Part shown: positions 1 through 64,000 of the stretch, one piece after another
How positions within the stretch are numbered: position 1 is the stretch's first letter
Layout of the letters: each line of letters starts with the position of its first letter
From: Chloroflexi bacterium HGW-Chloroflexi-10
GTDB taxonomy: Bacteria > Chloroflexota > Anaerolineae > Anaerolineales > Anaerolineaceae
Assembly (NCBI GenBank): GCA_002840755.1
Contig: PHBZ01000009.1
Location: 248,001 to 312,000, forward strand
Length of the DNA stretch: 64,000 bases
Reading direction: 5' to 3'
Position numbers and translations under genes: made by a program
The notes under the pieces: model-generated
The model's database searches: none
What the model saw: only the letters and a program-made list of their open reading frames with translations
Told to the model about the DNA's origin: nothing

Positions 1-192
1 TCGCCAGAGCGGTTTATCGAGTCCAAAGTACTCGTCTAACATCCGCTGTGTACTTGGGTCAACCTGACGGGCACTCAAATCCCGATCCCAGGGGCCACCC
101 GGTGCACTGTGCATCAAAATAAATGTGATTCCGGAAACAACCAGAATAACCGGTATAAGCCACAAAAAACGCCGAATTAGGAATTTTCCCAT
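1..192 (-). CDS. Oligopeptide/dipeptide ABC transporter permease (OppB/DppB type), partial
   Basis: This is the first 64 codons of an inner-membrane permease of the peptide/nickel ABC importer family; the rest lies beyond the left edge. The visible N-terminus begins MGKFLIRRFLWLIPVI and continues into a hydrophobic first membrane helix, then a periplasmic segment containing APGGPWD and a YFGLDKPL motif. Both are typical of OppB/DppB proteins, where the first helix is followed by the APGDP-like segment. It lies downstream of the solute-binding protein gene on the same strand, separated by about 120 bases that hold a strong hairpin. It probably forms the channel together with a second permease outside the window. 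The family assignment is firm; substrate identity is inferred from the neighbours (peptides, perhaps cell-wall peptides). Confidence 0.85.
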   Translation of the reverse strand, partial: MGKFLIRRFLWLIPVILVVSGITFILMHSAPGGPWDRDLSARQVDPSTQRMLDEYFGLDKPLWR

Positions 193-240
193 AGTTCTTT
201 CCTAAGAAACAAGATTTGAATCAATTTGATTCAGGTTGGA

Positions 241-286
241 CATCTGGCAGGTTTCACATGTTTATGGGCAGGAAACCTGCCAGATG
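241..286 (-). repeat. Hairpin between binding-protein gene and permease gene
   Basis: A perfect 15-base inverted repeat (CATCTGGCAGGTTTC at 241-255, its complement at 272-286) with a 16-base loop lies between the oppA stop codon and the permease start. No U-run follows on the minus strand, so it is less likely a simple terminator than a 3'-end stabiliser or partial attenuator that lets the binding protein be made in excess of the membrane subunits. A smaller inverted repeat, GAATCAA/TTGATTC, sits at 218-232. Confidence 0.7.
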
Positions 287-312
287 CTTTATGACACTAC
301 ATTACTACGAAA

Positions 313-2127
313 TTAAGGCATCATCGATGTGTCAACGGTGATGGTGGTCGGATCGTTATCGCCCACCCAGCCGGAATCCTGCGGGGTCTGGACAACGCCC
401 TTCACCCACGGTTTTACCAGATAAGCATTGACGTTGTTCCACATGAAGGCAACCGGAGCGCTGTCTGTCAGCATACGCTGTGCATCAGCGTACAATTGCA
501 TACGCGGTTCCGGATCGATGGTGGAATCGGCCTGTTGCAATAAATCATCCAATTCCAGGTTGCTATAGCCAATTCGCTCGCCAAAGGCGCCGGTCTTCCA
601 GTAAACGGATAACCAGTTCTGCGGATCGGGGTAATCTGCACACCAACCCAGGATGAACATCTGCGGGGCAGTATTTACATCTTTGGTCAAAGCGGTGTAG
701 GTGGTGGATTCAACCGGGTTGAGTTTGATATCGATTCCCAGAACTTCTTTCCACTTGGAAACCAGCCACTCATTGCGGGTACGGTTACGCGGTGTGTCAC
801 TGAAGGTATCAGTAATTTCAATGGCAACGCCATCAGGTCCAATTAATTGACCGCCTTCAACAGTGTATCCGCCATCAGCCAATGACTGAACGGCTTTTTC
901 GGGATCAAAACCCCAGCGGCTTTCATCGGCATCATAACCGGGATAGCCCTTGGGAATCCAGGTGAGCGTGGGAGAGCCAAGATTATTCAGCACATCGGTT
1001 ACCCAGGCTTCACGATCCAGTGCATAAGCGAAGGCTTCGCGCACTTTTTGATCGGTGAAGGGGGCTTTCAACTGATGGAACATGACGGCGAAGGTGCAGG
1101 AACCAGGATAAATATTGGCTTCGGCGTTCAAAGTCGCATCATTCTGAATGGTGGCCAGATCTTCGGCGCCAATCGGGACGATATCGAATTCATTATTCTT
1201 GTAAGCTTCAAAGGCTACCGCGGTATCGGTGATATAGCGATATTCAAGATCATACGCAGCAACATTGCGCCAGTAGTTCTGGTTGGGAACGAAATACGCG
1301 CGCACATAGGGTTCCAGATTTTGCAGAACGAATGGACCGTTACCAATTTGGAATTTGGAAGAATTCCACCAGATATCGCCGCCCTCGGCAATTAATTCTT
1401 CTTTAGCCGGGAAGGTTACCCACAGGGAAGCAACCGTGTGGAAATAAGGAGCAGAACGTTCCAAACCAATTTCCAGGAACAGACAATCGGTCTGTTCATA
1501 ATCTACACAGGCATTGCCAGCGGCATCCTTAGCATGCACTGCAACACCATCGCGCAGAGCGGCTACTTCTTCTTCACTCAATTCACTTGTATCCGTATAA
1601 CGCCAGGCACCTGCGCCTAAGATATCGTCGGTGATCGCAGCATATTCGCCAGCGGTGGCCGGGTCGATATTGCGCATCAGAGAATATTCAAAGCGTTTGG
1701 CGTTTAACAGGGAACCGTCACTGTAGGTCAGTCCTTCACGAATTTTGAAGGTCAATACAGTGGCATCCTCGTTATATTCCCAGGATTCTGCAGCAGCAGG
1801 AACGGTCACCAGATCGTTGTCCTGACGGGTCAAACCTTCGTACATCAATTTAAGGTGCGCAATTTCATTTACGAAGGATGATTTCTGAGGATCGATCGTA
1901 TCGGGATAACTACCCAGATTGACACGCAGCAGAGCATCTTTTTCCGGTTCTGCCATCTCTTCGGCGGATGGTGTGGCGGTAACAACAACTTCCACTACCT
2001 CACCCTCAACAATCACGGTTTGGATAATGGTTTCCGGTGTTGGTGCAACCGGGGCCGGTTGGCACGCACCGAGGATCATACTGGCTACTATCAGCAGACC
2101 CGCAAGTACTAAAAATTTTGAACGCAT
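313..2127 (-). CDS. Peptide ABC transporter substrate-binding lipoprotein (OppA/DppA family, SBP_bac_5)
   Basis: A 604-residue extracytoplasmic binding protein that should deliver peptides to the OppB-type permease. It has a lipoprotein signal peptide with lipobox LGAC (Cys22), then a Pro/Thr/Glu-rich linker to about residue 65, then the family-5 binding fold. Visible features are the N-terminal LRVNLGSYPDTIDPQ segment, EGLTRQDNDL, the central KVREAFAYALDREA helix characteristic of OppA-like proteins, and a C-terminal APVAFMWN strand. A strong AGGAGG ribosome-binding site precedes the ATG. It follows oppD and oppF by about 130 bases, an unusual order with the ATPases first. The family is certain; peptide as substrate is likely, and muropeptides are an inference from the neighbouring recycling genes. 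Confidence 0.92.
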   Translation of the reverse strand: MRSKFLVLAGLLIVASMILGACQPAPVAPTPETIIQTVIVEGEVVEVVVTATPSAEEMAEPEKDALLRVNLGSYPDTIDPQKSSFVNEIAHLKLMYEGLTRQDNDLVTVPAAAESWEYNEDATVLTFKIREGLTYSDGSLLNAKRFEYSLMRNIDPATAGEYAAITDDILGAGAWRYTDTSELSEEEVAALRDGVAVHAKDAAGNACVDYEQTDCLFLEIGLERSAPYFHTVASLWVTFPAKEELIAEGGDIWWNSSKFQIGNGPFVLQNLEPYVRAYFVPNQNYWRNVAAYDLEYRYITDTAVAFEAYKNNEFDIVPIGAEDLATIQNDATLNAEANIYPGSCTFAVMFHQLKAPFTDQKVREAFAYALDREAWVTDVLNNLGSPTLTWIPKGYPGYDADESRWGFDPEKAVQSLADGGYTVEGGQLIGPDGVAIEITDTFSDTPRNRTRNEWLVSKWKEVLGIDIKLNPVESTTYTALTKDVNTAPQMFILGWCADYPDPQNWLSVYWKTGAFGERIGYSNLELDDLLQQADSTIDPEPRMQLYADAQRMLTDSAPVAFMWNNVNAYLVKPWVKGVVQTPQDSGWVGDNDPTTITVDTSMMP

Positions 2128-2260
2128 ATTCTTCCTCCTCCTATAAGGAATGTTAGTGGATTACAGTGCTTAACAAGATGTAGAGATTCGGTTTCATTTT
2201 TTATCGAATATTCACTCGAAACGAAGCCTCACCTCCTTCCTGTAACTCCCAAAATAAAGC

Positions 2261-3247
2261 TTAAACCAGGTGACAGGCTACAAAATGGCCTGGATTCACC
2301 TCGCGAAATTCCGGTTTTTTTTCTTTGCAGATATCTGCTGCCATTGGGCAGCGTGTCCGGAAACGACATCCTGACGGAGGATTTACCGGTGAAGGTACAT
2401 CCCCCTGCAAAACAATCCGTTGGCGTTTCTCTTCGATAAAAGGATCAGGGATCGGCACAGCCGATAATAACGCCTGGGTGTAAGGGTGTAGTGGATTACT
2501 GTAAAGTGTGTTACGTTCAGTCAATTCCACAACGTTTCCCAGATACATGACCGCTATCCGGTCACTGATATGCCGCACCATCGAAAGATCGTGGGCAATA
2601 AACAAATATGTCAGACCAAATTCTTTTTGCAGGTCTTCCAAAAGGTTTACAACCTGCGCCTGAATGGATACATCCAGCGCGGAGATTGGCTCATCACAAA
2701 CAATCAAATCTGGCTGCAATGCCAATGCGCGCGCTACCCCAATGCGTTGGCGCTGACCACCGGAGAACTCATGCGGAAAGCGGTTGGTAAACTTAGGATT
2801 CAAACCCACCAGTTCCAGGAGATGTTCCGAGCGCTCGCGGATCTGCTTCCTATCTGCTAATTTATGCACCGCTAAAGGTTCACCAACAATCTCTCCCACT
2901 GTCATACGCGGGTTTAGACTGGCATAGGGATCCTGAAAAATCATTTGCATTTTACGGCGCATTTTGCGCAGTTCTTCGCCCTTCATAGCCACCAGGTCTT
3001 TATTGTCATAATAAACATGACCGGATGTAGGGCGGTGTAATTGCAAAATAGCTCGTCCGGTAGTAGATTTACCGCAGCCGGATTCTCCTACCAAACCTAA
3101 AGTTTCACCTCGGTGAATATTAAAACTGACATCATCCACCGCATGCACCACACCCACCGTTTTCATAAAGATGATTCCGCGCTGGATGGGGAAATGTTTT
3201 ACCAGATTTTCAACACGCAAAAGGATTTCATGTTTCTCTGTTTTCAT
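2261..3247 (-). CDS. oppF: Oligopeptide ABC transporter ATP-binding protein OppF
   Basis: Cytoplasmic ATPase of about 328 residues, second nucleotide-binding subunit of the peptide importer. Walker [11 protein letters not shown]-loop [15 protein letters not shown], signature [14 protein letters not shown], Walker [13 protein letters not shown] and the switch His (FIAHDLSMV) are intact. The C-terminal oligopeptide-transporter region holds the Cys cluster [10 protein letters not shown] that binds an Fe-S cluster in some homologues. The ATG at 3247 was chosen over an upstream in-frame start because it overlaps the oppD stop codon as ATGA, which implies translational coupling; the upstream extension lies wholly inside oppD. 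The closest functional parallel is YkfD/DppF. Confidence 0.92.
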
Positions 3248-4233
3248 CCACGTTCCTTCCCGGTTTTGGGGTCTATCCAACACGCAGCGTAATGATCCGG
3301 TGCTACTTCCAGCAGGGTGGGGTTTTCGTGATAACAGCGTTCTATTACGTAAGAACAACGCGGTGCAAATGGGCAGTAGGTTGGTTTTTGCATCAGAGTC
3401 GGCGGTAATCCTTCAATCGATTCCAAACGCCGGTAGGCATCTTCATCCATACGCGGCAGACTATTTAACAAACCCAGGGTATAGGGGTGTGAAGGTTTGG
3501 CATACAGGCTTTTTACCGGTGCAGTTTCAATAATATAACCCCCGTACATAACCGCCATACGATCTGCTAACCCGGCGATAACACCCAAATCATGAGTAAT
3601 CCAGATAATGGCCATTCCCAATTTGTCGCGTAGTTCTTTCACCAATTCAACAATTTGAGCCTGAATGGTAACATCCAACGCGGTGGTAGGTTCATCAGCA
3701 ATTAAAATGGACGGGTTACACACCAATGACATGGCGATCATTACGCGTTGGCGCATACCGCCGGAGAATTGGTGTGGGTAATCATTTAGGCGGTCTTTTG
3801 CTTTGGGAATGCCTACCAATTGAAGCATCTCAGCAACCCGCACATACGCTTGCTTGAGCGACATGTTCTGGTGTATTTCCAATGGTTCTGCCACCTGGCG
3901 GCCAATGGTCAATACTGGGTTAAAAGATGTCATCGGGTCCTGGAAAATCATACTGATTTGCGATCCACGAATATGGCGGATTTCCTCATCAGTCATTTTT
4001 ACCAGATCTTTTCCCTGATAAACTGCCTGACCCGCGACAACCTTGCCGGGTGGGGAGGGTATCAAACGCAACATAGACATTACTGTCACGCTTTTACCAC
4101 AACCACTCTCGCCTACAATACCTAGAGTTTCACCTTCTTTTAATGTAAATGAAACTCCGTTTACCGCATGCACGATACCTTCACGAGTACGAAACTGCGT
4201 CTCGAGGCCCTGCACATTCAATAATTCGGCCAT
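3244..4233 (-). CDS. oppD: Oligopeptide ABC transporter ATP-binding protein OppD
   Basis: First ATPase subunit of the peptide importer, 329 residues. Walker [10 protein letters not shown]-loop [13 protein letters not shown], signature [14 protein letters not shown], Walker [12 protein letters not shown] and the switch His (WITHDLGVI) are present, followed by the OppD/DppD C-terminal segment with [14 protein letters not shown]. It is the first gene of the minus-strand operon oppD-oppF-oppA-oppB. Its 184-base upstream region is shared with the divergent serine hydrolase gene. A GAGGG box stands about a dozen bases before the ATG. Assignment is firm at family level. Confidence 0.92.
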
Positions 4234-4405
4234 GCACTTCTGCCCTCTATATATAAAGTTTTCTTGGGAAATATTTTGCAGTTAATACTGCCAGCGATGA
4301 CTTAGAACCAAAGTTAGTATAACGTGATTTTTAGACGGTGTCAAATCATCATGATGTTTTATGACAATCAAGGTGATATTTTTCCCCATTTTGAACGAAT
4401 AAATC

Positions 4406-4411
4406 TATAAT
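4406..4411 (+). promoter_or_regulatory. -10 box of serine hydrolase gene; predicted leaderless transcript
   Basis: TATAAT lies only six bases upstream of the ATG at 4418, so the expected transcription start falls on or beside the start codon. There is no room for a ribosome-binding site and none is seen. No good -35 box is found at the normal distance. Confidence 0.6.
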
Positions 4412-4417
4412 TAATCC

Positions 4418-5161
4418 ATGGAAATCCATCAGAAACTTAATCTTTATGCCCAACAACACCAATTGAAGTACGCTCTCTTTGCCAAAACCGAAGAGCAAGC
4501 TGCGTTGTGGCAGGCCAATACGGACCTGTTTTCTTCCGCATCCATTATAAAAGTCCCCATTCTATTTGCCTGGATAATACTGGAACGCCAGGGTTTGGTG
4601 AACCGGCATACACTTTGTGATCTGGATTCAGAGCCTCAAGTGCAGGGAGCCGGGTTTTCCTGGTTACTGCATGCCCGTCAAATACCCTATCAGGATGTCT
4701 TATTAATGATGATCGCCCTGTCGGACAATCTTTGCACTAACCTGATCCTGAAAGAAATTGGCCTCGAGCGCCTTGCAAAAGTATTTGAACAGGATCTGGA
4801 CCTGCGAAAGACAAAAGTACAGCGCAAATTAATGGATTATGCCGCCAAAGCACGCGGGCTGGATAACATCATCTCAGCCGAAGAGTGCATCCAGTTTTAT
4901 CAAATCCGGGAACGCCTGAGTTCCGCAGAACGTGATTGGGTAGACTCTATGCTGGCTGTCAACCAGGATGATGCTCTTCTCAAGCGCAATATTCCCCGGG
5001 ATACTCTGGTCTTTTGTCATAAGAGCGGGTCGATTGAAGGCGTTTTGCACGATTGGGGTTATACCCAAAAAACAAAAGTGTTCCTGCTCACCGAAAATGT
5101 AAAAGACGAACCAGCCTTGTTTGATATTTTTGGCAAGGTGGGAGAAATCTTTCTAAAATGA
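4418..5161 (+). CDS. Class A beta-lactamase-fold serine hydrolase, cytoplasmic
   Basis: A 247-residue protein of the beta-lactamase/penicillin-binding superfamily (Beta-lactamase2 type). The three active-site elements are visible: SIIK (S-x-x-K, near residue 45), SDN (near residue 107) and HKSGS as the KTG equivalent (near residue 202). No obvious omega-loop E-x-x-L-N was found. There is no signal peptide, so it should act in the cytoplasm, unlike a true beta-lactamase. A role as a D-amino-acid-specific amidase or peptidase on imported wall peptides fits its place between a peptide importer and an epimerase/NlpC operon, but this is inference. It is transcribed toward the PLP-enzyme gene, with a 34-base gap. 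Confidence 0.75.
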   Translation: MEIHQKLNLYAQQHQLKYALFAKTEEQAALWQANTDLFSSASIIKVPILFAWIILERQGLVNRHTLCDLDSEPQVQGAGFSWLLHARQIPYQDVLLMMIALSDNLCTNLILKEIGLERLAKVFEQDLDLRKTKVQRKLMDYAAKARGLDNIISAEECIQFYQIRERLSSAERDWVDSMLAVNQDDALLKRNIPRDTLVFCHKSGSIEGVLHDWGYTQKTKVFLLTENVKDEPALFDIFGKVGEIFLK

Positions 5162-5195
5162 TGTACATTCAAAGTTTTTGGAAAGGCAATTTGCT

Positions 5196-6296
5196 TTAGC
5201 TAAAAGCAGCCAGTGCACCCAAAAGACGTTCCATTTGAGGTTGGCTATGGGTGCTGAATACAGCAATCCGGATAGCGCCGCCAGGTGGTGTACTGCTGTA
5301 ATTGCGCACATGTGCCACACAAATATTCTGCTGAAACAAACTTTCCTGGATAATTGCCAGGTCCAGACCATCGCGCCAGGGCAGGCATAGAATCGGAATC
5401 GGTGAATCAACCATCGTCCAACCCAGATTACGTAAACCGGCACGCATAAAACGAACATTTTCCCACAAGCGTTCACGTAACTGCGTTTGTGTGCGCGCCA
5501 AACGCAGTGCCTGGGCAGAAGCAGCCGCCACCGGCAAAGAAATTGGGCTGGCGCCACTAAGAACCTTGGTAAATGCTGCCACATGCGCTGTCCGTTGTTT
5601 TGTCTCGCAGATCACGCCGCCATAACCACCCAGCGCTTTGCTCAATGTAGCACTGGACCAGACCCGTTCATCATTTACTTTCCAAAAATCCTGCACCCCC
5701 CTGCCGTTTTCACCCAGAACGCCCACCGCATGAGCATCATCCAGGGCAATTACGCCTGCGAACTCATCCAACACCTTTAAATAGTCCAGCAAGGGGCAAA
5801 TTTCGCCTGAAATAGGAAAAACCCCATCACTGAGGATTAAAGCCCGCTCCCTGGCTTTTATCGATGCATACATGCATTCCCGCAGCGCTCCGGCATCCAG
5901 ATGGCGGAAGAGCTGTACGGGTTTTCCACTCAACCGTGCGGCATCCAGAATACTGAAATGCGATTCGTCATCCACAAATATCTGGTCATAATCCAGTTTC
6001 AAGCCCTGTGCCAAAACAGACATTCCCATATAACCGGAAGGAAAAGAAAGCAAACCATCCCGGCCAAAAAAACCGCAAACCTCTCGGGTTAATTGATCGA
6101 ACACCGGGTGTTCACCATACCCACCCCGGGAAGTTGCCGTACTCAGTCCATAGCGGTTTAAACATTGTGCTGCTGCTGCCAGAACCTGGGGATGATTTTG
6201 TAATCCCAAATACCCGGTTCCGGAAAAATAATCACATTCCCGGTCATTAATGAGCGTCCTGGCGCCTACCGGGCCCTGCATGCGATATTCCGTCAT
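5196..6296 (-). CDS. Alpha-oxoamine synthase-family PLP enzyme (AONS/KBL-like)
   Basis: A 366-residue fold-type I PLP enzyme related to 8-amino-7-oxononanoate synthase and 2-amino-3-ketobutyrate CoA ligase. It has the N-terminal YFSGTGYLGLQNHP (usual NxYLGL), a Gly-rich TSRGGYGEHPVFDQL where the family has STGSRxxxG, the PLP-binding DDAHAVGVLG, and the Schiff-base lysine in SATLSKALGGYGG. The TSRGGYGEH deviation means the acyl-CoA or amino-acid specificity cannot be read. Its ATG overlaps the stop codon of the NlpC/P60 gene (ATGA), so it is the last gene of the epimerase-NlpC-PLP enzyme operon. No biotin genes are nearby, so a role in using amino acids released from wall peptides is possible but unproven. 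Confidence 0.8.
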   Translation of the reverse strand: MTEYRMQGPVGARTLINDRECDYFSGTGYLGLQNHPQVLAAAAQCLNRYGLSTATSRGGYGEHPVFDQLTREVCGFFGRDGLLSFPSGYMGMSVLAQGLKLDYDQIFVDDESHFSILDAARLSGKPVQLFRHLDAGALRECMYASIKARERALILSDGVFPISGEICPLLDYLKVLDEFAGVIALDDAHAVGVLGENGRGVQDFWKVNDERVWSSATLSKALGGYGGVICETKQRTAHVAAFTKVLSGASPISLPVAAASAQALRLARTQTQLRERLWENVRFMRAGLRNLGWTMVDSPIPILCLPWRDGLDLAIIQESLFQQNICVAHVRNYSSTPPGGAIRIAVFSTHSQPQMERLLGALAAFS

Positions 6297-7318
6297 TCTC
6301 GGGGTTCATCCAGATAGGTACAGCCAAACAAGAAACTATCCCGCAAATGTGGTACCGCCTGAATATCATCGGTATAGACTCCATTTCGAGAGCGCGAAGA
6401 ATGAATCATCTCCCAACCGCCCAAACTAATTCCCACATGGGTAATACGTTGTTCTCCATCTTCCTGATCACCAAAAAAGACCAGATCACACGGCCGGAAT
6501 GGCGCTTCCACTTTGCGGCCACCCGCATATTGCATATCGGCATCGCGGCGCAAAGCAACTCCGGCGAGGCGGTGAGTCAATTGAGCTAACCCGGAACAAT
6601 CGATCCCATTGGCTGTGCAGCCACCCCACAAATAGGGTGTGCCGGTCATTTTAAACGCATCGGATAATATTGTTTTGCAGCGCTCTTCATTGGATTTTGG
6701 CAGTGCATCTATGGCTCTCAACGTTTTGAACGGCACCCAACCACGCTCGTTAGCCTGAATCAGTGCCCAATCACCCGCAACTTCCAAAAGGGTTACGGAC
6801 ATTCCTGCCATTACGCGCGTGAGCCGCTCAGAATCCGAACTGGCTTTGACAAATAATGGCTGAACCGGTATACATACCAGGTGAGTGGTTTCCAACGGAG
6901 GGGTTGCTGTTAAATAAGGCAGGTACGTCCAGCCTAAATAACCATCTGCCTGGCGCACAAAACCCCAATTTCCTTCTTCTGCCAATACTTCCATCTGCGC
7001 ACCATATAACATCTGCGAAACCATCTCTTTTAAGAAGGAGGTTCCGGCATGCAGACTGGTCAGGTTGGTGCTGACATATAAATGACGGTTGGAAGCGTTA
7101 CACAAAATCTGTACTCCGCTGAAATCCGCTTTCGCAGCCGGATAGACCCCATAGACAGCCGCCTCTAATGCCTGTTGAACTTGTATATCCATCACTCGCC
7201 CATGAAATACCGGTTGACCGTCATCCGCAATTTCAAAGGTCACATCAAAAATATGTTCGCGGCTGTCACTAAACTGGCGTGAAAATTCTTTAAGAAGTTC
7301 GGGTAACTGGTCGTACAT
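6293..7318 (-). CDS. NlpC/P60 peptidase with SH3b domains (YkfC-like gamma-D-glutamyl-L-amino acid endopeptidase)
   Basis: A 341-residue protein with an N-terminal region of unknown fold, two SH3b-like modules (about residues 75-205, each with the pattern 'V..-G.W..V...-GWV') and a C-terminal NlpC/P60 domain. The catalytic Cys is in NGIDCSGLAQ and the His in RITHVGIS, with a third polar site near EMIHSS. It has no signal peptide, as in Bacillus YkfC, which cleaves gamma-D-Glu-diamino acid bonds of imported wall peptides in the cytoplasm. A strong AGGAGG precedes the ATG. It lies 31 bases after the dipeptide epimerase gene and overlaps the next gene, so one operon is very likely. Confidence 0.88.
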   Translation of the reverse strand: MYDQLPELLKEFSRQFSDSREHIFDVTFEIADDGQPVFHGRVMDIQVQQALEAAVYGVYPAAKADFSGVQILCNASNRHLYVSTNLTSLHAGTSFLKEMVSQMLYGAQMEVLAEEGNWGFVRQADGYLGWTYLPYLTATPPLETTHLVCIPVQPLFVKASSDSERLTRVMAGMSVTLLEVAGDWALIQANERGWVPFKTLRAIDALPKSNEERCKTILSDAFKMTGTPYLWGGCTANGIDCSGLAQLTHRLAGVALRRDADMQYAGGRKVEAPFRPCDLVFFGDQEDGEQRITHVGISLGGWEMIHSSRSRNGVYTDDIQAVPHLRDSFLFGCTYLDEPRE

Positions 7319-7349
7319 TCTTCCTCCTCAGATCCAATGCTCTTGAATT

Positions 7350-8372
7350 TTAATCGCGCAAAGTAACACCGATACCATTACGCAGCGGAATACCAATCTT
7401 TAAACCGGAATCATAAAAAATACCATCAAATGGGTCATTGGATACCAGCAGTGGCGGATCCAGATCCACCCATTCTGCTAGACCGGAAAGATGCGCCATG
7501 GCAGTAACGCCCAAAGATGTCTCTACCATACACCCCAACATTAAGCGCATCCCGTAAATTTGGGAAGCCCGCACCATTTCCAACCCTTTTAGAATGCCGC
7601 CAACTTTCATTAATTTCAGATTGATACCCTGAACACCGGCTTTCCCCAGGGCATGTACATCTGCCATGGTTTGCACCGATTCATCGGCAACCACCGGAAT
7701 GCTGGTAGCCGCCTGAACCTCCCCCATTTCGGCAATCTGCTCCCGCGGCAGGGGCTGTTCAATCATCTCCAGATCGTATACCGCCAAACGCTTCACCATA
7801 TCCAGCGCCTGCGGCAAAGACCATCCGGCGTTGGCATCCACACGCAGGCAGGCATCCGGGCGTGCTTTACGGATGGCAGAGATTCGTGCTTCATCATCTT
7901 CACTGCCTAATTTCACTTTGATAACCGGGTACTGTGGCACCTTGCGTGCCTGTTCGGCCATAGATTCAGGGGTGTCTATGCCAATCGTAAACGAAGTAAC
8001 CGATGCCTTCGGTTCCGGCAAATGCAGCAACCGGTATAAAGGAAAAGCATTTTGTTTACCCAAGCGGTCCAGCAGAGCCAGTTCCAATGCGCAGCGCGCC
8101 GGAGCCGGGCCGTCCTCCCCCACCCAGGCAAGGATATCCTCCACCCGTTCCGGAAACGGCATCACGGATTGCGCAGCTTTGCGCCAGACCGCTGCCATTT
8201 CTTCACTGGAGATTCCATAATAAGGCGGAATGGTCCCTTCCCCCCAGCCACTATCATCCTTCAGACGGATCCAGTGAGCTATCCGTGTTTCATCCACACC
8301 ATGCGCAATCCGAAATGGTGTGCGTAACTGCAATCGTATCGGTTCCCAGGTTAACTTCGGGTTCGATGGCAT
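7350..8372 (-). CDS. Dipeptide epimerase (L-Ala-D/L-Glu epimerase family, enolase superfamily)
   Basis: A 340-residue member of the muconate-lactonizing subgroup of the enolase superfamily. The two catalytic lysines are in IKVKLG and NLKLMKVGG, and the metal ligands in RVDANAGW, MIEQPL and VVADESV. The C-terminal DLDPPLLVSNDPFDG block matches L-Ala-D/L-Glu epimerases, which convert L-Ala-D-Glu from murein into L-Ala-L-Glu for degradation. The ATG at 8372 was preferred because GGAGG stands five bases before it; the longer TTG start would lie inside that ribosome-binding site. It is the first gene of an operon with the NlpC/P60 peptidase. Dipeptide specificity varies in this family, so the exact substrate remains to be shown. 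Confidence 0.88.
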   Translation of the reverse strand: MPSNPKLTWEPIRLQLRTPFRIAHGVDETRIAHWIRLKDDSGWGEGTIPPYYGISSEEMAAVWRKAAQSVMPFPERVEDILAWVGEDGPAPARCALELALLDRLGKQNAFPLYRLLHLPEPKASVTSFTIGIDTPESMAEQARKVPQYPVIKVKLGSEDDEARISAIRKARPDACLRVDANAGWSLPQALDMVKRLAVYDLEMIEQPLPREQIAEMGEVQAATSIPVVADESVQTMADVHALGKAGVQGINLKLMKVGGILKGLEMVRASQIYGMRLMLGCMVETSLGVTAMAHLSGLAEWVDLDPPLLVSNDPFDGIFYDSGLKIGIPLRNGIGVTLRD

Positions 8373-8423
8373 AACGCCCTCCAACAGCTGAATTATTTAC
8401 TCATACCAATTGTATACCAGACT

Positions 8424-8453
8424 AAAAATAAACCAGCATCATTCACCATGCTG
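8424..8453 (-). terminator. Probable intrinsic terminator after rsgA
   Basis: On the minus strand a short stem CAGCAT / ATGCTG (8-base loop) is followed by GTTTATTTTT. It lies about ten bases beyond the rsgA stop codon. The stem is only six base pairs, so efficiency is uncertain. Confidence 0.5.
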
Positions 8454-8462
8454 AAAAACCTG

Positions 8463-9410
8463 TTATTCTTCCAGCACCACGCCCCAATCTTCTTCTTCCC
8501 CAAAACGCATCTTCAAATAAGAATCATAGCGAACCTGGTCCACCTCGCCGGCAGCAACAGCCGCCTTAACGGCGCAATCCGGCTCACTGGAATGGGTGCA
8601 ATTGCTAAACTGGCAATCTGCTACACGCTCACGCAGTTCCGGAAAATAGGCATCCAGTTCTTCCGGCTCAATATCCCACAAGGCAAGCATCCGGATTCCC
8701 GGAAGATCGGCAACAAAACCGCCCCCATTCAAAGGGAACAGACTGCGGGTTACTGTGGTGTGACGCCCTTTGGAAGTGGATTCACTAACATGGCTGACAG
8801 CCAGACCCAGTGCCGGCTGTACGGAGTTTAACAGGCTTGATTTTCCCACGCCGGAAGGGCCCACCAACCCGGAAAGTTTTCCTGTCAGATGCTCACGTAA
8901 AGCATCCACACCCAGGCCTTCCGCTGCGGTGGTATAAATCACCGTGTAACCCAGCTTTTCATATATGGCAAACATCTTACGCGCCACAGACATCCCTACC
9001 AAATCCACTTTATTCGCTGCAATAATCGCCGGAATACCCTGACGCTCACAGATCACCAAAAAACGATCCAGCATGCGTAAATGCGGCTCAGGCTGTGCAC
9101 AGGCAAACACCAAAACGACTTGGTCCGGATTAGCCAGTAAGACTTGCTTGTACTCACCACGTGCGCTGGGCGCCATGCGGATCAATTCGCGGCTGCGCGG
9201 CAGCACAGCTTCAATAGCGCCTGACTCTTCCGATTGTATACTTACCCGAACCATGTCCCCCATCGCGATAATATCACCTCGAATGGTATCGGGACGGCGC
9301 TGCTTTAGCCGCCCGCGTGGCGTACAGGTAATCTCACGGCCGTCATCCAGACGTACCTGGTAAAAACCGGAGCGCAAGCTCATGACTCGGGCAATGATCT
9401 CATTTTTCAA
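8463..9410 (-). CDS. rsgA: Ribosome small-subunit GTPase RsgA
   Basis: A circularly permuted GTPase of 315 residues that checks late 30S subunit maturation. The N-terminal OB-fold starts with the SGFYQV motif. The G motifs come in permuted order: NKVDL (G4), then the P-loop GPSGVGKSSLLN (G1), then DLPGIR (G3). The C-terminal zinc site is CQFSNCTHSSEPDC. The reading frame starts with TTG at 9410, placed ten bases after AAAAGGA; the first ATG in frame would already be inside the OB-fold. It lies 14 bases after the penicillin-binding protein gene, so the two are probably co-transcribed. Confidence 0.95.
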   Translation of the reverse strand: MKNEIIARVMSLRSGFYQVRLDDGREITCTPRGRLKQRRPDTIRGDIIAMGDMVRVSIQSEESGAIEAVLPRSRELIRMAPSARGEYKQVLLANPDQVVLVFACAQPEPHLRMLDRFLVICERQGIPAIIAANKVDLVGMSVARKMFAIYEKLGYTVIYTTAAEGLGVDALREHLTGKLSGLVGPSGVGKSSLLNSVQPALGLAVSHVSESTSKGRHTTVTRSLFPLNGGGFVADLPGIRMLALWDIEPEELDAYFPELRERVADCQFSNCTHSSEPDCAVKAAVAAGEVDQVRYDSYLKMRFGEEEDWGVVLEE

Positions 9411-9424
9411 TAACAGCGTTCCTT

Positions 9425-11620
9425 TTAGGGTTCTGGTGTCTCCCCACCTTCCGGGGTAGGCGTTCGGGTTACATTATAAGTTGATTCCCAGGGATACAAT
9501 TTCTGTTCTTTCCCAAAGAAATACAGTTCTACGATACGGCGAAAAATGGGAGCCGCAATTTCGGAACCCTCACCGGCGTTTTCAGCTACTACGACAATGG
9601 CAATATCCGGCCGGTCCGGGTTGCCGTTTTCGGTATAACCGGCAAACCAGGCATGCGGTGACAGTGGTTCATTTTGGGCTGTACCGGTTTTCCCATAAAC
9701 AGGGATCTGTAAACCAAGCAAAGCGTAATAGGCAGTGCCCCGTTTATCGTTCACCACGCTGCGCATGGCCTGACGAATGATCTCCAAATTTTCTTCGGAA
9801 ACCGGCAGTTGGCCCTGTGCATTTGGTTCGAAAACGAAACTGGGTTCACCATCCAAAGGTGCAATTTTCTCAACCAACTGTGGTTGGTAGAGTGTTCCCC
9901 CATTACCGATGGCTGCAATAAAACGCACCACCTGTAAAGGCGTAGCCAGCATGGCACCCTGACCAATAGCCAGTTGAACTGCATCTCCCCGATTTTGGGG
10001 ATCCGGCATACTGCCGGCAATTTCTTCAATTTCACCAATTCCGGTGACGCTTCCCAGGCCAAATCCGCGCGCCATTTCTGAAACATCTTTATCCAACCCC
10101 ATATCATACATGGTCAAACCCATATGATAGAACCAGGGATTACAGGAACGCATTAAACCTTCCGGTAGAGTCAGTTCCCCGCTGGGAGAAACTTCATGTG
10201 CATATGTCCAGTCGTACAGGGTAACGCCTTCCAATTCCGTAAAAGTATGGCCGCAATTATAGGTGTCCTCTGGTTTAAAAGCACCCGATTCCAAAGCGGC
10301 AGCCATGGTAATAATCTTAAACACCGAACCAAGTGGAAATGCACTTTGTGCTGCGCGGTTAAATAAACGCCCTTCTTGGGCATCCAGCATGTCACCTAAC
10401 ATCCAGGCGCTGTTGATATTATTGCCATCAAACAAATTGGGATCATAGGTTTGGGAGGATGCCATCGCCAAAACCCGGCCGGTATCGCGTTCCATCACCA
10501 CAGCCGCGCCTTTAAAACCATTGATTGCTTCTGCAACGTCCAATTGAAAGTCCCTATCGACAGTTGTATAAATGGACTGTGAAGGAACGGAATCTGCGTA
10601 GCCAATGCGCGTTTCGGTGGTCCCGTCAGGTTTGATAACATACAAGGAAGCACCTCTTTGTCCAATCAACACGTCTTCACCCCAGGCTTCCAGCCCGGTA
10701 CGGCCTACTTTTTCATCACCGCGATACCCTTTACGCATGTATTCTTCCACTTCTTCCGGAAAAATGGATTGTACATAACCGGTAATGTGGGCAGCGCCGC
10801 CACCCCCAAAATAATATCGGGAATTATAAAAGCTCATATTGAATCCACCCAAAGAAGCCAGCGTATCATAATAACGATCCACATTATCCTTGGAAGTTTC
10901 TCCTACGGCGACATACCAATCAGCCCCGGCATTTTCATATAATGAGGAAATATAGTCCGAATTCAATCCGGTCAGGCGGCTGAGATAGGATATCACTGCG
11001 CCATGTTGTCCGTCTTCTATATCACCCGGGGTAATACCCAGTGCCACAACATCCGATTGCGCCACCAGAGCCCTGCCCTCACGATCATAAATATTTCCAC
11101 GCGACGGCGCACTGATATCCATTGCCAGGTAATTTCCGCCCTTCAACTCCGGCATAATCATGCCGTCTTCCCACTGCACCTTCCAGGCGCCGTTTTCCAA
11201 AACCAGGTTCATTACCATTTCACGTGAGAAACTCCCCACCAATGCAGTCTGGTAATTGACGGCATACCCTATCTGGGCATTACTCGGATTGGTCAATGCG
11301 GAAACAATTTCACTATTTAACTCAATCAGTGTCATGGCGTTAGCTGTATCCTGATAACGCGCGATAAAATCTTCCTTAACAAAGGCGTCCTGGCTGAGAG
11401 TGCTCAACATGGCATACATGCTTTCATAATCCTCGTTTTTCCAGGCTTCCAAAAATTCTGAAGCTGCTTTTTTCGCATCCGGTGCAGGTGTAATCCCAAT
11501 TTGCGGACCGGGCAGCGTAGGGGTTTCCACAACCGCCGTTTCAGTCTGCACAGGGGTTGGAGATGTGCAGGCGCTGATTAGTAAAATTAATAAAAAGACT
11601 ATACTTGTAAATCGTTTCAT
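9425..11620 (-). CDS. Penicillin-binding protein, class B transpeptidase with NTF2-like MecA-N domain
   Basis: A 731-residue extracytoplasmic D,D-transpeptidase for peptidoglycan cross-linking. It begins with a lipoprotein-type signal (lipobox LISAC), then a Thr/Pro linker, an NTF2-like MecA-N domain (about residues 50-155), a PBP-dimer domain starting at GNIYDREGRALV, and the transpeptidase domain. Active-site motifs are FPLGSVFK (S-x-x-K), MRSCN (S-x-N) and YGKTGTAQ (KTG). The C-terminus is a charged Thr/Pro/Glu-rich tail. Lipid anchoring instead of an uncleaved membrane helix is unusual for a class B PBP. The MecA-N domain recalls PBP2a of staphylococci, but drug resistance cannot be concluded. 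GGAGG precedes the ATG by five bases. Confidence 0.92.
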   Translation of the reverse strand: MKRFTSIVFLLILLISACTSPTPVQTETAVVETPTLPGPQIGITPAPDAKKAASEFLEAWKNEDYESMYAMLSTLSQDAFVKEDFIARYQDTANAMTLIELNSEIVSALTNPSNAQIGYAVNYQTALVGSFSREMVMNLVLENGAWKVQWEDGMIMPELKGGNYLAMDISAPSRGNIYDREGRALVAQSDVVALGITPGDIEDGQHGAVISYLSRLTGLNSDYISSLYENAGADWYVAVGETSKDNVDRYYDTLASLGGFNMSFYNSRYYFGGGGAAHITGYVQSIFPEEVEEYMRKGYRGDEKVGRTGLEAWGEDVLIGQRGASLYVIKPDGTTETRIGYADSVPSQSIYTTVDRDFQLDVAEAINGFKGAAVVMERDTGRVLAMASSQTYDPNLFDGNNINSAWMLGDMLDAQEGRLFNRAAQSAFPLGSVFKIITMAAALESGAFKPEDTYNCGHTFTELEGVTLYDWTYAHEVSPSGELTLPEGLMRSCNPWFYHMGLTMYDMGLDKDVSEMARGFGLGSVTGIGEIEEIAGSMPDPQNRGDAVQLAIGQGAMLATPLQVVRFIAAIGNGGTLYQPQLVEKIAPLDGEPSFVFEPNAQGQLPVSEENLEIIRQAMRSVVNDKRGTAYYALLGLQIPVYGKTGTAQNEPLSPHAWFAGYTENGNPDRPDIAIVVVAENAGEGSEIAAPIFRRIVELYFFGKEQKLYPWESTYNVTRTPTPEGGETPEP

Positions 11621-11666
11621 GCAGTCCTCCAGGCGATAAAACTCGCCAGTGCAACTCTAATTTTAA

Positions 11667-12335
11667 TTATCCCACGTTTTTTCCATTTTGTACGTCCCGG
11701 GCTATGCTGCAGGAGTAACCAAGGTATGCCTGACAAGCCCTGGCAATATCCACCTCCACCAATACATTCAAGGAAGGCAGGGAGCGCGCCACGTGACAGA
11801 GCGGCAAACCCATCACACTGGCAAAACAACCCGAAAAATGTTCAACCGGGTGAAAACCAGCATGTTGAATAGCATAAGCGCCGGCTTTATCCAGTGGATC
11901 ACCACTGGAAACATAAGCTTCCAGTTCAGCATCACTATAAGCGCGCATGGGCACCTGCGATTGGCACAATTCCAGCGCAATAGTTTCACATCCGGGTAAT
12001 GCCATGGCAACGGCGGTATAAACCTGGTGGCTGCGTCCGCGTAATTGGCGCAGCATGCTGCAAGCTTCCTCGGCATCCTGAGGTTTACCTAAAATAGTAT
12101 CACCATCTGCCACAGTCGTATCTGCAGCCAGAACCAAACCCGGTTGTTCTTGTCGTGCTGCCACTGTGCAGGCTTTGGTGTGTGCCAGGCGGGAAACATA
12201 TACACCCGGATCCTCTTCAGGCAATTGACTTTCATCCACATCCGCCGGTTGAACAGAGAAAGCGTGGCCAAACAAGGTTAATAATTCCCGTCTGCGCGGC
12301 GAATTGGAAGCTAATATCCATGCATATGTATTCAT
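11667..12335 (-). CDS. maf: Maf-family nucleotide pyrophosphatase
   Basis: A 222-residue house-cleaning pyrophosphatase for non-canonical nucleotides (dTTP/UTP pyrophosphatase type). Signature elements are LASNSPRRRELL at the N-terminus, the AADTTVADGDTILGKPQ block with catalytic Asp, RGRSHQVYTAV, and DKAGAYAIQ near residue 150. The length is somewhat over the usual 190-200 residues because of a C-terminal tail. It lies 46 bases upstream of the penicillin-binding protein gene. An extended -10 box stands seven bases before the ATG with no ribosome-binding site, so the mRNA may be leaderless. Confidence 0.92.
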   Translation of the reverse strand: MNTYAWILASNSPRRRELLTLFGHAFSVQPADVDESQLPEEDPGVYVSRLAHTKACTVAARQEQPGLVLAADTTVADGDTILGKPQDAEEACSMLRQLRGRSHQVYTAVAMALPGCETIALELCQSQVPMRAYSDAELEAYVSSGDPLDKAGAYAIQHAGFHPVEHFSGCFASVMGLPLCHVARSLPSLNVLVEVDIARACQAYLGYSCSIARDVQNGKNVG

Positions 12336-12342
12336 GCAGGTG

Positions 12343-12348
12343 ATTCTA
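12343..12348 (-). promoter_or_regulatory. Extended -10 box of maf; predicted leaderless transcript
   Basis: On the minus strand TG-T-TAGAAT ends seven bases before the maf ATG, which would place the transcription start at the start codon. No ribosome-binding site is present. Confidence 0.5.
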
Positions 12349-12414
12349 ACACAAGGCGGAAAGAGAGTAGAAATTTAAAATTGAGCGTTTTACCGGGTTT
12401 CCAATATTATCGAT

Positions 12415-13197
12415 TTATCCGCCGTAATTCTTAATCGCGTTTAATGCATTTTGCACTACTTCGGTTTGCTTGGGCTGCAGGAACTTTCCCATAAAAGCGA
12501 CAGTTTCCCGGTATAGTGAGAGCGCTGCGCGTCCACGTTCAAACACTGCGCCATCCTCAGCCACCGCATCCATGCCTATGGCCTTACGATGGTATTTGGT
12601 CCAGTTGGATTCATCCCCTACAGCTTCCTGCACCTGGCTGAACAGACTGTTCTCCGAGCGAATCATCATCCCTTGCTGAACGGCAAACAAACGCGGCATG
12701 GCCAATACCAGGCTCATACTGCCGTATACCGCCGCCGATTCGTTTTTGGTGAGAATAGCACTGATTATTTTGTGCGCTTCTTCTGCGAAGCCCATCAATT
12801 CTTCAGCCACATACTCATTGGCTGCTTTCTGCAGGGGTTCCCATTCAAAATCAAAAGCTTTCTTACGCAAATAATGCAAATGACTGCGCGGATCATACAA
12901 TACCTGGCCCTGCCTTAAAGAAGGCACCACCATAATTGCTTTTTCCGGTTTTTGCATATCCGTTTCCTGTTCCTCAATCGTCACCTGAGTAAGGCTGATT
13001 AAATACCCCTGACGAACCGTCAATGTATACCGCTCACGCTCAGTTTTGGGTGTTTCAACCATGTAACGGATAAGGTCAACATCGCTGTATGCAGTGGCTT
13101 CGCCGCGGGCAAAACTGCCGGTCAACATCACAGAGAGCGTACGGGGTGCAAACTCATTTTTTAATTGTTCAATCAATGGTCGCGGGAGTTGTGCCAT
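12415..13197 (-). CDS. Nucleotidyltransferase-domain protein (pol-beta superfamily)
   Basis: A 260-residue protein with an N-terminal MNT-type nucleotidyltransferase domain. The motif LTGSFARGEATAYSDVDL gives the GS...SDxD catalytic pattern. The remainder (about residue 110 on) is alpha-helical and resembles the helical partner domain of aminoglycoside-type or HEPN-linked nucleotidyltransferases. No separate HEPN toxin gene is adjacent. The ATG at 13197 has AAAGG eight bases upstream and is preferred to the TTG codon just before it. The substrate is unknown; possibilities include AMP transfer to small molecules or to a protein. Confidence 0.75.
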   Translation of the reverse strand: MAQLPRPLIEQLKNEFAPRTLSVMLTGSFARGEATAYSDVDLIRYMVETPKTERERYTLTVRQGYLISLTQVTIEEQETDMQKPEKAIMVVPSLRQGQVLYDPRSHLHYLRKKAFDFEWEPLQKAANEYVAEELMGFAEEAHKIISAILTKNESAAVYGSMSLVLAMPRLFAVQQGMMIRSENSLFSQVQEAVGDESNWTKYHRKAIGMDAVAEDGAVFERGRAALSLYRETVAFMGKFLQPKQTEVVQNALNAIKNYGG

Positions 13198-13324
13198 CAA
13201 ATTTACCTTTCCAGTAGAAAAGTTACGACATGCTTATACTAAATTGTAACGAAAAGTATTTAAAATGTATATAAAAAATACATGAAACTATGCCTGGTTT
13301 ATGGCTTCCTGCGTAAACTGTCGG

Positions 13325-13363
13325 TTAAAAATTCCTGCCGCACCGGATTATCCGGTGCGGCAG
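13325..13363 (-). terminator. Intrinsic terminator downstream of the PH-domain gene
   Basis: A perfect 13-base-pair stem (CTGCCGCACCGGA and its complement, 13335-13363) with a 3-base loop is followed on the minus strand by GAATTTTTA. It lies just after the stop codon of the PH-domain protein gene. Confidence 0.8.
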
Positions 13364-13398
13364 CGGCTTTAAGCCAACACTATCTTTAATTGTACAGC

Positions 13399-14007
13399 TT
13401 ATTTCTTTTCAAGCAAAACGCGAATGGCCTTCAATTCTTCCAACATGGCATGCAAATCGCCATTTTGAGTAATCTGTGGATGCAGCGGCTCACTCTCTGC
13501 CTGGGTGGGTGTCATCCCGCCGCGGAAACGGCGTAATTCAGCGGCCACCATATCGTAGACTTCCTGCACATTTTCCAAACCAACCAGGCTTTCTTCCGCC
13601 GCATTGGTGTTTGCGCTCATGCCAGCGGTCTGTATATGCAGGGAACCCAGTCCAAACATGCGGTCCATAATCCCACGTTTCACCACCAGGTTGGTCACTG
13701 TGCGGTAAGGGACATGCTTAACCGATTTGGTAACAATGCCGGCGCGCACAATGACCTCATCTTCAAGAATCTCATATTTCAGGCTGTTGTAATAGGCAGC
13801 GCTTAAAAACAGGGTCAGCACGATTCCGAAAACACACAACCCCAGGCATACCAGCGAATAGATCAGGGCAGCCACACCTGCGCCTTCTGCGGCCATCGGC
13901 CAGGCAAAAATCAGCATGAAACCGGTGATAATCAGAAGGTACAAACTAACCACAATCCGAAACTTCGTCAGGTAGTTATGATGAGGAACAATCATTTTAT
14001 TCGACAT
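13399..14007 (-). CDS. PH-domain membrane protein (bPH2/YdbS-like)
   Basis: A 202-residue protein with two predicted membrane helices (about residues 16-35 and 43-70) followed by a bacterial PH domain of the YdbS/YdbT type (EILEDEVIVRAGIVTKSVKHVPY, continuing into TVTNLVVKRGIMDRMFGLG). A helical C-terminal tail rich in Glu and Leu (MLEELKAIRVLLEKK) may form a coiled coil. The function of the family is unknown. The upstream region carries a 7+7 inverted repeat overlapping an AT-rich promoter, suggesting regulation. Confidence 0.8.
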   Translation of the reverse strand: MSNKMIVPHHNYLTKFRIVVSLYLLIITGFMLIFAWPMAAEGAGVAALIYSLVCLGLCVFGIVLTLFLSAAYYNSLKYEILEDEVIVRAGIVTKSVKHVPYRTVTNLVVKRGIMDRMFGLGSLHIQTAGMSANTNAAEESLVGLENVQEVYDMVAAELRRFRGGMTPTQAESEPLHPQITQNGDLHAMLEELKAIRVLLEKK

Positions 14008-14026
14008 GTTAAACTTTTTCCCTTTT

Positions 14027-14050
14027 TAATGTCATATATAGTAGACATTA
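14027..14050. promoter_or_regulatory. Candidate operator: TAATGTC-N10-GACATTA
   Basis: A perfect inverted repeat, TAATGTC at 14027-14033 and GACATTA at 14044-14050, sits 20-43 bases upstream of the PH-domain gene start. Its AT-rich centre contains TACTATATAT, which could be the -10 region. A dimeric repressor or activator site is a reasonable reading. Confidence 0.45.
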
Positions 14051-14133
14051 TCCATATTATACATCGCTTGATGTTAATGGATTGTTAAAAAGAGTACAAA
14101 TCGCCCCGTTTTCTCTGCCAGGAATCATGTTTT

Positions 14134-14165
14134 CCACCCGGAAGAAGGGTTCTTCTTCCGGGTGG
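14134..14165 (-). terminator. Terminator-like hairpin after the secreted nuclease gene
   Basis: A perfect 14-base-pair stem (CCACCCGGAAGAAG and complement) with the loop GGTT lies ten bases after the stop codon of the nuclease gene. No U-run follows on the minus strand, so it may act as a 3'-end stabiliser as much as a terminator. Confidence 0.6.
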
Positions 14166-14175
14166 GATTCAGTTA

Positions 14176-17100
14176 TTACTTCTTCTGATTTTTCGGTACA
14201 AATACCGCTGCTGTGTGGTAGGAAACGTTCCCTGCAAAATCGGTAACCCGGTATTTAATCTTATACCAGCGGCCCGGACCCTGTGCGGAACGTTCCGCCC
14301 TGAGGTCAAAAGTAAAATCATCCAGGATGACAATATCATTGGGGGTATCCCCATCTCCAAGACCGTCATCCGGTTCACTGGAAAGCACCTCCACCAACTC
14401 AATCAATGGATTCGGGTCGAGGTTGTCGTTGACAATTACATCGGCGGTAACCGTTACATACTGATGATTGGGCGGCCATAACTGCCGGTGCGAAAGTACG
14501 ATTTCTATATCAGGTGCCATGAAATCCGGATCAATATCAACCAGAATCGCGTCATGATCAGAAATACGGAACTGATCCGGCGCATACAAACTGGTAATCT
14601 GAGCCTCACTCTTGAAATTGGTGTTATAGTCCAGCACCGAAGGTTCATCCGCGTTGATATGCCACTCGTTTACCGCTACCACCTGGGCGGTCATTCCGGC
14701 AGTTGCCAACGCATGATCCAGGTATCCCCATTGTCCATCGAACACATAAGAATACGCCTCATCGCCGTGATAGGCGGCCAGTAAATTGGTATAACCGGCA
14801 TCCTCAATAGCACGAATCGGATCTTCCAGCGCATAAGAGTTTAAATCACCCATGATCAGCGCGTCCGGTTGGCCTGTTCCGGTTGGGTCAGCTGCCAGCC
14901 AGGCGGTAAGCGCATTGGCCGCATTCAGGCGCACAATATTGCAATTACCCTGACCATCCAAAGCATCCGCTGTTTCACAGGCGCTTCCTTTACTCTTTAA
15001 GTGGTTTACACTGACCACAAACTGAGCGCCGGTCCCAACCTCTTCAAAGGCCTGCGCCAACGCCGGACGGTTTCGCGGATCAGCATCACCACCGTTGACA
15101 AATTCTACAGTATTCAACACAGCCGTATTGCCCACCGGCGTCACCATTGCCGGGCGGTATAGCATGCCTACTTTGATGGCATCCGTGCCCAGGGCATTCA
15201 TCTGACCGGTAGCAGTGTCCACATCAATAAAGGCAAACGTACCGGCGCCGGCTGCATCATTCAAGCGGTCCACCAGGAATTGCAGCGCAGAATCCGGACC
15301 ATAGCCATCATTTTCAATTTCGACCACGCCAATCACATCCGCCTGGCTGTCTAACATAGCCTGTACCGTTTTCGCCCATTGACGTTCAAACTCAAATTCA
15401 CTCTCTGCGCCGCGGCAGTCACTATCCAAGCCGCTGGGGAAACAACCCGGTGTGCCGGCATTGCCGTCATTGAAGGTGTTAAAGAAATTCAGCAAATTCA
15501 TGCTGGTCACGCGCAATCTGCCGCTGCGTTCCGGCGCAGCCTCTGGCCGCGGGTTATTGATATCAAACCAGACATACCCGTCCATCGCATTTAACGGGCG
15601 AATGCGATACGCATTCCCGCTGGCAGCATTACCGGCCCAGGTATAGGTAAGCACACCGGTGATTCCGGTTGCGCTGTCTCCGCCGCGCAGGGTGTTACTG
15701 GCGCTCAGCGGCATGCCGTTATCACCAAATATAATCGGATCGGGGTTCTGGTTATTGGTAGAGTCGTCCAGAATGATACGATTGAGGTTATTGGCTGCCT
15801 GCATAGCCAGCGCATCCGCTCCCGGCAAAACAATATTGGTCGGCTGCTTCAAACGATCGTCCGCCGAAAGCACCACCTGGCCGAAACGGCCGAGCTGGAA
15901 ATGCTCGGTTACATACAGGGTCTGCGGAAAGTGCACCAACATGCCCTCGAATTGCTCCAGGTAATCCAAAGACGGTACAGGCAGTGTTACCTCAACAGCT
16001 TCCACACTCGCTGTGGCGTCACAAATTTCCACAGAGCTTACACTACCAATTTGTGTCTGATCCTGGAATTCCATGGCTGTACCGGTCACCTGGACCACTT
16101 CGCCCAGGTTGACCTGCTCGCTGCCGCCATTGAAAACAAAAATACCATCCGAAGTTGCCGGGTCGCCATCACCGGTAATTTCCTGCAGATAAAACCCGCG
16201 CAGCTGGGGTGAAGGGCCTTCAAAATCTCCAACGACAACACCCTGCACTGTCACCACACCGCTGATCGCTGCTACAGGGCCGCTGCCTTGAACTGCATAA
16301 ATCGGTGTATCCGGCAGGACGCACATTTCCACCGGCGGCGGAGGAGCACAGGCATTAACTGCCCCCGGAGTAATCTCTGCCGCCACAAAATCGACATTGT
16401 TCTGATTGGTATCCACACCGTCCTCACAACGTGAGATACCCCCAGTCGCGGATGCGCCATCATCCACCAGTCCTGCACCGGAACCCTCGGTAAAAGGTGC
16501 GGCCGTATCGCCTTCGTAGCTGACCGCATCGATCAACATGCCGTCGTAATATAAAGCAACTGCATCCGGGGCGCCATTTTGGATCAGGTTGCTGTCCGGC
16601 GAGATGTCCAAATCACACAACGCGGTTGTGGCCGAACTAGCACAGATCACAAAATATCCACCCACCGCTAATTCAACGGCCGGCAGAGGGATACTCAAGT
16701 AAACAGTCCCGCCGGAACCGTTCACCAGGTCCAGGTGAAACAAAGAAAGATCCGCCGGAACGGAACCGGTATTCTTCAATTCAATGAATTCTGCCATATC
16801 CGTGCTCGGCTGGTCATAATCGATTTCATTAATGACCACTATCGGGCTGACTACGCCAAACGTTTGCCCGGTGTTGAATGTGCCAAAGGTATTGGCTGCT
16901 TCGCCAACCCAGGAAAAATCATCATAACCAGTGCCGGTACCTGTCAGTTGCAGCGAGTTACCCACTGCCCCCGATCCGGATTGGCTGACGCCGATATCCA
17001 CACTGAGCATACCGTCAGCAGGTCCTCCGACAGCGGTAAAACTGCCTTCATAACTCAAAAACTGCACTACCGTGCTGCCCTGCACCAGAGCGATTCCATC

Positions 17101-17439
17101 CGGTGCGCCATTCTGCAACCCGTTAGACGGGTATGTCAGCACCACCACTCCATGGCCTCCGCCCAAATCCGGAATTGTGCCACTGAGTGCATCGGTATCG
17201 TACACCGCGCCGTTATTGCCATTGTATAGAACCACGCTCCAGCCGCTTAAATCGGTACCCGCCGGGCCGGCAATTTCAACAGCCTCGCCCGTATCCGTAC
17301 CGGTATTGTCATAATGGATTTCATTAATGAATACGACCGGTCCTGCCGCGTACGCAGACTGCATATTTGCAGGCAGCAATACTAGGATCAGCGCCAAAAT
17401 CATGGCAGCAGACGACAACTTAAACAATCTGTTTTTCAC
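14176..17439 (-). CDS. Secreted multidomain nuclease: two lamin-tail domains, OB-fold, endonuclease/exonuclease/phosphatase domain (ExeM/NucH-like)
   Basis: About 1087 residues. After a signal peptide (AALILVLLP-type core, cleavage after AYAA) come two lamin-tail domains (VVFINEIHYDN near residue 33, VVINEIDYDQP near 200), an OB-fold region (near 386), and an EEP nuclease domain with MNLLNFF (about 640), VVEIENDG, VNHLKSKGS (about 813), GDLNSY (about 863) and SDHDAI (about 960). A C-terminal Ig/HYR-like domain follows. It should degrade extracellular DNA. The GTG at 17439 is chosen because AGGAGG lies seven bases before it; a longer in-frame ATG has no ribosome-binding site and would add 24 residues before the signal peptide. 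Confidence 0.88.
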   Translation of the reverse strand: MKNRLFKLSSAAMILALILVLLPANMQSAYAAGPVVFINEIHYDNTGTDTGEAVEIAGPAGTDLSGWSVVLYNGNNGAVYDTDALSGTIPDLGGGHGVVVLTYPSNGLQNGAPDGIALVQGSTVVQFLSYEGSFTAVGGPADGMLSVDIGVSQSGSGAVGNSLQLTGTGTGYDDFSWVGEAANTFGTFNTGQTFGVVSPIVVINEIDYDQPSTDMAEFIELKNTGSVPADLSLFHLDLVNGSGGTVYLSIPLPAVELAVGGYFVICASSATTALCDLDISPDSNLIQNGAPDAVALYYDGMLIDAVSYEGDTAAPFTEGSGAGLVDDGASATGGISRCEDGVDTNQNNVDFVAAEITPGAVNACAPPPPVEMCVLPDTPIYAVQGSGPVAAISGVVTVQGVVVGDFEGPSPQLRGFYLQEITGDGDPATSDGIFVFNGGSEQVNLGEVVQVTGTAMEFQDQTQIGSVSSVEICDATASVEAVEVTLPVPSLDYLEQFEGMLVHFPQTLYVTEHFQLGRFGQVVLSADDRLKQPTNIVLPGADALAMQAANNLNRIILDDSTNNQNPDPIIFGDNGMPLSASNTLRGGDSATGITGVLTYTWAGNAASGNAYRIRPLNAMDGYVWFDINNPRPEAAPERSGRLRVTSMNLLNFFNTFNDGNAGTPGCFPSGLDSDCRGAESEFEFERQWAKTVQAMLDSQADVIGVVEIENDGYGPDSALQFLVDRLNDAAGAGTFAFIDVDTATGQMNALGTDAIKVGMLYRPAMVTPVGNTAVLNTVEFVNGGDADPRNRPALAQAFEEVGTGAQFVVSVNHLKSKGSACETADALDGQGNCNIVRLNAANALTAWLAADPTGTGQPDALIMGDLNSYALEDPIRAIEDAGYTNLLAAYHGDEAYSYVFDGQWGYLDHALATAGMTAQVVAVNEWHINADEPSVLDYNTNFKSEAQITSLYAPDQFRISDHDAILVDIDPDFMAPDIEIVLSHRQLWPPNHQYVTVTADVIVNDNLDPNPLIELVEVLSSEPDDGLGDGDTPNDIVILDDFTFDLRAERSAQGPGRWYKIKYRVTDFAGNVSYHTAAVFVPKNQKK

Positions 17440-17514
17440 CTTTGCTCCTCCTGGTAAATAGATGGAAAAACTAAGTTTGCCTGGAGTGAAATTTCGATGA
17501 TCAAATGGCAAAGT

Positions 17515-17570
17515 GTTAATCTTTGATTAACTCGCTATATTTACTATATATATTTTTTAGAAATTGTAAA
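17515..17570 (-). promoter_or_regulatory. Probable promoter of the secreted nuclease gene, with downstream palindrome
   Basis: On the minus strand TTTACA (17565-17570) is followed after 16 bases by TATAGT (17543-17548). Eleven bases further is the palindrome GTTAATC-AAA-GATTAAC (17515-17531), which could be an operator or a small 5' hairpin. Confidence 0.45.
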
Positions 17571-17574
17571 CCGC

Positions 17575-18621
17575 TCAGTATAAGTCCTCCCTCGCCGTCC
17601 TCTCCACACATTCCCTAACCAGCCCTGGGCCCAGAAAGACCAGCCCGGTATATAACTGCACCAGCACCGCCCCGGCATCCAGGCGTGCGCGCGCATCCTC
17701 AGCCGTCATCACCCCGCCGGATGCTACCACCGGCAATTCCCCGTTGAGTATGGTCACCGCTTCCTTTAATACAGCCAGGGAGCGCTCCCGCAGCGGTGCG
17801 CCGCTCAGCCCCCCGCTTTCCTCCTGGTAACGTGAAGTAATTCCTTCACGCGCTAATGTGGTATTCGTCACGATCACTCCATCCACCTTACCATCCACTG
17901 CTGCCTGCAAAGCACCCGCCAGACCCTCAGCAGGCATATCGGGTGAGAGTTTCACCAGAATCGGAAGCATCTTTTGCAAATCATGCGCCCGGTCATTACG
18001 TTCTGCCACCGCGGCGATCAAAATTTCACGAAGCACTGTCTCAGACTGTAAAGCACGCAGCCCCGGTGTATTGGGCGAACTGACATTGATCACCAGGTAG
18101 TCTGCCAACGGAGCCATCTGGCGCACCAATGTCACATAATCCTCCGCGGCACGTTCATTCGGCGTTAATTTATTTTTCCCAATATTTACCCCAATCACCA
18201 CCCGTCCACGCTTCATGCGAACCAGGTTTTCCGCCACCAGCGCACCACCCGGATTATTAAAACCCATGCGGTTGATCACTGCCCGATCTTCCACCAGGCG
18301 GAATAGCCGCGGCTGTGGATTACCTGGTTGAGCCAAAGGGGTAACCGTACCCACTTCGATATGACCGAAACCCAGCCCAGCCAATCCAGGCACTACTTCG
18401 GCGTTTTTGTCATAGCCAGCCGCCAACCCGATTGCGTTTGGAAACGTCAATCCAAAGGCATGCACCGGTCGCGGAACTACCCGCGGAGCAAAGCAGCGTT
18501 GCAAACACCAGCATGTCAAACGGCTGCACCCGGCCAGGCGCAGTGCTGCTACAGTGGCGCCATGCGCCTGTTCAGGTTGTAACTGAAAAAGTAAAGGTTT
18601 GATAACCGGATATAAATTCAT
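17575..18621 (-). CDS. pyrD: Dihydroorotate dehydrogenase (quinone), class 2
   Basis: About 348 residues. Oxidises dihydroorotate to orotate with FMN and passes electrons to membrane quinone. The N-terminal helical extension (YPVIKPLLFQLQPEQAH) is typical of class 2 enzymes. Conserved blocks include GLTFPNAIGLAAGYDKN, NRMGFNNPG, INVSSPNTPGLRALQ (catalytic Ser), VKLSPD, and VASGGVMTAEDA. The ATG at 18621 has GGAG eight bases upstream, so the earlier in-frame GTG was rejected. It is the last gene of the pyr operon, 31 bases after pyrFE. A quinone-linked enzyme in an otherwise fermentative setting implies a functional quinone pool or another acceptor. Confidence 0.95.
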   Translation of the reverse strand: MNLYPVIKPLLFQLQPEQAHGATVAALRLAGCSRLTCWCLQRCFAPRVVPRPVHAFGLTFPNAIGLAAGYDKNAEVVPGLAGLGFGHIEVGTVTPLAQPGNPQPRLFRLVEDRAVINRMGFNNPGGALVAENLVRMKRGRVVIGVNIGKNKLTPNERAAEDYVTLVRQMAPLADYLVINVSSPNTPGLRALQSETVLREILIAAVAERNDRAHDLQKMLPILVKLSPDMPAEGLAGALQAAVDGKVDGVIVTNTTLAREGITSRYQEESGGLSGAPLRERSLAVLKEAVTILNGELPVVASGGVMTAEDARARLDAGAVLVQLYTGLVFLGPGLVRECVERTAREDLY

Positions 18622-18652
18622 ATACAACTCCAAAAACACAAATTATTTCAGG

Positions 18653-20101
18653 TTATATGGGCAGCGCTAAGAACTCACGCACAGCCTGGAACTGCTCGTC
18701 AGTGATCAACCCTAGTCCCAGCCAGATTTCCAGCAATTCTGGCAAGGTAAACAGCGCATGCAGGCGGTAACCCTGGGCCGCTAATGCCTCTACCGCGCCA
18801 GAACCGCGGTCAATCAACACCACCACATCCTTTACCAGCAACCCCTGCGCTTTCAGTGTAATAAACGCCTCAAACTTGCTCTCCCCGGTCGTCGCCAGAT
18901 CATCAATCACGACGATGCGCTCGCCAGGGGCAAACACGCCCTCCACCGCTGCCTGTGTGCCATACGCCTTAACCTCTTTACGCGGGTAGATAAAGCGCCA
19001 ACCGCCCTGCAAACTCACCGCAGTCACCAGCGGCAACCCGGCATAAGGGATCCCCGCCAGGCAATCGAACGGCAAATCACGCAGTATCTGCGTGTATAAC
19101 CCAGCCGCATCCCGCAAAAGCTGCGGATAACCGGCCAACTGACGCAGATCGATATAGATTGGCGAAACCAACCCGGATTTGAGCGTAAAACTGCCAAAGC
19201 GCACACAACCACTCTCAAACAATTTTTTGGCAAACCTGCCGCGCCGGTCTGCGTACGCAGATTTCTCTACCATTAGCCCGCTGCGAATAGTGCGCATCTC
19301 ATTCACCAATACTTCAGCTGCCTTGCGAGGATTTTCAGCCCGCGAGATAGCCCGTGAGACCGGCACCAACATGCCCAGCCCATCTTCACGCAGACCGGCC
19401 TGCAAAGCGGCAGCCAATTCACCGCCCTGCGCGCCAACACCCGGCGTGAGGAACCATAACAGAGGTGCTGCGGAGCGTACTCTGGCCAGCGCTTCGGGAT
19501 GGGTAGCACCCACCACCAGGCCCAGGTTATCCAGACGGTTCCATTCTGCCGCTTTCAATGCTACCTGCTCATACAGCAACCCACCGTTCGCCAATAGCAG
19601 GTCCTGAAAATCGCCAGCACCCGGATTGGAAGTTTTACACAACGCAAAAGCACCATACTGCGCGTCTATCAGAAAAGGCGTCAGGCTGTCTTCCCCCAGG
19701 TAAGGATTAAGCGTTACCGCGTCTGCGCCCAACCCCTCAAATACCGCTTTAGCATAAGCCTGCGCCGTGCTGCTGATATCACCACGTTTGGCATCCAACA
19801 CCACCGGTATATCCTGCGGTACGGCTGCGATAACATCCTTTAGCGCCTGCCAGCCCTCTGCCCCGAACACTTCAAAAAAAGCCACATTCGGTTTGTACGC
19901 CAGCGCCAGATCATGCGTGGCCTCAATCAACCGCAGACAAAAATCGCGGGCCGCCCTGGCGCTGTACACCGGCAAATCGGCTTCATGCGGATCCAGCCCA
20001 ACGCATAACAACGAATCGATCCGACGCGCACGCGCCTCCAATCGCTGCATAAAAGCCAGCGGTAATTTTTCATTCTCGGATGGTTTTTGGGGATTGTTCA
20101 T
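18653..20101 (-). CDS. Bifunctional orotidine-5'-phosphate decarboxylase / orotate phosphoribosyltransferase fusion (PyrF-PyrE)
   Basis: A 482-residue fusion that performs the last two steps of UMP synthesis. Residues about 1-270 are a type 2 OMP decarboxylase (LLCVGLDPH, VVLDAKRGDISSTAQAYA with the catalytic Lys/Asp set, LTPGVGAQGG). Residues about 285-482 are an orotate phosphoribosyltransferase (FGSFTLKSGLVSPIYIDLR, YPRKEVKAYG, and the PRPP loop IVVIDDLATTGES). The order is decarboxylase first, opposite to animal UMP synthase but like the fusions described in kinetoplastids and some cyanobacteria. It lies 15 bases after pyrB and 31 before pyrD. Confidence 0.93.
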   Translation of the reverse strand: MNNPQKPSENEKLPLAFMQRLEARARRIDSLLCVGLDPHEADLPVYSARAARDFCLRLIEATHDLALAYKPNVAFFEVFGAEGWQALKDVIAAVPQDIPVVLDAKRGDISSTAQAYAKAVFEGLGADAVTLNPYLGEDSLTPFLIDAQYGAFALCKTSNPGAGDFQDLLLANGGLLYEQVALKAAEWNRLDNLGLVVGATHPEALARVRSAAPLLWFLTPGVGAQGGELAAALQAGLREDGLGMLVPVSRAISRAENPRKAAEVLVNEMRTIRSGLMVEKSAYADRRGRFAKKLFESGCVRFGSFTLKSGLVSPIYIDLRQLAGYPQLLRDAAGLYTQILRDLPFDCLAGIPYAGLPLVTAVSLQGGWRFIYPRKEVKAYGTQAAVEGVFAPGERIVVIDDLATTGESKFEAFITLKAQGLLVKDVVVLIDRGSGAVEALAAQGYRLHALFTLPELLEIWLGLGLITDEQFQAVREFLALPI

Positions 20102-20116
20102 CTTTACAGCCTTTCT

Positions 20117-21109
20117 TTATGCTTTGCCCAACACCATCGCCAGCAAAGCCATGCGCACATACAAACCATATTCCACCTGGCGGAAATACGCCGCCCGTGG
20201 GTCACTATCAACTTCCATGCTAATCTCACCTACCCGCGGCAGTGGATGCATTAAAATCATCTCTTCCTTAGCCTGCTGCATCGTTTCCGGAGTGATCACA
20301 AAGGCGTTTTTCACACGCTCATATGCCTGCGGGTCTTCAAAGCGTTCTTTTTGCACACGGGTTACATACAACACATCCGTCTCGCCAATCACCGCTTCCA
20401 GATTGGTGTATTGCGTCTGGGGAATCCCCTTGGCGGCCACTTCCGCCATGATCTCCTCAGGAAAAGGCAGAATGTCCGGTGAGACATAATTCAGACGCAC
20501 ATCGAAACGCGAGAGCAGGCGTGCCAGGGAATGCACAGTCCGCCCGTATTTTAAATCACCTACCATCGTAATCGTTAACCCGTCCACCTGTTTGAGTTCT
20601 TCGCGAATAGTGTGCAAATCCAGCAGCGCCTGGGTGGGATGCTCACCAACCCCATCCCCGGCGTTGATCACCGGTTTGCTGGCATATTGGGCTGCCAGCG
20701 CTGCTGAGCCTACTTCGGGATGGCGCAGTACGATCACATCGGCGTAGGCCTCCAGCGTACGTACCGTGTCCGGCAGTGATTCACCCTTGGAGACCGAGGA
20801 ATAGCGCACCTCATTAATCGGGATAACCGACCCACCCAATCGTTCCATGGCCGCTGTAAAAGAGGCCGAGGTTCGCGTGGAGGGTTCGTAGAAAAGATTC
20901 GCCAGGATCTTGCCCTTCAACAAGTCAAAAGTGCCAATACGCCGCACCATCTCTTCCATTTCATGCGCCACCGCGAAAATAGCTTCCAGTTCTCTACGGT
21001 GAAACTGATTAACCGAAAGTATATCCTTCTGGTACAGCGGGGCGTTTTTCATGTCGCCAAATGGCAGGTAAGGGGTATCGATGCGGATCGGGGGGGTATG
21101 GATGCTCAT
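20117..21109 (-). CDS. pyrB: Aspartate carbamoyltransferase catalytic subunit
   Basis: 330 residues from the ATG at 21109. Forms carbamoyl-aspartate from carbamoyl phosphate and aspartate. Conserved motifs are [12 protein letters not shown] (carbamoyl-phosphate loop), HPTQALLDL and [10 protein letters not shown]. No regulatory pyrI gene is adjacent. AAAGGA precedes this ATG at good distance. The frame also stays open upstream to an ATG at 21196 that overlaps the pyrC stop codon; the extra 29 codons run straight through a terminator hairpin, so they look like a translated attenuator region rather than part of the mature enzyme. A long isoform cannot be excluded. Confidence 0.94.
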
Positions 21110-21154
21110 GGTTTTCTCTTTCCTTTCATTGCTTGCAAAAATTTTAAATTTACG

Positions 21155-21193
21155 AAAAAAAAGACGATTCTCCAAAAAGAAAATCGTCTTTTT
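21155..21193 (-). terminator. Internal pyrC-pyrB attenuator (intrinsic terminator starting at the pyrC stop codon)
   Basis: On the minus strand the 12-base-pair stem AAAAAGACGATT / AATCGTCTTTTT (21182-21193 and 21158-21169) with a 12-base loop is followed by U8. The 5' arm begins at the pyrC stop codon, so a ribosome finishing pyrC, or restarting at the overlapping ATG at 21196, would block hairpin formation. The loop is itself U-rich. Confidence 0.8.
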
Positions 21194-22278
21194 CATTGTT
21201 TATTCTCCGGCAAAACGGGCATTGAAGGGAAGATACCCCGCCCGCTGCCCGGAACGGCCAATAGTCGCCCTTCGGCAAAAACCGTTTTGCCGCGTAAGAC
21301 CACCCGGGTGATTTTGCCCTGCACCGGCATGCCCTCGAAGGGCGTCCAACCGCAGCGCGTATAAAAGTCCTGCGCGCGAATCTCCCAACGCGCCTGCGGA
21401 TCAATCTCCAGCCAGGTCTCCGCTTGGGCGGTTAGCCCAAATATGCGCCTGGGATTCTCATAACAGCGCGAAATAATGTCCTCCAGAGTCAGGCGTTCTT
21501 GCTGTACGGCGGTCAAAAACAGCGGCAAACTGGTTTCCAACCCCGGGAAGCCCGGCGGCGGATTTCCATCCATTTTCTCAGCCAGCGTGTGCGGCGCATG
21601 ATCACTGGCAAAACAATCAACAACATCCAGGTTGTCCCACAGTGCTTGTTGGTCTGCTTTTGTGGCCAATCGCGGACGCACCTCACGCATTCCCTGCGGC
21701 AAATGCTGCAAATCATCCTCACACAGAAAAAGGTGGTGCGCGCTAACCTCACAGGTAACCGGCAGCCCGGCTTCTATCGCCTGCCGCAGCGCCAGAATAT
21801 CTTCACGGGTGGCCACATGGCAGATATGCGCCATGCGTGGCAAGCTTTCCAACAATGCCAGAAAACGCGCCAGCGTCTCGCCCTCGGCGTGTACCAAAAG
21901 GGGTCTGTTATCCGGCCAGGCGCGCAGATGCGCAGCCCAGTCCCCTTCATCCGTCAGGCGCAGCGGCCCGTAGGTCTGATCCAGGTATAGTTTTAATCCG
22001 GCTGCCCAAGGGGCCAGCGACGCCGCCTCTGTGCTATTGCCCGCTCCGGCACCCAGGTATTGCCCATAATCCACACTGGCTTTAGACTGTGCCTGTGCCA
22101 GTGACCTTTGTAGTGTGGCAGCGTCACACACCGGCGGCTGCGTATTCGGCATCGCCAGAATCTGCGTAAAACCACCGGCCAGTGCAGCGCGCGTCGCACT
22201 TTCCCAATCTTCCTTGTGCGTCGCACCCGGCTCACGCACATGCACGTGCGCATCAATCAACCCCGGTAGGTGGATCAT
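21193..22278 (-). CDS. pyrC: Dihydroorotase
   Basis: 361 residues; zinc amidohydrolase that cyclises carbamoyl-aspartate to dihydroorotate. The metal site HVHVREPG is at residues about 10-17; CHVATRE (near 152), [10 protein letters not shown] (near 177) and FASDHAPH (near 233) supply further ligands. This is the class I type with the HVHxR motif. Its ATG overlaps the stop codon of an upstream 49-codon leader ORF (ATGA), and its own TGA overlaps an ATG that opens the frame into pyrB. It is the first structural gene of the pyr operon. Confidence 0.94.
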
Positions 22279-22424
22279 GCAGCACCTCGTGTTTCAGGCA
22301 GCACACAAAAAAAAGCCGCCCAATCAATGGACGGCTGAGAGAACGAAAAATGAAATGGAACCGGGTGCCGCAGTGGTGCGACCTCTGCCTTGAACTTGTT
22401 CAGACATGTAAACAACGTGTACAT
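22275..22424 (-). CDS. Putative pyr operon leader peptide (49 codons) overlapping an attenuator
   Basis: An ATG at 22424 opens a 49-codon ORF with no internal stop. Its TGA overlaps the pyrC ATG. The peptide starts MYTLFTCLNKFK and contains a Phe/Ser-rich run PFHFSFS encoded by a U-rich stretch just before the terminator stem, then SQP and AAFFC, the last encoded across the 3' stem arm and the U8 run. The Escherichia coli pyrBI leader peptide has the same layout, with a Phe-rich run, then SQP and AFFC across its U-run. The start codon is eight bases after a -10 box, so translation may be leaderless. No homology search was made; the similarity may be convergence forced by the terminator. Confidence 0.7.
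   Translation of the reverse strand: MYTLFTCLNKFKAEVAPLRHPVPFHFSFSQPSIDWAAFFCVLPETRGAA
22307..22336 (-). terminator. pyr leader attenuator terminator
   Basis: On the minus strand AGCCGTCC pairs with GGGCGGCT (one G-U pair, 7-base loop) and is followed by U8. It lies inside the 49-codon leader ORF, 29 bases before the pyrC ATG, so leader translation can occlude it. A U/C-rich tract precedes the stem. Confidence 0.85.
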
Positions 22425-22432
22425 CGTTGCTT

Positions 22433-22460
22433 ATTTTAAGCGGATTCCCGGGTTTGTCAA
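22433..22460 (-). promoter_or_regulatory. Strong promoter of the pyr operon
   Basis: On the minus strand a perfect TTGACA (22455-22460) is followed after 16 bases by TAAAAT (22433-22438). The -10 box ends eight bases before the leader-peptide ATG. Confidence 0.8.
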
Positions 22461-22522
22461 GGGTGCAATTTCTTTAAAGGCGCACTGATTTTACCGGAGT
22501 CTCCGTTATAAAGGCAGCCTGT

Positions 22523-24256
22523 CTACACTCCTTCCGTCAATTTTTCTTTATGCAGGATCTCATGGGCAATGGAGCTGCCAGCCTCACCCAGGAATTCCTG
22601 GTAAATGGTCTGGATGGCGGGATTATGGTGAGCAACGCGGATCGCCGCATTGCGATCAAGGTGATACAAGCCGCGGATACGCTGTTCAATAATCTCATCG
22701 CGGTTCTCGGCATAAGGCTGCCCGCCTCCGTTTACACAGCCGCTTGGGCATGCCATGATTTCGATAACATCGAAGTGCTCCTCGCCGCTTTCAATCTTTT
22801 CGAGAACTTTGCGGGTGTTACCCAAGCCGGATACCGCCGCTACTCGGACGATGCGTCCGTTCATCTCCACCTCGGCTGTGCGGATGGCGTCCTGACCGCG
22901 CAGCGCCATGAAGTTAACGTCTGTCAGTTCGCGCCCGGTGCTCTTTTCATACACCGTGCGCAGCACCGCCTCGAGCACACCGCCTGTTGCGCCAAAAATA
23001 ACGCCTGCTCCGCTCGTCTCACCCAGCGGGCTGTCAAATTCCTCTTCCGGCATATGGCGCAGGTCTACCGAACCTTCTTTGAACATCTTGGCAAGTTCGC
23101 GGGTGGTCAACACCAGGTCAACATCCTGCAGATTGTAGGTTGTTGCCTCGGGCTGGGTAGCTTCATATTTCTTGGCAATACAGGGCATAACCGAAACCAT
23201 TACGATATCTTCAGGGTTCAGTCCCATCTTTTTGGCATAATAGGTTTTCGCCACCGCTCCGGTCATTTGCTGCGGTGACTTGCAGGTCGAAGCCATGTAA
23301 CTCAATTTCGGAAAATGATAGGTGAGGAAGTTGATCCAACCCGGGCAGCATGATGTCAGAATCGGCAGGTTCTCGTTCTTTTCCAGGCGCTCCATAACCT
23401 CTTTGCCTTCTTCCACCACAGTCAGGTCAGCGCCAAAGGTGGTATCAAAAACGGCGTCAAAACCGATGCGCCGCAATCCGGCAACCAGCTTGCCGGTTAC
23501 CGCCTGGCTGGCGGAAAGACCAAATTCTTCGCCAATGGCAACCCGCACCGCCGGCGCAATTTGTACAACCACCTTCTTATTGGGGTTGAAAATCGCTTCC
23601 CAAGTCTCCATGATGTAGCCCACCCCGGTCAGCGCAGCGGTCGGGCACACACTCACACATTGTCCGCAGTAGGTGCAGTTCGATTCGGCGATCGGCTTCA
23701 TTTCAGCCGGGGCGACCACGGTATTAAACCCACGCCCAAAAGCAGTCAACGCGCCCACGGTCTGCACCTCGTTGCACATCGTTTCACAACGGCGGCACAT
23801 AATGCACTTGTTGGGGTCGCGTTTCAACGCCCCACTGGATTTATCAATTTCAAAGGTCGATTTTTCACCTTTATAGCGTTGAGTATTGATGCCAAACGCC
23901 CAGACCAACTTCTGCAATTCACAATCGGTCGATTTGGCACACACCAGGCAATCGAAAGGATGGTTGGAAATGATCAATTCCAGATTCATGCGTCGTGAAA
24001 GCAAAACACGCTTGGAATTGGTGGTGATCTGCATGCCCTCGCTCACCGGGGTAGCGCAGGCTGGCGCCAGATTGCGGCGCCCGTCCACTTCCACCACGCA
24101 GATGCGGCAGGATGCCACCTGGTTGACAAAACAGGATTTCTCCAGTTTCAGGTAACACAGGGTCGGGATATCCAGGTGCAATGTGCGCGCCGCCTCCAGG
24201 ATGGTGGTTTTTTCGGGAACACTCACTCGTTGTCCGTCAATGGTTAAGTTAATCAT
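22523..24256 (-). CDS. hydA: [FeFe]-hydrogenase catalytic subunit, bifurcating HydA type
   Basis: 577 residues. Reduces protons to H2, probably by confurcating electrons from NADH and reduced ferredoxin together with HydB and HydC. In order: N-terminal plant-type [2Fe-2S] domain (Cys around residues 34-68), His-ligated cluster motif (HPFDCLVC...DCELQ), two 4Fe-4S ferredoxin motifs (CIMCRRCETMC, CTYCGQCVSVC), and the H-cluster domain with L1 TSCCPGW, L2 MPCIAKKYE and L3 MACPSGCVNGGGQP. All H-cluster cysteines are present. It is the last gene of the run hydC-hydB-hydA. No HydE/F/G maturases are in the window. Confidence 0.95.
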   Translation of the reverse strand: MINLTIDGQRVSVPEKTTILEAARTLHLDIPTLCYLKLEKSCFVNQVASCRICVVEVDGRRNLAPACATPVSEGMQITTNSKRVLLSRRMNLELIISNHPFDCLVCAKSTDCELQKLVWAFGINTQRYKGEKSTFEIDKSSGALKRDPNKCIMCRRCETMCNEVQTVGALTAFGRGFNTVVAPAEMKPIAESNCTYCGQCVSVCPTAALTGVGYIMETWEAIFNPNKKVVVQIAPAVRVAIGEEFGLSASQAVTGKLVAGLRRIGFDAVFDTTFGADLTVVEEGKEVMERLEKNENLPILTSCCPGWINFLTYHFPKLSYMASTCKSPQQMTGAVAKTYYAKKMGLNPEDIVMVSVMPCIAKKYEATQPEATTYNLQDVDLVLTTRELAKMFKEGSVDLRHMPEEEFDSPLGETSGAGVIFGATGGVLEAVLRTVYEKSTGRELTDVNFMALRGQDAIRTAEVEMNGRIVRVAAVSGLGNTRKVLEKIESGEEHFDVIEIMACPSGCVNGGGQPYAENRDEIIEQRIRGLYHLDRNAAIRVAHHNPAIQTIYQEFLGEAGSSIAHEILHKEKLTEGV

Positions 24257-24267
24257 GTTCTCTCTCC

Positions 24268-26145
24268 TTAATTCCGCACAATAGCTGAGAATTTACAGCG
24301 GGTCATGCACATACCACACTTGATACACTTGCTCTGATCAATGATGTGTGGCTTTTTGACCGAGCCGCTGATACAGTTGACCGGGCAACCGCGCATACAG
24401 GATGTACAGCCAATGCATTTCTCAGGCAAAATCTCATATTTCAACAATTTCTGGCACACACCTGCCGGACAGCGTTTATCGATGATATGTGCTTCATACT
24501 CATCCATAAAATATTTCATCGTCGATAACACCGGGTTAGGGGCAGTCTGCCCCAGACCGCACAGCGAGGTATCCATAATCGTGTTGGAAAGCAGTCGCAT
24601 TTCTTCAAGATATTCCTCAGTACCGCGCCCTTCGGTGATCTCTGTCAGAATCTCCAGCATGCGTTTGTTGCCTATGCGGCAGGGGGCGCAGCGTCCACAG
24701 GATTCTTCAACGATGAAATCCATATAAAAACGAGCGAGGTTGACCATACAGTCCTGGTCGCTCATAATAATCATGCCCCCCGATCCCATCATTGAACCAA
24801 TGGAAGCCAGTGATTCGTAGTCAATGGGTGTATCCAGATATTCAGCCGGGATGCAGCCGCCGGAAGGTCCGCCGGTCTGGGCAGCCTTGAATGCCGCCCC
24901 GTTTTTGATGCCCCCGCCAATCTCATAGATAATCTCGCGCAGTGTTGTCCCCATCGGCACTTCAACCAGCCCAACATTGTTTACCTTGCCCGCCAGGGCA
25001 AACACCTTGGTACCCTTGGATGTCTGCGTACCGATTTCGCTGAACCAGTCCGCGCCGCGTTGGAAAACCACTGGGATGTTTGCTAGTGTCTCTACATTAT
25101 TGACAATAGTGGGGCGCGCCCACAGGCCGCTTTCTGCCGGGAAGGGTGGTTTGGTGCCCGGTTCACCACGTCGTCCTTCCAGAGAGTGGATCAAAGCGGT
25201 CTCTTCACCGCAGACGAAAGCCCCAGCACCAAGGCGAATATCAATGTCGAAATCGAACCCGCTCTCCAGGATGTTTTTGCCCAGCATACCACAAGCACGT
25301 GCCTGTTCCAGGGCAATTTGCAGGCGATTAACTGCCAGGGGATATTCAGCACGGATATAGACGAAACCCTGGTGAGCCCCGATAGCATAGGCAGTGATTG
25401 CCATGCCTTCGATGACACTGTGAGAATCACCCTCCATGATGGACCGGTCCATGAATGCACCCGGATCTCCCTCATCGGCATTACAGATGATGAATTTTTC
25501 AGGATTTTCGTACTGGCGGGCAAACTCCCATTTTTTACCGGTCGAAAACCCAGCGCCACCACGGCCGCGCAAACCTGATTTTTTCATTTCATCAATCACT
25601 TCGGTGGGTGACATTTCCGTCAGAACTTTTGCCAGTGCCTGGTAACCGCCATTGGCAATGTATTCTTCAACCTTTTCCGGATTGATCAAGCCGCAATTTC
25701 GTAGAGCAACCCGTTTCTGAAAACGGTAAAAATTGATATCATCAGCATTTTCAATCTTCTGCTTCACAGCCGGGTCTTCATATAACAGGCGTTCCACTTT
25801 CTTACCCTTAAGGATGTGTTGTTCAAACAGTTCAGGCACATCCTCGGGCTTAACCTGTACATAAAAAATGCCTTCCGGAAAGATTTCGACAATCGGTCCT
25901 TTTTCACAAAAACCAAAACAGCCGGCAATCGAAACCTGAACGCGGCCCGCGAGATCATGCTGGTCAATTATGCGCTGAAAATCGGACACGATCTTCTCAC
26001 TCTGCGAGGCATGGCATCCCGTTCCGCCGCAAACCAGGATCATCTGGGCGCCGTCATCAGCGGCAATACCCATACGCGTGTTCAGGAGGGATTTATACTG
26101 GTCGTAAGACTCAATCAATTGTTGTTTGTTTTTTATCTCAAGCAT
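24268..26145 (-). CDS. hydB: Bifurcating hydrogenase flavoprotein subunit (NuoF-like, NADH-binding)
   Basis: 625 residues. It has a thioredoxin-like [2Fe-2S] domain (CGGTGCHASQ, CFGFCEKGP, residues about 40-105), a NuoF-type FMN/NADH domain (GLRGRGGAGFSTGKKWEFA; NADEGDPGAFMDR), the 4Fe-4S site SCGRCAPCRIGNKRM, and a C-terminal double ferredoxin (CIGCTSCMRGCP, CIKCGMCMTRC). This is the full domain set of HydB in NADH/ferredoxin-dependent hydrogenases; flavin at this subunit is thought to be the bifurcation site. Its ATG overlaps the hydC end by eight bases, and it is followed by hydA after 11 bases. Confidence 0.95.
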   Translation of the reverse strand: MLEIKNKQQLIESYDQYKSLLNTRMGIAADDGAQMILVCGGTGCHASQSEKIVSDFQRIIDQHDLAGRVQVSIAGCFGFCEKGPIVEIFPEGIFYVQVKPEDVPELFEQHILKGKKVERLLYEDPAVKQKIENADDINFYRFQKRVALRNCGLINPEKVEEYIANGGYQALAKVLTEMSPTEVIDEMKKSGLRGRGGAGFSTGKKWEFARQYENPEKFIICNADEGDPGAFMDRSIMEGDSHSVIEGMAITAYAIGAHQGFVYIRAEYPLAVNRLQIALEQARACGMLGKNILESGFDFDIDIRLGAGAFVCGEETALIHSLEGRRGEPGTKPPFPAESGLWARPTIVNNVETLANIPVVFQRGADWFSEIGTQTSKGTKVFALAGKVNNVGLVEVPMGTTLREIIYEIGGGIKNGAAFKAAQTGGPSGGCIPAEYLDTPIDYESLASIGSMMGSGGMIIMSDQDCMVNLARFYMDFIVEESCGRCAPCRIGNKRMLEILTEITEGRGTEEYLEEMRLLSNTIMDTSLCGLGQTAPNPVLSTMKYFMDEYEAHIIDKRCPAGVCQKLLKYEILPEKCIGCTSCMRGCPVNCISGSVKKPHIIDQSKCIKCGMCMTRCKFSAIVRN

Positions 26146-26686
26146 TGGCGGCCACCGTTACATTCACATTTTCTTCAATCAGGAATTGTTCAATAATATC
26201 CCGTACTTCTCCGGCCTTGACCTTGCCGAAGACGCGCTGGTTGATCGTCACCACCGGTGCAAGGCCGCAGGCGCCCACACAACGCAGGCTGTCAATCGAA
26301 AACTTTCCGTCATCTGTTACCTCGCCGGCACGGATGCCCAGGATGCGCTCAAATTCATTCAAAACATTTTCAGCGCCATTGACATAACAGGCAGTACCCA
26401 TGCACACACTGATCTGGGTCTTGCCCTTGGGCGTGGTTGTGAAAAAGTTATAGAAACTGATCACGCCGGAAACATCAGCGTGTGATACGTTGTACTTCCG
26501 AGCAATATATACCTGTACCTCTTCGGGCAAAAAGCCAAAAATCTGTTGGGCGCGGTGCAGGGTCATGATCAATGTATCTTTGCGCCGTGGACTTTTGGGG
26601 TCTATTTTCAGGGCATCGATATAGCAGCCTAATTCAATAAATTGTTTATTGTGGTTTTCTCCACAGGGAGAAATTTCAGGATTCAT
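26138..26686 (-). CDS. hydC: Bifurcating hydrogenase subunit HydC (NuoE-like)
   Basis: 182 residues from the ATG at 26686, which has AGGAG nine bases upstream; an earlier TTG was rejected. Thioredoxin-like [2Fe-2S] protein of the NuoE family: cluster ligands in SVCMGTACYVNGA and LRCVGACGLAPVV. It transfers electrons between HydB and HydA. It lies 30 bases after the ABC ATPase gene, so the hydrogenase is probably read from the same transcript as that transporter. Confidence 0.94.
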   Translation of the reverse strand: MNPEISPCGENHNKQFIELGCYIDALKIDPKSPRRKDTLIMTLHRAQQIFGFLPEEVQVYIARKYNVSHADVSGVISFYNFFTTTPKGKTQISVCMGTACYVNGAENVLNEFERILGIRAGEVTDDGKFSIDSLRCVGACGLAPVVTINQRVFGKVKAGEVRDIIEQFLIEENVNVTVAANA

Positions 26687-26716
26687 TGTTCTAAATCTCC
26701 TTTTTGGCAAATATCA

Positions 26717-27379
26717 TTAATAACAAGCCGCCGGCATTTGAAGCGCCTGGCTCAAACACGGCTGCTGAAAATAAACGACCCGATGGGCTAACAGGGGTAC
26801 TTCCTCACGGATGTGGGTAATGAATAGCAGGCTCACCTGTGGGTTGGTTTGTAAAAAATGGCGAATAATGCCCAGTTTGGATTCGGAGCCAATGGATTGG
26901 AAAGGTTCATCCATCAGCACAAAACGCGGCCTGCCCAGCAAGGCACGCACCAGGGATACTTTCTGCTTCATCCCGCCGGATAACTGGAAGGGGTAATGCT
27001 TCTTATAAGCTGCCAGTTCGCACACCTCCAGCCATTCCAGGCATTCCCGGCGAACCTGCGGGTCAATTGCCTTTTCCTGAGCTTTAAAGGGCAGGTAGAT
27101 GTTTTCTTCCACCGTCATAAAAGGGAAAAGGCGCGGCTCCTGAAAAATAGTTACGGGCGGTTGTTCTTTCAGCATCACCCGTCCTGCGTCAGCTTTTTCA
27201 AGCCCGGCAAGGATACGAATCAGGGTAGTCTTCCCCGCCCCGGATGGCGCGCACAGGGCAACCCGTTCACCATGGCGGATGGTCAGCGAAAGGTCACGGA
27301 TCACCGCCTGGGCAGCAAAACTTTTCTCTAAATTTTTAATCTCAAGTAAGATTTCGTCATACATGGATTTACCCGGCAT
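26717..27379 (-). CDS. ABC transporter ATP-binding protein (nitrate/sulfonate/taurine type)
   Basis: 220 residues, SsuB/TauB-like. Walker A APSGAGKTT, Q-loop TIFQEPRLFPFMT, signature LSGGMKQKVSLVRAL, Walker B FVLMDEPFQSIG and the switch His (LLFITHIREE) are visible. It energises the adjacent permease. The start could be the ATG at 27379, which overlaps the permease end, or the ATG at 27364; neither has a strong ribosome-binding site. Substrate class in this family ranges over sulfonates, nitrate, cyanate, thiamine precursors and aromatic acids, so none is assigned here. Confidence 0.85.
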   Translation of the reverse strand: MPGKSMYDEILLEIKNLEKSFAAQAVIRDLSLTIRHGERVALCAPSGAGKTTLIRILAGLEKADAGRVMLKEQPPVTIFQEPRLFPFMTVEENIYLPFKAQEKAIDPQVRRECLEWLEVCELAAYKKHYPFQLSGGMKQKVSLVRALLGRPRFVLMDEPFQSIGSESKLGIIRHFLQTNPQVSLLFITHIREEVPLLAHRVVYFQQPCLSQALQMPAACY

Positions 27380-28130
27380 AAAAATATTTACGATAAAATA
27401 CCGAAAAGAAGAGCCATTGCACAGCCTGAAAAATAAGCGTGAAGATCATCAAGACCAGCAAATAAAAGAACACTTCTTTCATGTTGAGAAAAATACGGGC
27501 ATTGTTCAACAGGTACCCCAGCCCGTCCTGTGAACCGATAAACTCACCCAGCACCACCACCTTAACCGCCAGGCTTACACCCAGGCTGAGGTTGCTCTGT
27601 AAAACCGGGACGAGCGCCGGCAGGTATATCGTGCTGAGCAGCAACCTTTTTTTGCTCTTGATCGTCACCAGGTATTCTTCAAGCAGGAGGTTTTTGGCAT
27701 ACAGTCCGTTGAAGGTGTTGAGCGCCAGGGTTGGCAGCACCATGAGGGTAATCAACAGAATAGGGGTAGCGCTTCCTAACCCGCACACCAGCAGAAAAAT
27801 GACTCCCAATACCGTCCCGGGCAGTACCTGCAATGCCATCATCAGTGCATTGAGCTGCCCACCCCATTTTTGCACAAAAGCCAGGCTGCCCAGCAGCGTT
27901 CCCGCTATCAGTGAAAAGGCAAATCCAGCCATGACGCGGTAAAGAGTGATCAGGACATGCTGCCCAAAACCCTGTGGCAGTCCGGCTGCGGCGGCCTTCA
28001 ACACTTCAACCGGAGAAGGAATAATGTAAGCGGGATAAGCCATGGCTGAGAGACTCCATACCAAAAGGATCAGTCCGGCGCCGATTACCTCATTTCTCAG
28101 CAATGAAATAAAACTGAGTGTATTTTTCAT
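27369..28130 (-). CDS. ABC transporter permease (SsuC/TauC type)
   Basis: About 253 residues with six predicted membrane helices. The binding-protein-dependent permease motif is recognisable around EEYLVTIKSKKRLLLSTIYLP (the EAA loop equivalent, near residues 150-172). ATG at 28130 is favoured over the TTG at 28145 because GGAAAG precedes it. It overlaps the end of the binding-protein gene by 41 bases and the ATPase gene start, implying strong coupling of the three transporter genes. Confidence 0.85.
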   Translation of the reverse strand: MKNTLSFISLLRNEVIGAGLILLVWSLSAMAYPAYIIPSPVEVLKAAAAGLPQGFGQHVLITLYRVMAGFAFSLIAGTLLGSLAFVQKWGGQLNALMMALQVLPGTVLGVIFLLVCGLGSATPILLITLMVLPTLALNTFNGLYAKNLLLEEYLVTIKSKKRLLLSTIYLPALVPVLQSNLSLGVSLAVKVVVLGEFIGSQDGLGYLLNNARIFLNMKEVFFYLLVLMIFTLIFQAVQWLFFSVFYRKYFYAG

Positions 28131-29070
28131 CAAGTGGCTTTCCAATTACCTGGAAATAATTCTGTATGTGCGACTGCATCTCTCCACCGCTATAGAGTTG
28201 GTAGTGGGTGTGAGAAAGCGCGTTTTCTAAAACGCCGCCAGGCAGCTTGAAAGAACCTGCTGCTGTCTCCACAGCCGCCTGCGGATCGGACTGCGCGGCT
28301 GCGATAGCCTTTGACAGGGCGGCATTGAAAGCATCGATTTCAGCAGCGTGGCTCTCCGCCCAATCGCGGTTGGCAAATGTGCCAACCTGCGGATACCCGT
28401 TGCCTCCAGGGTTGTACTGATTCCACAGGTCATACAGGCTAAACGAAACACTGATCCCGGGCTGGCCCTGCAGCAGCGAGACGCTCGGCTCGGGTAGGAT
28501 CACCGCCCCCGCCTGTCCCTGTTTAAGCAGCGCTATGGAAGATTCAAATGGCGCGTACACTGGCGTAATATCCTGCCCCCACTCGAGGCCTTCTTGGGCG
28601 GCCAGGTACCGGCACACTTCCTCAATCGGCGAACCGGCAAAAGGCACAGTCACCTCACGTCCTTTCAAATCCGCAAAATTGGCCAGCGCTTCGCCATTGG
28701 TCACCAGATAAGACAGTCCGCTGACGTAGGTATTCACTATCTGCAGGGGTACCTCGTTGCGATAGAGATCTACCCCCACCGATAAACCGGTGACAACCAT
28801 ATCCACCTCACCGCGAGCAAAGAGGGTATTTGCCTGGTCCTGGTTGGTGTAGAGGGTCAGATCAACATTACCCAGTTCCTCGGCAGCCAGAATAACCGGG
28901 ATGGAGGAACTCGAAGCCGGGGCATACAGCGCCCACCTTTCCAATGATGCCGCCGGATCTGCACTCGCCGCCGGAAATTCTTGAGGGTTAGCGCTGCCGG
29001 AGCAGGCACTCAGGCCAGCCACTGCCAGTATCAAGAGCATTAACATAGTCCGATAAAAAGATTTCATCAT
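28090..29070 (-). CDS. ABC transporter substrate-binding lipoprotein (NMT1/SsuA-like)
   Basis: 326 residues with a lipoprotein signal (lipobox LSAC) and a small-molecule binding fold of the NMT1/SsuA kind: an early strand RWALYAPASSSSIPVILAAEELG, the segment FARGEVDMVVTGLSVGVDLYRN, and FADLKGREVTVPFAGSP, which matches the 'L+GK.I.v...gs' helix-strand pattern of these proteins. It lies 34 bases after the CBS-domain gene and is followed by its permease and ATPase. Ligand unknown. Confidence 0.85.
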   Translation of the reverse strand: MMKSFYRTMLMLLILAVAGLSACSGSANPQEFPAASADPAASLERWALYAPASSSSIPVILAAEELGNVDLTLYTNQDQANTLFARGEVDMVVTGLSVGVDLYRNEVPLQIVNTYVSGLSYLVTNGEALANFADLKGREVTVPFAGSPIEEVCRYLAAQEGLEWGQDITPVYAPFESSIALLKQGQAGAVILPEPSVSLLQGQPGISVSFSLYDLWNQYNPGGNGYPQVGTFANRDWAESHAAEIDAFNAALSKAIAAAQSDPQAAVETAAGSFKLPGGVLENALSHTHYQLYSGGEMQSHIQNYFQVIGKPLDEKYTQFYFIAEK

Positions 29071-29104
29071 TTCCTACCATAAAAATTGGAATACGTTGTA
29101 TTTA

Positions 29105-29941
29105 CTAAAAAAATTTTTGCACAATCAATAAAAATAAGTCGCTTTCGGTGATGATCCCGGCCAATTTTCCTTCGGCATCCACTACCGGCAGACAGTGTAT
29201 CTTATAGTTAATCATCAATTGGGCGGCATCGGTAACCAACGCATCCGCGCGAATGGTGATAAGGTCGCGGGTCATTATTTGCTCAACTGACTGGGTCAGA
29301 ATTTTCAGCGAGACTTCCTGGTTGTTGCGGGCTGCCAGACGCGAGATGTCGCTGCTCATCAGGTCGGTCCGGGTTACCAATCCCACCATTTGATTTTCAC
29401 GCATCACCGGCAGTGAGCGGATGCGCATGGTGCCCATCAGGCGGTGCGCCTCCAATAGGCTGGTATCTTCATCAATACTCACGACCTCTTCGGTCATAAG
29501 ATGTTCCACAATAACCTTGCGTTTAAGGGTGGGAAATTCCTCGACAATAACCCGCATCAAGTCCGAATTGGTGAGAATGCCAACCAGTTTCTTATTCTCC
29601 AGTACTGGCAAGGCAGTAATTTTGTTTTCAAGCATAACCCGTGCGGCTTTAGGCACTCTGGAAGCAGGGACAACTGTCAGCGGTTTGGTGCTCATGATTT
29701 CGTTGACTATAGCTTCGTCCAGGGTCACCATGTTCTGCCAGGCGTGCAAATCGAGTTGTGAAAGGTCCAGCCGTAACAAGCCGCGTCGGGTGACGATTCC
29801 TACCAGTTCATCATCCTTTATCACCGGCAGCGCCCGGATCTTATGATCGTCCAGGATGCGGCGCGCTTCAGTCAGTTTTGTTTCTGGCGATACAGTGATG
29901 ACAGGAGAAGTCATCCAGTTTTTTACAGTTCCGTTATTCAT
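29105..29941 (-). CDS. Protein with four CBS domains (two Bateman modules)
   Basis: 278 residues made almost entirely of four CBS motifs, each opening with a 'V.dWMTspvitV', 'EIMSTKPLTV', 'HLMTEEVVSI' or 'QIMTRDLITI' strand and containing an 'IRALPVI..D.LVGIVT' type core. Such modules bind adenosine nucleotides (AMP, ATP, NADH or SAM) and sense energy or redox state. It appears to be the first gene of the operon that continues through the ABC transporter into hydCBA, so it may be a nucleotide-responsive control subunit for the transporter or hydrogenase. The ATG at 29941 has GAGGTG seven bases upstream. Confidence 0.85.
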   Translation of the reverse strand: MNNGTVKNWMTSPVITVSPETKLTEARRILDDHKIRALPVIKDDELVGIVTRRGLLRLDLSQLDLHAWQNMVTLDEAIVNEIMSTKPLTVVPASRVPKAARVMLENKITALPVLENKKLVGILTNSDLMRVIVEEFPTLKRKVIVEHLMTEEVVSIDEDTSLLEAHRLMGTMRIRSLPVMRENQMVGLVTRTDLMSSDISRLAARNNQEVSLKILTQSVEQIMTRDLITIRADALVTDAAQLMINYKIHCLPVVDAEGKLAGIITESDLFLLIVQKFF

Positions 29942-29970
29942 GCTCATTCACCTCGCTATCTGGTTTCCGG

Positions 29971-29999
29971 GAAAGCAGAGGATGCTCTCTCCTGCTTTC
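29971..29999 (-). other. 5' hairpin upstream of the CBS-ABC-hydABC operon
   Basis: GAAAGCAG and CTGCTTTC (13-base spacer) form an eight-base-pair stem about 30 bases before the CBS-gene start. It may shape mRNA stability or translation; there is no U-run after it. Confidence 0.35.
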
Positions 30000-30130
30000 T
30001 GTCACATTTTGTCAAAGTATATCGGTGGTGTTTTAATAAATCATCGCCAGAAGCGATGAAATGGGTGTTCGTAAAACAAGCTAAATTCTCCTCGTGATAG
30101 AAGGTGAGGAGCATTAACCCGAATTACGCA

Positions 30131-30162
30131 AACCGCCCTCATTATTAATGATGAAGGCGGTT
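30131..30162 (-). terminator. Terminator-like hairpin after the NarL-type regulator
   Basis: AACCGCC / GGCGGTT arms extend with one mismatch into a long AT-rich stem, about 85 bases after the regulator stop codon. On the minus strand only three U follow. Likely 3' end of that transcript, modest confidence. The remaining roughly 300 bases around it (29942-30246) hold no other recognised gene. Confidence 0.5.
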
Positions 30163-30246
30163 AATAAAATGAACAAATTTATGCTTCCCGTGAAGGAAAA
30201 GCATTCCCCGGACAATTATTAATAGCGGGTTTTATCCGGGCGGCAA

Positions 30247-30894
30247 TTAATCGTCAGGCAAATCAACAATGCCGGCGCGCATGGCGTAGATAACCGCCTG
30301 GGTCCGGCTGGAGACTTCCAGTTTGGAAAGAATGCGCCCCACATGGGAATGCACCGTGGCAGCGCTGACCACCATTAAGCGGGCGATCTCCTGGTTCGTG
30401 TAACCCTGTGCCATCAATTTCAAAACACTTAATTCGCGCTCGGTGAGTTTTTTGATTAACCCCTCTTGTTCTTCAGGTTCGTGCATCTGCCGCACCAGGT
30501 GCTGCACCACCATAGGGTGCAGGCAAACCTCTCCGCGCGCCGCCTGGTGCACTGCCTGTACCAGTTCAGGTTCGCTGGCATCCTTGAGGATGTAGCCAAT
30601 TGCTCCGGCATTCAGTGCCGGGATAACACTGCTCTGCGTATTAATGCCCGAAAAGATGATGATATTCACCTCAGGAGCGCTTTTTTTAATCAGACGGGTA
30701 GCCTCAATACCATCCACCCCCGGCATGACCAGATTCATCATAACCACATTCGGGCGCAAGGAAATGGCCAACTCAGTAGCGCGTTCACCGTTATTGGCTA
30801 CACCCACCACCTCGATGTCGTCGTGATTTTTGAACATGGCCACCAGACCGCTCAAAACCACTGGATAGTCATCCACAATCAACAATTTGATCAT
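30247..30894 (-). CDS. NarL/FixJ-type response regulator with substituted phosphoacceptor
   Basis: 215 residues: receiver domain (1-120) plus LuxR-type HTH (about 148-205, LTERELSVLKLMAQGYTNQEIA). The acidic pair DD at 8-9, the Ser in IIFSG and the Lys in YILKD are kept, but the residue that should be the phosphorylated Asp is Asn54 in VVMMNLVMPG. The receiver is therefore probably not phosphorylated in the usual way and may be locked or respond to another signal. No histidine kinase is adjacent. A -10-like TATGAT lies eight bases before the ATG and no ribosome-binding site is seen. It is separate from the CBS-hyd operon but directly upstream on the same strand. Confidence 0.88.
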   Translation of the reverse strand: MIKLLIVDDYPVVLSGLVAMFKNHDDIEVVGVANNGERATELAISLRPNVVMMNLVMPGVDGIEATRLIKKSAPEVNIIIFSGINTQSSVIPALNAGAIGYILKDASEPELVQAVHQAARGEVCLHPMVVQHLVRQMHEPEEQEGLIKKLTERELSVLKLMAQGYTNQEIARLMVVSAATVHSHVGRILSKLEVSSRTQAVIYAMRAGIVDLPDD

Positions 30895-30902
30895 TTTGTA
30901 AA

Positions 30903-30908
30903 ATCATA
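30903..30908 (-). promoter_or_regulatory. -10 box of the NarL-type regulator; predicted leaderless transcript
   Basis: TATGAT on the minus strand ends eight bases before the ATG, with no ribosome-binding site between. TTGATA lies 19 bases further upstream as a possible -35. Confidence 0.4.
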
Positions 30909-31048
30909 GCCCAGCATAAATTCTGTTTATCAATAAATCATTTTACTGTATTTAATCCGAAAAAACCAAGCCAATTCTGGCATTGTAGGTCTTCTATGGT
31001 TTTTATAGCGTACTAGGCAGCTCTGATACCGTATAGAGCAATTTTTTA

Positions 31049-32659
31049 TCAATCTTCTTTGCCAATCAATGCAGGGTTACAACGTTGCATTTTCTCCGGC
31101 TCAAGGCTCCATTGATATGGCTTATCATAAGATGCATCATAACTAAGGTCCTCCAATAAAGGATAATCCGAACTAAAATATTCATTGAAAAGAAGCCGGA
31201 AAGAATTTACGGGCGATACAGCAGCATACAGCTCAGAATCATGCATGCCTGGAAAATAATAAGCATTCAAAATTGGCAGGCGGTCTTCCAGAATAACGCC
31301 ATGATCACCCTGAAGGATAATAATTGGCGGAGTACTCGAATTCAATAATATTTCCTGGACGATATCCAGGATTTTTTGATTGATAAATTCCAACTGGTTT
31401 ATATAGCCTTCAATAAACAAATCATTACTGACCGGGGTATCGTATATCCCACTGAAATATCGGCGGTCGGTTGTGAAACTCCCATCTGCTCGGAAAACAA
31501 ATGGAGTATGGGGCACTGTGATATGCGCAAAAGTAAACGTAGGTTGTGGGTTGGTAGAGATATTCACTAATTCGTCAAAAATAAAGTTTTGAAGATTCAC
31601 ATGATCGGTGTAAGGAAATGTAACCCTGTCAAAGAGTACATTAACCAAAGGAATATCAGTGTCATATAAAATCTTAAACACCGAATTTTTTAACAGGAGA
31701 ATTTCATATGGATGGATGCTGCCAAGAAAGGCAACCGGTTTGGATGGTGCCAGATACCGGTCAACGTTGGTTATTTCTGTGAACTCATAGCCAGTTTCAA
31801 AAGTAAAGGTCTGGTATTCTAACAACTCAAAGAGTTGGAATACTGTGGAATTTTTGATCATGCCTTTAAGAAAATTTTCATTATCGTCCGTTGATGCCGA
31901 TTCATCGATAATCCCCTGCAAGTAAGCCATATTTAAGCTGGAAGCCAGGGAACTTCTGGTAAGGGTATAGTTGCTGCGGCTGCAATCTGCCACGTAAAAT
32001 CCCAGCGCTGTGAGCGAATTGGTAAAATCACTGTTATCAAAAGAAAAATCTTTTTCAATCAAATCGTTTCGTGCATATAAATCCAGAATAATATAATAGA
32101 CGTCGGGGGTGCCCAGTTCAGCCGTAATTTTAACCGCCTCAATGCCCACTTCAATTTGATTATCCACTTCAGAAGAATTTTCAGGCGCCAATTTGTTTTC
32201 ATTATTCATGTTGATTGCTTTTGGAATAAACTGGACAAACTGCAAAATAATAAAAATAACGGAAATAAACTTTATTGCCAGGATGACATTCGAAGAAATT
32301 TTTATCTTGTAAATCAAAAACGCCAGAAGGCTCACCAAAACGAGATAGATCAGAACCAATTCTTTATGATGTCCGAACACACTATCTGCTTCTACCAATT
32401 CATCATAGAACCCTCCATACAGGTATAGAAACAGGTAAGTTACACTGGCAAATAAAATGATTTTCCTGGAATCGCGAAAAACAATGCGAGTAAACGCCAA
32501 AAGAATGACGAAGACTGCAATAGAAATGAACGCGGATCGAAAAAAGACACCCAAGGGTGTATCATAAGAATTTCTGACAAAAATAAAACCTGGAACGAGA
32601 AGGGGGAGGAATAAAACGATAAGGACGTTTTCTTTAATAAGATTGGTAAAAAACTTCAT
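31049..32659 (-). CDS. Membrane-bound sulfatase/phosphatase-fold hydrolase
   Basis: 536 residues: about five predicted membrane helices in the first 150 residues, then an extracytoplasmic alkaline-phosphatase-superfamily domain. PDVYYIILDLYARND is the first metal strand, SNYTLTRSSLASSLN holds the likely nucleophile (Thr or Ser), HITVPHTPFVF and LQGDHGV supply the second metal set. It resembles sulfatase-family enzymes that modify or transfer head groups on cell-surface glycans or lipids, such as LTA-synthase relatives, but no specific substrate can be read. The gene is AT-richer than its neighbours. It is divergent from the small DPGTG protein and methyltransferase genes. Confidence 0.8.
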   Translation of the reverse strand: MKFFTNLIKENVLIVLFLPLLVPGFIFVRNSYDTPLGVFFRSAFISIAVFVILLAFTRIVFRDSRKIILFASVTYLFLYLYGGFYDELVEADSVFGHHKELVLIYLVLVSLLAFLIYKIKISSNVILAIKFISVIFIILQFVQFIPKAINMNNENKLAPENSSEVDNQIEVGIEAVKITAELGTPDVYYIILDLYARNDLIEKDFSFDNSDFTNSLTALGFYVADCSRSNYTLTRSSLASSLNMAYLQGIIDESASTDDNENFLKGMIKNSTVFQLFELLEYQTFTFETGYEFTEITNVDRYLAPSKPVAFLGSIHPYEILLLKNSVFKILYDTDIPLVNVLFDRVTFPYTDHVNLQNFIFDELVNISTNPQPTFTFAHITVPHTPFVFRADGSFTTDRRYFSGIYDTPVSNDLFIEGYINQLEFINQKILDIVQEILLNSSTPPIIILQGDHGVILEDRLPILNAYYFPGMHDSELYAAVSPVNSFRLLFNEYFSSDYPLLEDLSYDASYDKPYQWSLEPEKMQRCNPALIGKED

Positions 32660-32913
32660 TAAACAAAAGACCTTTCTTATTCATACAATTCATTTTGAAA
32701 AATCAAATACCGGCGTGTGCTTTTCAGATGCAGATATATAGTTTATAAAAAAAACAATCAACCCCACAAAAATATGTGATAACATTTTAACACATTCACA
32801 GACCAATATTTCACAGTTGACAATTCTGAAAAGAAATTTTTTAATCTCCAAAGTTGTTTACAATACATAGAATAATAAAAAAATAGCTATAATAAAAAAC
32901 AAAAAGGAAACTT
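32660..32913. promoter_or_regulatory. AT-rich divergent intergenic region
   Basis: 254 bases between the sulfatase-like gene (minus) and the small membrane protein gene (plus), strikingly AT-rich. It contains TATAAT at 32888-32893 and the ribosome-binding site AAAAAGGA before the plus-strand ATG. No clear -35 box is seen for either direction. Its base composition contrasts with the rest of the window. Confidence 0.5.
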
Positions 32914-33117
32914 ATGCACTATATCTTCACAAAAAGTCTGTTACTTTACCTCGATCCTGGTACAGGCAGCTTATTTGCTCAATTATTGGCTGCGGGTCTA
33001 TTGGGAAGTATTGGTCTGATCATTAAGATTTATTGGCGTCGCATAAAAGCCATATTTACCAGAAAGAACAATGTAGAAGAAGAAAACACCCCATCGATTA
33101 TGGATGAAGATGAATGA
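32914..33117 (+). CDS. Small membrane protein with LDPGTGS motif
   Basis: 67 residues: a short N-terminus, the motif YLDPGTGSLFAQ, one membrane helix (about residues 20-40), then a basic patch YWRRIKAIF and an acidic tail. Small proteins with this DPGTGS-helix-WRRIK layout occur in many bacteria, often beside methyltransferase or glycan genes, and have no established function to my knowledge. AAGGA precedes the ATG by six bases. Its stop codon overlaps the start of the methyltransferase gene (ATGA), so the two proteins are probably made together. Confidence 0.8.
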   Translation: MHYIFTKSLLLYLDPGTGSLFAQLLAAGLLGSIGLIIKIYWRRIKAIFTRKNNVEEENTPSIMDEDE

Positions 33118-34502
33118 TGGAAGAGATTCAATCTCACCCATCTTCCTTCCGTGATCCAAGTGGTTATATTTTCATACACAAGCAATCTGTTTTTCGACAA
33201 ATAAATCTTACCTACCGGGACCAATACGATTTTTTGATCTCCTCCGGTTTGTATCAAAACCTGGTTGAGCGGGAATATCTCATCCCCCACAAGGAGGTTG
33301 ATTTTATACCGGCGAAAAGTCCTTCGGCTTATAAAATTATCCAACCTGAAATGCTGCCCTTCATTTCTTACCCCTATGAATGGTGCTTTTCTCAATTAAA
33401 AGACGCGGCATTGCTTACCCTGAAAATTGCAAAAGCAGCTTTAGCCAAAAACATGGTCCTCAAGGACGCCAGCGCTTACAATATCCAGTTCATCCATGGA
33501 AAGCCGGTCTTTATCGATACCCTTTCCTTTGATATTTACCAGGAAGGCAAACCCTGGGACGGCTACCGCCAGTTCTGCCAGCATTTTCTGGCCCCATTAG
33601 CGCTTGCCGCGCACGTTGATATTCGTTTTATCCAATCATTGAAATTATTTATCGATGGCATCCCTTTGGATTTTGCCAGCAAACTGTTACCGTTTAAAAC
33701 CAGGCTGGATTTTAATGGCCTGGGCACGCATATCCATATCCATGCCGGAATGCAGAACTCCTTTGCGGGTCAGGGGCAATCTTCCGAAAGTGCCGTACAG
33801 ATCACCCGGCAAATGTTATTGAATATATATGATAGACTGATGCAAACTGTAGAAAAACTCACATGGGAGTCCAAGAATACCGAGTGGGGTAATTATTACC
33901 AGGATACCAATTATTCCAAACAGGCATTTACTGCCAAACAAACCCTCATCAAGGAAATGATCGCACGGGTCCAGCCGGCAACCGTCTGGGACCTGGGTGC
34001 AAACAACGGGCTTTTCAGCCGCCTGGCCTCCGAACAGGGCATCTTCACCATCGCCAGCGACATCGATGAAGCCGCCGTTGAAAAAAATTACCGCTCAATT
34101 AAAGATTCCAACACCAAAAATTTACTGCCGCTCGTTGTCGATCTCACCAACCCCAGCCCGGCAATCGGCTGGCAGAATGCCGAACGCGATTCACTGGTCC
34201 AGCGTTCCCCGGTGGATCTGGTGATGGCCCTGGCCCTCATCCACCATCTGTGCATCTCCAACAACGTCCCCCTCGAAATGGTTGCCGCGCTCTTCGCAAA
34301 ACTGGGCCGCTGGGCCATTGTGGAATTTGTTCCCAAAGAAGATTCTCAGGTCCAACGGCTTTTGTCTACCAGAAAAGATATTTTTGATACCTATACCCAA
34401 GACGGATTTGAACTGGCTTTTGATATACACTTTGAATTGATCAGTAAATTCCCAATTGCTGATACGAAACGCACTTTGTATCTCTTTAAAAACCGCGGAT
34501 AA
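33114..34502 (+). CDS. Class I SAM-dependent methyltransferase, NoeA-like
   Basis: 462 residues. The N-terminal half begins SFRDPSGYIFIHKQSVFRQIN and includes KDASAYNIQFIHGKPVFIDTLSF, reminiscent of a protein-kinase-like substrate module. The C-terminal half is a class I methyltransferase with motif I VWDLGANNGLFSRLA and a later DLVMALALIHHL. Proteins of this architecture have been annotated as similar to rhizobial NoeA, a host-specificity nodulation protein. The gene is translationally coupled to the DPGTG membrane protein. Methylation of a surface glycan or lipid is a fair guess; the acceptor is unknown. Confidence 0.78.
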   Translation: MMEEIQSHPSSFRDPSGYIFIHKQSVFRQINLTYRDQYDFLISSGLYQNLVEREYLIPHKEVDFIPAKSPSAYKIIQPEMLPFISYPYEWCFSQLKDAALLTLKIAKAALAKNMVLKDASAYNIQFIHGKPVFIDTLSFDIYQEGKPWDGYRQFCQHFLAPLALAAHVDIRFIQSLKLFIDGIPLDFASKLLPFKTRLDFNGLGTHIHIHAGMQNSFAGQGQSSESAVQITRQMLLNIYDRLMQTVEKLTWESKNTEWGNYYQDTNYSKQAFTAKQTLIKEMIARVQPATVWDLGANNGLFSRLASEQGIFTIASDIDEAAVEKNYRSIKDSNTKNLLPLVVDLTNPSPAIGWQNAERDSLVQRSPVDLVMALALIHHLCISNNVPLEMVAALFAKLGRWAIVEFVPKEDSQVQRLLSTRKDIFDTYTQDGFELAFDIHFELISKFPIADTKRTLYLFKNRG

Positions 34503-34785
34503 AATAAAAATTCCACCACGATTTCCCTAACGAATCACCATCAGCAAATAAAGCCAGTGCGTTATAATCTGGTTTTCATACGCCCCCATATCCCTGTTTA
34601 TTACCCACATTTCTGTTTTACCGCCATCTGTGCCGGAAATTGAAAGGCGAAAACCGGAACCTGTAGGGGGTAAAACCACTTATGGGTAATCACCATGAAT
34701 TTACCATCATCTCAATAAAACAGTCACGCTTTTTCTTCGTGTTCTTCGTGGTTAAGGTTACAATAACAAAAAGGAGCATTCCCTC
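34503..34785. repeat. Intergenic region with a CTTCGTG repeat
   Basis: No gene found. At 34733-34759 the sequence repeats TTCTTCGTG twice followed by GTTAAGGTT; its complement (AACCACGAAG-type) resembles a dispersed intergenic repeat seen in many environmental bacterial genomes. The 5' part carries nothing recognisable. Confidence 0.4.
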
Positions 34786-35094
34786 ATGAAACACTTCCTT
34801 ATCGATATCGAATACAGCGTCCCGCTCGAACGCATCAACGAGATCGTCGGCGAACATCGCGCCTTCCTGCAAACCGGCTACGACAAAGGCTGGCTGCTCA
34901 TGTCCGGACCCAAAAACCCCAAAACCGGCGGCTTGATCATTGCCCGCGCACCCTCACTGGAAGACATCCAGAGATTCTTCAGCCACGATCCCTACCAGCT
35001 AAAACAAGCCGCTGTCTATACCTTCCGGGAATTTGACCCTGTAAAAAGGCAAGCCTTTATGGAAGAATGGATAGCAGGAATCGGTGAGAATTGA
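34786..35094 (+). CDS. YciI-family protein
   Basis: 102 residues of the YCII family (ferredoxin-like alpha/beta barrel dimer). It has the conserved early His (EHRAFLQTGYDKG), MSGPKNPKTGGLIIA, and the SHDPY motif with the family His-Asp pair. The role of the family is mostly unknown; some members act as small hydrolases or decarboxylating enzymes. An AAAGGAG box stands nine bases before the ATG. It is a single-gene unit convergent with the ABC exporter genes. Confidence 0.85.
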   Translation: MKHFLIDIEYSVPLERINEIVGEHRAFLQTGYDKGWLLMSGPKNPKTGGLIIARAPSLEDIQRFFSHDPYQLKQAAVYTFREFDPVKRQAFMEEWIAGIGEN

Positions 35095-35115
35095 TGAGTG
35101 CCTCGTGAAATTTGC

Positions 35116-35145
35116 CTCATCACTCATTACTCATCACTCATTACT
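35116..35145. repeat. 14-base tandem repeat CTCATCACTCATTA
   Basis: Two perfect copies of CTCATCACTCATTA plus two further bases, in the gap between the convergent YciI and ABC exporter genes. Related ACTCATTA strings occur at 38899-38930 and 57939-58013. Confidence 0.7.
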
Positions 35146-35158
35146 TTCCCCTTCTTCC

Positions 35159-36979
35159 CTACTCCACAAACTGGCGCTCGTGCAGCTTGTAATATAATCC
35201 TTCTTGCGCCAGTAAATCACTGTGCGTCCCCTGCTCACGAATGCGCCCATCATCCAGCACGCAGATCCAATCCGCGCTGCGTACGGTGCTCAGGCGATGC
35301 GCAATCACCACCGCTGTCCGCCCGCGTAACAGCCGTTCCAACGCCTGCTGAATAAGCACCTCTGTGACCGTATCAATGTTGGCGGTAGCCTCATCCAGAA
35401 TCAAAATGCGCGGATCGGTCAGGATGGCGCGCGCAATGCTGATCAACTGGCGCTGGCCCACCGAGAGGTTTACCCCGCCTTCCAGTACCCGGGTCTGGTA
35501 ACCGTCCGGTAGTGCGGCAATAAATGTATGCGCATTGGCCTGGCGCGCTGCCGCTTCTACGGCTTCATCAGTTGCTTCCGGGCAGCCGTAGCGGATATTC
35601 TCGGCAATCGTGCGCGAAAACAGGAAGGCGTCCTGTGAGACCACGCGCACCTGCTGGTGCAGGGATTTCTGCATCACCCCGCGGATATCCATTCCGTCAA
35701 TCAGAATACTACCCTCACTGACTTCGTAAAAGCGAGCGATCAGGTTAGCAATCGAGGTCTTGCCCGCACCGGTTGGCCCTACCAGCGCCACGGTTTTTCC
35801 GGGCTGGATGTTCAGGTCAATCTCATGCAGTACGACCGGGCTGTCTTTACGGTACTGGAAAGTGACCTGTTTTAATTCAATCTTCCCGTAAACCGGTGGC
35901 AGCTCAACCGCGTCAGCCGCGTCCTCCACCTCCAGCGGTGTATCCAACAATTTCAGCACCTGCTCACCACCGGCCATCGCCGATTGAAAGGTGGTATACA
36001 TACGGCTTAATTCCTGGATTGGGTTGAAGAATCGGGTAACATAAGAAAGGAATGCTACCATCACCCCCAGCGTCACCTCACCCCGAATGACAAAGTTACC
36101 GCCAAAAAGCAGCACAATTCCGGTTGCCAGCATGCCAAGAAACTCGATTGTCGGCAAAAAGATAAACGAAAGCGACATCGCATTGATGTAAGCGTCGCGG
36201 TTCTCCACATTGATCCGTTTGAAACGCGCCTGAGCGGCTTCCTCCTGGGTAAACGCCTGGATGGCGCGCATCCCGCTGATATCTTCGGCCAGGTCGCCCA
36301 CCACCGCAGCCACTTTGGAGCGCGTCTCGCGAAAAGCCGTGCGTGCCTGGCGTGAAAACAACCACGTAGCCAGAAACATCAGCGGCAGCACGATAAAGGT
36401 CAGCAGCGCCAGGCGCGGGCTCATCGAGAGCATCACCACAATGATCCCGATCAAAACCAGCAGGTCGCCAAACAGGGTGATCACTCCCTGGGAGAGCAGT
36501 TCATTAATCTCCGCAACATCATTAATTACGCGTGAAACGGTCACCCCAACAATGTGGTTGTCGTGATAGCCTTGCTGTAAACGCTGCAATTTCCGAAAAA
36601 GATCGCTGCGCAGGGTTGCCAGAACCCGCTGGCCCACCCAGGAAAGCAGGTAACGCTGCACAGCACTGACCACGAACACACCAATAAAAGATAGTCCAAT
36701 CCAAATCGCAATCCGCAGCAACCCGTTCATATCCCCGGGGATAATGTACTGGTCAATCGCCACCTTGAGTAAATAGGGCGATAACAAGGCCAATCCTGAT
36801 TCGCCAATGGTCAGCAGGAAGGCAGCCAGCATTTTCCAGCGATGGGGATACAGATAAGCCAGCATACGCCTGACCACCTGCCTGTTAAACAGCGCTCCCT
36901 CGCGCTGATTGCTGCCAAATTGCTCCATCGCGGAACGCGGTCCCATACCAGAGGATGCTGATCCAATTGAAAAACTCAT
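35159..36979 (-). CDS. ABC exporter half-transporter (catalytic-site Glu subunit of a heterodimer)
   Basis: 606 residues: six membrane helices (to about residue 330) and an ATPase domain. Walker A GPTGAGKTS, Q-loop VVSQDAFLF, Walker B ILILDEATANID with catalytic Glu, and the switch His (VIAHRLSTV) are intact, but the signature reads LSVGQRQ instead of LSGGQ. Together with the neighbouring exporter this gives one canonical and one degenerate ATP site, as in TM287/288, BmrCD and LmrCD. It overlaps the upstream exporter gene by ATGA. Probable role is drug, lipid or peptide export. Confidence 0.9.
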   Translation of the reverse strand: MSFSIGSASSGMGPRSAMEQFGSNQREGALFNRQVVRRMLAYLYPHRWKMLAAFLLTIGESGLALLSPYLLKVAIDQYIIPGDMNGLLRIAIWIGLSFIGVFVVSAVQRYLLSWVGQRVLATLRSDLFRKLQRLQQGYHDNHIVGVTVSRVINDVAEINELLSQGVITLFGDLLVLIGIIVVMLSMSPRLALLTFIVLPLMFLATWLFSRQARTAFRETRSKVAAVVGDLAEDISGMRAIQAFTQEEAAQARFKRINVENRDAYINAMSLSFIFLPTIEFLGMLATGIVLLFGGNFVIRGEVTLGVMVAFLSYVTRFFNPIQELSRMYTTFQSAMAGGEQVLKLLDTPLEVEDAADAVELPPVYGKIELKQVTFQYRKDSPVVLHEIDLNIQPGKTVALVGPTGAGKTSIANLIARFYEVSEGSILIDGMDIRGVMQKSLHQQVRVVSQDAFLFSRTIAENIRYGCPEATDEAVEAAARQANAHTFIAALPDGYQTRVLEGGVNLSVGQRQLISIARAILTDPRILILDEATANIDTVTEVLIQQALERLLRGRTAVVIAHRLSTVRSADWICVLDDGRIREQGTHSDLLAQEGLYYKLHERQFVE

Positions 36980-38772
36980 GGCTGCTCCTCCTGATGTTTG
37001 AGTTGATGATTGTAAATCTCCAGATACTGTGCTGAGGTTTGCAGCAGGGATTCATGCGTGCTTTGCGCAGCAATGCGCCCCTTTTCCACTACCAAAATCA
37101 TATCCGCCCGCCGCACGGTACTCAAGCGGTGCGCAATCACAAAGGTGGTGCGCCCCTGAACCAGGTGTTCAAAAGCCAGTTGGATCAGGTGTTCGGTCTC
37201 GGTATCCACCGCAGCGGTGGCGTCATCCAGAATAAGCAGCCGCGGATTCATCAGCAGCGCCCGCGCAATCGCCAACCGCTGTTTCTGGCCCCCGGAAAGT
37301 GTCACACCGCGTTCACCAACACGGGTATCATATCCCTTCGGGCTTTGCACAATAAAGTCATGCGCCTGTGCGGCCTGTGCCGCCTGGATAATCTGATCTT
37401 CCGTCGCACCCACACAGCCAAAAGCAATATTTTCGCGGATTGTCGCCGCAAACAGTGTCGTCTCTTGTAAAACGATTCCAATTTGCTGCCGTAAAGAGTT
37501 GAGCGTCGCCTTGCGGATATCATAACCGTCAATCAAAACTCTTCCGCCTGTCGGGTCATAAAAGCGCGGAATAAGGCTGATAATGGTGGATTTTCCCGAT
37601 CCGGTCGGCCCTAATAGCGCTACAATCTGCCCTGGCTGTACCTCGAAATCAACATCATCCAATACTTTCCGTTTTCCATAATTGAAAAGCACATGTTCAA
37701 AACGCACATGACCATTAAGTTTACCCAATGGTTCCGCGTCGGGTTCGTCGCTCACTTCAGAAACCGTATCGAGGATATCAAAAACGCGTTCGGCAGAGGA
37801 GCCGGCAATAGCCACGGCAGGGATGATCATCCCCAGCCGGCGCACCGGTTCAATCAGTTGCCCCACATACGTGATAAATGCAATCAACGCGCCCAGGCTG
37901 ATCTGTCCATGAATCACCCTGAATCCGCCAAATAAAATAATCGCTACAATGCCAATATTGGCTATCAAAAAAAGCAAGGGAATCTGGATGGCTTGCATCT
38001 GCGCCGAGCGAACCGATAATTTGAACCATTGGTTATTCTCGCTCTCAAAGCGCTCAATTTCAGCTTCTTCCTGGGCGTAGGCCTTCACTACCCGGCTGCC
38101 GCGTAAATTTTGCTCCACCGCCGTGGTTAAAACGGCCAGCTGCTTTTGAACCACCAGCGAGAGTGGGCGAAAACGCACCCCAAAATGCAATGCCTGGTAA
38201 ACCAATACAGGCATGGTCGCCAGAACCACCAGCCCCAGGCGGTAATCCATCACCAGCAGTATAATCGCCGTGATCACCAGCATTAAAACGCCTTCCAGAA
38301 TCCGCAGCGTGGCCCGGCCAGTCAGAAAGCGCAGCCGTTCTACATCCTGCACAGCGCGCGAGAGCAGTTCGCCGGTCTCACTCTGGTCATGAAAAGAGAA
38401 GGAAAGCTGGGTCAGTTTTTTCTGAATTTCATTGCGTAGGTCAAAAGCCACGTTTTGCGAGGCAACTTCGCTTAAAGTCCCCAGGAAATAATTTAAAACA
38501 CCCTTAACCAAAGTCAGCCCAAGCAAAGCCAGCACCGACCAGGTTAACACCTTCGGCTGGTTACCTTCAATCCCGGTATCAATCATCCAGCGGATAAACT
38601 GCGGAATCAGCGTGGTGATTGCCAGAACGAAAAACAAAGAAAGGTACGTGGCCGCAGTGTGTTTCCAATAAGGGCGCAGATACGTATACACGCGCCATAA
38701 CAAACGCCACAAAGGCGCCGTTGTTTTTGGAAGGGAGGATTGCTGTGTAAGGGTCTGCTCAGATGCCATCAT
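36976..38772 (-). CDS. ABC exporter half-transporter (degenerate-site subunit of a heterodimer)
   Basis: 598 residues, six membrane helices plus ATPase domain. Walker A GPTGSGKST and signature LSGGQKQRLAIARAL are canonical, but Walker B ends LILDDATAAVD, with Asp where the catalytic Glu should be. This Glu-to-Asp change is the mark of the degenerate site in heterodimeric type IV ABC exporters. The gene is first in a two-gene operon with the other half-transporter. Substrate unknown. Confidence 0.9.
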   Translation of the reverse strand: MMASEQTLTQQSSLPKTTAPLWRLLWRVYTYLRPYWKHTAATYLSLFFVLAITTLIPQFIRWMIDTGIEGNQPKVLTWSVLALLGLTLVKGVLNYFLGTLSEVASQNVAFDLRNEIQKKLTQLSFSFHDQSETGELLSRAVQDVERLRFLTGRATLRILEGVLMLVITAIILLVMDYRLGLVVLATMPVLVYQALHFGVRFRPLSLVVQKQLAVLTTAVEQNLRGSRVVKAYAQEEAEIERFESENNQWFKLSVRSAQMQAIQIPLLFLIANIGIVAIILFGGFRVIHGQISLGALIAFITYVGQLIEPVRRLGMIIPAVAIAGSSAERVFDILDTVSEVSDEPDAEPLGKLNGHVRFEHVLFNYGKRKVLDDVDFEVQPGQIVALLGPTGSGKSTIISLIPRFYDPTGGRVLIDGYDIRKATLNSLRQQIGIVLQETTLFAATIRENIAFGCVGATEDQIIQAAQAAQAHDFIVQSPKGYDTRVGERGVTLSGGQKQRLAIARALLMNPRLLILDDATAAVDTETEHLIQLAFEHLVQGRTTFVIAHRLSTVRRADMILVVEKGRIAAQSTHESLLQTSAQYLEIYNHQLKHQEEQP

Positions 38773-38898
38773 TTCCGCCTGTCAAAAACCAACTATACCA
38801 CAGCTTTAGCCCTCCAAACATTTTTAGAAACGGCGAGGAACCGCCCCTCTTCTGCTAGGCAAGGAACTGTGTTCCGAGCTTGAAGAACCGCCCCCTTC

Positions 38899-38930
38899 CT
38901 CATTACTCATCGACTGATTACTCTTTACTG
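38899..38930. repeat. Degenerate ACTCATTA-type repeat
   Basis: CATTACTCATCGACTGATTA with flanking TACTC units lies in the gap between the carboxyltransferase and the ABC exporter. It is a diverged relative of the tandem repeat at 35116. Confidence 0.45.
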
Positions 38931-38946
38931 CGCTTTACTGCCCTCC

Positions 38947-40488
38947 CTACGCCGCCACATACATCAGTTCATCTTCATCCACCACTGCAATGGGCGCCGC
39001 TATAGTGCGAGCCGGACGGTGACGTTTAAGGTAATCATCTGCGGATTGACCCAACATCAGATGCAACAGCAAATCTTTATGAGATTGCACATACGCCAGA
39101 TGATAGGAATCTTCCAGCAGCGGTTTCAGATAGAAAGCCGGACGGTAACGCAGCGGCTGATCAGTACCACCCAAGACAGTTTGCACCACATCCGGGTTGG
39201 GACACCCGGGAGTTCGCCCAAACTCACCGCGCAGCAGCATCCGAAATTCATTGGATACCAGGTTGTAACGGCTGCCGCCGATCACATTAAATGCCGCCTG
39301 CGAGCCAACAATCTGGCTGGTGGGGGTCACCAACGGCACATAACCTACATCAGCACGAACCAACGGAATTTCCTTCATCACCGCATCCATTGCATCCGGT
39401 GCGCCCATATCCCTGAGCTGTGATTGCAAATTAGTCAGCATCCCGCCGGGGATTTGTGCCACAAAAATCCGGTCATCGAACGGAGGAAAATTCAATGCTG
39501 CTGTTATCTGGCGGCAGCCTGCCAAAGCTTGCTCCAACGCTGTCTCCGAACCAATTTCCAGCCATTCCAATACCTGGCCGGCCAGCCGCTGATCCACATC
39601 CGCGCAGGTGATCGGCCGGTAGTATTGTTGGATATACGGGTTAAACGCCGCCAATTCGCGTGCAATTCCAAACAGTTCTCGCTGAACCGCCTGCAGTAGT
39701 TGCGCATCCAGCCCGTGTTCCATACCCATTAACTCCGCGAACACCATCAATATCTCTACCGGCGGTAGGGAACAACCACAGGAAAAAGGTGTAATCGCAG
39801 TATCTATAGAATCGATCCCGCTGCGCATGGCAATTAACGCATTCAGGATGCTGACGCCAGTGGTGCTGTGGGTATGCAAGGTAATCGGGATTGGCACAGC
39901 GGAACGCAGCGCCGGCAGGAGTGATACCGCCACACTGGGATGCAGCAAACCAGCCATATCCTTAATGCAAATCCGGTCGGCCCCGTCTTCCACCAGATCC
40001 CTGGCATACTGTACAAAATATTCAGGCGTGTGCACCGGGCTTGTCGTGTAGGAAATCGCAGCTTCGGCTTTGCCGCCGTATGCGCGCGTGGCCAGAATGG
40101 CGGTTTGCAAATTACGGCGGTCGTTCAGAGCGTCAAAAATACGCATGGTTCCCACCCCGGACTGGATCGCCTGTTTGGTAAACGAAACTACCAGGTCGTC
40201 CGGAAAAGGTTGGTAAGCGAAGAGGTTTTGTCCGCGCAGCAAAGCCTGAATTTTGGAGGGTTGTTTTAACGCAGCCGCAAAGTTTTCCAAACGCTCCCAG
40301 GGATCTTCATCCAGGAAACGTACACAGGCATCCAGGGTAGCGCCACCCCAGAGTTCAATCGATTCAAAACCGGCCTGTTCAATTAAAGGTAACACCCGTA
40401 AAGCCTGCTTACTGGTCATCCGTGTGGCAGCCAGGCTTTGTTGGCCGTCACGTAAGGTTACATCATGAAATGAAATGCTTTTGGTCAC
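38947..40488 (-). CDS. Biotin-dependent carboxyltransferase subunit (PycB/OadA/transcarboxylase 5S-like)
   Basis: 513 residues. TIM-barrel carboxyltransferase: DVTLRDGQQS at the N-terminus, DRICIKDMAGLLHP with the lysine that is carbamylated in relatives, ITLHTHSTTG metal-binding His pair, then a PYC_OADA domain with QIPGGMLTNLQSQL and VTPTSQIVGSQA. It moves CO2 between carboxybiotin and an acceptor such as pyruvate. There is no biotinyl domain and no biotin carboxylase gene next to it, so partners must be elsewhere. It starts with GTG, five bases after AGGAGG. Confidence 0.9.
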   Translation of the reverse strand: MTKSISFHDVTLRDGQQSLAATRMTSKQALRVLPLIEQAGFESIELWGGATLDACVRFLDEDPWERLENFAAALKQPSKIQALLRGQNLFAYQPFPDDLVVSFTKQAIQSGVGTMRIFDALNDRRNLQTAILATRAYGGKAEAAISYTTSPVHTPEYFVQYARDLVEDGADRICIKDMAGLLHPSVAVSLLPALRSAVPIPITLHTHSTTGVSILNALIAMRSGIDSIDTAITPFSCGCSLPPVEILMVFAELMGMEHGLDAQLLQAVQRELFGIARELAAFNPYIQQYYRPITCADVDQRLAGQVLEWLEIGSETALEQALAGCRQITAALNFPPFDDRIFVAQIPGGMLTNLQSQLRDMGAPDAMDAVMKEIPLVRADVGYVPLVTPTSQIVGSQAAFNVIGGSRYNLVSNEFRMLLRGEFGRTPGCPNPDVVQTVLGGTDQPLRYRPAFYLKPLLEDSYHLAYVQSHKDLLLHLMLGQSADDYLKRHRPARTIAAPIAVVDEDELMYVAA

Positions 40489-40504
40489 AATACCTCCTCA
40501 AGGC

Positions 40505-40542
40505 AAGCAAAAAATAGACCCCGACACATGCATTAAGCGGGG
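40505..40542 (-). terminator. Weak terminator between aldehyde dehydrogenase and carboxyltransferase genes
   Basis: On the minus strand a five-base-pair CCCCG/CGGGG stem with a 14-base loop precedes TCTATTTTTT. It could end the aldehyde dehydrogenase transcript. The rest of 40489-40753 shows no gene. Confidence 0.35.
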
Positions 40543-40753
40543 CATGGGCAATCATGCTATGGGTACTGTTTGGGCAAAATTGAAGTCCTGGGGCAAGCAG
40601 AACACTTTTTATTTTGATAACACCACTAATTGGCAGCGGTTACGAAACCAATTAACAATCTTCGGCATTATGATTATACTCAAAATAATAACCGAAAACA
40701 AACTGATTATGTACAAAAAAATTGGTGACGTTCCGCTTAATCAGGTCTATGCC

Positions 40754-42148
40754 TTACCACAGGCGGCTGCTGTATTTCAACAGTCGTTTTAACCAGGGTA
40801 ATGAAATGCGGTAAGGCGCGTATCGGATAGGTATATCCGGCCAATTGGCGCGCCGGACCACCCCTTTGGCATGTGAAAAAGCTTCAAACGAATAGTGCCC
40901 ATGATAAGCCCCCATTCCGCTGGAGCCGCGCCCCCCAAATGGCATTTCTTCATTAAATACCTGGCTGAGCGTATCATTGATGCAGCCGCCGCCAAAGGGT
41001 ACTTCACGCAAAACCCGTTTTTCCACCTGCTGGTCGCGGGTAAACAAATACAACGCCAATGGATTGGGACGCTGAGCAATAATTGCCATAGCTTCTTCCA
41101 GTGTATCAAACCCCAACACCGGTAGAATCGGGCCAAATATTTCTTCCCCCATCACCGCATCTTCCAGCGTAACATTCTCAAGCAAAGTTGGGGCAATATA
41201 GCGTTCTGCCGCATCGGCTTGTCCGCCGTAATATACCTTATCCGGGTCAATCAAACCCACCAGGCGCTGAAAATGGATATCATTAATCATGCGCGCATAA
41301 TCCGGGCTAGATTGTGGGTTATCCCCATAGAATAAGCGCAGTGTTTCCTGCATCAGTGCCAAAAAGCGCCCCTTCACGGAATTCTGCACCAGTACGTAAT
41401 CCGGTGCAACACAGGTCTGCCCGGCGTTAAAAAATTTTCCCCAGAGTATGCGCCGGGCAGCCACAGGCAGGTCGGCGCTGGCTTCCACAATGGCCGGGCT
41501 TTTGCCGCCCAATTCCAATGTTACCGGGGTAAGGTGTTCCGCAGCGGCTTGCATCACCAATTTTCCAACCCGTGGGCTGCCGGTGAAAAATATTTTATCG
41601 AATGCTTCAGCCAGTAATGCCTTGGCTGTTTCCGCCCCGCCATTCACCACACATACCAATCCGGGGTCAAACCAGGCATTCACCAATTCTTCCATGACAG
41701 CAGCGGTATGCGGTGCTAATTCCGAAGGCTTCAGAATGATGCAATTCCCGGCGGCCAGGGCGCCTACCAGCGGTGAAAACAATAATTGAAATGGATAATT
41801 CCACGGGGCGATAATCAACACCCGCCCGTAAGGTTCGCTGTAGATGCGGCTGGACCCCCAAAAATGTAAAAGCGGCGTGCGAATGCGCTGTGGGCTTGTC
41901 CAACCCGGTAAATGGCGCAGCGTATATTCAATCTCCTCAATCACAAAACCGATTTCACCGCCGTAGGCTTCTGTTTCCGATTTGGCCAGGTCATCCTTAA
42001 GCGCTTGCAAAAGCTGGGGTGTAAATTCGCGTATACGCTCCAGCAACCGCCGCAGCATCTCTTTTCTAAAATCAATTTCTAACGTCTTTCCCGAACGGAA
42101 AAAACTGGTCTGTTCCTTCATCAAGGATACGATGTCGCTTTGCTGCAT
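40754..42148 (-). CDS. Aldehyde dehydrogenase (class 3-like)
   Basis: 464 residues, cytosolic NAD(P)-dependent aldehyde dehydrogenase. Motifs: APWNYPFQLLFSPLVGALAAGN, FFTGSPRVGK, the catalytic Glu in TLELGGKSP and Cys in NAGQTCVAPDYV, then EEIFGPILPV and PFGGRGSSGMG. The compact length and C-terminal hydrophobic-basic tail match the ALDH3/fatty-aldehyde group. GGGAG precedes the ATG by six bases. Oxidation of medium-chain or aromatic aldehydes is likely; no operon partner. Confidence 0.92.
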   Translation of the reverse strand: MQQSDIVSLMKEQTSFFRSGKTLEIDFRKEMLRRLLERIREFTPQLLQALKDDLAKSETEAYGGEIGFVIEEIEYTLRHLPGWTSPQRIRTPLLHFWGSSRIYSEPYGRVLIIAPWNYPFQLLFSPLVGALAAGNCIILKPSELAPHTAAVMEELVNAWFDPGLVCVVNGGAETAKALLAEAFDKIFFTGSPRVGKLVMQAAAEHLTPVTLELGGKSPAIVEASADLPVAARRILWGKFFNAGQTCVAPDYVLVQNSVKGRFLALMQETLRLFYGDNPQSSPDYARMINDIHFQRLVGLIDPDKVYYGGQADAAERYIAPTLLENVTLEDAVMGEEIFGPILPVLGFDTLEEAMAIIAQRPNPLALYLFTRDQQVEKRVLREVPFGGGCINDTLSQVFNEEMPFGGRGSSGMGAYHGHYSFEAFSHAKGVVRRANWPDIPIRYAPYRISLPWLKRLLKYSSRLW

Positions 42149-42361
42149 GGATCTCTCCCAAAATGCATAGATAGAGAGATTCTAACGATATTTGAATCCT
42201 TTTGGTCAGGTTTGCACAGGCTTTGTGCGACCTAACCATTCGCTTTTCAATTTCGTCAGGTCAATTTGATGGAAGAGGTAATATCAGGTATGCTATGTAT
42301 ATCACAATTAAAGGACTGACCACACGGCATGGACTGCCATTGATAAAAAACGGGAGAAATC

Positions 42362-44332
42362 ATGCAGTGGACTAAGAAATTTTTCCAATTCTGGATAGCC
42401 GGCGCGCTCTTGCTGCCGTCCTTTCAACCTCAATTGACAGTCAGCGCCCCTGTGCTCAAGTGGCAGCGAGCTGGCTGCTACAGTTCCTGGTGTGAAACCG
42501 GTTGGTACAGCTCACCGGCTGTCATCGACCTGGATAAGGACGGCGACGTGGAAATTATTGGCGGGTTGTATTCCCTCTTTATGCTGGACGGTGCCACGGG
42601 AACACAAATCAAACGGGTGGAATTGAGTGGATCCCGCGTTTGGAGTGACGTAGCCGTGGCCGACGTGGACAACAACGGCGACTTGGAAGTGATCACCACG
42701 AATGGTCGCTATGTATACGTTTTGGATCACACGCTTACTGTAGTCTGGTCGCGCCAACCAATCGCCACCAACGAGCTGCGTTCCCTGGCCGTCTACGACC
42801 TGGACAATAACGGCGACATGGAAATTCTTGTGGCTTCCACCCGTGCTGAAGATCAGTGGTATGTCTACGAACACGACGGCACCCTGCGCAGCGGCGATTG
42901 GCCGCAGCATAGTCCCGATTCGGACACCAACGGTTACACCGCCGGTTGTTTTAACCAAAATATCGCCGCCGGGGATATGGACGGTGACGGTATGGCCGAG
43001 ATCATCGGCACCAACGATACTCACTACACCGCCGCTTTCTTCCCAAATGGCAGCCAGATGCCGGCCAATACCCTCTACGGTACCCTGCCAGGCGGAGTAG
43101 CCAAACCCTGGAGCCGGGTAGGGATGCATGTGGACCATGCCGTGGATCTGCGTGGCTATGCCAATTGTGGCACGGAACACCGCCCCAACTTTGCCCATTC
43201 CGCGCCCACCCTAAGTGACCTGGACGGCAACGGTACGCTGGAAGCGGTTATTGTTGGCAATGTTTACAACTGTGGCACAAGTCCTTACACCGATCTCTAC
43301 GAGATGCCCTTCCTATTTAATAAAGACCGCACTCGCTGGAGCAACAGCACCTATAACTGGACGGTTATCCCCACCCCGGACGGAGCCGCTGCGCCCCGCA
43401 GTGAAAACTACAATGTGATCGAGAGTAACCATCCCAACCCAGTCACTGCCGATCTGGATGGTGATGGCAACAAGGAAATTCTCTATCCTTCCTATGATGG
43501 GCGCATGCACGTGTACTGGCTGGATAAGACGGAACACGGTAGCTGGCCCTTCGCGGTCACTCAAAATGGAGAAGGGTTTTTACGTTTCGCCTCTGCTCCG
43601 CTAGTTGCCGACCTGGATAACAATGGCCAGGCCGAAGTCATCTTTGCCTCATGGGTGCAAAAAGACACCTCCCAAACCGGCAAGCTGCACATTCTGGACT
43701 CAATGGGTAATCCGCTGCACCAAATCACATTGCCGCTTGGTTTTGGTTATACCGGTTGGAACGGCGTGCTGGCTTCCCCCACCCTGGCCAATATCGATGT
43801 CGATGCGGACCTGGAAGTGGTGCTCACCAGCGCTCATTCCGGTTTCCTGGCCTATGATCTGCCCAATACCGCCAATGCGCGCATCCTGTGGGCAACCGGG
43901 CGCGGTAATTTCCAACGTTCCGCTTCACCCATCACCGGTGACCTGAGCAAATCCAATTTCTACACCAACGCCCCTATCAGCAGCCCGGGGCAAACGCTTA
44001 CCTATACCATCCAATTAAAAAATCTCGGACCGGGTTTCGAGGGTGTCAGTATCAACAACCCCATACCGGCTAACCTGACGTATAGCAACGGGTTGTCGGC
44101 TTCCAGTGGCGCAGCCAACTTCAGCGGTGGTGCTGTCACCTGGTCCGGTGACATCGCAGATAATCAGACCATCACCATCCAGTACCAGGCAGTCGTGAAC
44201 CCGGGCATTACCCAGCCCACGCTGATCATCAGCACCACCACCATCGATGATGGTCTTCATTCACCCTTCAACAAACAGGCGCATACCTTTGTCAATGGTA
44301 TTCCGGTTTTTCTGCCATTGATTCAGCGCTAG
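42362..44332 (+). CDS. Secreted FG-GAP/VCBS beta-propeller protein with DUF11-like domain
   Basis: 656 residues with a signal peptide (first ~28 residues). About eight calcium-loop repeats follow the pattern D-x-D-x-D/N-G-x-x-E (DLDKDGDVEIIGG, DVDNNGDLEVIT, DLDNNGDMEILVA, DMDGDGMAEIIGT, DLDGNGTLEAVIV, DLDGDGNKEILY, DLDNNGQAEVIFA, IDVDADLEVVL), consistent with an integrin-like propeller. Residues about 535-640 form a DUF11-type Ig-like domain. The protein ends in PVFLPLIQR, a short hydrophobic-basic tail of a kind common on Chloroflexota secreted proteins. Likely surface adhesion or carbohydrate recognition. GGGAG precedes the ATG; a bidirectional terminator follows. Confidence 0.85.
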   Translation: MQWTKKFFQFWIAGALLLPSFQPQLTVSAPVLKWQRAGCYSSWCETGWYSSPAVIDLDKDGDVEIIGGLYSLFMLDGATGTQIKRVELSGSRVWSDVAVADVDNNGDLEVITTNGRYVYVLDHTLTVVWSRQPIATNELRSLAVYDLDNNGDMEILVASTRAEDQWYVYEHDGTLRSGDWPQHSPDSDTNGYTAGCFNQNIAAGDMDGDGMAEIIGTNDTHYTAAFFPNGSQMPANTLYGTLPGGVAKPWSRVGMHVDHAVDLRGYANCGTEHRPNFAHSAPTLSDLDGNGTLEAVIVGNVYNCGTSPYTDLYEMPFLFNKDRTRWSNSTYNWTVIPTPDGAAAPRSENYNVIESNHPNPVTADLDGDGNKEILYPSYDGRMHVYWLDKTEHGSWPFAVTQNGEGFLRFASAPLVADLDNNGQAEVIFASWVQKDTSQTGKLHILDSMGNPLHQITLPLGFGYTGWNGVLASPTLANIDVDADLEVVLTSAHSGFLAYDLPNTANARILWATGRGNFQRSASPITGDLSKSNFYTNAPISSPGQTLTYTIQLKNLGPGFEGVSINNPIPANLTYSNGLSASSGAANFSGGAVTWSGDIADNQTITIQYQAVVNPGITQPTLIISTTTIDDGLHSPFNKQAHTFVNGIPVFLPLIQR

Positions 44333-44339
44333 TATAAAT

Positions 44340-44376
44340 AAACCCTCCCTGCCAAAACCCAAGACAGGGAGGGTTT
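44340..44376. terminator. Bidirectional intrinsic terminator
   Basis: AAACCCTCCCTG and its complement (12 base pairs, 13-base loop) lie between two convergent genes. Short U-runs exist on each side, so it can serve both the propeller gene and the lipoprotein gene. Confidence 0.8.
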
Positions 44377-44399
44377 GCTTACGGGTGAATGCTCCCGGT

Positions 44400-45341
44400 T
44401 TAATAACCCGCCATATCCACCGCGTAATTAATATACCAGCGCTGTTTTTTGGATTCAACGCTTAACAGAAGGGTCAGGTCGCCGGCTTCCACCGGGGCAA
44501 TCACCTCGGTGGTCCACTCAGCTCTTCCGCCGCCTGGTGTTACTGGCACCGAAACCAGATCCATAATCTCGTAATAGCCGTACAAAATACCATCTGTGCC
44601 AATCACCGGTGGGGTGCCAATATGCACATAGCCGGGATACTCGCCTTTATTGTACGTCTGCCAGTTCAGCTGCAAACCACCTTCCGTCCGGGTGACGGAC
44701 GTCAACAGAAGTTCAATATCATTAATCGCAATGATCGGTGTTTCCACATCATGGATCAAACCTTCCATGGCCGTCCCCACCGGATACTGTAAGTCGGTTT
44801 GTACCTCATCCAGGTTAACATTCAGGTTGGCAAAAACCTTGTTGGCTTCCTGGTCATAGTAGTTTAACTCACCGGTGACATAACTGTAATCCAGGCTCAG
44901 TTTGGCACCTTCCCCTGCTTGCGCCCCGGCACATTCCACGTAAATCATCTGAATCACAGGCTCCTTTTTGGTGCCGGCGGTATAGCCTCGCATTTGGAAT
45001 CCTGGTGCTAACCGGTGTCCGCCGCTGCCCACAAATACCGTAGCGCAATTGCTGCTTTTGCCATCGCCGTTGGTAAGCACTGCCGGTTTGTTAGAAATGG
45101 CCTGCATGGCGCTCCAGTCCAGGGTATCATTGCGAATAGCCAGGTCAATATGTAATCCGCCGCCATCCGCAGCCGTTACATTCGTCACCGCCGCGCTCCA
45201 ACCCTGCGAATCGATATTCGCAACTGGCACCACTTCATCCGGTAAAACAATATACGCACAGGCGCCGTTCAACAGCAGCATCAGAATTAGCAAGGGAATC
45301 AATGCTTTGCGGGGTAATCGCTTATGCTTTTCAGTCTTCAT
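44400..45341 (-). CDS. Lipoprotein of unknown function, last gene of the sugar transporter operon
   Basis: About 313 residues from the ATG at 45341 (AGAGG just upstream; an earlier GTG is rejected). It has a basic N-terminus, a hydrophobic core and lipobox NGAC, then a beta-rich exported domain with two possible repeats around LTNVTAADGGGLHIDLAIRN-like and LLTSVTRTEGGLQLNWQTYN-like strands (near residues 50 and 215). I do not recognise a named family. It lies 25 bases after the permease gene and is probably co-transcribed with the YtfQRT-YjfF-type importer. It may be an extracellular accessory of sugar uptake; this is inference only. Confidence 0.7.
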   Translation of the reverse strand: MKTEKHKRLPRKALIPLLILMLLLNGACAYIVLPDEVVPVANIDSQGWSAAVTNVTAADGGGLHIDLAIRNDTLDWSAMQAISNKPAVLTNGDGKSSNCATVFVGSGGHRLAPGFQMRGYTAGTKKEPVIQMIYVECAGAQAGEGAKLSLDYSYVTGELNYYDQEANKVFANLNVNLDEVQTDLQYPVGTAMEGLIHDVETPIIAINDIELLLTSVTRTEGGLQLNWQTYNKGEYPGYVHIGTPPVIGTDGILYGYYEIMDLVSVPVTPGGGRAEWTTEVIAPVEAGDLTLLLSVESKKQRWYINYAVDMAGY

Positions 45342-45366
45342 AAAGCCTCTTTTCCGATTCACGTTT

Positions 45367-46998
45367 CTACGGAACGCTATTGAACTTAGGTGTAATACTG
45401 TTGATCAGCGCTACCACCTGCCAGTAATTGGAAGGCGCATCTGTACCGCCATCAACAGCTTTAATCGTCTTTGTCTGTCCATCATATTGTACGGTGAGAT
45501 AATAGCCAAAACACTGCCCACACGGGGTATGCCAGGTATCGTACATTTCATTGGTGAACCAGCCGCGGGTGGTGATGGCTTCAACCAACTTTTCTACATC
45601 GGCCGTACTGACCTGTTTTTCAATTTGCTCGCTGCCGTTATCCCCGGCAATTCTTCCATCAGGGAAAATAGCATAGACTTCATCAATACATTGAGCCCCA
45701 CCATTACGCTCATACGCCAGAATGGCGCCTTGCTGAATGAAGCTCTCCGCCAGTTCACGCCGGTAAGCCTGCAATTGGCAGGCCGCCTGCACCGGGGTGG
45801 AATTACCCGACGCCTCATCCGCGGACGTGCGTTGCAAATTACCCAGCACAACCACAGCCAGAACAACGATAACACTCGCCGCTCCGCTCAGATACCAGAA
45901 GGAACGTCGCTTATAGAAAACCACTCCTGGAGCAGTCCGCTTTACGCGCTTGGCCTGACTGAGTTGCTTTTGGGTAGCCATCTGGCTCTTCTTGCGGGCA
46001 AACAGCAAACTCTGTGCCCCAATAAAGAATAGGGTTAACAAACCAACCACAATATTGGTCCACCAGGAACTGAGCCGGCCATTGAACTGGATCAACGTCT
46101 GGATCACACCGGTGATCAATACTCCAAACAGAGTCCCAAATACATAGCCTTCGCCGCCGGTCAGCATGATTCCGCCAACTACAACCGCAGCGATCACCGT
46201 CATTTCAAAACCCGGTGCGTACAGGCCGTGTCCGGATCCCACGTAGATACTCAGGGCAATGCCCGCCAGCGCCGAACAAAAACCATTGACCGTATAAACC
46301 AGCACCTTGGTGCGGTCCACTGGCAGGCCCATCAGACGTGCCGAATTCTCGTTGGCGCCGTTGTTGCCGCCCATCGCATACAGGGTGCGTCCAAAACGGG
46401 TAAAATGCATCACAAAAATAGCGATCACAAAGACCAGCATCATCACTACAACCATGGGAGAAATGTAATTTCCGGTCCGGGTCGTTACATCACTCATTCC
46501 CGGAATCAGGATCTTGGTCTGTCCAATAATTTTAAAGGTCCGGTCGGTAATCTTGATCGCATCATCACTGATGAAAAAACACATCCCGCGCGCAAACCAC
46601 ATACCGGCCAGGGTGGCAATAAACGGCTGCACTTTCATAAAGGTGATCAGGCTGCCCATGATAGCGCCAAACACCATCCCCATCGCCAGCATGGTCAATA
46701 TCACCAGCCAGGGATCCCAACCGGCGCGCAGCAAGGCGGCGGATGCCACAGTGGTCAGGGCCACCATACCGCTCACCGAAAGGTCGATCCCGCCGGAAAT
46801 AACCACCATCGTCATCCCAATCGCGCTGATCAATAAAAACGGGCTGGAAATAAACAGGTTGAGGAAAATTTGCGGGTCACGCATGCCGGAGTAAACACCC
46901 GCACCAATTGCATAGACCAGAAAAAACAGCAATATCGTGGCCGAAAGCGGTAAAAACTTTCGGTTATTGGTAAAGAACAGGCTCAGAGTCCGTTTCAT
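45367..46998 (-). CDS. Sugar ABC permease (YjfF-like) with C-terminal membrane-anchored ectodomain
   Basis: 543 residues. Residues 1-335 are a complete ribose/galactofuranose-type permease (GGIDLSVSGMVALT, AMGGNNGANENSARLMGLPV, VVVGGIMLTGGEGYVFGT). YjfF homologues stop there. Here about 208 more residues follow: a basic linker, a further membrane helix (YLSGAASVIVVLAVVVLG), and an extracytoplasmic domain with four cysteines (AACQLQ, AQCIDEV, CGQC) and a 'D-G-x..-L..., YxLTVQYDG' beta pattern. The frame is continuous, with no sign of a frameshift. It overlaps the YtfT-like gene by ATGA. The added domain is unusual for this permease family. Confidence 0.85.
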   Translation of the reverse strand: MKRTLSLFFTNNRKFLPLSATILLFFLVYAIGAGVYSGMRDPQIFLNLFISSPFLLISAIGMTMVVISGGIDLSVSGMVALTTVASAALLRAGWDPWLVILTMLAMGMVFGAIMGSLITFMKVQPFIATLAGMWFARGMCFFISDDAIKITDRTFKIIGQTKILIPGMSDVTTRTGNYISPMVVVMMLVFVIAIFVMHFTRFGRTLYAMGGNNGANENSARLMGLPVDRTKVLVYTVNGFCSALAGIALSIYVGSGHGLYAPGFEMTVIAAVVVGGIMLTGGEGYVFGTLFGVLITGVIQTLIQFNGRLSSWWTNIVVGLLTLFFIGAQSLLFARKKSQMATQKQLSQAKRVKRTAPGVVFYKRRSFWYLSGAASVIVVLAVVVLGNLQRTSADEASGNSTPVQAACQLQAYRRELAESFIQQGAILAYERNGGAQCIDEVYAIFPDGRIAGDNGSEQIEKQVSTADVEKLVEAITTRGWFTNEMYDTWHTPCGQCFGYYLTVQYDGQTKTIKAVDGGTDAPSNYWQVVALINSITPKFNSVP

Positions 46999-48080
46999 GA
47001 CGTTGCCCCCTTCGGACCGCTAAGTCTGCGCACAAAGCCCTGCACCTGCTTGGAATACAGGAGGATCACAAAGATCACCACCAGTGCTTTGATCGCGATC
47101 ACCGAGCTGGCCGAAACCTGAAGCGCATACATCGAAATGGTTGTGGCTTGGATCACCAACCCGCCAATCGCGCTGGCTAATAAAGAGAAGCGCCCGCCGG
47201 AGCCCATCACCGTGCCGCCAATCACCACCGCCAGAATGGCGTCCAGTTCGTAGTTCAGCCCAATATTATTGGCGTCCGAAGTACGAATATTGGAACTGGC
47301 GATTAACCCGGCAATTCCGGCGCACAAACCGCAAATGGTATACGCTAGCAGTTTGATCTTTTTCTCATCAATTCCACTTAAATAACTTGAACGGGCATTA
47401 ATACCCACCGATTCCAGAAACATCCCGATCGCTGTTTTACGGGTCAGCAGCCAGGTTAATGCATACACAAACGCCGCGATATACAGTGAAAATGGCAAAA
47501 TTAACCAGCCATTTCCGATAAATGCAAACGGTTCGTAAAAAATCTGGATGCGCACCCCATTGGTGATTAATTGGGCAATACCGCGGCCGGAAATCATCAG
47601 AATCAGGGTAGCCACCATCGGTTGGATCTTTACATAAGCCACCAGTATCCCATTCCACACCCCACACAAGGTGGACACCAGCAGAGTTGCCAGAATCACC
47701 TGCCACAACGGTGCGTAGGTGAAATTGGGATCATTAATAAAACTCATCAGGTCGGGCGGCAGCTTCACACCGATAATCACCGGGTTCATCATAATCGCCG
47801 CCACCGAAGCGGCAATCGCCATTACTGCCCCCACCGAAAGGTCCACGCCGCCGGTGGCGATCACCAGTGTCATTCCCATCGCCAGCACAATGACGGTGGT
47901 GCTGTTACGCAAAATATCCACCAGGCTGCCGTACAGATGGCCGCCTTTCATCTCCAGTTTAAAAAATCCGGGGATAAAGATCAGGTCAAAGAGCAGGATG
48001 AACGCTAGGGCAAGAATAGGAAAGAAAAGCCGGCTTTCGCTGATCCTTCGCCATTGAATAATATTGGTTAGCTTTCTCAT
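46995..48080 (-). CDS. Sugar ABC transporter permease (YtfT-like)
   Basis: 361 residues, eight or more membrane helices, branched-chain/ribose permease family. Motifs: ATGGVDLSVGAVMAIAASV near residue 75, SVGINARSSYLSGI, and AVVIGGTVMGSGGRFSL. Pairs with the YjfF-like permease to form the membrane pore. It overlaps both neighbours by four bases, in the order ytfR-like, ytfT-like, yjfF-like. Confidence 0.9.
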   Translation of the reverse strand: MRKLTNIIQWRRISESRLFFPILALAFILLFDLIFIPGFFKLEMKGGHLYGSLVDILRNSTTVIVLAMGMTLVIATGGVDLSVGAVMAIAASVAAIMMNPVIIGVKLPPDLMSFINDPNFTYAPLWQVILATLLVSTLCGVWNGILVAYVKIQPMVATLILMISGRGIAQLITNGVRIQIFYEPFAFIGNGWLILPFSLYIAAFVYALTWLLTRKTAIGMFLESVGINARSSYLSGIDEKKIKLLAYTICGLCAGIAGLIASSNIRTSDANNIGLNYELDAILAVVIGGTVMGSGGRFSLLASAIGGLVIQATTISMYALQVSASSVIAIKALVVIFVILLYSKQVQGFVRRLSGPKGATS

Positions 48081-49597
48081 ACTTCACTCCCTGCCATCGC
48101 TTGCATAATTTTATGCTCTTCCACTTCTCCGGAAAACTCGTTGATTTTTTCACGTTCGCGCAGCACCACAATCCGGTGACTGGTGCGCAGAACTTCGTCC
48201 AATTCGGAGGAGATAAACACACACGCTTTACCATCCTCAGCCAGGGAAAGCACCAGTTTCTGAATTTCAGCCTTGGCGCCCACATCAATTCCGCGGGTCG
48301 GTTCGTCAAGGATCAATACCTGCGGATTGATTGCCAGCCAGCGTGCCAGAATCACTTTTTGCTGATTGCCGCCGCTCAGATTTTTCACCAGTTGATCCGC
48401 TGACGGTGTTACGATATTCAGCAACTTAATAAAATGCTCGGCAATTTCGTATTGTTTTTGAACCGGCAAATAGCGCAGCCAGCCGCGGCTGGCCTGCATT
48501 GCCAGAATAATATTCTCACGAATGGAAAGGTCATCCACAATCCCCTCGGCTTTGCGGTCTTCCGGGCATAACCCGATACCGCGGTTGATTGAAGCCAGCG
48601 GGGAAAAATCGGTGACTGCTTTTTCGGAAATGGTTAATGTCCCAAAATCCGGTTTTTCTGTGCCAAACAGAAGCGCGGCAAGCTCAGAGCGCCCGGAACC
48701 CAACAGGCCGGCCAGGCCTACCACTTCTCCGGCATGTAACTCCAGGTCAAACGGCTCAATGGCGCCCATCTGGCCCAGATCCCTGGCTTTTAACAAGGCA
48801 TCGCCTCGAATATGTTTGCTGCTTTCCAGTTTGGTCTTGGTCATATCTTCAAATTCGGTCAGACTGCGCCCAATCATTTTGGTAATCAGGTCCAGACGCG
48901 GCAGTGTGGCGGTTTCATACGTACCCACCAGTTTGCCATTACGCAGCACGGTAATGCGGTCGGTGACTTCGTACACCTGATCCAAAAAGTGGGTGATAAA
49001 GATGATCGACATGCCATCTTTCTTTAACTTGCGCATCACTGCAAATAGCTGGCTGGTTTCATGCGCATCCAGGCTGGAGGTCGGTTCATCTAAAATCAAT
49101 ATCCGCGCAGAGGAAATGATCAACGCGCGGGCAATGGCTGTCATCTGTTGAATAGCCACCGAAAATGAGCCCAAAGCTCGGGTCACATCAATATCCACAT
49201 CCAGGCTTTTCATAATCTGCCCGGCATTCTGGTTCATGGTTTTCCAATCCACACACCCGAGTTTGTGCGGTTCTCTTCCAATAAAGATGTTTTCTGCTAC
49301 TGTCAAATTGGGACACAGGTTCACTTCCTGATATACGGTACTGATCCCTATCTCCTGTGCGTGCTGTGTGGATTTGATCTGAATTTCCTTACCATCTAGG
49401 GTGATCATTCCCTTGTCTGGTTTTTCCACGCCGGTCAGCACCTTAATCAAGGTGGATTTTCCAGCGCCGTTTTCCCCCACCAATGCATGAATCTCTTCTC
49501 GTCTGAGATTAAAGTCCACATCTTCCAAAGCCTGTACGCCTGGGAAAGATTTATGAATGCCTTTCATCGTTATAAGTGCATTTTCAGAATTCAGCAT
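48077..49597 (-). CDS. Sugar ABC transporter ATP-binding protein (YtfR/RbsA-like, two ATPase domains)
   Basis: 506 residues with two tandem nucleotide-binding domains, as in RbsA/MglA/YtfR. The first has GENGAGKSTLIKVLTG, ILILDEPTSSLDAHET and FITHFLDQV. The second has a modified Walker A (AGLLGSGRSELAALLFG), LSGGNQQKVILARWL and VLILDEPTRGIDVGAK. The ATG at 49597 has GAGGA six bases upstream; an upstream in-frame start lacks one. It follows the binding-protein gene after a 140-base gap with a strong palindromic hairpin. Confidence 0.92.
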   Translation of the reverse strand: MLNSENALITMKGIHKSFPGVQALEDVDFNLRREEIHALVGENGAGKSTLIKVLTGVEKPDKGMITLDGKEIQIKSTQHAQEIGISTVYQEVNLCPNLTVAENIFIGREPHKLGCVDWKTMNQNAGQIMKSLDVDIDVTRALGSFSVAIQQMTAIARALIISSARILILDEPTSSLDAHETSQLFAVMRKLKKDGMSIIFITHFLDQVYEVTDRITVLRNGKLVGTYETATLPRLDLITKMIGRSLTEFEDMTKTKLESSKHIRGDALLKARDLGQMGAIEPFDLELHAGEVVGLAGLLGSGRSELAALLFGTEKPDFGTLTISEKAVTDFSPLASINRGIGLCPEDRKAEGIVDDLSIRENIILAMQASRGWLRYLPVQKQYEIAEHFIKLLNIVTPSADQLVKNLSGGNQQKVILARWLAINPQVLILDEPTRGIDVGAKAEIQKLVLSLAEDGKACVFISSELDEVLRTSHRIVVLREREKINEFSGEVEEHKIMQAMAGSEV

Positions 49598-49644
49598 AAG
49601 CTTCCTCAGTCTTTCGCTAGCTGCCAACCGGTTCGTAATAGCGG

Positions 49645-49672
49645 GGAAAAGCGGCCAATTGGCCGCTTTTCC
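49645..49672 (-). terminator. Palindromic hairpin between sugar-binding protein and ATPase genes
   Basis: A 28-base perfect palindrome built on AAAAGCGGCCAATTGGCCGC gives a long stem with little loop, 65 bases after the binding-protein stop codon. A partial terminator or mRNA-processing barrier here would keep binding protein in excess of the pore. Confidence 0.65.
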
Positions 49673-49737
49673 TTTTCGTACTGTTCAACCTTCTCGATAA
49701 ATGACATCCCGGCCAGTCACAATCTCATTTTCAGTGT

Positions 49738-50754
49738 TTAGTACTTACGTGTCGGCAAAATACTTTCTGCATCAGCCTGATAGAATACACCTTCCTGTGA
49801 AGGTACCCATTTGGGTAAAGATTCGCCATTGAGGGCTTTCAGCGCAGCTTCGTATACCTGGGGAGCCAGCAGTGGGTTACATTCAACAACAGTGTTGATA
49901 TCGCCTTCGATCATACCTTTGAAAGCGCCGGCAGTGGCATCCACGGTCAGAATTTTGATATCTGTGCCCGCAACGAGGCCGGCTTCTTCGATGGCCAGAG
50001 CAGCGCCCAGGCCCATTTCGTCATTCTGAGCAAAGACACCCTGAATATCGGTGCTCTGTTTCAGGAAGGCTTCCATAACAGTCTTGCCCTGGGTGGAATC
50101 CCAGTTGGCGGTCTGTGATTGGGTAATGGTGATCCCGCATTCGCCCATTTTTTCGCGGAAACCCAAACCACGGTCAATAGCGGCAGAAGAACCAACGTTA
50201 CCAACCAGTTCAACTACATTTTTGGCTTCAGAATCTTCCAGCAGTTTGCACATTTCCAACGCAGCTTTGCGGCCTTCTTCAGCGAAGTCGGAGCCAATAT
50301 AAGTGGCATAAAGATCTTCTGAAGCATCAATACGGCGATCTTCCAAAACTACAACTTTCCCGGCAGCTTTGGCTTCCTTGAGTACATCATCCCACCCGGA
50401 GGTTTCTAATGCAGCCAGGATAATAACATTGACTTCTTTATCCTGAATGAAATTTCGGAAAGCCGAAATCTGATTTTCCAGTTTGTTTTGCGCATCATAG
50501 AACTTAAGGTTAATCCCTAATTGTTCAGCCGTTTCCTTGAAGGAAGCTGTATTGGCGGCACGCCAACCACCCTCGGAACCGGTCTGAATAAATCCAACAG
50601 TCATGTCTTTGTATTCATATTTTACAGCAGCGGGCACTTCGGTAGCAGCAGCCGGTTCGGCAGGTGCGGGTGTGGCAGCCGGTGTACAACCAACTAACGC
50701 GGTCAGAAAGACCAATACCATCAGGGAACCAAATAGAATCTTAGCGAGTTTCAT
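49738..50754 (-). CDS. Sugar ABC transporter substrate-binding lipoprotein (YtfQ-like)
   Basis: 338 residues, periplasmic-binding-protein family 4 (ribose/galactofuranose). Lipobox VGC, Ala/Pro-rich linker, then MTVGFIQTGSEGGWRAANT, LEDRRIDASEDLYATYIGSDF, VFAQNDEMGLGAALAIEEAG and VDATAGAFKGMIEGDINTVVECNP, which match the YtfQ galactofuranose-binding protein pattern. GGAG is seven bases before the ATG at 50754. It is the first gene of the importer operon and is about half identical by eye to the second binding protein at 51008. Confidence 0.9.
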   Translation of the reverse strand: MKLAKILFGSLMVLVFLTALVGCTPAATPAPAEPAAATEVPAAVKYEYKDMTVGFIQTGSEGGWRAANTASFKETAEQLGINLKFYDAQNKLENQISAFRNFIQDKEVNVIILAALETSGWDDVLKEAKAAGKVVVLEDRRIDASEDLYATYIGSDFAEEGRKAALEMCKLLEDSEAKNVVELVGNVGSSAAIDRGLGFREKMGECGITITQSQTANWDSTQGKTVMEAFLKQSTDIQGVFAQNDEMGLGAALAIEEAGLVAGTDIKILTVDATAGAFKGMIEGDINTVVECNPLLAPQVYEAALKALNGESLPKWVPSQEGVFYQADAESILPTRKY

Positions 50755-50927
50755 CTGTTTTCTCCTATACACTTATTCTTTTATCAGTTAATGTGGGTGA
50801 GATAGCCAGATGCGCACATTCCGGGAAAAAATGCTGCATTAGCCTATAAATAAGGTACGTCGGATCACAGGTTTAATCCATGCACTCTGATTGGAACATG
50901 GTTGGTTTTTTCATGTACTCCCCCCAT

Positions 50928-50964
50928 AATAAATCTGCACCTCCAAAAATGGTGCAGATTTATT
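50928..50964 (-). terminator. Hairpin at the end of the sensor operon
   Basis: AATAAATCTGCACC and its complement form a 14-base-pair stem with a nine-base loop, about 45 bases after the stop codon of the second binding protein. U residues are within the 3' arm rather than after it. The region 50773-50927 beyond it should hold the importer promoter, but no good -35 box is seen, which fits an activator-dependent promoter. Confidence 0.6.
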
Positions 50965-51007
50965 GGAAAACGGTTAAGGTTTTAACGAAATGGGCTGTGA
51001 ACCCCTG

Positions 51008-52012
51008 TTAATATTTTCGGGTGGGTAAAATCTCAGCCGCATCCACAGCCATAAAAACACTTTCTTCCGAGGGAACCCACTTGGGAACATCCTCGCCATT
51101 AATCACTTTCAGTGCCAATTCAAAAAATTGAGGTCCCAGCAAGGGATTGCATTCGATGGTTGCGTTCATTTTTCCGGCAATCATGGCTTCAAAAGCTACG
51201 GCGGCGGCGTCTACCGAGACAATTTTAATATCCACGCCCGGTTTTAAGCCATACTCTTCAATTGCCGTGATAGCGCCCAGAGCCATATCATCATTATGGG
51301 CATACACAGCCGTAATCGCCTTCCCGTAGGTATTCAAAAATCCTTCCATCACTTCCCGGCCGCGTGCGCGGGTAAAATCCCCCGTCTGAGAATCAACAAT
51401 GCGCATCTCCGGATAATCCAATAAAATCTGGCGAAAGCCTTTATATCGGTCAATGGCCGGCGCCGAACCGGGAGTCCCGGTTAACTCAACAATTTTAGCC
51501 TGACCATTGGTAATTTGCGCCATTACCCGGCCAGCTTTGCGGCCTTCTTCCAGGAAATCTGAACCCAGGTAAGTAACATATAAATCCTCCGAGACGTCTG
51601 CTCGCCGGTCCAGCAGGATAATGGGAATGCCGGCATCTTTCGCCTCCTGAAAAACCTCATTCCAGCCGGTTTCCACAATCGGGGAGATGCCAATCACGTC
51701 CACCCGCTGTACTATCAGGGAGCGCATCGCCAATATCTGATTTTCCTGGTTTTGCTGGGCATCCGAAAAACGCAGTTCAATTCCCAGTTCCTCAGCAGTT
51801 TCTTTTATCGATGCGGTATTGGCTACCCGCCATTCGCTTTCTGCGCCCAGTTGCGCAAAACCGATAATCACATCTGCATAAGTCTTTTTTGGTGGGTCAG
51901 CCTGCGCTGCGGGCGTTTGCCCAGGTGCTTCAACATATTCCGGGGTGCAGGCAGTTTCCCAGATCAGCGCGAACAATAACAGTGTTGCATATACCATTCG
52001 CCGTAATTTCAT
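51008..52012 (-). CDS. Second sugar-binding lipoprotein (YtfQ paralogue), probable sensor subunit
   Basis: 334 residues of the same family as the transporter's binding protein: IIGFAQLGAESEWRVANT, LLDRRADVSEDLYVTYLGSDF, VYAHNDDMALGAITAIEEYG, VDAAAVAFEAMIAGKMNATIECNP, and the same C-terminal ILPTRKY. It has a signal peptide with an ETAC lipobox-like site. The ATG overlaps the stop codon of the histidine kinase gene, placing it in the regulator operon, not the importer operon. By analogy with XylFII-LytS-YesN in clostridia it may present bound sugar to the kinase. Confidence 0.88.
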   Translation of the reverse strand: MKLRRMVYATLLLFALIWETACTPEYVEAPGQTPAAQADPPKKTYADVIIGFAQLGAESEWRVANTASIKETAEELGIELRFSDAQQNQENQILAMRSLIVQRVDVIGISPIVETGWNEVFQEAKDAGIPIILLDRRADVSEDLYVTYLGSDFLEEGRKAGRVMAQITNGQAKIVELTGTPGSAPAIDRYKGFRQILLDYPEMRIVDSQTGDFTRARGREVMEGFLNTYGKAITAVYAHNDDMALGAITAIEEYGLKPGVDIKIVSVDAAAVAFEAMIAGKMNATIECNPLLGPQFFELALKVINGEDVPKWVPSEESVFMAVDAAEILPTRKY

Positions 52013-53628
52013 ACCACACTCTCCCGGGATGCATCCGCCTGATAATTCAGGCCGGCATTAGGGGCGAATACCGCCTGTCCGTCTTCATCCACCTTGGCCG
52101 GAATTACCAGGGTAACCAGCGTGCCGGCGTTATATTCACTTCTGATCGAAATTCCGTATTGTTTGCCATAATACAAACGGATGCGTTTGTTGACATTGCC
52201 AATCCCCACTCCGGTTTCCATGCGGATATCCCCGGAATCATCGGCTAGTTCCACTTCCAACTGTGCCAGTTTCTCAGGGGTGAATCCAATGCCATTGTCT
52301 TCCACTTCAAACAAAACTTCGTGCAGCCCTTTGCGCCTGGCGCGCACATGGATGGTGCCTCCCTGTCTTTTATTCTTGATCCCATGATATAAGGCGTTTT
52401 CCACCAATGGTTGCAAAGTCAGTTTCAATACGGTGTTTTGTGCCACAGCTTCATCCAGTTCAATTTTAAAATCCATAATATCGTTGTAGCGCATCTTTTG
52501 GATGGTCAGGTAGCTACGCGTCCGTTCCACTTCCTCTTCAATCGTAATCCAATCCTTGCCTTTGCTCAGGCTGATTCTGAAAAAGGTGGATAAGGCGGTG
52601 ACAATCTCGATCACCTGCTCGGTCTTTTTTGCCTTGGCCATCCAGATAATCGTATCCAGTGTGTTGTACAAAAAGTGTGGGTTAATCTGTGCTTGCAGGG
52701 CGCGCAGTTCTGCTTTTTTGAGATTCTCCTGCTCCTTGATTTTTGAATCCAACAAATCACGGATTTTCCCGATCATGATATTAAAACTCAGTCCCAACTC
52801 GGTGATTTCATCCACATTGTCACGGTTTACCAACGCCTGCAAATCGTTGCGGGTAATGGTGGCAGTCACATCATGTAATTTTTTGATCGGTTTGTAAATA
52901 CTGCGTGAGAGGCTCCAGGCGGCCAGCACGGAAAAAGCGATCGCCAGGCCCATCAGCGCCACGGAAAGTGACTCCCAGCGGGCGAACCCGGCCCGCATCA
53001 CTTCGTATTGGCTTTCGGTGCGGTGTACTTCAAACAGGGCATAGTCCTGCACCACATCTTCCACCACCGCGGTTACAAACCAGATATTCTCCAGCAGTTC
53101 TTCATTCTCGGCGGCGGTGCTGTGGTTTTCCATCTGCACCCCCATCTGATCAACAGTTTCTGTCAGGGTCAACATCGTCCGCCGGATTCCCTCCAATTTA
53201 ATTTTTGCCTTGGGTGAATCAGTGTTGGCCATCATCCATTCCAGTTTCAGATTGACCCCGTTAATAATATTGTATTGTTCCCCTGCATCAAAATCCACTT
53301 TTCCGGCCACAATCTTCCACATTTCCGTATCTATATCCGGCTTAACACTGCCGCTGATGCTGTTGGCTGTGGTGATATTGGTGATGATCGCGTCATACTG
53401 GCGGCTGTAATTTAACACCTGGCCTACCAGTAATCCGTTGGTAGACCCCATGATCAGAATAACAATACTCAGGGAAATCAATATTTTTGCGCGGATCGAG
53501 AGATTTATACTGCCAATCGCATCCGCAAATTGCCCCAGAAACCGCCTCGATACTTTGGTGGTGGTGTTGGCGTTCGAACGGATACGGTTCAGAAAAGGGT
53601 GGCTATTCAATACGCGAATCTTTTTCAC
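52009..53628 (-). CDS. Sensor histidine kinase, YesM/LytS type
   Basis: About 539 residues from the GTG at 53628, which has AGGAGG eight bases upstream; an earlier ATG lacks one. Two membrane helices (about residues 45-65 and 225-245) flank an extracytoplasmic helical sensor region. A HAMP domain follows, then the His_kinase domain with LQAQINPHFLYNTLD (phospho-His) and an ATPase domain with LTLQPLVENALYHGI (N box) and VEDNGIGF (G box). It is translationally coupled to the second binding protein, which is probably its extracytoplasmic partner. Confidence 0.92.
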   Translation of the reverse strand: MKKIRVLNSHPFLNRIRSNANTTTKVSRRFLGQFADAIGSINLSIRAKILISLSIVILIMGSTNGLLVGQVLNYSRQYDAIITNITTANSISGSVKPDIDTEMWKIVAGKVDFDAGEQYNIINGVNLKLEWMMANTDSPKAKIKLEGIRRTMLTLTETVDQMGVQMENHSTAAENEELLENIWFVTAVVEDVVQDYALFEVHRTESQYEVMRAGFARWESLSVALMGLAIAFSVLAAWSLSRSIYKPIKKLHDVTATITRNDLQALVNRDNVDEITELGLSFNIMIGKIRDLLDSKIKEQENLKKAELRALQAQINPHFLYNTLDTIIWMAKAKKTEQVIEIVTALSTFFRISLSKGKDWITIEEEVERTRSYLTIQKMRYNDIMDFKIELDEAVAQNTVLKLTLQPLVENALYHGIKNKRQGGTIHVRARRKGLHEVLFEVEDNGIGFTPEKLAQLEVELADDSGDIRMETGVGIGNVNKRIRLYYGKQYGISIRSEYNAGTLVTLVIPAKVDEDGQAVFAPNAGLNYQADASRESVV

Positions 53629-53685
53629 GGTGTGTCCTCCTGATCCAGGCAGCATCAACTGCGTGGATTTGCCGGTAGTTTTCCT

Positions 53686-55266
53686 TTACGGCTGCGATTG
53701 TAATCGAAATAGGGAAGGGGAATGCCCGGTGTTTTTCTTAAAAACTGTGCTGAAATAATGCGGGTCGTTATAACCCACCATAAACGCGATATCCGTGGAA
53801 CGCAAAGACGTGGTACGTAACAGTTCTTTGGCTTTTTTGATGCGGATATCGGTGAGATATTCTTTAAAAGTTTCACCAACCTGCCGGCTAAAAACCACAC
53901 TGAAATGACTGGGGCTAAGGTTGACCAGTTCAGCAACCTGATTCAGCGTAAAATCGGGGGCCATGTAATGGCGTTCCATATATTCCTTGGCCTGGTGAAT
54001 CAAGCCGGTGTATTGGCTGCCGGTCTGGCTGTCCCGGTAAGCCAGTGCGCTGATTAATATCTGCTGCGCTTGCTCCTTCAACTGTGCGATGGTTTTCATC
54101 TCTCCCAGGATAGATTCCAGTGAATTCAATTCCGGAATAACCTGGTTGAGATCGCCGCCCAATTCGTTAACTAACTTGGCCGCCGCTTGAACAAAATCGC
54201 AAAAAATATAATTCTTGATCAAATCCGATTGAAGAGCAGTTGCGCTGATCGGGTCAAGATAGCCATTAAAAAATTCCTCCAGGCCATCTTTGGAGCCCAG
54301 ACGCAAAAAACGCTCCACGGCAGTTTTGTCCAGTTTTAGCAATTCTTCCCTGGCAACCGCCGGATTGCTGCGATTGCGGTCCTCAGGCGTGTTCCCCTGT
54401 AAACGAACCAGGGCCTCCACAAAAGATTGGTACAGCTCGCCAATGCGCCGCACCGGAGCTCCGGCCCCTACCACCAGATGATACCGCGTGGTATTCACTA
54501 CCTGGCGCACATGCTCCAGCAAAACCTGAAACTCATCTTCTATAAATTCAGGGGCGTTGCCTTTCATCATCAGAACAAGCTCGCCCCAATCTTTTTTCAC
54601 CAGAAATATATCCGGATTATTAACCACCAGATTGGCAACAAAATTTTGCACCTGGCGGTACTCATCATAATCAAATTGCTCGGAACGGTCACCCAGTTCC
54701 GTTTTCAGGATCGCCACCCGGTAACAGCGCGCAATCAAATCCAGCCCCAGGGATTGTCCCTGTTCCACGGCATCACCGGAAGAAACTCCGCCCATCATCA
54801 ATTTCAAAAGGAAACGTTCGCGCAGAGTGGCGCGGTTTTCTTCGATTTCCGTCTGTAATTTATGCAGAGTCTCCTGTTCCCGTTTTTCCTCAGCAAGCTG
54901 CACAGCCATCCTTTGCAGCACCTGGTGTAAATCCTGCTCGGTGACCGGTTTTAACAGGTATTCCGTCACCCCCAGCTTAATCGCTTCCTGGGCGTATTCG
55001 AATTCATCATGCCCGCTGAGAATAATCACCTTAATCCACGGCAGTCGCTCCCGTACAATTTTACACAGCTGCAAACCATCCATAAAGGGCATTTTGATAT
55101 CCGTGATTAATACGTCCGGTTTTGCCATTTTGATTAAAGGCAGCGCCATTTCACCATCACCGGCCTCGCCGCAAAACTCAAACCCATACGCCTGCCAATT
55201 AACATTGTCGCGGATGCCTTCACGGGTCAGAACTTCATCTTCTACAAAAAAAACTTTATACGGCAT
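53686..55266 (-). CDS. Response regulator, YesN/AraC type
   Basis: About 526 residues from the ATG at 55266. Receiver domain (1-120) with EDE, phosphoacceptor in DVLITDIKMPFMDG, Ser in IILSGHDEF and Lys in LLKPV; a long middle region (about 150-410) of unknown fold; and a C-terminal AraC-type double HTH (LNQVAELVNLSPSHFSVVF, GYNDPHYFSTVFKKNTG). It should act on the sugar importer promoter in response to the kinase. First gene of the regulator-kinase-binding protein operon, with a strong promoter and overlapping palindrome about 230 bases upstream. Confidence 0.92.
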   Translation of the reverse strand: MPYKVFFVEDEVLTREGIRDNVNWQAYGFEFCGEAGDGEMALPLIKMAKPDVLITDIKMPFMDGLQLCKIVRERLPWIKVIILSGHDEFEYAQEAIKLGVTEYLLKPVTEQDLHQVLQRMAVQLAEEKREQETLHKLQTEIEENRATLRERFLLKLMMGGVSSGDAVEQGQSLGLDLIARCYRVAILKTELGDRSEQFDYDEYRQVQNFVANLVVNNPDIFLVKKDWGELVLMMKGNAPEFIEDEFQVLLEHVRQVVNTTRYHLVVGAGAPVRRIGELYQSFVEALVRLQGNTPEDRNRSNPAVAREELLKLDKTAVERFLRLGSKDGLEEFFNGYLDPISATALQSDLIKNYIFCDFVQAAAKLVNELGGDLNQVIPELNSLESILGEMKTIAQLKEQAQQILISALAYRDSQTGSQYTGLIHQAKEYMERHYMAPDFTLNQVAELVNLSPSHFSVVFSRQVGETFKEYLTDIRIKKAKELLRTTSLRSTDIAFMVGYNDPHYFSTVFKKNTGHSPSLFRLQSQP

Positions 55267-55497
55267 AGTTGGCTCTCTTATTCCAAAATTTGGTCGCGCT
55301 CCCAAACAATCTCAGCAATGAACACTGCGGAATTGGTCAAAAAACTATTTGTGACGGATTCAATACCTTTCAAAAATGGATATCAAAACAACCTTTACAG
55401 CAAAAAGTGAATAGGGTCAGGTGCTGTTTTATTTTGCTATAGGGTGAAATTCTGCCTTCAGGGTGACTGACGATTATTTCCGTTATCGTTCACGGTC

Positions 55498-55536
55498 GTT
55501 ACCATCATAGTAACAAAAACCAAGGCAACCTGTCAA
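55498..55536 (-). promoter_or_regulatory. Promoter with overlapping operator for the sensor operon
   Basis: On the minus strand TTGACA (55531-55536), 18-base spacer, TACTAT (55507-55512). A perfect inverted repeat GTTAC-TATGATG-GTAAC (55498-55514) covers the -10 box and would allow repression by a dimeric regulator. The predicted 5' leader of about 230 bases (55267-55497) has no gene or riboswitch that I recognise. Confidence 0.65.
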
Positions 55537-55559
55537 GCCGATTCCGCTTATCGAAAACG

Positions 55560-55599
55560 AAACACAAAAAGCCCTCCTTCTGGAGGGCTTTTTGTGTTT
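55560..55599. terminator. Strong bidirectional intrinsic terminator
   Basis: An 18-base-pair perfect stem (AAACACAAAAAGCCCTCC and complement) with a TTCT loop. The GC core with A/U-rich flanks gives a U-run on each strand. It ends the DUF3048 gene on the minus strand. Confidence 0.9.
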
Positions 55600-55626
55600 C
55601 TTAGTTTTAGTGTAAAGTGCAGCTTT

Positions 55627-56910
55627 TTATCTGGCCCCTTCCGGTGGGTACCAGTGGATTGCCCAAACCCCGGAACCGGGTTCTTTTTTGTTGGCCAGAT
55701 CGTACAACACGGCGCTGTCCGGAGCTTCGTTATAACGTGTGAATTGCTGAACCACCTCCACCCAGGTCTGCCCGGGTTTGAGTGAAATAGGCTCGCCATT
55801 GGCGTCCATAAACCGGATTGGACGCAGTTTGCCGGTTTCTTTCTCGTATTCACCGCTCAATGTGGTCCAGAATATTTCGTACATCTGTCCGTCACGGAAT
55901 AATAATGCCGGCATCTTCTTCATATACAGCAAATTAACATCAATAATGGTGGAGGTCACCACTTCATGTGGCGCAAACAGTACCACCACATTCTCAAAGG
56001 TTAAAGCCTCACCATTAATCCGGTCGGTGATCAGTTCAAAATTGGTGGCATCGGCATGGTCCTGGTAGCGGTGATAGGCGCCGCTGGCAGTGTCGTATTT
56101 CCAATCCACCTGATTGAGGTAAGCATACTTCAGCCAGATGCGCTGTCCGGGTACGCCACCCTTCGGTGGCGTTGAACTGAATTGCAAACCTGGTAATGAA
56201 AGCTCGCCCAATCTTTTTTGATTGTTCTGCGCGATTTTCTCCAGTTTTGTCACATCGATCATGGCGCTGTTAATGCTGCCCGCGTCGCTGCCAAACACAT
56301 TGGTATACTCATTCAGGCTGGGCACCACCGCTGAAGATCCGGAGGCCATTACCAGAAAGCCATTAAACAACTTGCGTAGGCTCTCGTAAGGCAATCGTCC
56401 GGAACGAATTGGCCCTACCATGGCATTATCAGAAACAGCCCCCGTTATAGCAGTCCCGGAAGCATCTGCCGATTCTTCCGGCAGTTTGGGAAAATCACCA
56501 TAAAACAAAGCCAGGTAGCGCGTCATCCCTTCACCGATATACAATTCAAAGACAAAGGGCGCAAAAGAAAGACCCGCCTGTGGGCGCGCACTGGCCGGAA
56601 AATTGGTGATCGAAACCAACGCCGGTGGTACCAGTAGGTTTTCCGGGTTTTCAACCGCCAAACCGGTTAAAGGGTTAACCCCGGCCGGGTAGGTCTCTGG
56701 CCCAATCACTGCTGTGCTCTGTGTGGAAACAACAGTCGTTCCTGCTGTTTCAGTCGGTATACTGGTAGGCGTCAGTTTTGGCTGCTTGAATAGCAGCTCC
56801 TGATGACCCGCAGCCACCGGTTGTGAAACCAGATCCGCTGCGGGAGTATAAAAGCTGTAACCGGAAACCAGCCCGGTTAGTAAAACCAAAAAGATTATTT
56901 TTCGTATCAT
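55627..56910 (-). CDS. DUF3048-domain exported protein (YerB-like)
   Basis: About 427 residues. N-terminal hydrophobic signal or anchor, a Thr/Ser/Pro linker, then the DUF3048 N-terminal domain (NPLTGLAVENPENLLVPPALVSITNFPASARPQ-type opening, SFAPFVFELYIGEGMTRYLALFYG, VGPIRSGRLPYESL) and a C-terminal domain from about residue 260. The family includes Bacillus YerB; its role is unknown, with suggestions of cell-envelope function. GGAGG precedes the second of two adjacent ATGs at good spacing. Confidence 0.85.
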   Translation of the reverse strand: MIRKIIFLVLLTGLVSGYSFYTPAADLVSQPVAAGHQELLFKQPKLTPTSIPTETAGTTVVSTQSTAVIGPETYPAGVNPLTGLAVENPENLLVPPALVSITNFPASARPQAGLSFAPFVFELYIGEGMTRYLALFYGDFPKLPEESADASGTAITGAVSDNAMVGPIRSGRLPYESLRKLFNGFLVMASGSSAVVPSLNEYTNVFGSDAGSINSAMIDVTKLEKIAQNNQKRLGELSLPGLQFSSTPPKGGVPGQRIWLKYAYLNQVDWKYDTASGAYHRYQDHADATNFELITDRINGEALTFENVVVLFAPHEVVTSTIIDVNLLYMKKMPALLFRDGQMYEIFWTTLSGEYEKETGKLRPIRFMDANGEPISLKPGQTWVEVVQQFTRYNEAPDSAVLYDLANKKEPGSGVWAIHWYPPEGAR

Positions 56911-57116
56911 CATTTACCTCCGATAAAAAGGGAATGATAAATGGGATCTTCCTCAGCCCATGCATGCCGGGCCATCATCCGTGTTTCCGGAATTTAAATT
57001 AGAAGAGAGCCGCATCATTCACCAAAATTCATTCTAAGGTAAAAATTGTCTGTTTTACTTAACAACTTTGTAACTTAAATCATTCGTAGTCTGATATATA
57101 GTACAAAACGAAAGAA

Positions 57117-57680
57117 TCAAACAACTAAAAGGTGTGATACCACCACACGGATTCCAATGAAGAGCAGAATCAACCCGCCCAGAATTTCCATACGTTTCCC
57201 AACCCGCACACCCAGACGGCTGCCGGTCAGCATGCCGATTAAAGACAAAGCCAATGTAACCAGCCCAACGGTGACACTGGCAAACAGGATATCAACATCG
57301 ATCATCGCCATACTTAACCCCACAGCAAAGGCGTCAATACTGGTTGCAATGCACACCACCAGCATCAAACCGCCGTGCGTCGGGTCACCCGATTTGCTTT
57401 CTACGTCGTTGCTGAAACCTTCCTTAATCATCCGTCCCCCCACAAAAGCCAGTAAAATCAACGCGATCCAGTGGTCAAAAGCGGAAATAAAGTTCGCCAC
57501 CGTGCTCCCGGCCAGCCAACCCAAAAAGGTAATCCCACCCTGAAAAAACGCCATATGGAACGCCATCCGCCCCAACGTGCGCGCGGTCAGGCTGCGCTGC
57601 GACGTACCAATCCCTAAAGAAACGGCAAACGAATCCATCGCCAGCCCAATCGCCACCAAAAACACCGTTAAAATGTCCAA
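57117..57680 (-). CDS. mntP: Manganese efflux pump MntP
   Basis: 187 residues, six membrane helices. Conserved acidic helix motifs AMDSFAVSLGIG and SIDAFAVGLSMA, and the GGRMIKEGF segment, are typical of MntP. The TTG at 57680 is chosen because AGAGGT lies about six bases before it and the protein then begins at the family's usual point (DILTVFLVAIGLAMD); a longer frame would add 33 residues not seen in homologues. I saw no yybP-ykoY manganese riboswitch upstream. Confidence 0.88.
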   Translation of the reverse strand: MDILTVFLVAIGLAMDSFAVSLGIGTSQRSLTARTLGRMAFHMAFFQGGITFLGWLAGSTVANFISAFDHWIALILLAFVGGRMIKEGFSNDVESKSGDPTHGGLMLVVCIATSIDAFAVGLSMAMIDVDILFASVTVGLVTLALSLIGMLTGSRLGVRVGKRMEILGGLILLFIGIRVVVSHLLVV

Positions 57681-57938
57681 AAGATACCTCTGAAAAACGG
57701 AATAAACCGCACAATGATAGCGGTTAAATAGAATTTTCACAAGGTAATTTTCCAGAAGTCCCCGATTTACAATCCACACCTGCTTTTAATACACCTCAAT
57801 CTCTGCACGTAGCCTGTTCGGGCGAGGCTGGAAGAATTTTCACCGCCTGTTCAACACCCAATGCCTCGCCCCTTGCCAAACAACGGTGGGCTGCTATTGC
57901 CGGCCAGCTCACCATCCTGCCAATCCCCTTCCCTGCCC

Positions 57939-58020
57939 TTACTCATTACTCAGCACTCATTACTATTTTCCCAATTCCAAATTCCTGTTTTCCTACACAG
58001 CACTCATTACTATTTTTCCC
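57939..58020. repeat. Direct repeats of the ACTCATTACT family upstream of nurA
   Basis: CAGCACTCATTACTATTTT then CCC occurs twice, at 57951-57972 and, with one extra T, at 57998-58020, 47 bases apart; a further ACTCATTACT precedes the first. The rest of 57681-57938 shows only a small AACCGC/GCGGTT stem close to mntP and no gene. Confidence 0.65.
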
Positions 58021-58026
58021 CCTCCC

Positions 58027-58035
58027 TGCTATAAT
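58027..58035 (+). promoter_or_regulatory. Extended -10 promoter of the nurA-herA operon
   Basis: TGC-TATAAT ends 38 bases before the nurA ATG. No good -35 box is evident, which is tolerated by extended -10 promoters. Confidence 0.6.
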
Positions 58036-58073
58036 AACAAATATGTTCTATCTCAAATGAAAGGGGCAGCTGC

Positions 58074-59246
58074 ATGCCGGTCAATTACCAGCAAATTCGA
58101 GATGCCATCCAAAAAGCGGGCAGCCTGGCGCCGCTGCGAGACCAGGAACTGCGCGATAAGCGCGAGCAGGCCTTAGCCCTGCTGGTGCAGTTCGCTCCGG
58201 ACCCGCAGCCCCTCATCCAAAAAGCACAGACGGCTCTGGAACGCAACCCGGATTTCCGCTGCGGATTGCCCACCCGGGAATTGCTGAATCTGGCCCATCT
58301 GCCCGCCACGCCGCTGCCCCAGGCCGTATTATGGGGTGCGGATGGCTCCCAGATCATCCCTAACCAACACCTGGCCGTCCAGTTCGGCGTCATCAATGTC
58401 GGGCTGATCCGCCTCGCAAGCGGCGCAATCCCCCGCCAGGAGATCGAGAGCGAGTTGCTCTACGCTGATGATATTTACACCCCGCAGGGTTACCTCGTCG
58501 GTGAAGAAATCATTGCCCTGCGCCGTGACTATAAGGAACGCACCCACCTGTTGGATGCTGCCCTGCAAGACCCCGCCCCGGTGCTTACCCTAACCGACGG
58601 GCCGCTGGAACTCTACCGCGAAGGCAAAGAATCGCGCGAGTACCAGGTATTGCTGGAAAACTACCTCGGTATCCTCAGCCAGATGGCCGACGCCAATGTG
58701 CTCACCGCCGGCTATGTGGATAAACCCCGCGCCGACCTGTTAATCCGTTTCCTGGAACTGGCGCTGCTCACTCCGGAACAACTCAACAACGCCGGTCAAA
58801 TCCGTCCCCTGGGCGGTATCACCGATGCCGAACTCTTCGCCGAACTTCTCCAACCCGGTCAGCGCTCAGCCGTGATCGTCTTGCAATCCCGCAGCAGCAA
58901 ACGCTTCAGCGGGCGGCTGGCGATCCATTGCTTTTATCTCAACACCGGGCGCGACCAGCATCCCCAGATTGCCCGCGTCGAGATTCCAGGTTGGGTGGCG
59001 CAAAACGCCGCGCAGGTGGATCTCGTCCAGCAGCACATCCTCGACCAGTGTTACCAGATGGGTGTCAAAGCCTATCCGTACATCCTGCACCGCGCGCACG
59101 AAACCGCCCTGGTCAGTTACGAAGAACGCGACCGGCTGATGAACATGATCCAGATCGAACTGCTCAACCGCGGCGTAGAGCCCGGCGAAACGTCCAGCAA
59201 GCAGCACCACAAAGACCAACCCGGAAAGACGAGGTACGGTAAATGA
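58074..59246 (+). CDS. nurA: NurA-family nuclease
   Basis: 390 residues. RNase H-like NurA domain with LWGADGSQI (first catalytic Asp, near residue 90), TLTDGPLELY (second acidic site, near 180), GYVDKPRADLL and a late HRAHETALVSY. In archaea NurA works with the HerA translocase to resect DNA ends. The N-terminal 70 residues are helical. AAAGGGG lies eight bases before the ATG. It overlaps the next gene by ATGA and is the first gene of a three-gene operon ending in herA. Confidence 0.85.
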   Translation: MPVNYQQIRDAIQKAGSLAPLRDQELRDKREQALALLVQFAPDPQPLIQKAQTALERNPDFRCGLPTRELLNLAHLPATPLPQAVLWGADGSQIIPNQHLAVQFGVINVGLIRLASGAIPRQEIESELLYADDIYTPQGYLVGEEIIALRRDYKERTHLLDAALQDPAPVLTLTDGPLELYREGKESREYQVLLENYLGILSQMADANVLTAGYVDKPRADLLIRFLELALLTPEQLNNAGQIRPLGGITDAELFAELLQPGQRSAVIVLQSRSSKRFSGRLAIHCFYLNTGRDQHPQIARVEIPGWVAQNAAQVDLVQQHILDQCYQMGVKAYPYILHRAHETALVSYEERDRLMNMIQIELLNRGVEPGETSSKQHHKDQPGKTRYGK

Positions 59247-59860
59247 AAGAGAATCAGATTGGTTACTTACTGCGTGCCGGCACCAGCGGCTGCGTGGCCG
59301 GCTGCCGCGTATCTGCCCTGGTGCAGCCGCAATTAGGCGCGCTCGTTCGCATCCCCCAAAGTGACGGCCTGCAAATTTACGGGCTGATCTACGACATTCA
59401 TATTGATGATGACGGCCTGGTGCGTCAGTTGGTCACCGCCGAGAATATCAAACCCGAAGTGATCGAGGATAACCGCATCCACCGCACCGTACCGGTGGAA
59501 ATCAGTATCGTCTTTTGCGGATATCAATTCAACGCTGAAACCTTTCACTTGCTGCCGCCGCGCCCCCCATTGACCCTCGATGAGGTCTTTGCCTGTGACG
59601 ATCAGCAGGTGTGTGAATTCACCCGCCGCGGGCGCTTTGGTTACTTCCGCCACATCCTGCGCGGCACGGACTTTCCGGTATCCGAGCTGCTCGCCAGCCA
59701 CCTGCACCAGGCCGCTGCGGCCCATCGTAATTTTGGCAACCCCGCCTGGAGCAACGCCGCCACCCAGGAGTTGATCACCCTCTTGCGTGATGATTACCCA
59801 GCGCTGATGAATGTATTAGGCGCGCTGGCGGATGCCCGTCTGACCGGCGAGGAGAACTAA
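59243..59860 (+). CDS. HAS-barrel protein between NurA and HerA, no ATPase domain
   Basis: 205 residues, not a recognised named family. The first 70 residues (IGYLLRAGTSGCVAG, GALVRIPQSD, IYGLIYDIHID) align by eye with the N-terminal HAS barrel of the following HerA (IGYVVGGGLKNNLNVRL, GGFVVIESG, FYGLVTDLLLG). The remaining 130 residues contain PPRPPLTLDEVFACD and a helical C-terminus; there is no P-loop. It overlaps nurA (ATGA) and ends one base before herA, so all three proteins are probably made in fixed ratio. It may adapt NurA to the HerA ring or cap the ring. Confidence 0.7.
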   Translation: MKENQIGYLLRAGTSGCVAGCRVSALVQPQLGALVRIPQSDGLQIYGLIYDIHIDDDGLVRQLVTAENIKPEVIEDNRIHRTVPVEISIVFCGYQFNAETFHLLPPRPPLTLDEVFACDDQQVCEFTRRGRFGYFRHILRGTDFPVSELLASHLHQAAAAHRNFGNPAWSNAATQELITLLRDDYPALMNVLGALADARLTGEEN

Positions 59861-59861
59861 A

Positions 59862-61571
59862 ATGGACAATCCTAATGATTCCGTAATTGGTTATGTGGTT
59901 GGCGGTGGTCTCAAGAATAACCTCAACGTGCGTCTTACCCGCCCGGCACACAGCGTGCAGGAAGGCGGTTTTGTCGTCATCGAATCGGGCACGTACCAGT
60001 TCTACGGGCTGGTCACCGATCTCTTATTGGGCAGCACCGACCCGCGTTTCGCCGATGAGCAGAGCGAGCTGCGCCTGCCCGCCCACCTGGCCAACCTGCT
60101 CCACGGCCAGACCCTCTATACCAACCTGGAGGTGATGCCGGTGCTGATGCTCGACCGCGGTCCCGACCCCGCCTCACCCGCATACGATCAATGGCGCAGC
60201 GACCACCCAGAAGATCAGGCCCACCCGCTGCCGGTCAAAACCGTGCCAGCCCACCACGCACAGGCCCGCGCCGCGCACGCCGGCGATGTCGCCGAAATCT
60301 TTGGTACCCCCGATAAAAAAGGTAACTTTGTCGTCGGCAGTACCCGCGAAGAACGCCACCCGGTCTGCCTTAACCTGGATAAATTTGTGCAGCGCTCCTC
60401 CGGAATCTTTGGCGCAACCGGCACCGGCAAGTCCTTCCTGACGCGCATCATCCTCGCCGGGCTGATCCATCACAACCAGGCTTCGCTGCTGGTCTTTGAC
60501 ATGCACAACGAGTACGGTTTTGACGATACTGCCTCAGACACCAACCAGAAAGTGGTCGGCTTACGTACCAAATTCCCCGGCAAGGTGCGTGTTGTCGGCC
60601 TGGGCGCCGGCAGCAAAATCCGCGGCAGCAGCGCCGATTTCAACCTGCAGCTCGCCGAACGCGACATCACCCCCGAGGATATTCTCATGCTCAGCCGTGA
60701 GCTCAACCTGCGCGAGACCAGCGCCGCCACCCTGGATGCATTGGTGCAGAATTTTGGGCGCGAGCACTGGTTCCACGAATTCAAGCAGCTTAAAAACGGC
60801 GCGGTCATGGAAGATGATAACGGTAAGAAATTCCCCGCACCGGATAGCGTGGCTGCCTGGGCTAATCAGAACGGTGTCAATGTCTTTGCCGCCGAAGGGC
60901 TGCACAGCAAATTGGGCCGCGTTTTTAACCTTTCTTATGTCAGTGAGAACCCGCCCGGGCACCCCCTGAATGACATCGTCCTCCATCTGGAGAGCGGAAA
61001 ACACATCATCCTCTCCTTTGGCAATCACGAGCGCGACCTAGACTACCTGTTGGTGACCAATGTGCTCACCCGCCATATCCGCTCCGCCTGGGAAGAGAAG
61101 ACTAACGCCCACCGCGGCGGCAAGGATGCTCCCGAGCCGCGCCCGCTGGTGATCGTCGTTGAAGAAGCCCACAAGCTGCTCAACCGTGAGATGGCCGCCC
61201 AAACCACCTTCAGCACTATCGCCCGTGAGATGCGCAAATACTATGTCACCCTGCTCATTATTGATCAGCGCCCCTCACAGATCTACGACGAGGTCATGTC
61301 GCAGCTCGGTACCCGCATCAGCGGCTGGCTGGGCGACGACGCCGATATCTCAGCCGTGCTCAGCGGCCTGGCCGCCCGCGATTCCCTGCGCGGTATGCTC
61401 TCACGCCTGCAGCCCAAGGAAGAAGTGCTCATGCTCGGTTGGGGCGTCCCCATGCCCATCCCATTGCGCTCCCGACGCTACGACCAGCGCTTCTGGGAAG
61501 AGCTGCTCGGCAAATCTGGCGGTATCGAGAAAAAATCAACCGATCAGTTGTTGAACGAGCTTGGGTTTTAG
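59862..61571 (+). CDS. herA: HerA-family DNA translocase
   Basis: 569 residues. N-terminal HAS barrel (about 1-90), then the FtsK/HerA-type ATPase: Walker A FGATGTGKSFLTR (near residue 185), LLVFDMHNEYGFDD, Walker B PLVIVVEEAHKLL (near 430), sensor LLIIDQRPSQI, and arginine-finger region QLGTRISGWLGDD. The C-terminal brace is present. It should form a hexameric ring pumping DNA to NurA for end processing. HerA homologues also serve in several anti-phage systems, but here the NurA pairing points first to repair. Confidence 0.9.
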   Translation: MDNPNDSVIGYVVGGGLKNNLNVRLTRPAHSVQEGGFVVIESGTYQFYGLVTDLLLGSTDPRFADEQSELRLPAHLANLLHGQTLYTNLEVMPVLMLDRGPDPASPAYDQWRSDHPEDQAHPLPVKTVPAHHAQARAAHAGDVAEIFGTPDKKGNFVVGSTREERHPVCLNLDKFVQRSSGIFGATGTGKSFLTRIILAGLIHHNQASLLVFDMHNEYGFDDTASDTNQKVVGLRTKFPGKVRVVGLGAGSKIRGSSADFNLQLAERDITPEDILMLSRELNLRETSAATLDALVQNFGREHWFHEFKQLKNGAVMEDDNGKKFPAPDSVAAWANQNGVNVFAAEGLHSKLGRVFNLSYVSENPPGHPLNDIVLHLESGKHIILSFGNHERDLDYLLVTNVLTRHIRSAWEEKTNAHRGGKDAPEPRPLVIVVEEAHKLLNREMAAQTTFSTIAREMRKYYVTLLIIDQRPSQIYDEVMSQLGTRISGWLGDDADISAVLSGLAARDSLRGMLSRLQPKEEVLMLGWGVPMPIPLRSRRYDQRFWEELLGKSGGIEKKSTDQLLNELGF

Positions 61572-61655
61572 GTTTCTTCTCGAAAAAACAGGATTTTGGC
61601 ACGCTAGGTATGTTGCCCTTTTTTTGGTAAAGTCGTAGCATAAAAAATAGTTGTA

Positions 61656-61684
61656 TTGAACAAAGACAACATATCTGCTATACT
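61656..61684 (+). promoter_or_regulatory. Promoter of the toxin-antitoxin pair
   Basis: TTGAAC, 17-base spacer, TATACT. It lies 44 bases before the antitoxin ATG, which has AAGGAG six bases upstream. Confidence 0.75.
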
Positions 61685-61727
61685 GTCTTTACTGAATTTC
61701 TGCAACAGCAGAATAAAAGGAGAAATC

Positions 61728-62009
61728 ATGAATACAACAACTATTCAAGTCCGCGATCGGGGCGTAATTACTCTGCCCGCAGATTTGCGGGAAAAATATG
61801 GCATAGATAATGGAGATATTTTCCGCCTGGTCGATCTGGAAGGCGTTTTTGTATTAACCCCAATGGTACCTATGGTTCCTGAACTGGCTAATGAAATCGA
61901 AAAAATCCGACTGGAAGCCGGATTAAGTATCGAGGAATTATTGCTTGGGTTACGCGAACAACGTGAGAGATATTACCAGGAAAAACACGGCGATGACGCA
62001 GCCGCATAA
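61728..62009 (+). CDS. AbrB/MazE-type antitoxin
   Basis: 93 residues. N-terminal swapped-hairpin AbrB DNA-binding domain (TIQVRDRGVITLPADLREKYGI, GDIFRLVDLEG), then a helical toxin-binding tail ending in RERYYQEKHGDD. It should neutralise the PIN toxin and autoregulate the promoter just upstream. The ATG at 61728 was chosen over an upstream ATG because of the ribosome-binding site and family length. It overlaps the toxin gene by 17 bases. Confidence 0.85.
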   Translation: MNTTTIQVRDRGVITLPADLREKYGIDNGDIFRLVDLEGVFVLTPMVPMVPELANEIEKIRLEAGLSIEELLLGLREQRERYYQEKHGDDAAA

Positions 62010-62445
62010 ACCAAAGATTTTCATAGATGCTGATGTCCTTTTTGCTGGCGCAGCTTCACCAAATGAACATAGTGCCAGCCAGGTTGTTTTACGCATGGCA
62101 GAAATCACGCTCATTGAAGCAATTACCTGTGAACAGGTAATTATTGAGGTTGAAAGAAATCTGCACGAGAAACTACCTAAAGCTTTACCAGCTTTTCAGT
62201 TATTAATGAGCCGTTGTTTACAAATAAAACCCGACCCATCCCCAGAAGAAATATCTGACGTAGCTTATGCTGCGAATCCAAAAGATTTACCTATTCTGGT
62301 TGCAGCCGCGCGCGAAAACTGCGAATATCTGACCACCTACAACCTCCGTCATTTCCAACCCGGAATGGCAGGCATCACTGTGCTTAAACCAGGGGATTTA
62401 GTCCTTCGGGTTCGCTATGTACTATCTCAGTTAAAAAATGATTGA
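61993..62445 (+). CDS. PIN-domain toxin (VapC-like RNase)
   Basis: 150 residues. PIN fold with the first acidic residue in IFIDADVLFAG, a second in QVIIEVERNL, and later NPKDLPILVAA. Predicted Mg-dependent endoribonuclease. The ATG at 61993 lies within the end of the antitoxin gene in another frame, as is normal for type II toxin-antitoxin pairs; a longer in-frame start lies deep inside the antitoxin gene. Confidence 0.82.
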   Translation: MTQPHKPKIFIDADVLFAGAASPNEHSASQVVLRMAEITLIEAITCEQVIIEVERNLHEKLPKALPAFQLLMSRCLQIKPDPSPEEISDVAYAANPKDLPILVAAARENCEYLTTYNLRHFQPGMAGITVLKPGDLVLRVRYVLSQLKND

Positions 62446-62566
62446 AACCGAAAAACCATTAAGTAATCCTGCTCATCATCGATTTCATCAATGTTAAACT
62501 GATTACACCTTCTCCACACTGCTATCCTGGCGCAAAGCCACATCCCTAATCGTCTTTTATTGTTTC

Positions 62567-63436
62567 CTACGGGATATCGCTGAATGTTTCTAAAGGCGCA
62601 AAGGCAATCCCCGCCATACTGGGGCCGGTATGAGCGGCCAGCACTGGCGACATGAAGTTAATCGGCATCCAGTCACATTTAAAGAGCGGTTCGATCTTTT
62701 CATGCAAAGCTGCTGCTGCTTTGGGATTAAATGAATGTAATACCTGAACACGCAGTGCTGTGCCAGGCGCATGTTTTTTTGTCATCTGTTTGACCAAACC
62801 ATTGAGTGCCTGGTCAAATGTCCGCGCCATACCCAATTGAGCATACGTCCCGCCCACTTTTTCAACACCGATCATCGGGCATATATGCAGCAGAGAAGCA
62901 ATTAACCCTTTCATGTGGCTGATACGTCCGCCGTGAATCAGGTACTTCAGCTCAGCCAGTGTATATACACTTTCGCTGGCATCCCCAATGCGCTTGATCA
63001 ACGCGATGATCTTGTCTTTCGGCCAGCCAGCCTTGAGGGCCCGAGCCGCTGCTGCCACCTGCCAGCCAAGAACGGCGCACAGAATCTTGGTATCCACAAT
63101 GGTCACATTGGCCTCGGGCGTCATCTCTGCCCCGGCTCTAGCTGCGTTCACCACACCGCTCAACCCGGAAGACATATGAATCGAAAGAATGTCCGGGTCT
63201 GTTGCTGCCAACTGTTTGTAAGTCGCGGCAAAATCACCTGATGAAGGTTGGGAAGTAATCGGAAAACTCTTTGTTCCCATCAATAATTTTTGCAATTCCT
63301 CCGCTGTAATATCTTTACCACTGACATAAGTTTTACCGTCCAATGTAATGGTATGGCGTACAACGTGAATATCCACTTCCGGCATGTGTTCGGGCGGCAG
63401 AAAAATATCTGCGCCAGTATCTGTTACAATTTGCAT
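62567..63436 (-). CDS. DegV-family fatty-acid-binding protein
   Basis: 289 residues. IVTDTGADIFLP at the N-terminus, SQPSSGDFAATYKQL (usual TSQPS), ILSIHMSSGLSGVVNAA and the C-terminal HTGPSMAGIAF (usual HxGPGxxG) are the DegV lipid-binding signature. Homologues (FakB) bind fatty acids for phosphorylation by FakA; no fakA is next to it. AGGAG precedes the ATG. It is convergent with the toxin-antitoxin operon; the 121-base gap shows no clear terminator. Confidence 0.92.
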   Translation of the reverse strand: MQIVTDTGADIFLPPEHMPEVDIHVVRHTITLDGKTYVSGKDITAEELQKLLMGTKSFPITSQPSSGDFAATYKQLAATDPDILSIHMSSGLSGVVNAARAGAEMTPEANVTIVDTKILCAVLGWQVAAAARALKAGWPKDKIIALIKRIGDASESVYTLAELKYLIHGGRISHMKGLIASLLHICPMIGVEKVGGTYAQLGMARTFDQALNGLVKQMTKKHAPGTALRVQVLHSFNPKAAAALHEKIEPLFKCDWMPINFMSPVLAAHTGPSMAGIAFAPLETFSDIP

Positions 63437-63633
63437 AATTTTTTACTCCTGAGGTTACATTCAGTATATCTACATCTCAAGTTTCGTACAACCCATCAGG
63501 TACTTGTTACACTGATTTCCGGGCACATCCAAAAGATACTATTCGTACATTCTCCTCATGGTTGCCTTCTCTTCTTTCTTCGTTACAATTGGGATTATCC
63601 GCATAAAATTGTATCAAAGAGGAGAAATGAAAA

Positions 63634-64000
63634 ATGCGTCGATTACTAAAAATATGCCTGGCCGTTTGTATCCTATCCCTGAGTGTGCTGGCCTGCACGT
63701 TACCCCTGAATGACGATAACAGCCCTACACCCGAAAATATTGACGACATGGTGGCAACTGCCGCTGCCGCCACACTCACAGCCATGGCGCCAGACCCACA
63801 CGGGGATGTGACCATAGAAGCTCCCACTCCCACCGTACCGGAACCCACCAGTATTCCCGACCCGATCATGACCGAAGAACCCGGTCCGTTGACCCCAGCT
63901 GAGTTGCGCGTGTCTTTCATTGATAAAAACGGCAACTTGTGGACCTGGGCAGAAGGCGGTAGTCCTGCGCTCATTGTCAACACTGGTGATATCAATACTG
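63634..64000 (+). CDS. Lipoprotein with Thr/Pro-rich linker, partial
   Basis: The first 122 codons of an exported lipoprotein cut by the right edge. It begins MRRLLKICLAVCILSLSVLA with lipobox VLAC, then a linker rich in Pro, Thr and Glu to about residue 90, and the start of a domain (ELRVSFIDKNGNLWTWAEGG) that looks like a TolB/WD40-type blade. AGGAG lies nine bases before the ATG at 63634. An overlapping ATG seven bases upstream is in another frame. Function unknown. Confidence 0.75.
   Translation, partial: MRRLLKICLAVCILSLSVLACTLPLNDDNSPTPENIDDMVATAAAATLTAMAPDPHGDVTIEAPTPTVPEPTSIPDPIMTEEPGPLTPAELRVSFIDKNGNLWTWAEGGSPALIVNTGDINT

Follow-up and report, generated by a model that had tools for sequence, protein, structure and literature searches.

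The question raised by this locus is whether a pyrimidine operon in a phylum distant from E. coli is controlled by a leader reading frame and a terminator of the kind found in front of E. coli pyrBI. Leader-peptide UTP sensing is textbook knowledge for E. coli. The DNA analyzed here is a stretch of 64,000 nucleotides from Chloroflexi bacterium HGW-Chloroflexi-10 (the window), for which a preliminary description had proposed such an attenuator, beginning almost directly at its own start codon, upstream of pyrC.

The operon is encoded on the minus strand in the order pyrC-pyrB-pyrFE-pyrD. The first gene, pyrC (dihydroorotase, 21193..22278), matched TIGR00857 at an E-value of 2.1e-80 and 270.7 bits and, because this score lies below the 279.05-bit cut-off of that general dihydroorotase model, the naming of PyrC leans on its context too. 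The start of pyrB (aspartate carbamoyltransferase, 20117..21196) overlaps the pyrC stop, and its product scored 369 bits with TIGR00670, above cut-off; the frame contains 56 residues N-terminal of the family-model match, and the true pyrB start may lie further inside it. These are followed, on the same strand, by a fused pyrF-pyrE gene (18653..20101), in which residues 17-262 matched TIGR02127 and residues 294-454 matched TIGR00336, both above cut-off, and by pyrD (17575..18639), a quinone-type dihydroorotate dehydrogenase recognized by TIGR01036 (372 bits, above cut-off). The upstream neighbour is a [FeFe] hydrogenase on the same strand. The scan found no terminator-like site at 22461-22522, in the gap that separates the stop codon of the hydrogenase (22523) from the pyr promoter; any transcription continuing out of the hydrogenase genes would likewise encounter the attenuator. 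In the search for carbamoyl phosphate synthetase genes, carA (TIGR01368) gave no match at an E-value of 1e-60 in 19 of the 26 genomes searched (the window's own and 18 other leader-bearing ones), and for carB the window's own genome yielded at best 26.9 bits, with a cut-off of 1027; both observations bear on where PyrB obtains its carbamoyl phosphate.

All of the elements named in the preliminary description were located in front of pyrC, on the minus strand. The promoter was read from the sequence and recovered by a promoter scan as the best of nine promoter-like sites in 20000-26000; its -35 box TTGACA (22455..22460) and -10 box TAAAAT (22433..22438) are separated by a 16-nt spacer and carry 11 of 12 consensus bases. 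Eight bases 3' of the -10 box, an ATG at 22424 opens a near-leaderless leader-peptide ORF of 49 codons plus TGA (22275..22424), the stop of which overlaps the pyrC ATG at 22278. A possible small hairpin, GTCGCACCACTGCGGC (22367..22382, minus strand; 6 pairs, weak in the window), is situated 5' of a U-rich tract (22337..22360, minus strand; 14 T in 24 bases), the candidate UTP-sensitive pause region. The intrinsic terminator, or attenuator (22307..22336, minus strand), lies inside the leader ORF and consists of a nine-pair stem (22336-22314) with 6 GC pairs and a loop of 5, together with a T8 run (22314-22307), the first T of which closes the stem. An imperfect inverted repeat, TGTAAAC-AAC-GTGTACA on the plus strand (22407-22423), spans the expected start site and the leader ATG; it could be an operator or a chance occurrence, and no such operator-like dyad was seen by eye in 60 start regions of relatives. 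A conserved word 3' of the terminator (GCCTGCTGCC) was suspected by eye; among 85 representative leaders, 4 carried GCCTGCT and 5 carried GCCTGTT.

The window sequence itself is close to chance expectation by single-sequence measures. The leader fold was ordinary (MFE z -0.58, single-sequence folding), terminator-like sites in the regional scan numbered 7 as compared with 6.4 +- 2.9 in shuffles, and promoter-like sites were moderately above shuffles (9 and 5.1 +- 2.1, respectively). Because these fold and site counts are near chance, significance was taken from relatives instead.

Regions upstream of pyrC were gathered from 61 genomes, from 400 genomes of the order (231 with a close pyrC) and from 298 genomes of the class (161 with one). 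Eighty regions, chosen for spread among the matches listed in the order and class searches, were fetched besides up to 30 loci per search, and the named loci were the best 80 of 568 retained. From the resulting 244 loci, five (L001 and L032-L035) were removed, being either no pyrC leaders or a repeat of the window itself, and a further 27 for want of a usable pyrC start, leaving 212, of which 197 were distinct. A leader was called when a promoter scoring at least 9.7 was accompanied by a terminator between it and pyrC, and this combination was found in 104 of the 197 distinct upstream regions. In most leader-bearing relatives the promoter had a TTGACA-like box with a 16- or 17-nt spacer. The 104 leaders fell into 85 clusters, each of which contributed one representative; the shuffle and other-frame controls described below correct only partly for relatedness, although the leaders were clustered. 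Loci L054, L057, L189 and 12 of L246-L259 were kept out of the statistics and inspected by eye. Since pyrC served as bait, finding the element next to pyrimidine genes does not count as independent evidence.

The openness of the leader frame was examined in the 72 of 85 representatives that had an ATG 3-21 nt after the -10 box (13 did not). The ORF beginning at the first ATG came to within 6 nt of the stem, or further, in 69 of these 72, compared with 39.2 +- 3.9 in dinucleotide shuffles, while reading these sequences in the remaining two frames gave 36 and 41 open cases. When any ATG, GTG or TTG located 3-23 nt after the -10 box was accepted, the ORF extended equally far in 99 of all 104 leaders. 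Three of the five exceptions had no start codon in reach (L021, L129 and L232), and the remaining two ended 60 nt (L150) and 7 nt (L025) short. The reading frame is thus kept among relatives, and cases in which the terminator is kept and the frame broken are rare. On comparison of the sequences, conservation of the layout is far beyond chance.

The near-leaderless start claimed at the outset holds as well: the ATG was situated 8-11 nt after the -10 box in 72 of 104 leaders which, given the usual distance to the (predicted) transcription start site, would leave a 5' leader of no more than a few bases. Outside the order a larger gap between the -10 box and the start codon is common, being 17-22 nt in 7 of 15 such loci. 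The peptide itself does not appear to be strongly constrained, as judged from a dN/dS of ~0.64 in 22 close pairs. An indel test in these same pairs gave 6 of 31 gaps in multiples of three and so did not support frame keeping, although shifting gap placement and stem-base calls make the count unreliable.

The endpoint of the leader ORF is more variable than its entry into the stem. Among 100 assigned leader ORFs, 68 run fully through the stem, and 49 of these 68 use the single frame in which the stop codon can overlap or abut the start of pyrC (40 of 54 among representatives, p 1e-9). The stop fell within -12 to +10 of the pyrC start in 45 of the 68, including 18 through-stem ORFs in which it occupies positions 2-4 of pyrC, as it does in the window. 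The overlap of leader stop and pyrC start, described for the window, is therefore common and not universal. This strong frame bias could be explained if the terminator were a constitutive, partial one and the leader ORF served solely to deliver ribosomes to pyrC by re-initiation; for leader genes in general, re-initiation is proposed in PMC4833913. However, 32 of the 100 assigned ORFs do not pass the stem, most of them ending at its base or inside it, at a distance from pyrC, and ribosome delivery leaves the U-rich tract without a role; we regard this explanation as very improbable. A ribosome ending at the stem base or within the stem would still cover its 5' arm. Two close relatives, L020 and L116, differ in just this respect, one ORF passing through the stem and the other ending at or in it. 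What is kept, as far as the predicted frames tell, is that a ribosome reaches the stem, and it is the sequel that varies.

The U-rich run noted in the window occupies a fixed place in the relatives. Over the 85 representative leaders the T fraction was 0.46-0.48 at positions -20 to -11 relative to the stem and ~0.2 further upstream, and at bases 20 to 6 before the stem it was 0.433, as compared with 0.275 at the corresponding bases of 101 control terminators taken from these loci (p 4e-10). Tract strength is uneven, with T4 runs anywhere in the leader in 59 of 85 cases. By codon position, T amounted to 0.35/0.41/0.42 in the tract and 0.17/0.24/0.23 upstream; the rise at all three positions suggests that the signal lies in the nucleotides more than in the codons, as would be expected if the tract were read by RNA polymerase. 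Upstream of the stem, before the tract, the group has a GC-rich stretch that is somewhat more structured than shuffles (mean MFE z -1.02 +- 0.18, 81 of 85 leaders); in the window, despite this group trend, no upstream pause hairpin was seen (z +0.76).

The composition of the tract bears on an attenuator of the trp or his type, in which phenylalanine or another amino acid would be sensed through control codons and alternative hairpins. Codons for Phe made up 17.2% of the tract, compared with 11.1% expected from shuffled tract bases, and codons for Pro 10.8% compared with 6.7%, which speaks for such a device. The Phe excess is, however, what runs of T would yield, T is raised at every codon position, and we know of no link between phenylalanine and the pyr operon. 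The arrangement of the leader also argues against it: the ORFs here enter or cross the stem. According to PMC4824070, the terminator of an amino-acid attenuator is found more than 20 bp downstream of the leader gene, and that of pyrBI inside it. Finally, no antiterminator pairing was found. Base pairing of the leader with the stem's 5' arm did not exceed that in shuffled sequences (z +0.18 +- 0.09, 85 leaders), indicating that there is no trp-like antiterminator, and an upstream pairing stronger than the terminator hairpin was present in 2 of 85 leaders. Taken together, we give amino-acid sensing hardly any credence.

The main rival is that the terminator is indeed occluded by the leader ribosome, and that what is reported is the status of translation or growth (ribosome loading or elongation rate), with the U tract acting as an aid to termination or as a constant pause. 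All of the evidence from ORF and terminator sequences fits this equally well, and a closely following ribosome suppresses terminators generally (PMC4824070). Against it stand the lack of such a tract at the 101 control terminators and the failure to find PyrR as an alternative pyrimidine regulator. Sensing of translation status is judged unlikely.

The search for PyrR gave no match at an E-value of 1e-25 in either of two sets, of 80 and 79 genomes, covering genomes with and without the leader; a control search returned hits in 6 of 14 genomes, B. subtilis among them. The best match in the window's own genome scored 39.5 bits (cut-off 138). No Rfam family matched anywhere in the window at gathering score and, near the window's leader, Rfam hits up to an E-value of 5 included no PyrR motif, the sole hit being mir-722 at a chance-level E-value of 2.2. 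The earlier statement that no PyrR site is visible is upheld by these results for the window and is extended by the 0 of 159 genomes to the protein. They also weigh against the possibility that a protein- or ligand-binding RNA, whether PyrR-like or a riboswitch, controls the terminator and that the ORF is incidental. In favour of such an RNA are the terminator ahead of a biosynthetic operon and the upstream hairpins in part of the group; yet the leaders have diverged strongly while the reading frame has been kept, and an RNA of this kind is, in our estimation, most improbable.

Named relatives (Thermanaerothrix daxensis, Leptolinea, Brevefilum and Anaerolinea MAGs) place the group in the Anaerolineae, Chloroflexota; the upstream region of the cultured T. 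daxensis GNS-1 (L184) is identical to that of L096. The leader ORF was present in 96 of 149 family-labelled loci and in 21 of 40 families, a count that covers the loci with genome labels and scores removed duplicates as negative. It was undetected in 12 of 23 loci of one family (f12), in 5 of 6 of another (f13) and in 19 of the 40 families. The 93 of 197 distinct upstream regions in which the detector found no promoter with terminator comprise some true absences (the f12 loci and distant phyla) and some misses (L250-like loci, L054, L057, L246 and L247), and because true cases are missed in this way the counts are lower bounds. By eye, and outside the statistics, the layout was recognized in six loci of the same class (L054, L057, L246, L247, L249 and L250) and, with a weaker tract, in one locus from another class of the phylum (L252). 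The detector found no terminator in five loci labelled Gottesmanbacteria, Uhrbacteria or Daviesbacteria (L206, L210, L211, L212 and L215), and several archaeal or otherwise distant loci had been removed before counting.

Two further observations concern genes other than the leader itself. Upstream of carA in one genome (G013, locus L262), inspection by eye revealed what looks like the near-leaderless arrangement seen at pyrC, an ATG 8 nt after a -10-like TACACT, with a frame running through a terminator and past the carA start; the corresponding frame in a second genome (G017, L260) ends well short of the terminator, and nothing obvious was seen at five other carA loci. Within the window's own genus, six congeners (G002-G007) gave no pyrC match at 1e-90 and a seventh (G001) has a pyrC of 45% identity, in front of which the detector saw no leader, while other genera of the family have a pyrC of 58-66% identity in several cases, and of 47-50% or none in others. 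This pattern suggests that the pyr operon has been replaced, lost or transferred within the family.

The features of a pyrBI-type attenuator that can be looked for in sequence, namely a terminator, an ORF running into it, a U tract and the lack of an antiterminator, are all found. We therefore consider it likely that the element is a ribosome-occlusion attenuator of the pyrBI type, most plausibly UTP-sensing by way of polymerase pausing, near-leaderless and, in many members, coupled to pyrC. The transcription start, leader translation, pausing, UTP as the signal and re-initiation are predictions of this model. The transcript would start at, or a few bases before, the leader ATG, and the ribosome would load on the 5' end of this (near-)leaderless message. 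When UTP is low, RNA polymerase would be slowed in the U-rich tract, the last ~20 nt before the terminator, allowing the ribosome to catch up; with the stem's 5' arm covered by it, the operon would be read. When UTP is plentiful, polymerase would outrun the ribosome, the hairpin would form and transcription would end before pyrC. In many relatives, as in the window, the ribosome that reads the leader would finish on the pyrC start codon and could re-initiate there.

A broader proposal is that UTP attenuation on a leaderless mRNA, by a sensor that fits in ~150 nt and often passes its ribosome to pyrC, is a class-wide, possibly older, form belonging to the Chloroflexota, arose independently of enterobacterial pyrBI and forms the main pyrimidine control in the absence of PyrR. 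To this we assign roughly even chances. If a leaderless UTP sensor does operate here, it would imply coupling of transcription and translation from the first codon. It is of interest that a pyrBI design, in near-leaderless form, occurs in many families of a distant phylum and in genomes where PyrR was not found. This raises the questions of whether the tight ribosome-polymerase coupling that the mechanism needs exists in Chloroflexota, and of whether UTP-sensing leader control arose twice; in addition, ~100 natural variants are now at hand for deriving how far apart the start, the U tract and the stem must lie. Literature searches, in a collection lacking most subscription journals, turned up no earlier description of a leader of this kind from the Chloroflexota, though one may exist elsewhere.

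Among known systems, the closest in design is the pyrBI leader (pyrL), which in E. coli MG1655 has the order ATG, small hairpin, TTTTTCTTCCC tract, T8 terminator and a stop three bases before pyrB. A leader ORF across an intrinsic terminator, a pyrimidine operon and a U-rich tract before the stem are common to both, and in both the leader stop lies near the first gene; the small hairpin before the tract is found in part of the group. The window leader resembles the MG1655 PyrL peptide, as had been claimed, 22 residues aligning at 45% identity (E 0.002 when just these two sequences are compared), and the likeness is confined to the part covering the U tract and terminator. Since the leader peptides of other Anaerolineae differ widely, it probably reflects a shared design, in which tract and terminator dictate the codons, more than homology. 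The starts differ: in E. coli the 5' leader is longer and has a GGAGGA-like site before the pyrL ATG, and the leader here is near-leaderless; so do the first genes, pyrB in E. coli and here pyrC, the start of which is often overlapped by the leader stop. Over pyrL, E. coli needs tight coupling of transcription and translation (PMC5021804). No UUU stands near the start in the window; for pyrBI, reiterative transcription that depends on UTP has been described (PMC6245113). The trp, his and leu attenuators likewise combine a leader peptide with a terminator, whereas here there is no run of pathway control codons, no antiterminator, and an ORF that enters the terminator. PyrR-binding RNA attenuators (RF00515) share with this system a terminator before pyr operons, with the difference that a leader ORF, presumably translated, is found here in place of PyrR and, in the window, of a PyrR RNA motif. 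In the E. coli rph-pyrE attenuator, ribosome coupling takes place at a U-rich tract before the terminator, and the translated upstream gene is the full-length rph; the U-rich tract as the proposed site of coupling is the point of likeness, and the dedicated small ORF here the point of difference. Seen against these systems, UTP-sensing attenuation as such was known from E. coli pyrBI, and what appears to be new is a near-leaderless, pyrBI-like layout in the Chloroflexota.
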